A stretch of DNA of 11,742 nucleotides from Hyphomicrobiales bacterium (GTDB lineage: Bacteria; Pseudomonadota; Alphaproteobacteria; Rhizobiales; Beijerinckiaceae): contig JAQGJO010000184.1 in the NCBI GenBank assembly GCA_028290595.1, positions 1-11,742 of the forward strand, read 5' to 3'. Position numbers and translations under genes: made by a program. Shown in pieces: positions 1 through 11,742 of the stretch. The notes beneath the pieces are model-generated. The model was not told where the DNA came from, ran no database searches, and saw only the letters and a program-made list of their open reading frames with translations. The stretch's first letter is position 1. The number at the start of each line of letters is the position of its first letter.

Positions 1-843
1 CGCAAGGGCGTGACGGCGGCCGAGCGGCCGCTGACCGGCAAGGTCCTTGCGATGGTGTTCGACAAGCCGTCGACCCGCACCCGCGTCTCCTTCGATGTCG
101 GCATGCGCGAACTTGGCGGCGAGACCATCATGCTCACCGGCACGGAAATGCAGCTCGGCCGCGGCGAGACCATCGCCGACACGGCCCGCGTCCTGTCGCG
201 TTATGTCGATGCCATTATGATTCGCATCCTCGACCATGACGATCTGGCCGAGCTGGCCCAATATGCCAGCGTGCCGGTCATCAACGGGCTGACCAAGCGC
301 TCGCATCCCTGCCAGATCATGGCCGACGTGCTGACGTTCGAGGAACATCGCGGCCCAATCAAGGGCTCGACCGTGGCCTGGACCGGCGACAGCAACAACG
401 TGCTGGCGAGCTGGATTCACGCCGCCCATTGTTTCGACTTCTCCATCCGCGTCGCGACGCCGGCCGAGCTGGCGCCGCCGAAGGCGCTTGTAGAATGGGC
501 GAAGCGTCACCAAGTACGCCTGCAACTGACCGAGGATCCGTATGCCGCCGTCGACGGTGTTGACGCGGTGATCACCGATTGCTGGGTCTCCATGGGTGAC
601 GAGGAAGAAGCGCGCATGCGCCAGAAACTCCTGTCGCCGTTTCAGGTGAATGGCAAGCTGATGTCCGCCGCTTCGAAAGACGCCATCTTCATGCATTGCC
701 TTCCCGCCCATCGCGGCGAGGAAGTCACGACCAAGGTGATGGACGGTCCGCAGTCGGTGGTTTTCGACGAGGCGGAAAATCGCTTGCATGCGCAGAAGGG
801 CATTCTGGCCTGGGCGCTCTCCGAAAGTGCCGCGACCCTATAG
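1..843 (+). CDS. argF: Ornithine carbamoyltransferase (5' end outside window)
   Basis: Cytosolic enzyme that joins carbamoyl phosphate and ornithine to give citrulline in arginine synthesis. The reading frame is open from base 1, so the gene starts upstream; 280 codons are visible and, given the usual ~310 residues, roughly 30 are missing. The ATG-like or GTG starts inside the window are not the true start. Visible family motifs: the carbamoyl-phosphate loop STRTR (bases 70-84), HPCQ (304-315), the ornithine-binding stretch [14 protein letters not shown] and, near the C-terminus, [11 protein letters not shown] (from about base 694). The order and spacing fit OTCase rather than aspartate carbamoyltransferase, which lacks the DxxxSMG loop. 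It ends 11 bases before hslO, so the two are probably co-transcribed. Nothing looks damaged. Confidence 0.95.
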
Positions 844-854
844 GCGAAAGACGC

Positions 855-1847
855 ATGAACGAAAATAGTCCGATGTCGCGGCCCGTCTCCGACGCGGCCA
901 GCGACGATAGAGCCTTGCCCTATGCGGTGATGCCGCTCGACGTGCGCGGACGTGTTGTCCGCCTCGGGCCGGCGCTCGACGATCTGTTGCGCAACCATGC
1001 CTATCCGCCGGAAGTCGCGCGCGCCGTCGGCGAGGCCGCGGCGCTGACGGTGCTGCTCGGCACGGCGCTGAAATTCGACGGCCGCTTCCAGGTGCAGACC
1101 CGTACCGACGGCGTGATCGATCTTCTGGTCGTCGATTTCGACGCGCCCGACCGGATTCGCGCCTTTGCGCGGTTCGATGCGGACAAGCTCGCCGCCGCCC
1201 GTGCCGACAATACGGCGACGCCGGCCGGACTGCTGGGCCATGGCCATCTCGCTTTCACCATCGATCGCGGTCCCTCGACGCAGCGCTATCAGGGCATCGT
1301 CACACTCGACGGCCAGGGCCTCGAAGCCGCAGCCCACCAGTATTTTCTGCAGTCCGAGCAGATCCCCACTCTTGTGCGTCTCGCTGTCGGCGAAATCGTT
1401 GTCAGCGCGCAGGAAAGCCACTGGCGCGCCGGCGGGCTCATCGTGCAGTTTCTTCCCGATTCGCCGGAACGCCGGCGCATGCCCGATCTCGATCCCGGCG
1501 ATGCGCCCGAAGGCGCGGCGGCACCGGAACGGATTTCGGAAGACGATGCCTGGCTCGAAGCCAAGGCGATCGCTGGAACGGTCGAGGATCACGAACTCGT
1601 CGATCCCGATCTTTCGAGCGAACGCATGCTGTATCGGCTGTTCAACGAGCGCGGCGTCACCGTCTACGAACCGCAGATCGTGCGCCATGCCTGCCGCTGT
1701 TCGCGCGACTCCATCGCCAACATGCTGAAGAGCTTTACGCCGCAGGAGCGTCACGACATGATCGCCGACGACGGCATGATCAGCGTCACCTGCGAATTCT
1801 GCGGCACCAAGCGCGTGTTCGAACCTGCTGAGGTCGAAGCACAGTAG
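855..1847 (+). CDS. hslO: Redox-regulated chaperone Hsp33
   Basis: Cytosolic holdase chaperone that is switched on by oxidation: a C-terminal zinc centre of four cysteines loses zinc and forms disulfides, exposing a client-binding surface. The predicted protein has 330 residues, a little longer than the ~290 of E. coli Hsp33. The N-terminal fold is recognisable from PLDVRGRVVRLGPALDD, and the zinc site is complete: CxC at C280/C282 and CxxC at C313/C316. The ATG at 855 was chosen because it follows the argF stop by 11 bases and gives MNENSPMSRP; in-frame codons further upstream lie inside argF. The SD is weak (GAAAG). An alternative start is the second Met, six residues in. The argF-hslO order is common in alphaproteobacteria, to my knowledge. 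Confidence 0.94.
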   Translation: MNENSPMSRPVSDAASDDRALPYAVMPLDVRGRVVRLGPALDDLLRNHAYPPEVARAVGEAAALTVLLGTALKFDGRFQVQTRTDGVIDLLVVDFDAPDRIRAFARFDADKLAAARADNTATPAGLLGHGHLAFTIDRGPSTQRYQGIVTLDGQGLEAAAHQYFLQSEQIPTLVRLAVGEIVVSAQESHWRAGGLIVQFLPDSPERRRMPDLDPGDAPEGAAAPERISEDDAWLEAKAIAGTVEDHELVDPDLSSERMLYRLFNERGVTVYEPQIVRHACRCSRDSIANMLKSFTPQERHDMIADDGMISVTCEFCGTKRVFEPAEVEAQ

Positions 1848-1856
1848 GGCTCGCAC

Positions 1857-1861
1857 AGGAG
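1857..1861 (+). promoter_or_regulatory. Ribosome binding site for the GTG-started secreted protein
   Basis: AGGAG lies 5 bases before the GTG at 1867. It is the clearest Shine-Dalgarno in this half of the window and supports the non-ATG start, since that start also gives an intact signal peptide. Confidence 0.65.
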
Positions 1862-1866
1862 TAGAG

Positions 1867-2532
1867 GTGTTGGCTTTCCCGAGGCCTCTATTCACTGCCT
1901 TGCTGCTATTGATCTGCGTTGCGCCCAGTGAGTCCTATGCGCAGATCATGCCGACGCAGATCGTCTCTGCATGCGAGAGGAACAAGAGCCACACTCTCTA
2001 CCATTATTCCAGCGTCAACTCCGATTGGATCGCGGGTGGCTTGGGCTATCATGCGGTCGCTACAGTCTATTGCAAGAAGTGCGATCCTGCCAACAATGCG
2101 TCGGGATTGTTGTGGTCCGGCCCATCAAAAGGACCATACATCAAGCCTGACATCGAAGGCATGCGCCGATCTTTAAAGGCCTTGTCGGATTTTATGTATA
2201 CGCCTTTTGATAAGGCAGAGTTGCGTGGCAACCCATCGCAGGTTCGTTTCGCTGGCTTCGTCGGTTGGCAGGTGAAGTTCGATGCTTCCAAAGATGTCGC
2301 GGGGGATGTGAAGCGTCACGATATAATCGTGGTTGAGGCCGAGGACGGATGTGCTTCGATACGGTTACGGATCGAGGCGCCCGCGTCGGGGAAAGATGAA
2401 CCGGTCAGCGCAGTCAAGGATCTCATTGCTGCAATTGGAATGACGAAAGAAGAAGAGCCGATCTTTGTGAAGCCCCCTGCGCCTCGTCTGGACTTCGATG
2501 AGTTTCAGCTTTGGCGCCAATCAAAACACTGA
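1867..2532 (+). CDS. Unrecognised exported protein with four cysteines
   Basis: Predicted 221-residue protein of unknown function. Starting at GTG 1867, it opens with a typical signal peptide: a hydrophobic core LFTALLLLICVA (about residues 8-19) and a likely cleavage after SYA (residues 23-25), leaving about 196 residues in the periplasm or outside. There is no lipobox, because the residue before C17 is Ile. The mature part has four cysteines, C36, C69, C72 and C162, with C69/C72 as CKKC; in the periplasm these could form two disulfides, though a metal or thiol role is possible. No transmembrane segment follows. Base composition is clearly lower in GC than the neighbours (31 of 60 in bases 2041-2100) and codon choice is looser, which suggests a recent or lineage-specific insertion between hslO and the hydrolase gene. 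I do not recognise the family. Confidence 0.8.
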   Translation: MLAFPRPLFTALLLLICVAPSESYAQIMPTQIVSACERNKSHTLYHYSSVNSDWIAGGLGYHAVATVYCKKCDPANNASGLLWSGPSKGPYIKPDIEGMRRSLKALSDFMYTPFDKAELRGNPSQVRFAGFVGWQVKFDASKDVAGDVKRHDIIVVEAEDGCASIRLRIEAPASGKDEPVSAVKDLIAAIGMTKEEEPIFVKPPAPRLDFDEFQLWRQSKH

Positions 2533-2555
2533 ATGCCAAGCCACATTTTCACGCG

Positions 2556-2584
2556 TGGACCTCCAGCGCGCCTGTCGCTAAACT
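2556..2584 (+). promoter_or_regulatory. Possible promoter giving a leaderless hydrolase mRNA
   Basis: TGGACC (2556-2561), a 17-base spacer and TAAACT (2579-2584) each match 4 of 6 sigma-70 consensus bases. The expected transcription start, 6-7 bases after the -10, is at or next to the ATG at 2591. No Shine-Dalgarno is visible before that ATG, which fits a leaderless message. Each hexamer match is modest, so this is tentative. Confidence 0.25.
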
Positions 2585-2590
2585 ATCGCG

Positions 2591-3493
2591 ATGTCCAACA
2601 ACGACCTCGTTCACGACCGCACGCGCCTCGCCTCCGGCGATCTGCAGCAGGTGTCGCCCCTGGTGCGCCGCCTCATCGCGCCCAATCCCTCGCCGTTCAC
2701 CTTCACCGGCACCTGCACTTATATCGTGGGGCGAGGTAAAGTTGCGGTCGTCGATCCGGGCCCCGAGAGCGAGGATCAGCTTGCCGCCATCCTCAAGGCG
2801 GTCGCCGGCGAGACCGTCAGCCATATCGTCGTCACCCATACCCATCGCGACCATTCGCCCGGCGCCCGCGCCCTGAAGGCTGCGACAGGCGCCAAGATTT
2901 ATGGTTGCGCCCGCCACGTGCCCATCGAAAACGATGCTTCGGGCCGCCTCGACGCCAGCCATGATCTTGATCATGTGCCCGATCATGAAATGCACGACGG
3001 CGATCGACTGGAGGGCGCGGACTTCAGTCTTGCTGCGGTGCACACGCCCGGCCATGCCTCTAATCATCTATGTTTCGCGCTGCCGCAGGAAAATGCGCTG
3101 CTGTCGGGCGATCATGTCATGGCCTGGTCGACGACCATCGTCGCGCCGCCCGACGGCTCCATGCATGACTATATGAAATCGCTGGATAAATTGCGTGCCC
3201 GCGACGATGCCGTTTACTGGCCCGGACACGGCGGCCCCGTCCTTGAGCCGCACCGTTATGTGCGGGCACTGGCGCATCATCGCCGCCAGCGCGAGGTGTC
3301 CATCCTCAACCGGCTCGCCGCCGGCGATACCGGCATTGCCACCATCGTCGAGAATATTTACGAAGGGCTCGATCCGCGCCTGAAGCCGGCAGCCGCCCTT
3401 TCGGTGCTCGCTCATATGGAAGACATGGTCAATCGCGGTGTCGTGGTCTGTGAGGGCCCGGCCACTCTGGTGGCGAATTACCGGAAACCTTGA
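2591..3493 (+). CDS. MBL-fold metallo-hydrolase, LACTB2-like
   Basis: Predicted 300-residue soluble binuclear-zinc hydrolase. The metal ligands of the metallo-beta-lactamase fold are all present: HTHRDH at residues 83-88, H155 in HTPGH, D174 in SGDH and H213 in PGHGG. After the fold comes a helical C-terminal part (about residues 225-300, from HHRRQRE to LAHMEDMVNRGVVV) resembling the winged-helix domain of LACTB2-type proteins. That type includes an endoribonuclease, but the bacterial members mostly lack assigned substrates, so no reaction is given. Residues 124-136 are unusually rich in His and Asp (HDLDHVPDHEMHD). The start at 2591 gives MSNNDLVHDR; it has no Shine-Dalgarno. The gene sits 290 bases before the predicted Pls-like synthetase start and could be transcribed with it, but no functional link is shown. 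Confidence 0.9.
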   Translation: MSNNDLVHDRTRLASGDLQQVSPLVRRLIAPNPSPFTFTGTCTYIVGRGKVAVVDPGPESEDQLAAILKAVAGETVSHIVVTHTHRDHSPGARALKAATGAKIYGCARHVPIENDASGRLDASHDLDHVPDHEMHDGDRLEGADFSLAAVHTPGHASNHLCFALPQENALLSGDHVMAWSTTIVAPPDGSMHDYMKSLDKLRARDDAVYWPGHGGPVLEPHRYVRALAHHRRQREVSILNRLAAGDTGIATIVENIYEGLDPRLKPAAALSVLAHMEDMVNRGVVVCEGPATLVANYRKP

Positions 3494-3783
3494 TATGAAA
3501 CCGTAATACGAATTGGATAGTTGGTGCTGTTGCGCCTATTCATGTCGCGTTCAGGACATTGTGGTCATTTCTTCTCCCTTACGACGCAGCCCGACATGAG
3601 TCGGATCGACCGGAAACGGGCCGCGCGGGAGAAGGGACTGCCGCCATGGATCGCGTCGCTCGGCCGGAAGACTGGATCGATGGAAGTTCTCCTCGTCCCG
3701 GTCGTGACCGGCAGATTTCTCCCCGTTCGGGCAAACATCCTATGGCCATTGGCGCCGATCAGACATATCGCGTTTCCGACACC
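3494..3783 (+). other. Gap before the synthetase gene, start uncertain
   Basis: 290 bases between the hydrolase stop and the preferred synthetase start. The synthetase frame stays open back to TTG 3559, with in-frame ATGs at 3646 and 3742. The 3646 start has the best Shine-Dalgarno (GGGAGAAGGG ending 9 bases before it), but codons from 3646 to 3783 have about half G/C at third positions, unlike the gene body, and the peptide shows no family resemblance. The gap also holds a palindrome at 3698-3711. I see no convincing sigma-70 promoter and no terminator hairpin with a T-run. Confidence 0.5.
3698..3711. repeat. 14-bp palindrome CCGGTCGTGACCGG
   Basis: Two perfect 6-base arms (CCGGTC and GACCGG) flank a central GT. 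The 2-base loop is too tight for a good RNA hairpin, so a protein-binding site is more likely than a terminator. It lies 31 bases before ATG 3742 and 73 before ATG 3784, which would suit an operator if translation starts at either. If the true start is 3646 it is simply coding sequence. Confidence 0.4.
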
Positions 3784-6700
3784 ATGCTGACTGAGACTTT
3801 GCCTTCCCTTGCCGGGCCTTCCGCTGCCGAGCCTTCTCCAGGCGAGCCTTCCCTTGGGTTGCCGCCTTTGGCCGTCCTGCACGGCGATGCACGGCCGGAT
3901 CTCATTCGCGACGAGTTGCTGGGCGAGATCTTTGCCGCCACCGCGCGCGCGTTTCCGACCCGCCCCTGCATGACGTCGGGCACGCGGGTGCTCAGCTATC
4001 GCGAGGTCGATCGCGAAGCCGAGCGGGTGGCGCACGGTCTGCTGCACTACGGCGCCAAGCCGGGCGCTGTCGTTGGCTTGTGGATGGCGCGCGGCATCGA
4101 TCTTCTGATCGCGCAGATCGCCATCGTGCGCACCGGCGCCGCCTTCCTGCCGTTCGATGCGGATGTGCCGGCGGAGCGGGTTGCCGAATGCCTGGCCGAT
4201 TGCGGCGCCGCTGCGCTCCTCACCGATAACGCGCGGTTCGAAAAGCTCGGCGCGTTCCAGACCTGCTCCCTGCTGCGCGACAGCGATTTTGCCGACGACG
4301 ATCACGCCGACCCGGTCGATGCCCGCGCGCTCGGCTGCACGCCCGACCATGCGGCTTATATGATCTATACGTCGGGTTCGACAGGCAAGCCCAAGGGCAT
4401 CGTCATCTCCCAGCGCAACATCTGCCACTACCTGCGCGCGGCCAACGAGATCTATGGCATTGGCCAGGACGACGTGATGTTCCAGGGCGCTTCGCTCGCC
4501 TTCGATCTGTCGATGGAAGAGATCTGGATTCCCTATCTCGCCGGCGCATCGCTGTTCGTCGCCACGCCCGAGATCATGGGCGAGGCCGAGCGTCTGCCGG
4601 ATGTGATGGAAGCCCACGGCATCACAATTCTCGACACCGTGCCGACCCTGCTCGCCATGCTGCCGCGCGACATCACCACCTTGCGTGTTATCATTCTGGG
4701 CGGCGAAGCCTGCCCGCCGGTGATCGCCGAGCGCTGGTGCAAGCCCGGCCGCCATGTCTTCAATTCTTATGGACCGACTGAGACCACCGTCGTCGCCACC
4801 GTCGCCGAAGTAAAGCCCGGCGAGGCCGTGACCATCGGCAAGCCGATCCCGAATTATACCTGCTACGTCGTCGGCGATGCGCTCGAACTCCTCGCCTTTG
4901 GCGTTGAAGGCGAACTGCTGATCGGCGGCCCCGGTGTCGCCAAGGGCTATCTCAACCGTGACGAACTGACGGCGGAAAAATTCATCGCCAATCCCTTCGC
5001 CGGCAGCGGCAGCGATCCGGTGCTCTACCGCTCGGGCGACGCGGTCCTGCTCGACGCCAACAGCGATCTTCTGTTTCGCGGACGCATCGACGATCAGGTG
5101 AAGATCCGCGGTTTCCGCGTCGAGCTTGGCGAGATCGAGGCGAAGCTCGCACATATGCCCAACATCGCCCAGGTGACGGTCGTCCTGCGCAACGACGACG
5201 GCCTGGATCAACTCGTCGCCTTCATCGTGCCGGAGCATCGCGAGGCGCATGTTGACGCCAAGGCCCTGCGCAAGGAGCTGCAGCGCGTTCTGCCGATCTA
5301 TATGATCCCGTCTCGCTTCGAGGTCCTGACCGAACTGCCGCGCCTGTCGTCGGGAAAGGCCGATCGCAATCGCCTCAGGAAACTGCAGCTTTCGGTGCAG
5401 GAATTCGTGCGCGAGGAGCAGCAGGAACCGGCGACACCGACGCAGGCCAAACTCCTGGCTGCGGCGCAGACGGTTCTGCCGCCGCAGCCGATCGCCTTCG
5501 ACGCGGATTTCTTCACCGACCTCGGCGGCCATTCGCTGCTGGCGGCGAAATTCGTCTCGGCCGTGCGGCTGACGCCCGACCTTGCCTCGATCACCTTGCA
5601 GGATGTCTATGCGGCGCGGACGCTAGAGGCGATCGGCGCCATTCTCGACGAGCGCCTGATCCATGCGGTGGACAGGCCCGATCTCACCTTCACGCCGGCG
5701 CCGGCGCTGCGGCGTTATCTCTGCGCGGCTGCCCAGGCCGTCGCCATGCCGTTCATTCTGGCATTGGCGACAGCGCAATGGCTCGGCGTGTTCGTCAGCT
5801 ACATGCTGCTGACCAGCGTCTCGGCCTCGCTGTTCGATGAAATCACCTCGCTGCTGTTCGTCTATGCCTGCATCAACGTCGCGACGGTGTTTTTCGCGAT
5901 CGCGGTCAAATGGCTGGTGCTGGGTCGCGCCAAGCCCGGCCGCTATCCGCTGTGGGGCGTCTATTATTATCGCTGGTGGCTGTCGCAGCGTTTTCTCGCC
6001 CTGACCCATATGAAGTTCTTCCAGGGCTCGCCGGTGATGCGGCTCTACCTTCTGGCGCTGGGCGCCAAGATCGGCAAAAACGCGTCGGTCGGCGAAGCCG
6101 ACATCGGCGCACCCGATCTGTTGATCATCGGTGAGGGCGCCAGCATCGGCGGCAAAGTGAAGTTCGCCAACGCGCGCGTCGAGGGCAATGAACTCGTCAT
6201 CGGTATTATCGACATTGGTGCCGACGCTTATGTTGGCACGTCCTGCGCCATCGAGAATGATACGCAGATCGGCGCTCATTCGGAATTGCGCGACCTGACG
6301 TCGGTGATCGCAGGCACGCGCATCGGCGCCGCCGAAATCTGGGACGGCTCGCCGGCCCGCAAGGTCGGCACCGTCGATGTCGCCGCACTGGAAGAGCCCG
6401 CCACCGCCAGCAGAGCGCGCAAAGGCATGCTCATGACGGCCTATCTCGCCCTGTTGCTGATCATGCCGCCGCTCGGCCTGTTGCCGATCTTTCCGGCGTT
6501 CTGGATCTTCGACCGGATCGACGACTGGATTTCGCTCGGCTCCGGCGACCGCACCATCTATCTGCTGTCGATTCCGTTGATGGCCTGGCCGACGGCCTTC
6601 GTCATGGTCATTGTGACTGTCGGGCTGATCGCAATCTTCCGCTGGATCGTTCTGCCGCGCGTGCGAGAGGGCAAATATTCGGTCTATTCCGGCTTCTACC

Positions 6701-7833
6701 TGCGCAAATGGATCGTCGCGCTGGCCACCGAAATCACACTGGAAACCCTGTCGTCGCTCTACGCCACCATCTACATGCGCACCTGGTATCGTTTGATGGG
6801 CGCCAAGATCGGCAAGGACGCGGAGATTTCGACCAATCTGTCCGGCCGTTACGATCTCGTCGAGATCGGCGAGAAATGCTTCATCGCCGACGAAGTAGTA
6901 CTCGGCGACGAGGATGTCCGGCGCGGCTGGATGTCTCTCTACAAGGTGAAGACCGGCGCGCGCGTGTTCGTCGGCAATGATGCGGTGGTGCCGGTCGGTT
7001 CTTCGATCCCGACAGGCGCGCTCATTGGCATCAAGTCGAAACCGCCGGCCAATGACGAGATGGAGGCGGGCGGCACCTGGTTCGGTTCGCCGCCGATCAA
7101 GCTGCCGGTGCGCCAGCGCTTCGACACCGGCTCGAACTGGACTTACGAGCCGCCGCGCTGGAAGAAGTTCATGCGCGCCGTGTTCGAGGCCGTGCATATT
7201 TCCCTGCCGACCATGTTGTTCATCACCTTCGGCACCTGGGCGGTCGAGGCGCTGGCGCCGCCGCTCTACGCCGGCGAGTGGTTCAACCTGTTCGCGCTGT
7301 TCGTGCTCTGCTCGTGCCTGATTTCCTGTGCCATGATGGCCGTCGTGATCGGCATGAAATGGCTGACCATGGGCCGCTACGAACCCGTCACCATGCCGAT
7401 GTGGTCGTGGTGGGCCATGCGCACCGAGGCGGTGGCCGTCATCTACTGGGGCCTGGGCGCCCGCGTCCTGCTCGACCATATGCGCGGCACGCCGTTCCTG
7501 CCCTGGACCTTGCGGTTGCTGGGGGCGAAATTCGGCCAGGGCGTCTTCATGGACTCGACCGACATCACCGAGTTCGACTGCATCAAGGTCGGCGATCATT
7601 GTGCCATCAACGCTGGTTCGGCCCTGCAGACCCATCTTTACGAGGACCGGGTGATGAAAGTGGGCCGGGTCGAGCTCGGCACGGGCGTGACCGTGGGCGC
7701 CGGCTCGACGGTGCTTTACGATACCTGCGTCAATGATTTCGCCCAACTCGGCCCGCTGACGATCGTCATGAAGGGCGAGACGATTCCCGGTAACACCGCC
7801 TGGTGGGGCGCGCCCGCCAACCGCATCGGGTAA
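3784..7833 (+). CDS. Pls/PosA-family non-ribosomal peptide synthetase
   Basis: Predicted 1349-residue membrane enzyme (Streptomyces Pls is about 1320). The family activates one amino acid and polymerises it through side-chain amide bonds without ribosomes. Adenylation domain, about 55-530: YTSGSTGKPKG 195-205, FDLSMEEIW 240-248, NSYGPTE 327-333, YRSGD 415-419, KIRGFRVE 440-447, catalytic K525. Carrier domain: LGGHSL with phosphopantetheine Ser584. Then three repeats of two membrane segments plus a hexapeptide beta-helix: segments near 645-670 and 688-712, helix 759-860; 883-905 and 928-955, helix 1004-1110; 1136-1160 and 1168-1195, helix 1246-1349. There is no classical HHxxxDG condensation domain and no thioesterase. 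By-eye pocket residues are D241, L242, E245, D284, I303, L305, S328, V336, V337 and K525. E245 and D284 suggest a basic amino acid such as lysine or ornithine; the product is inferred. ATG 3784 was chosen because upstream codons look non-coding; 3646 and 3742 are alternatives. Activity needs a phosphopantetheinyl transferase, not seen here. Confidence 0.9.
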   Translation: MLTETLPSLAGPSAAEPSPGEPSLGLPPLAVLHGDARPDLIRDELLGEIFAATARAFPTRPCMTSGTRVLSYREVDREAERVAHGLLHYGAKPGAVVGLWMARGIDLLIAQIAIVRTGAAFLPFDADVPAERVAECLADCGAAALLTDNARFEKLGAFQTCSLLRDSDFADDDHADPVDARALGCTPDHAAYMIYTSGSTGKPKGIVISQRNICHYLRAANEIYGIGQDDVMFQGASLAFDLSMEEIWIPYLAGASLFVATPEIMGEAERLPDVMEAHGITILDTVPTLLAMLPRDITTLRVIILGGEACPPVIAERWCKPGRHVFNSYGPTETTVVATVAEVKPGEAVTIGKPIPNYTCYVVGDALELLAFGVEGELLIGGPGVAKGYLNRDELTAEKFIANPFAGSGSDPVLYRSGDAVLLDANSDLLFRGRIDDQVKIRGFRVELGEIEAKLAHMPNIAQVTVVLRNDDGLDQLVAFIVPEHREAHVDAKALRKELQRVLPIYMIPSRFEVLTELPRLSSGKADRNRLRKLQLSVQEFVREEQQEPATPTQAKLLAAAQTVLPPQPIAFDADFFTDLGGHSLLAAKFVSAVRLTPDLASITLQDVYAARTLEAIGAILDERLIHAVDRPDLTFTPAPALRRYLCAAAQAVAMPFILALATAQWLGVFVSYMLLTSVSASLFDEITSLLFVYACINVATVFFAIAVKWLVLGRAKPGRYPLWGVYYYRWWLSQRFLALTHMKFFQGSPVMRLYLLALGAKIGKNASVGEADIGAPDLLIIGEGASIGGKVKFANARVEGNELVIGIIDIGADAYVGTSCAIENDTQIGAHSELRDLTSVIAGTRIGAAEIWDGSPARKVGTVDVAALEEPATASRARKGMLMTAYLALLLIMPPLGLLPIFPAFWIFDRIDDWISLGSGDRTIYLLSIPLMAWPTAFVMVIVTVGLIAIFRWIVLPRVREGKYSVYSGFYLRKWIVALATEITLETLSSLYATIYMRTWYRLMGAKIGKDAEISTNLSGRYDLVEIGEKCFIADEVVLGDEDVRRGWMSLYKVKTGARVFVGNDAVVPVGSSIPTGALIGIKSKPPANDEMEAGGTWFGSPPIKLPVRQRFDTGSNWTYEPPRWKKFMRAVFEAVHISLPTMLFITFGTWAVEALAPPLYAGEWFNLFALFVLCSCLISCAMMAVVIGMKWLTMGRYEPVTMPMWSWWAMRTEAVAVIYWGLGARVLLDHMRGTPFLPWTLRLLGAKFGQGVFMDSTDITEFDCIKVGDHCAINAGSALQTHLYEDRVMKVGRVELGTGVTVGAGSTVLYDTCVNDFAQLGPLTIVMKGETIPGNTAWWGAPANRIG

Positions 7834-7849
7834 GGGTTTCCCCGCAGAT

Positions 7850-7878
7850 TTGACCCGGATCGCAGCGCTGCCTACAAC
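7850..7878 (+). promoter_or_regulatory. Likely sigma-70 promoter for aroC-folPBK
   Basis: TTGACC (7850-7855; 5 of 6 consensus bases), a 17-base spacer and TACAAC (7873-7878; 4 of 6). Transcription would begin near 7885, giving a leader of about 15 bases with GGTGAG (7890-7895) as Shine-Dalgarno before the aroC ATG. It is the best promoter match in the window and lies in the only gap ahead of the aroC-fol genes. Confidence 0.6.
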
Positions 7879-7891
7879 GCGCGCGATCCGG
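7855..7891. repeat. 9-bp inverted repeat over the aroC promoter
   Basis: CCGGATCGC (7855-7863) and GCGATCCGG (7883-7891) are perfect reverse complements separated by 19 bases. The centre, at 7873, is the first base of the -10 hexamer. The arm centres are 28 bases apart. As DNA it could be an operator for a dimeric regulator. As RNA, in a transcript coming from the upstream gene, the right arm would cover the GG of the aroC Shine-Dalgarno. No T-run follows, so it is not a standard intrinsic terminator. Confidence 0.55.
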
Positions 7892-7900
7892 TGAGTGCTC

Positions 7901-9022
7901 ATGTCACATAATACGTTCGGCCATTTATTCCGCGTCACGACCTTTGGCGAGAGCCACGGGCCGCTGATCGGCTGCGTCGTCGACGGCTGCCCGCCGCTGA
8001 TCGAGCTGACCGAGGCCGACCTGCAGGGCTATCTCGACAAGCGCCGGCCCGGCCAGTCGCGGTTCACCACCCAGCGCCAGGAGCCCGACCAGGTCCGTAT
8101 CGTGTCCGGCGTCATGAGCCAAGAATCCGGCGGGCGCCAGATCACCACCGGGACGCCGATTGGCCTGCTCATCGACAATGTTGACCAGCGCTCCAAGGAT
8201 TACGGCGAAATCCGCCAGCAATACCGCCCCGGCCATGCCGATTTCACCTATGACGCCAAATACGGCATCCGCGACTATCGCGGCGGCGGCCGCTCGTCGG
8301 CGCGCGAGACGGCGATGCGGGTTGCCGCCGGCGGTATCGCCCGCAAGGTGATCGCCGGCGTCACGGTCCGCGGCGCGCTCGTGCAGATGGGGCCGCACGG
8401 CATCGATCGCGCCAATTGGGACTGGAACGAGATCGACAACAACCCGTTCTTCTGCCCCGATGCGAAGGCGGCAGCACTTTGGGAGACCTATCTCGACGGC
8501 GTGCGCAAGGCCGGCTCGTCCTGCGGAGCGGTGATCGAGATCGCCGCCGAGGGCGTGCCGCCCGGCTGGGGCGCGCCGATCTATGGCAAGCTCGACGCCG
8601 AAATCGCCTCCGCCTTCATGTCGATCAACGCCGTCAAGGGCGTCGAGATCGGCGATGGCATGGCGGCAGCCGCCCTGTCGGGCGAGGAGAACGCCGATGA
8701 AATGCGCGCCGGCAATACCGGTCTGCCGCATTTTCTCTCCAACCATGCCGGCGGCATTCTCGGCGGCGTCTCCACCGGCCAGCCGGTGGTGGCACGCTTC
8801 GCGGTCAAGCCGACATCCTCTATTCTGACCAACCGCCACTCGGTCGATCGTTTCGGCGCCGAGGTCGAAATCCGTACCAAGGGCCGTCACGATCCGTGCG
8901 TCGGCATCAGAGCCGTGCCGGTCGGCGAAGCCATGATGGCCATCGTTCTGGCGGATGCGTTTCTGCGGCACCGCGCGCAAACCGGCGCGCCGGATGCGCG
9001 CTGGCCGTTTCCGCGTTCATAG
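7901..9022 (+). CDS. aroC: Chorismate synthase
   Basis: Last step of the shikimate pathway: converts 5-enolpyruvylshikimate-3-phosphate to chorismate using reduced FMN, in the cytosol. The 373-residue product has the usual length and the family signatures: GESHG at 16-20, [13 protein letters not shown] from residue 125 and [17 protein letters not shown] from residue 329. ATG 7901 gives [20 protein letters not shown], the standard N-terminus, and follows GGTGAG by 5 bases; the in-frame GTG at 7895 would add two residues and overlap that site. It is the first gene of a tight plus-strand group, with folP starting 22 bases after its stop. Chorismate is the source of p-aminobenzoate, used by FolP, which makes the grouping metabolically sensible. 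Regulation may act through the promoter and dyad just upstream. Confidence 0.97.
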
Positions 9023-9033
9023 CTGCCCCGAAC

Positions 9034-9037
9034 GGAG
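9034..9037 (+). promoter_or_regulatory. Ribosome binding site of folP
   Basis: GGAG 7 bases before ATG 9045. It matters because it supports translation of the unusual N-terminal extension of FolP instead of a start at the barrel. Confidence 0.6.
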
Positions 9038-9044
9038 CGCTGCC

Positions 9045-10040
9045 ATGTTCGACAAATATCTCTTCGCTCTTGGACGCGGCGTTCGCAGCGTCAGGAAAGC
9101 GCTCGACGATGGAACGGTGAAGGAAACCGGTCCGCGCGATGTCACGCCGCAGAGCGAGGCCGTAACGCCGGGAGGCGCGCCGTCGCCGGCCAACGATTTC
9201 GCCGCTCTGCCGCCGGCGCGCGCGCCGCTGCGGCTGGCAGACCGGCCGCTGATCATGGGCATCGTCAATGTGACGCCGGATTCGTTTTCCGATGGCGGCC
9301 GCTATCTCGAGCACACGAGCGCCATCGCCCATGGCGAGAAGCTGGCGGCCGATGGCGCCGACATTCTCGACATTGGCGGTGAATCGACCCGCCCCGGCGC
9401 CGCCGCCGTCAGCGTCGAGGATGAAATGGCGCGGGTGACGCCGGTCATTCGCGCGCTGTCGGCGCACACCAGGCTGCCTGTCTCCATCGATACGATGAAG
9501 GCGAAGGTCGCGGCCGCCGCGATCGCGGCCGGCGCGACCGTGGTCAACGACGTCTGGGGCTTCCAGTTCGATCCCGATATTGCTCGCGTCAGCGCCGACG
9601 GTAACGTTCACTGCGTTCTGATGCACAACCGCCGGCAGGACGACCCTAGCGTCGACATGTTCGCTGAGGTGAAGGATTTCCTGTCGCGCTCCATCGACAT
9701 CGCCCTCAAGGCCGGCGTCGCCGATGACCGGATCATCGTCGATCCCGGCATCGGTTTCGGCAAGACGCATTCGCAGAGCTTCGAATTGATCCGGCGGCTG
9801 GCTGAACTGAAAGCGGCGCTGGGCTATCCGCTGCTGCTCGGCGTTTCGCGCAAGCGGCTGATCGGCCAGGCGACGACGCGCACGATCGCAGCGGAACGCA
9901 TCATCGGCTCGGTCTCCGCGGCTGTGTTCGGCGCCTGCAATGGCGCCGACATCGTCCGCGTCCACGACGTCGCCGAACATGCCGAAGCTTTTGGCGTGCT
10001 CAACGCAATCCACAATGTGCAACCAGGACGGCCGCGATGA
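9045..10040 (+). CDS. folP: Dihydropteroate synthase with N-terminal extension
   Basis: Condenses 6-hydroxymethyl-dihydropterin diphosphate with p-aminobenzoate to 7,8-dihydropteroate; the sulfonamide target. TIM-barrel motifs in order: NVTPDSFSDGG 75-85, GGESTRPG 111-118, SIDT 147-150, ND 168-169, MH 193-194, DPGIGFGK 233-240 and GVSRKR 266-271, so both substrate sites look intact. The predicted length is 331 residues against the usual ~280. The excess is an N-terminal stretch of about 65 residues with a basic, helix-like start (MFDKYLFALGRGVRSVRKAL) and a Pro/Ala/Gly-rich linker. ATG 9045 is well supported by GGAG at 9034-9037, 7 bases upstream, and there is no other good start before the barrel. 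The stop codon overlaps the folB start in an ATGA, so translation is probably coupled. Confidence 0.96.
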   Translation: MFDKYLFALGRGVRSVRKALDDGTVKETGPRDVTPQSEAVTPGGAPSPANDFAALPPARAPLRLADRPLIMGIVNVTPDSFSDGGRYLEHTSAIAHGEKLAADGADILDIGGESTRPGAAAVSVEDEMARVTPVIRALSAHTRLPVSIDTMKAKVAAAAIAAGATVVNDVWGFQFDPDIARVSADGNVHCVLMHNRRQDDPSVDMFAEVKDFLSRSIDIALKAGVADDRIIVDPGIGFGKTHSQSFELIRRLAELKAALGYPLLLGVSRKRLIGQATTRTIAAERIIGSVSAAVFGACNGADIVRVHDVAEHAEAFGVLNAIHNVQPGRPR

Positions 10041-10423
10041 AACTGATGAGCAAGGTGACCGTCGAACAGCTCGAAATGCACGCCTATCATGGCTGGTACG
10101 CCCATGAGAAGGAGTTCGGCCAGCCGTTCATGATCGATATCGAATTCGATGTCGATATCGGTCGCGAGGCGGCCAGCGATCAGTTGCAGGACGCGCTCGA
10201 TTATGTCGGCATTGTCCGCTGCGTCCGCAAACTCTTCGTCGACGCGCATTACAAGCTCGTCGAAGCCGCCGCCGCCGCGCTGGCGCAAGGACTGCTGAGC
10301 GAATTCCCGCGAGTCGAGGCCGTGCACCTGCGCATCCGCAAGCTGAAGCCCCCGATCCCCGAACGCATCGGCGCGGTCGGCGTCGATCTGCGCATGGCGC
10401 GGACCGATCTGCCGGCAGGCTGA
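10037..10423 (+). CDS. folB: Dihydroneopterin aldolase
   Basis: Cleaves 7,8-dihydroneopterin to 6-hydroxymethyl-7,8-dihydropterin and glycolaldehyde in folate synthesis; the family forms homo-octamers. The 128-residue product has normal length. By alignment with the Staphylococcus aureus enzyme, catalytic Glu22 corresponds to E24 (in HGWYAHEKEFGQ), substrate-binding Glu74 to E76 (in LVEAAA) and catalytic Lys100 to K102 (in RIRKLKPPIP). The ATG at 10037 overlaps the folP stop by 4 bases (ATGA). A second Met at codon 4 (MSKVTVEQ) is an alternative start that matches the core family N-terminus better, but coupling favours the first. folK begins 5 bases after its stop. Confidence 0.96.
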   Translation: MKLMSKVTVEQLEMHAYHGWYAHEKEFGQPFMIDIEFDVDIGREAASDQLQDALDYVGIVRCVRKLFVDAHYKLVEAAAAALAQGLLSEFPRVEAVHLRIRKLKPPIPERIGAVGVDLRMARTDLPAG

Positions 10424-10428
10424 CCGAT

Positions 10429-10950
10429 ATGGCCCCGGAGGATGCCGTGCTTGCGGCCCTGTCGCTTGGCGGCAATATGGGCGATGTGCCGCAAGCCTTC
10501 ATCAGCGCACTCTCTGCGCTGGAAGCAGGCGGCGCAAAGGTCGTTGCATGCTCTTCGGTTTGGCGCACGCCGCCGTGGGGCAAGGTCGATCAGCCGGACT
10601 TTTTCAACATCGCGGTTTTGGTGCGCACATCGCTCGATGCACGCACTCTGTTGGCGCTCTGCCTCGACATCGAGAAAAGCGCCGGCCGCGTTCGCGTCGA
10701 GCGCTACGGTCCGCGCACCCTCGACATCGATATCCTGACCTACGGCGATAAGGTCATCGACGAGCTGGGACTGACCGTTCCGCACCCGCACATGCTGGAG
10801 CGCGCCTTCGTGCTGGTGCCGCTGGCGGAAATCGCGCCGGAGATGAAGGTGGGAGACCTCAGCATAGAAGGCGTGTTGAAGAGCCTCGATATAACGGGGC
10901 TTGTGATCGACCCGGTGGCCACGAGTCAGGTCGCCACGAGGCCTATCTGA
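10429..10950 (+). CDS. folK: Hydroxymethyldihydropterin pyrophosphokinase
   Basis: Transfers diphosphate from ATP to 6-hydroxymethyl-7,8-dihydropterin, making the substrate of FolP. The 173-residue product has the HPPK motifs LSLGGNMGD (11-19), SSVWRTPPWG (42-51), FFN (58-60) and RYGPRTLDIDI (92-102). D99 and D101 are the two magnesium-binding aspartates. Its start lies 5 bases after the folB stop with only a weak Shine-Dalgarno, so it likely depends on coupled translation. The tail after about residue 160 (VATSQVATRPI) is not typical of the family. Its last 8 bases overlap the convergent peptidase gene. It closes the aroC-folP-folB-folK unit; no terminator hairpin was seen after it. Confidence 0.95.
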   Translation: MAPEDAVLAALSLGGNMGDVPQAFISALSALEAGGAKVVACSSVWRTPPWGKVDQPDFFNIAVLVRTSLDARTLLALCLDIEKSAGRVRVERYGPRTLDIDILTYGDKVIDELGLTVPHPHMLERAFVLVPLAEIAPEMKVGDLSIEGVLKSLDITGLVIDPVATSQVATRPI

Positions 10951-11674
10951 TCGTCGCCAAAAATCTGCTGAAAACCCTGACGCCATCTTCCCGCGAAACC
11001 GCGACCAATTGGCTGATGATTTTCCTTGGCACCTGAAAGTGCTGATAGTCCTTCAATCTCCAGTTCCCGCCCCATTCGGTGAAGCCATATCTTCGAAAGA
11101 TCGAGCTCACGCTCTCAGCCATTCCAGGCGCTGCACGCGTGCGATTTAGAAATGCCTGGCCACTGGGCGGACTGACGACGAGTTTCCCCTTGAGAGTCTC
11201 GATAGCCGGATTTTGAACCGGGTTCAGATCGATCGCAGCGCCGTAAGCATGCATCGACAATGACGCGGTTCCCGCAACGTTTCTATCGTTGAAACCCGAC
11301 GTATTGTTTTGCGCGATCGACGCATCGTCGTCGCCGTTAAACTGGTTCATCAATCTCACGCTTTCGATAGGAAAGCGCTGTTTTAAAAGCTCGGCGAAGA
11401 TATTTGCTACCGGCTCCGCGAGGACATCCAGAACAACGATCTGACCCGCTCGCATTGTTCCGGTAAAATCCACGTAAGAAATGCGGACGATGGCGAGCCG
11501 CTCGCAACCCACTGCGGGATGAGAGCTCAGAACATGGTGCCGCACCATCTCCGCGCACTCGCCAGAGGAAATCGCACGGATGTCATTGCGTGGAGCACTG
11601 CGCGCCAACCCGGTTGCTATGCACATCGTCAACAATGTAGATAGCGTGAAGAAGATCGGGGCTCTGCTTGTCAT
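10943..11674 (-). CDS. Exported M15-type peptidase (D-Ala-D-Ala carboxypeptidase-like)
   Basis: Predicted 243-residue zinc peptidase of the M15 VanY/endolysin-like group, probably acting on peptidoglycan stem peptides or cross-bridges in the periplasm. It starts with a signal peptide: hydrophobic IFFTLSTLLTMCIATGLA (7-24) and likely cleavage after RSA (about residue 27). The catalytic domain carries SMHAYGAAID (140-149) and WGGNWRLKDYQHF (201-213), giving zinc ligands H142, D149 and H212; D209 is also conserved. The residue after HF is Gln where many relatives have Glu. Upstream of these, the NNTSGFNDR stretch (123-131) also fits the family. C40 and C57 may form a disulfide in the exported protein. 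The coding DNA looks lower in GC than the fol genes. It converges on folK with an 8-base overlap and starts 12 bases after another minus-strand frame ends. Confidence 0.88.
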   Translation of the reverse strand: MTSRAPIFFTLSTLLTMCIATGLARSAPRNDIRAISSGECAEMVRHHVLSSHPAVGCERLAIVRISYVDFTGTMRAGQIVVLDVLAEPVANIFAELLKQRFPIESVRLMNQFNGDDDASIAQNNTSGFNDRNVAGTASLSMHAYGAAIDLNPVQNPAIETLKGKLVVSPPSGQAFLNRTRAAPGMAESVSSIFRRYGFTEWGGNWRLKDYQHFQVPRKIISQLVAVSREDGVRVFSRFLATIR

Positions 11675-11686
11675 CGCCAGATTTGC

Positions 11687-11742
11687 TTACGGCGCGCCCT
11701 TTTCCACCACGCCGATGATCGGCCCCATCGGGCGCCAGCGGT
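11687..11742 (-). CDS. C-terminal end of an unidentified minus-strand gene
   Basis: On the minus strand an open frame enters from the window edge and ends with TAA at 11687-11689. The last residues read RWRPMGPIIGVVEKGAP, with G/C-rich third positions like the other genes of this genome. The frame is short (17 full codons), so this may be chance. If real, it ends 12 bases upstream of the M15 peptidase start and the two would be one transcription unit. The family cannot be named from so little. Confidence 0.4.
   Translation of the reverse strand, partial: RWRPMGPIIGVVEKGAP

Follow-up and report, generated by a model that had tools for sequence, protein, structure and literature searches.

A Pls/PosA-family synthetase from an alphaproteobacterial housekeeping region, with a DLED-type adenylation code and a predicted cationic isopeptide product

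A complete Pls/PosA-family synthetase beside aroC

The gene at positions 3784..7833 of the DNA analysed here (11,742 nucleotides; hereafter the window) codes in an intact frame for a protein of 1349 residues which, with a probability of about 0.75, is a membrane-bound, single-module NRPS-like enzyme of the Pls/PosA type making a short isopeptide-linked cationic homopolymer; its activity, monomer, linkage and role we infer from sequence. The protein itself is a complete, ordinary-looking member of the Pls/PosA family, and both the family and its code class are already on record. All features of the synthetase lie on the plus strand. Upstream of 3784 the frame stays open to 3559, so that starts at 3742, 3646 or 3559 are also possible.

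The order of domains is A-T followed by three units, each of a membrane-helix pair and a beta-helix. The TIGR02353 'Pls/PosA family' profile matches the terminal polymerisation domain (5731..7818) over positions 2-695 of its 695, with 607.5 bits against a curated cut-off of 423.1, and the initial annotation of the gene as a complete Pls/PosA-type synthetase was therefore right. The TIGR01733 A-domain model scored 394.5 bits (cut-off, 317.4), and the adenylation core (PF00501; aa 50-390, 3931..4953), the adenylation C-terminal subdomain (PF13193; aa 450-525, 5131..5358) and the carrier, or PCP, domain (PF00550; aa 557-619, 5452..5640) all exceeded their own cut-offs. Thus, the synthetase has one A domain and one carrier, the latter with the previously noted Ser584 (5533-5535) within GGHS; as also noted before, standard condensation (PF00668) and thioesterase (PF00975) domains gave no match at E<=0.001. 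That the gene is decayed or silent is very improbable, given that the frame, the code, the carrier Ser and the His motif (see below) are all intact and that the protein is 92% identical to the copy at a related locus, L001, over residues 1-1349.

The nearest characterised enzyme is PosA, the delta-poly-L-ornithine synthetase of Acinetobacter baumannii (PMC10522769; P0121 and L083 in our data), which shares the whole architecture and 41% identity over 97% of the query; unlike PosA, the window gene is alphaproteobacterial and lies in a housekeeping region. Pls, the epsilon-poly-L-lysine synthetase of Streptomyces albulus, is likewise described with A and T domains, six TM helices and, in tandem, three domains related to acetyltransferases (PMC8117764, PMC8506220), and its A domain gives a weaker match (263 bits). 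The PDAP and PDAB synthetases are also alike, with A, PCP and three tandem soluble domains among TM helices, of which PMC4668381 counts seven.

The predicted chemistry is best read as the isopeptide linkage of one basic amino acid into a homopolymer. The substrate adenylated by the A domain would be a basic diamino acid, L-ornithine being the likeliest (see below); a transferase whose gene lies elsewhere in the genome would phosphopantetheinylate the carrier, and the activated monomer would then be loaded on Ser584. The aminoacyl thioester would be attacked by a side-chain amine, supplied either by a further monomer or by the chain under elongation, to yield the short cationic homopolymer. The window holds no PPTase gene, and a PPTase-synthetase cluster was rejected, as PPTase-like frames lie about 19 kb and about 43 kb from the synthetase in two genomes (G001 and G002, respectively), too far apart. 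A PPTase was found in 92 of 133 genomes with the synthetase vs 12 of 66 without it (199 genomes; Fisher p 8e-12), a co-occurrence that we take as weak support because it is confounded by common descent, by how complete the genomes are and by a distant query PPTase.

Adenylation code, phylogeny and candidate monomers

The adenylation code reads DLEDIGSVVK, with nine residues in the adenylation core (D241, L242, E245, D284, I304, G306, S328, V336 and V337) and the tenth, K525, in the C-terminal subdomain; the PosA code, extracted as a control, was reproduced as published. Asp and Glu at positions 1 and 3 (D241 and E245) agree with the rule given for Pls/PosA enzymes in PMC10522769. Position 2 is Leu242, and not Ala, as in the Pls (lysine) subfamily, or Phe, as in the PDAP and PDAB synthetases (PMC10522769); nor does the code match that of PosA, DMEHNGTVSK. 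Patel and Gulick (2023; PMC10522769) list DLEDIGTV(T/V/I)K as a unique signature to which no substrate is assigned, and the window code agrees with it at 9/10 positions, Ser replacing Thr at position 7. Both residues occur within the clade: of the 347 alignment rows, 162 carry DLEDIGSVVK, 15 carry DLEDIGTVVK and 229 begin with DLED. A NAPAA cluster of Bosea, found also in seven other complete Bosea genomes, belongs to the same class (DLedLgTVvK; no product is reported in PMC10508160) but has Leu and Thr where the window code has Ile and Ser, at positions 5 and 7.

In two trees, the window enzyme falls in a fully supported clade of DLED enzymes which adjoins the PosA clade. In this phylogeny, of the kind suggested in the initial annotation, the DLED clade stands beside characterised PosA, but outside the PosA clade; the comparison concerns PosA, full-length Pls being absent from both trees. 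Phe-type rows, whose products are putative, branch outside the PosA+DLED group in both trees; Met-type enzymes form one clade in neither (3 changes; L087, L095 and L098 fall outside). These type labels follow the code, only P0121 and some Acinetobacter relatives being named PosA by their source. An odd residue composition was flagged for P0121 and others. In the first tree, the junction at which L100 and L101 join on long branches drew a FastTree warning; with both left out, in the second tree, the DLED-PosA arrangement was unchanged.

The position of the clade next to PosA favours the view that the DLED pocket is an alternative solution for binding ornithine. Leu and Met side chains are similar in size. 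The residue tied to side-chain length is Met in PosA, and M218A barely altered its use of Orn (PMC10522769); with Leu at this length-determining position, the enzyme could be making delta-poly-L-ornithine, a polymer described before. Against this view, four other code positions (4, 5, 7 and 9) are unlike those of PosA, and position 9 is functionally important there, S313A costing PosA 183-fold (PMC10522769). On balance L-ornithine is, tentatively, the likeliest monomer, with Lys, Dab, an Arg-like or another residue otherwise.

Somewhat less probable is the initial proposal of an undescribed isopeptide polymer, built from a different monomer. Asp at position 4 and Val at position 9 differ from PosA and make another monomer possible; the hydroxyl needed by PosA is lost (Ser313 to Val337) and Asp284 is gained, so that the substrate may differ. 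This second acidic residue is common to Arg, Lys and some Orn codes, and the signature one residue away is the one listed without an assigned substrate. However, our searches found no characterised enzyme with the DLEDIGSVVK code, nor any assay of a DLED-type enzyme among the titles and abstracts that they listed from an open-access library, and the negative charge for basic substrates can be supplied by different code positions (PMC10522769). Since 7/10 code positions are common to an Orn/Lys code, a Lys code and the Arg consensus alike, the code cannot choose the monomer. The ornithine carbamoyltransferase gene upstream was considered as a clue to the substrate and rejected: by tblastn (E<=1e-6) within the flanks of 80 loci, some of them short, OTC or Hsp33 was found near L001 only.

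Predicted fold of the terminal domain and its invariant histidine

Hydropathy and an AlphaFold2 model of aa 545-1349 (mean pLDDT 87.5, pTM 0.88) both predict three pairs of hydrophobic helices, six helices in all, with a left-handed beta-helix after each, as the initial annotation had described. The predicted helix pairs span aa 641-713 (5704..5922), 877-956 (6412..6651) and 1125-1196 (7156..7371), and the beta-helix units aa 745-865 (6016..6378), 1006-1107 (6799..7104) and 1247-1344 (7522..7815). Only the third unit bears the conserved motif QTHLYEDRVMK (aa 1282-1292, 7627..7659), which PosA shares in the form QTHLFEDRIMK (common pattern, QTHLxEDRxMK). Its H1284 is the sole invariant His of the terminal domain, present in 346 of the 347 alignment rows, with a gap in the other; units 1 and 2 are without it.

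Together with the predicted model, this conservation suggests a single active site: the terminal domain would be a pseudo-trimer of acetyltransferase-like beta-helices on three membrane-helix pairs, with His1284 as putative catalytic base, while units 1 and 2 would have a structural role or bind substrate. For the tandem domains of Pls, three in number, mutants were reportedly described by Kito in 2013, so that a catalytic residue may have been published before. PMC4668381, citing others, calls each of these three domains essential, which counts against a single site. The passages of PMC10522769 on histidine, catalytic and hexapeptide name no catalytic residue for this domain.

By structure search and VIA-align, the terminal units resemble acetyltransferases acting on sugars and small molecules; the VIA-align rows mainly cover unit 1 (model residues 172-325) and barely units 2 and 3, and no whole-terminal-domain structure was present among the best 50 of 590 Foldseek matches or the 50 VIA-align rows. 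This fold would suit an aminoacyltransferase adding one or a few diamino acids to a surface lipid or glycan, as would the gene's presence in much of the family and its frequent position next to a housekeeping gene, a pattern unusual for an antibiotic. We consider this unlikely, as the full-length characterised members in PMC10522769 are described as making free polymers and the neighbouring PosA, one of them, has the identical type of His motif.

Distribution, inheritance and possible role

The group of the window enzyme is common in Beijerinckiaceae-type bacteria. Among 199 genomes sampled from the family of the nearest relative, 133 have a copy of the window type or a fragment of one (>50% identity); 154 match at E<=1e-50, and 21 have only distant family members (such as one of 38% identity in G466) or A domains of other NRPSs. 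The clade is present in named cultured strains, e.g., Rhodoblastus acidophilus and Methylocella tundrae. DLED-class clusters are reported in almost all Methylobacterium examined and in eight complete Bosea genomes (PMC10508160). A core gene of the whole order was rejected, the TIGR02353 cut-off being passed in 51 of 297 sampled genomes with every code type counted.

Around the synthetase, the window codes for ornithine carbamoyltransferase, Hsp33 (hslO), a protein of 221 aa that matched no family, an MBL-fold hydrolase, chorismate synthase (aroC; 7895..9022, plus strand), folP, folB, folK and, on the minus strand, an M15-like peptidase; within it we found no dedicated resistance, export or degradation gene. 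aroC is the recurring downstream neighbour: in relatives the synthetase gene often lies 5' of it, and diverges in step with AroC, which suggests vertical inheritance. Upstream, the more frequent neighbours are a histidine-phosphatase family gene (first in 33/80 loci) and an enoyl-ACP-reductase-like gene (second in 30/80), in a census with more than 1500 nt upstream at 70 of the 80 loci, which counted only ORFs recurring in other loci and named one representative of each cluster by Pfam. That the gene is widespread in the family, and diverges together with AroC, lends indirect support to the initially proposed core role. It is unlikely, if conceivable, that the DLED clade combines all of a non-poly-ornithine cationic isopeptide polymer, a standing, vertically inherited part in the envelope or stress response of Beijerinckiaceae-type alphaproteobacteria, and a pseudo-trimeric terminal domain with one catalytic site.

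Until PosA, such polymers had among bacteria been reported from actinomycetes only (PMC10522769); PMC9606270 describes their biological significance as unclear. Added here are the family-wide carriage, the synteny and co-divergence with aroC, the pattern of one His in three units and ornithine as the likeliest monomer. With that pattern, the joining of monomers by the terminal domain becomes a question for point mutation, and a widely carried, often syntenic alphaproteobacterial clade in cultured strains offers a tractable place for testing a role other than antibiosis.

Gene, domains and neighbours

The synthetase gene is intact at 3784-7833 (+) and encodes 1349 amino acids counted from the ATG at 3784, in a frame that stays open up to 3559. 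Its product matches the NCBIfam model TIGR02353 ('Pls/PosA family non-ribosomal peptide synthetase') with 607.5 bits over profile positions 2-695 of 695 (cut-off 423.1 bits), which far exceeds chance, and the adenylation (A) domain model TIGR01733 with 394.5 bits. Pfam searches (E ≤ 0.001) detected AMP-binding, AMP-binding_C and carrier domains, and no condensation or thioesterase domain. Both the domain composition and the Pls/PosA assignment proposed in the initial annotation, which had suggested such a profile search, are thus borne out, as is a setting beside arginine, chorismate and folate genes: on the upstream side are OTC, hslO, a gene whose product matches no family and an MBL-fold gene, and on the downstream side aroC, folP, folB and folK. 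The 221-residue protein encoded at 1867-2529 (+) had no Pfam or NCBIfam match (E ≤ 0.001), and no relative by tblastn (E ≤ 1e-6) among 88 loci. Between this gene and the synthetase, an MBL-fold hydrolase with a winged-helix domain (2591-3493, +) falls under the cut-off of all 19 NCBIfam models it touches.

Placement and distribution

Two trees were built, one with FastTree on 75 rows, of which 20 were set by hand and the others added so as not to exceed 72% identity, and one with IQ-TREE on 43 hand-picked rows (short search under LG+G4). In both, a branch with support of 100 sets the synthetases whose adenylation code begins with DLED apart from the other rows, and the clade of PosA (P0121), the delta-poly-L-ornithine synthetase of Acinetobacter baumannii, adjoins them, also with support of 100; several rows, P0121 included, have an odd residue composition. 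Of the phylogeny with characterised Pls and PosA envisaged earlier, these trees cover the PosA part, full-length Streptomyces albulus Pls, the epsilon-poly-L-lysine synthetase, being absent from both. A further point against reading the trees simply is that Met-type rows, named by code position 2, taken together require three changes, because loci L087, L095 and L098 fall outside.

The closest named genome is that of Roseiarcaceae bacterium H3SJ34-1 (L001; 92%). Matches with E ≤ 1e-50 were present in 154/199 genomes sampled from its family, 133 of the 154 having a window-like copy or fragment, and the TIGR02353 cut-off was passed in 51/297 genomes of the order (genome completeness unstated throughout). 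Downstream and on the same strand, aroC is found at 44 of 80 loci (≤250 nt away in 26); it is the first recurring downstream neighbour in 40/80, more than 1200 nt of downstream sequence being present in 71. Across 40 rows in which both proteins were long enough (the window plus 39 loci), the distances between synthetases correlate with those between AroC proteins (Mantel r 0.577; 0/5000 permutations as high), which suggests vertical inheritance. Copies with 63-64% identity on Azospirillum plasmids show that transfer or replicon moves do occur to some extent. One sampled genome (G433) has two window-like copies (C44 and C34), whose identity to the window protein is 59% and 57%.

Substrate code

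Alignment with PosA gives the window protein the code residues D241, L242, E245, D284, I304, G306, S328, V336, V337 and K525; as a control, the same columns give DMEHNGTVSK for PosA, matching PMC10522769. Codes in 347 rows, a sample skewed to kin of the queries (window protein and PosA), begin with DLED (229), DM (100), DF (14) or DI (2), two rows being without an A domain. PMC10522769 describes DLEDIGTV(T/V/I)K as a unique signature (archaea, rhizobia, Methylobacterium and others), links the residue at code position 2 with chain length (Phe, Dap/Dab; Met, Orn; Ala, Lys) and shows that Glu221, Thr304 and Ser313 are important. PMC12283262 assigns DMEDVGSVDK to Orn/Lys and DGEDHGTVVK to Lys, and gives a tendency of D-A/V-E-D-I/V/L-G-A-V/I-T/D-K for Arg; the window code shares 7/10 positions with each. 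Because position 2 is Leu and PosA is close, we favour ornithine as the putative monomer; Asp284 and Val337 leave room for lysine, an Arg-like or another monomer. Loci L089-L094, L096 and L097 of the same order encode a Phe-type kind with the code DFEALG[T/S]VTK, which scores 790.7-945.2 bits against TIGR02353 (window protein, 607.5).

The terminal domain and carrier activation

The alignment of 347 rows comprised the window protein, 78 of loci L001-L088, 240 proteins and 28 of L089-L117; left out were eight loci with frames <1250 residues, L081-L082 (repeats of L061 and L001) and, from the 29 loci L089-L117, L099 (a fragment), the remaining ones being cut at the locus edge. From residue 560 onward, 47 positions show ≥99% identity, and H1284, within QTHLYEDRVMK in the window protein, is the sole histidine among them. 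Q1282 is identical in 347/347 rows, and H1284, E1287 and K1292 each in 346, with one gap; Phe-type relatives retain the His in an altered motif such as QAHSLEEGAFK. In an alignment of the three left-handed beta-helix units from 46 sequences, the H1284 place was His in 46/46 in unit 3, and its equivalents were Ala or Val in 40/46 in unit 1 and Glu in 41/46 in unit 2. From this conservation and a structural model, we infer that the terminal domain has one active site. According to PMC4668381, citing others, all three tandem domains of Pls are essential, which is compatible with a single site if the other two are structural.

Genomes G012 and G118 of the same order encode TIGR02353-domain relatives without an A domain, fused to tandem carrier motifs. 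There are four motifs in L122:9105-12452 (-) and three in L123:7323-10457 (-), and L100 and L101 hold the same proteins as L122/L123. The invariant His is kept in both carrier-array proteins. Adjoining genes include those for 2,3-diaminopropionate (sbnB above cut-off in both; sbnA above it in L123, partial only in L122), an NRPS (partial C-A-T in L122, C-A-T-TE in L123) and a TauD-family gene. These loci could possibly make a diaminopropionate-based product, with the carrier array loaded in trans; a literature search near the topic did not find this architecture.

No PPTase is encoded in the window. The genomes of L001 and L061 have two PF01648 matches each, one per genome in a frame of 235 or 248 residues, the size of Sfp-type enzymes. 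In Rhizobium sp. CCGE531 (L086) and Sphingomonas parapaucimobilis (L087), whose plasmids carry more distant relatives, the synthetase is followed directly by a PPTase gene, and the PosA-type P0224 (1545 residues) ends in an ACPS / 4'-phosphopantetheinyl transferase domain (residues 1434-1519) and may activate its own carrier. Both arrangements fit a need for a holo-carrier.

Epsilon-polylysine-like (NAPAA) clusters are reported from almost all Methylobacterium genomes studied (PMC8561711), and PMC10508160 describes a NAPAA cluster with the code DLedLgTVvK in the eight complete Bosea genomes, that of Bosea sp. NBC_00550 among them; on these records the family, its presence in such bacteria and the code class are therefore not new. 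The DLED clade is on record and, in the literature as far as searched, uncharacterised. To what was correctly seen at the outset, the present analysis adds the position of the clade next to PosA, its wide carriage, often in synteny, and the pattern of one invariant histidine.
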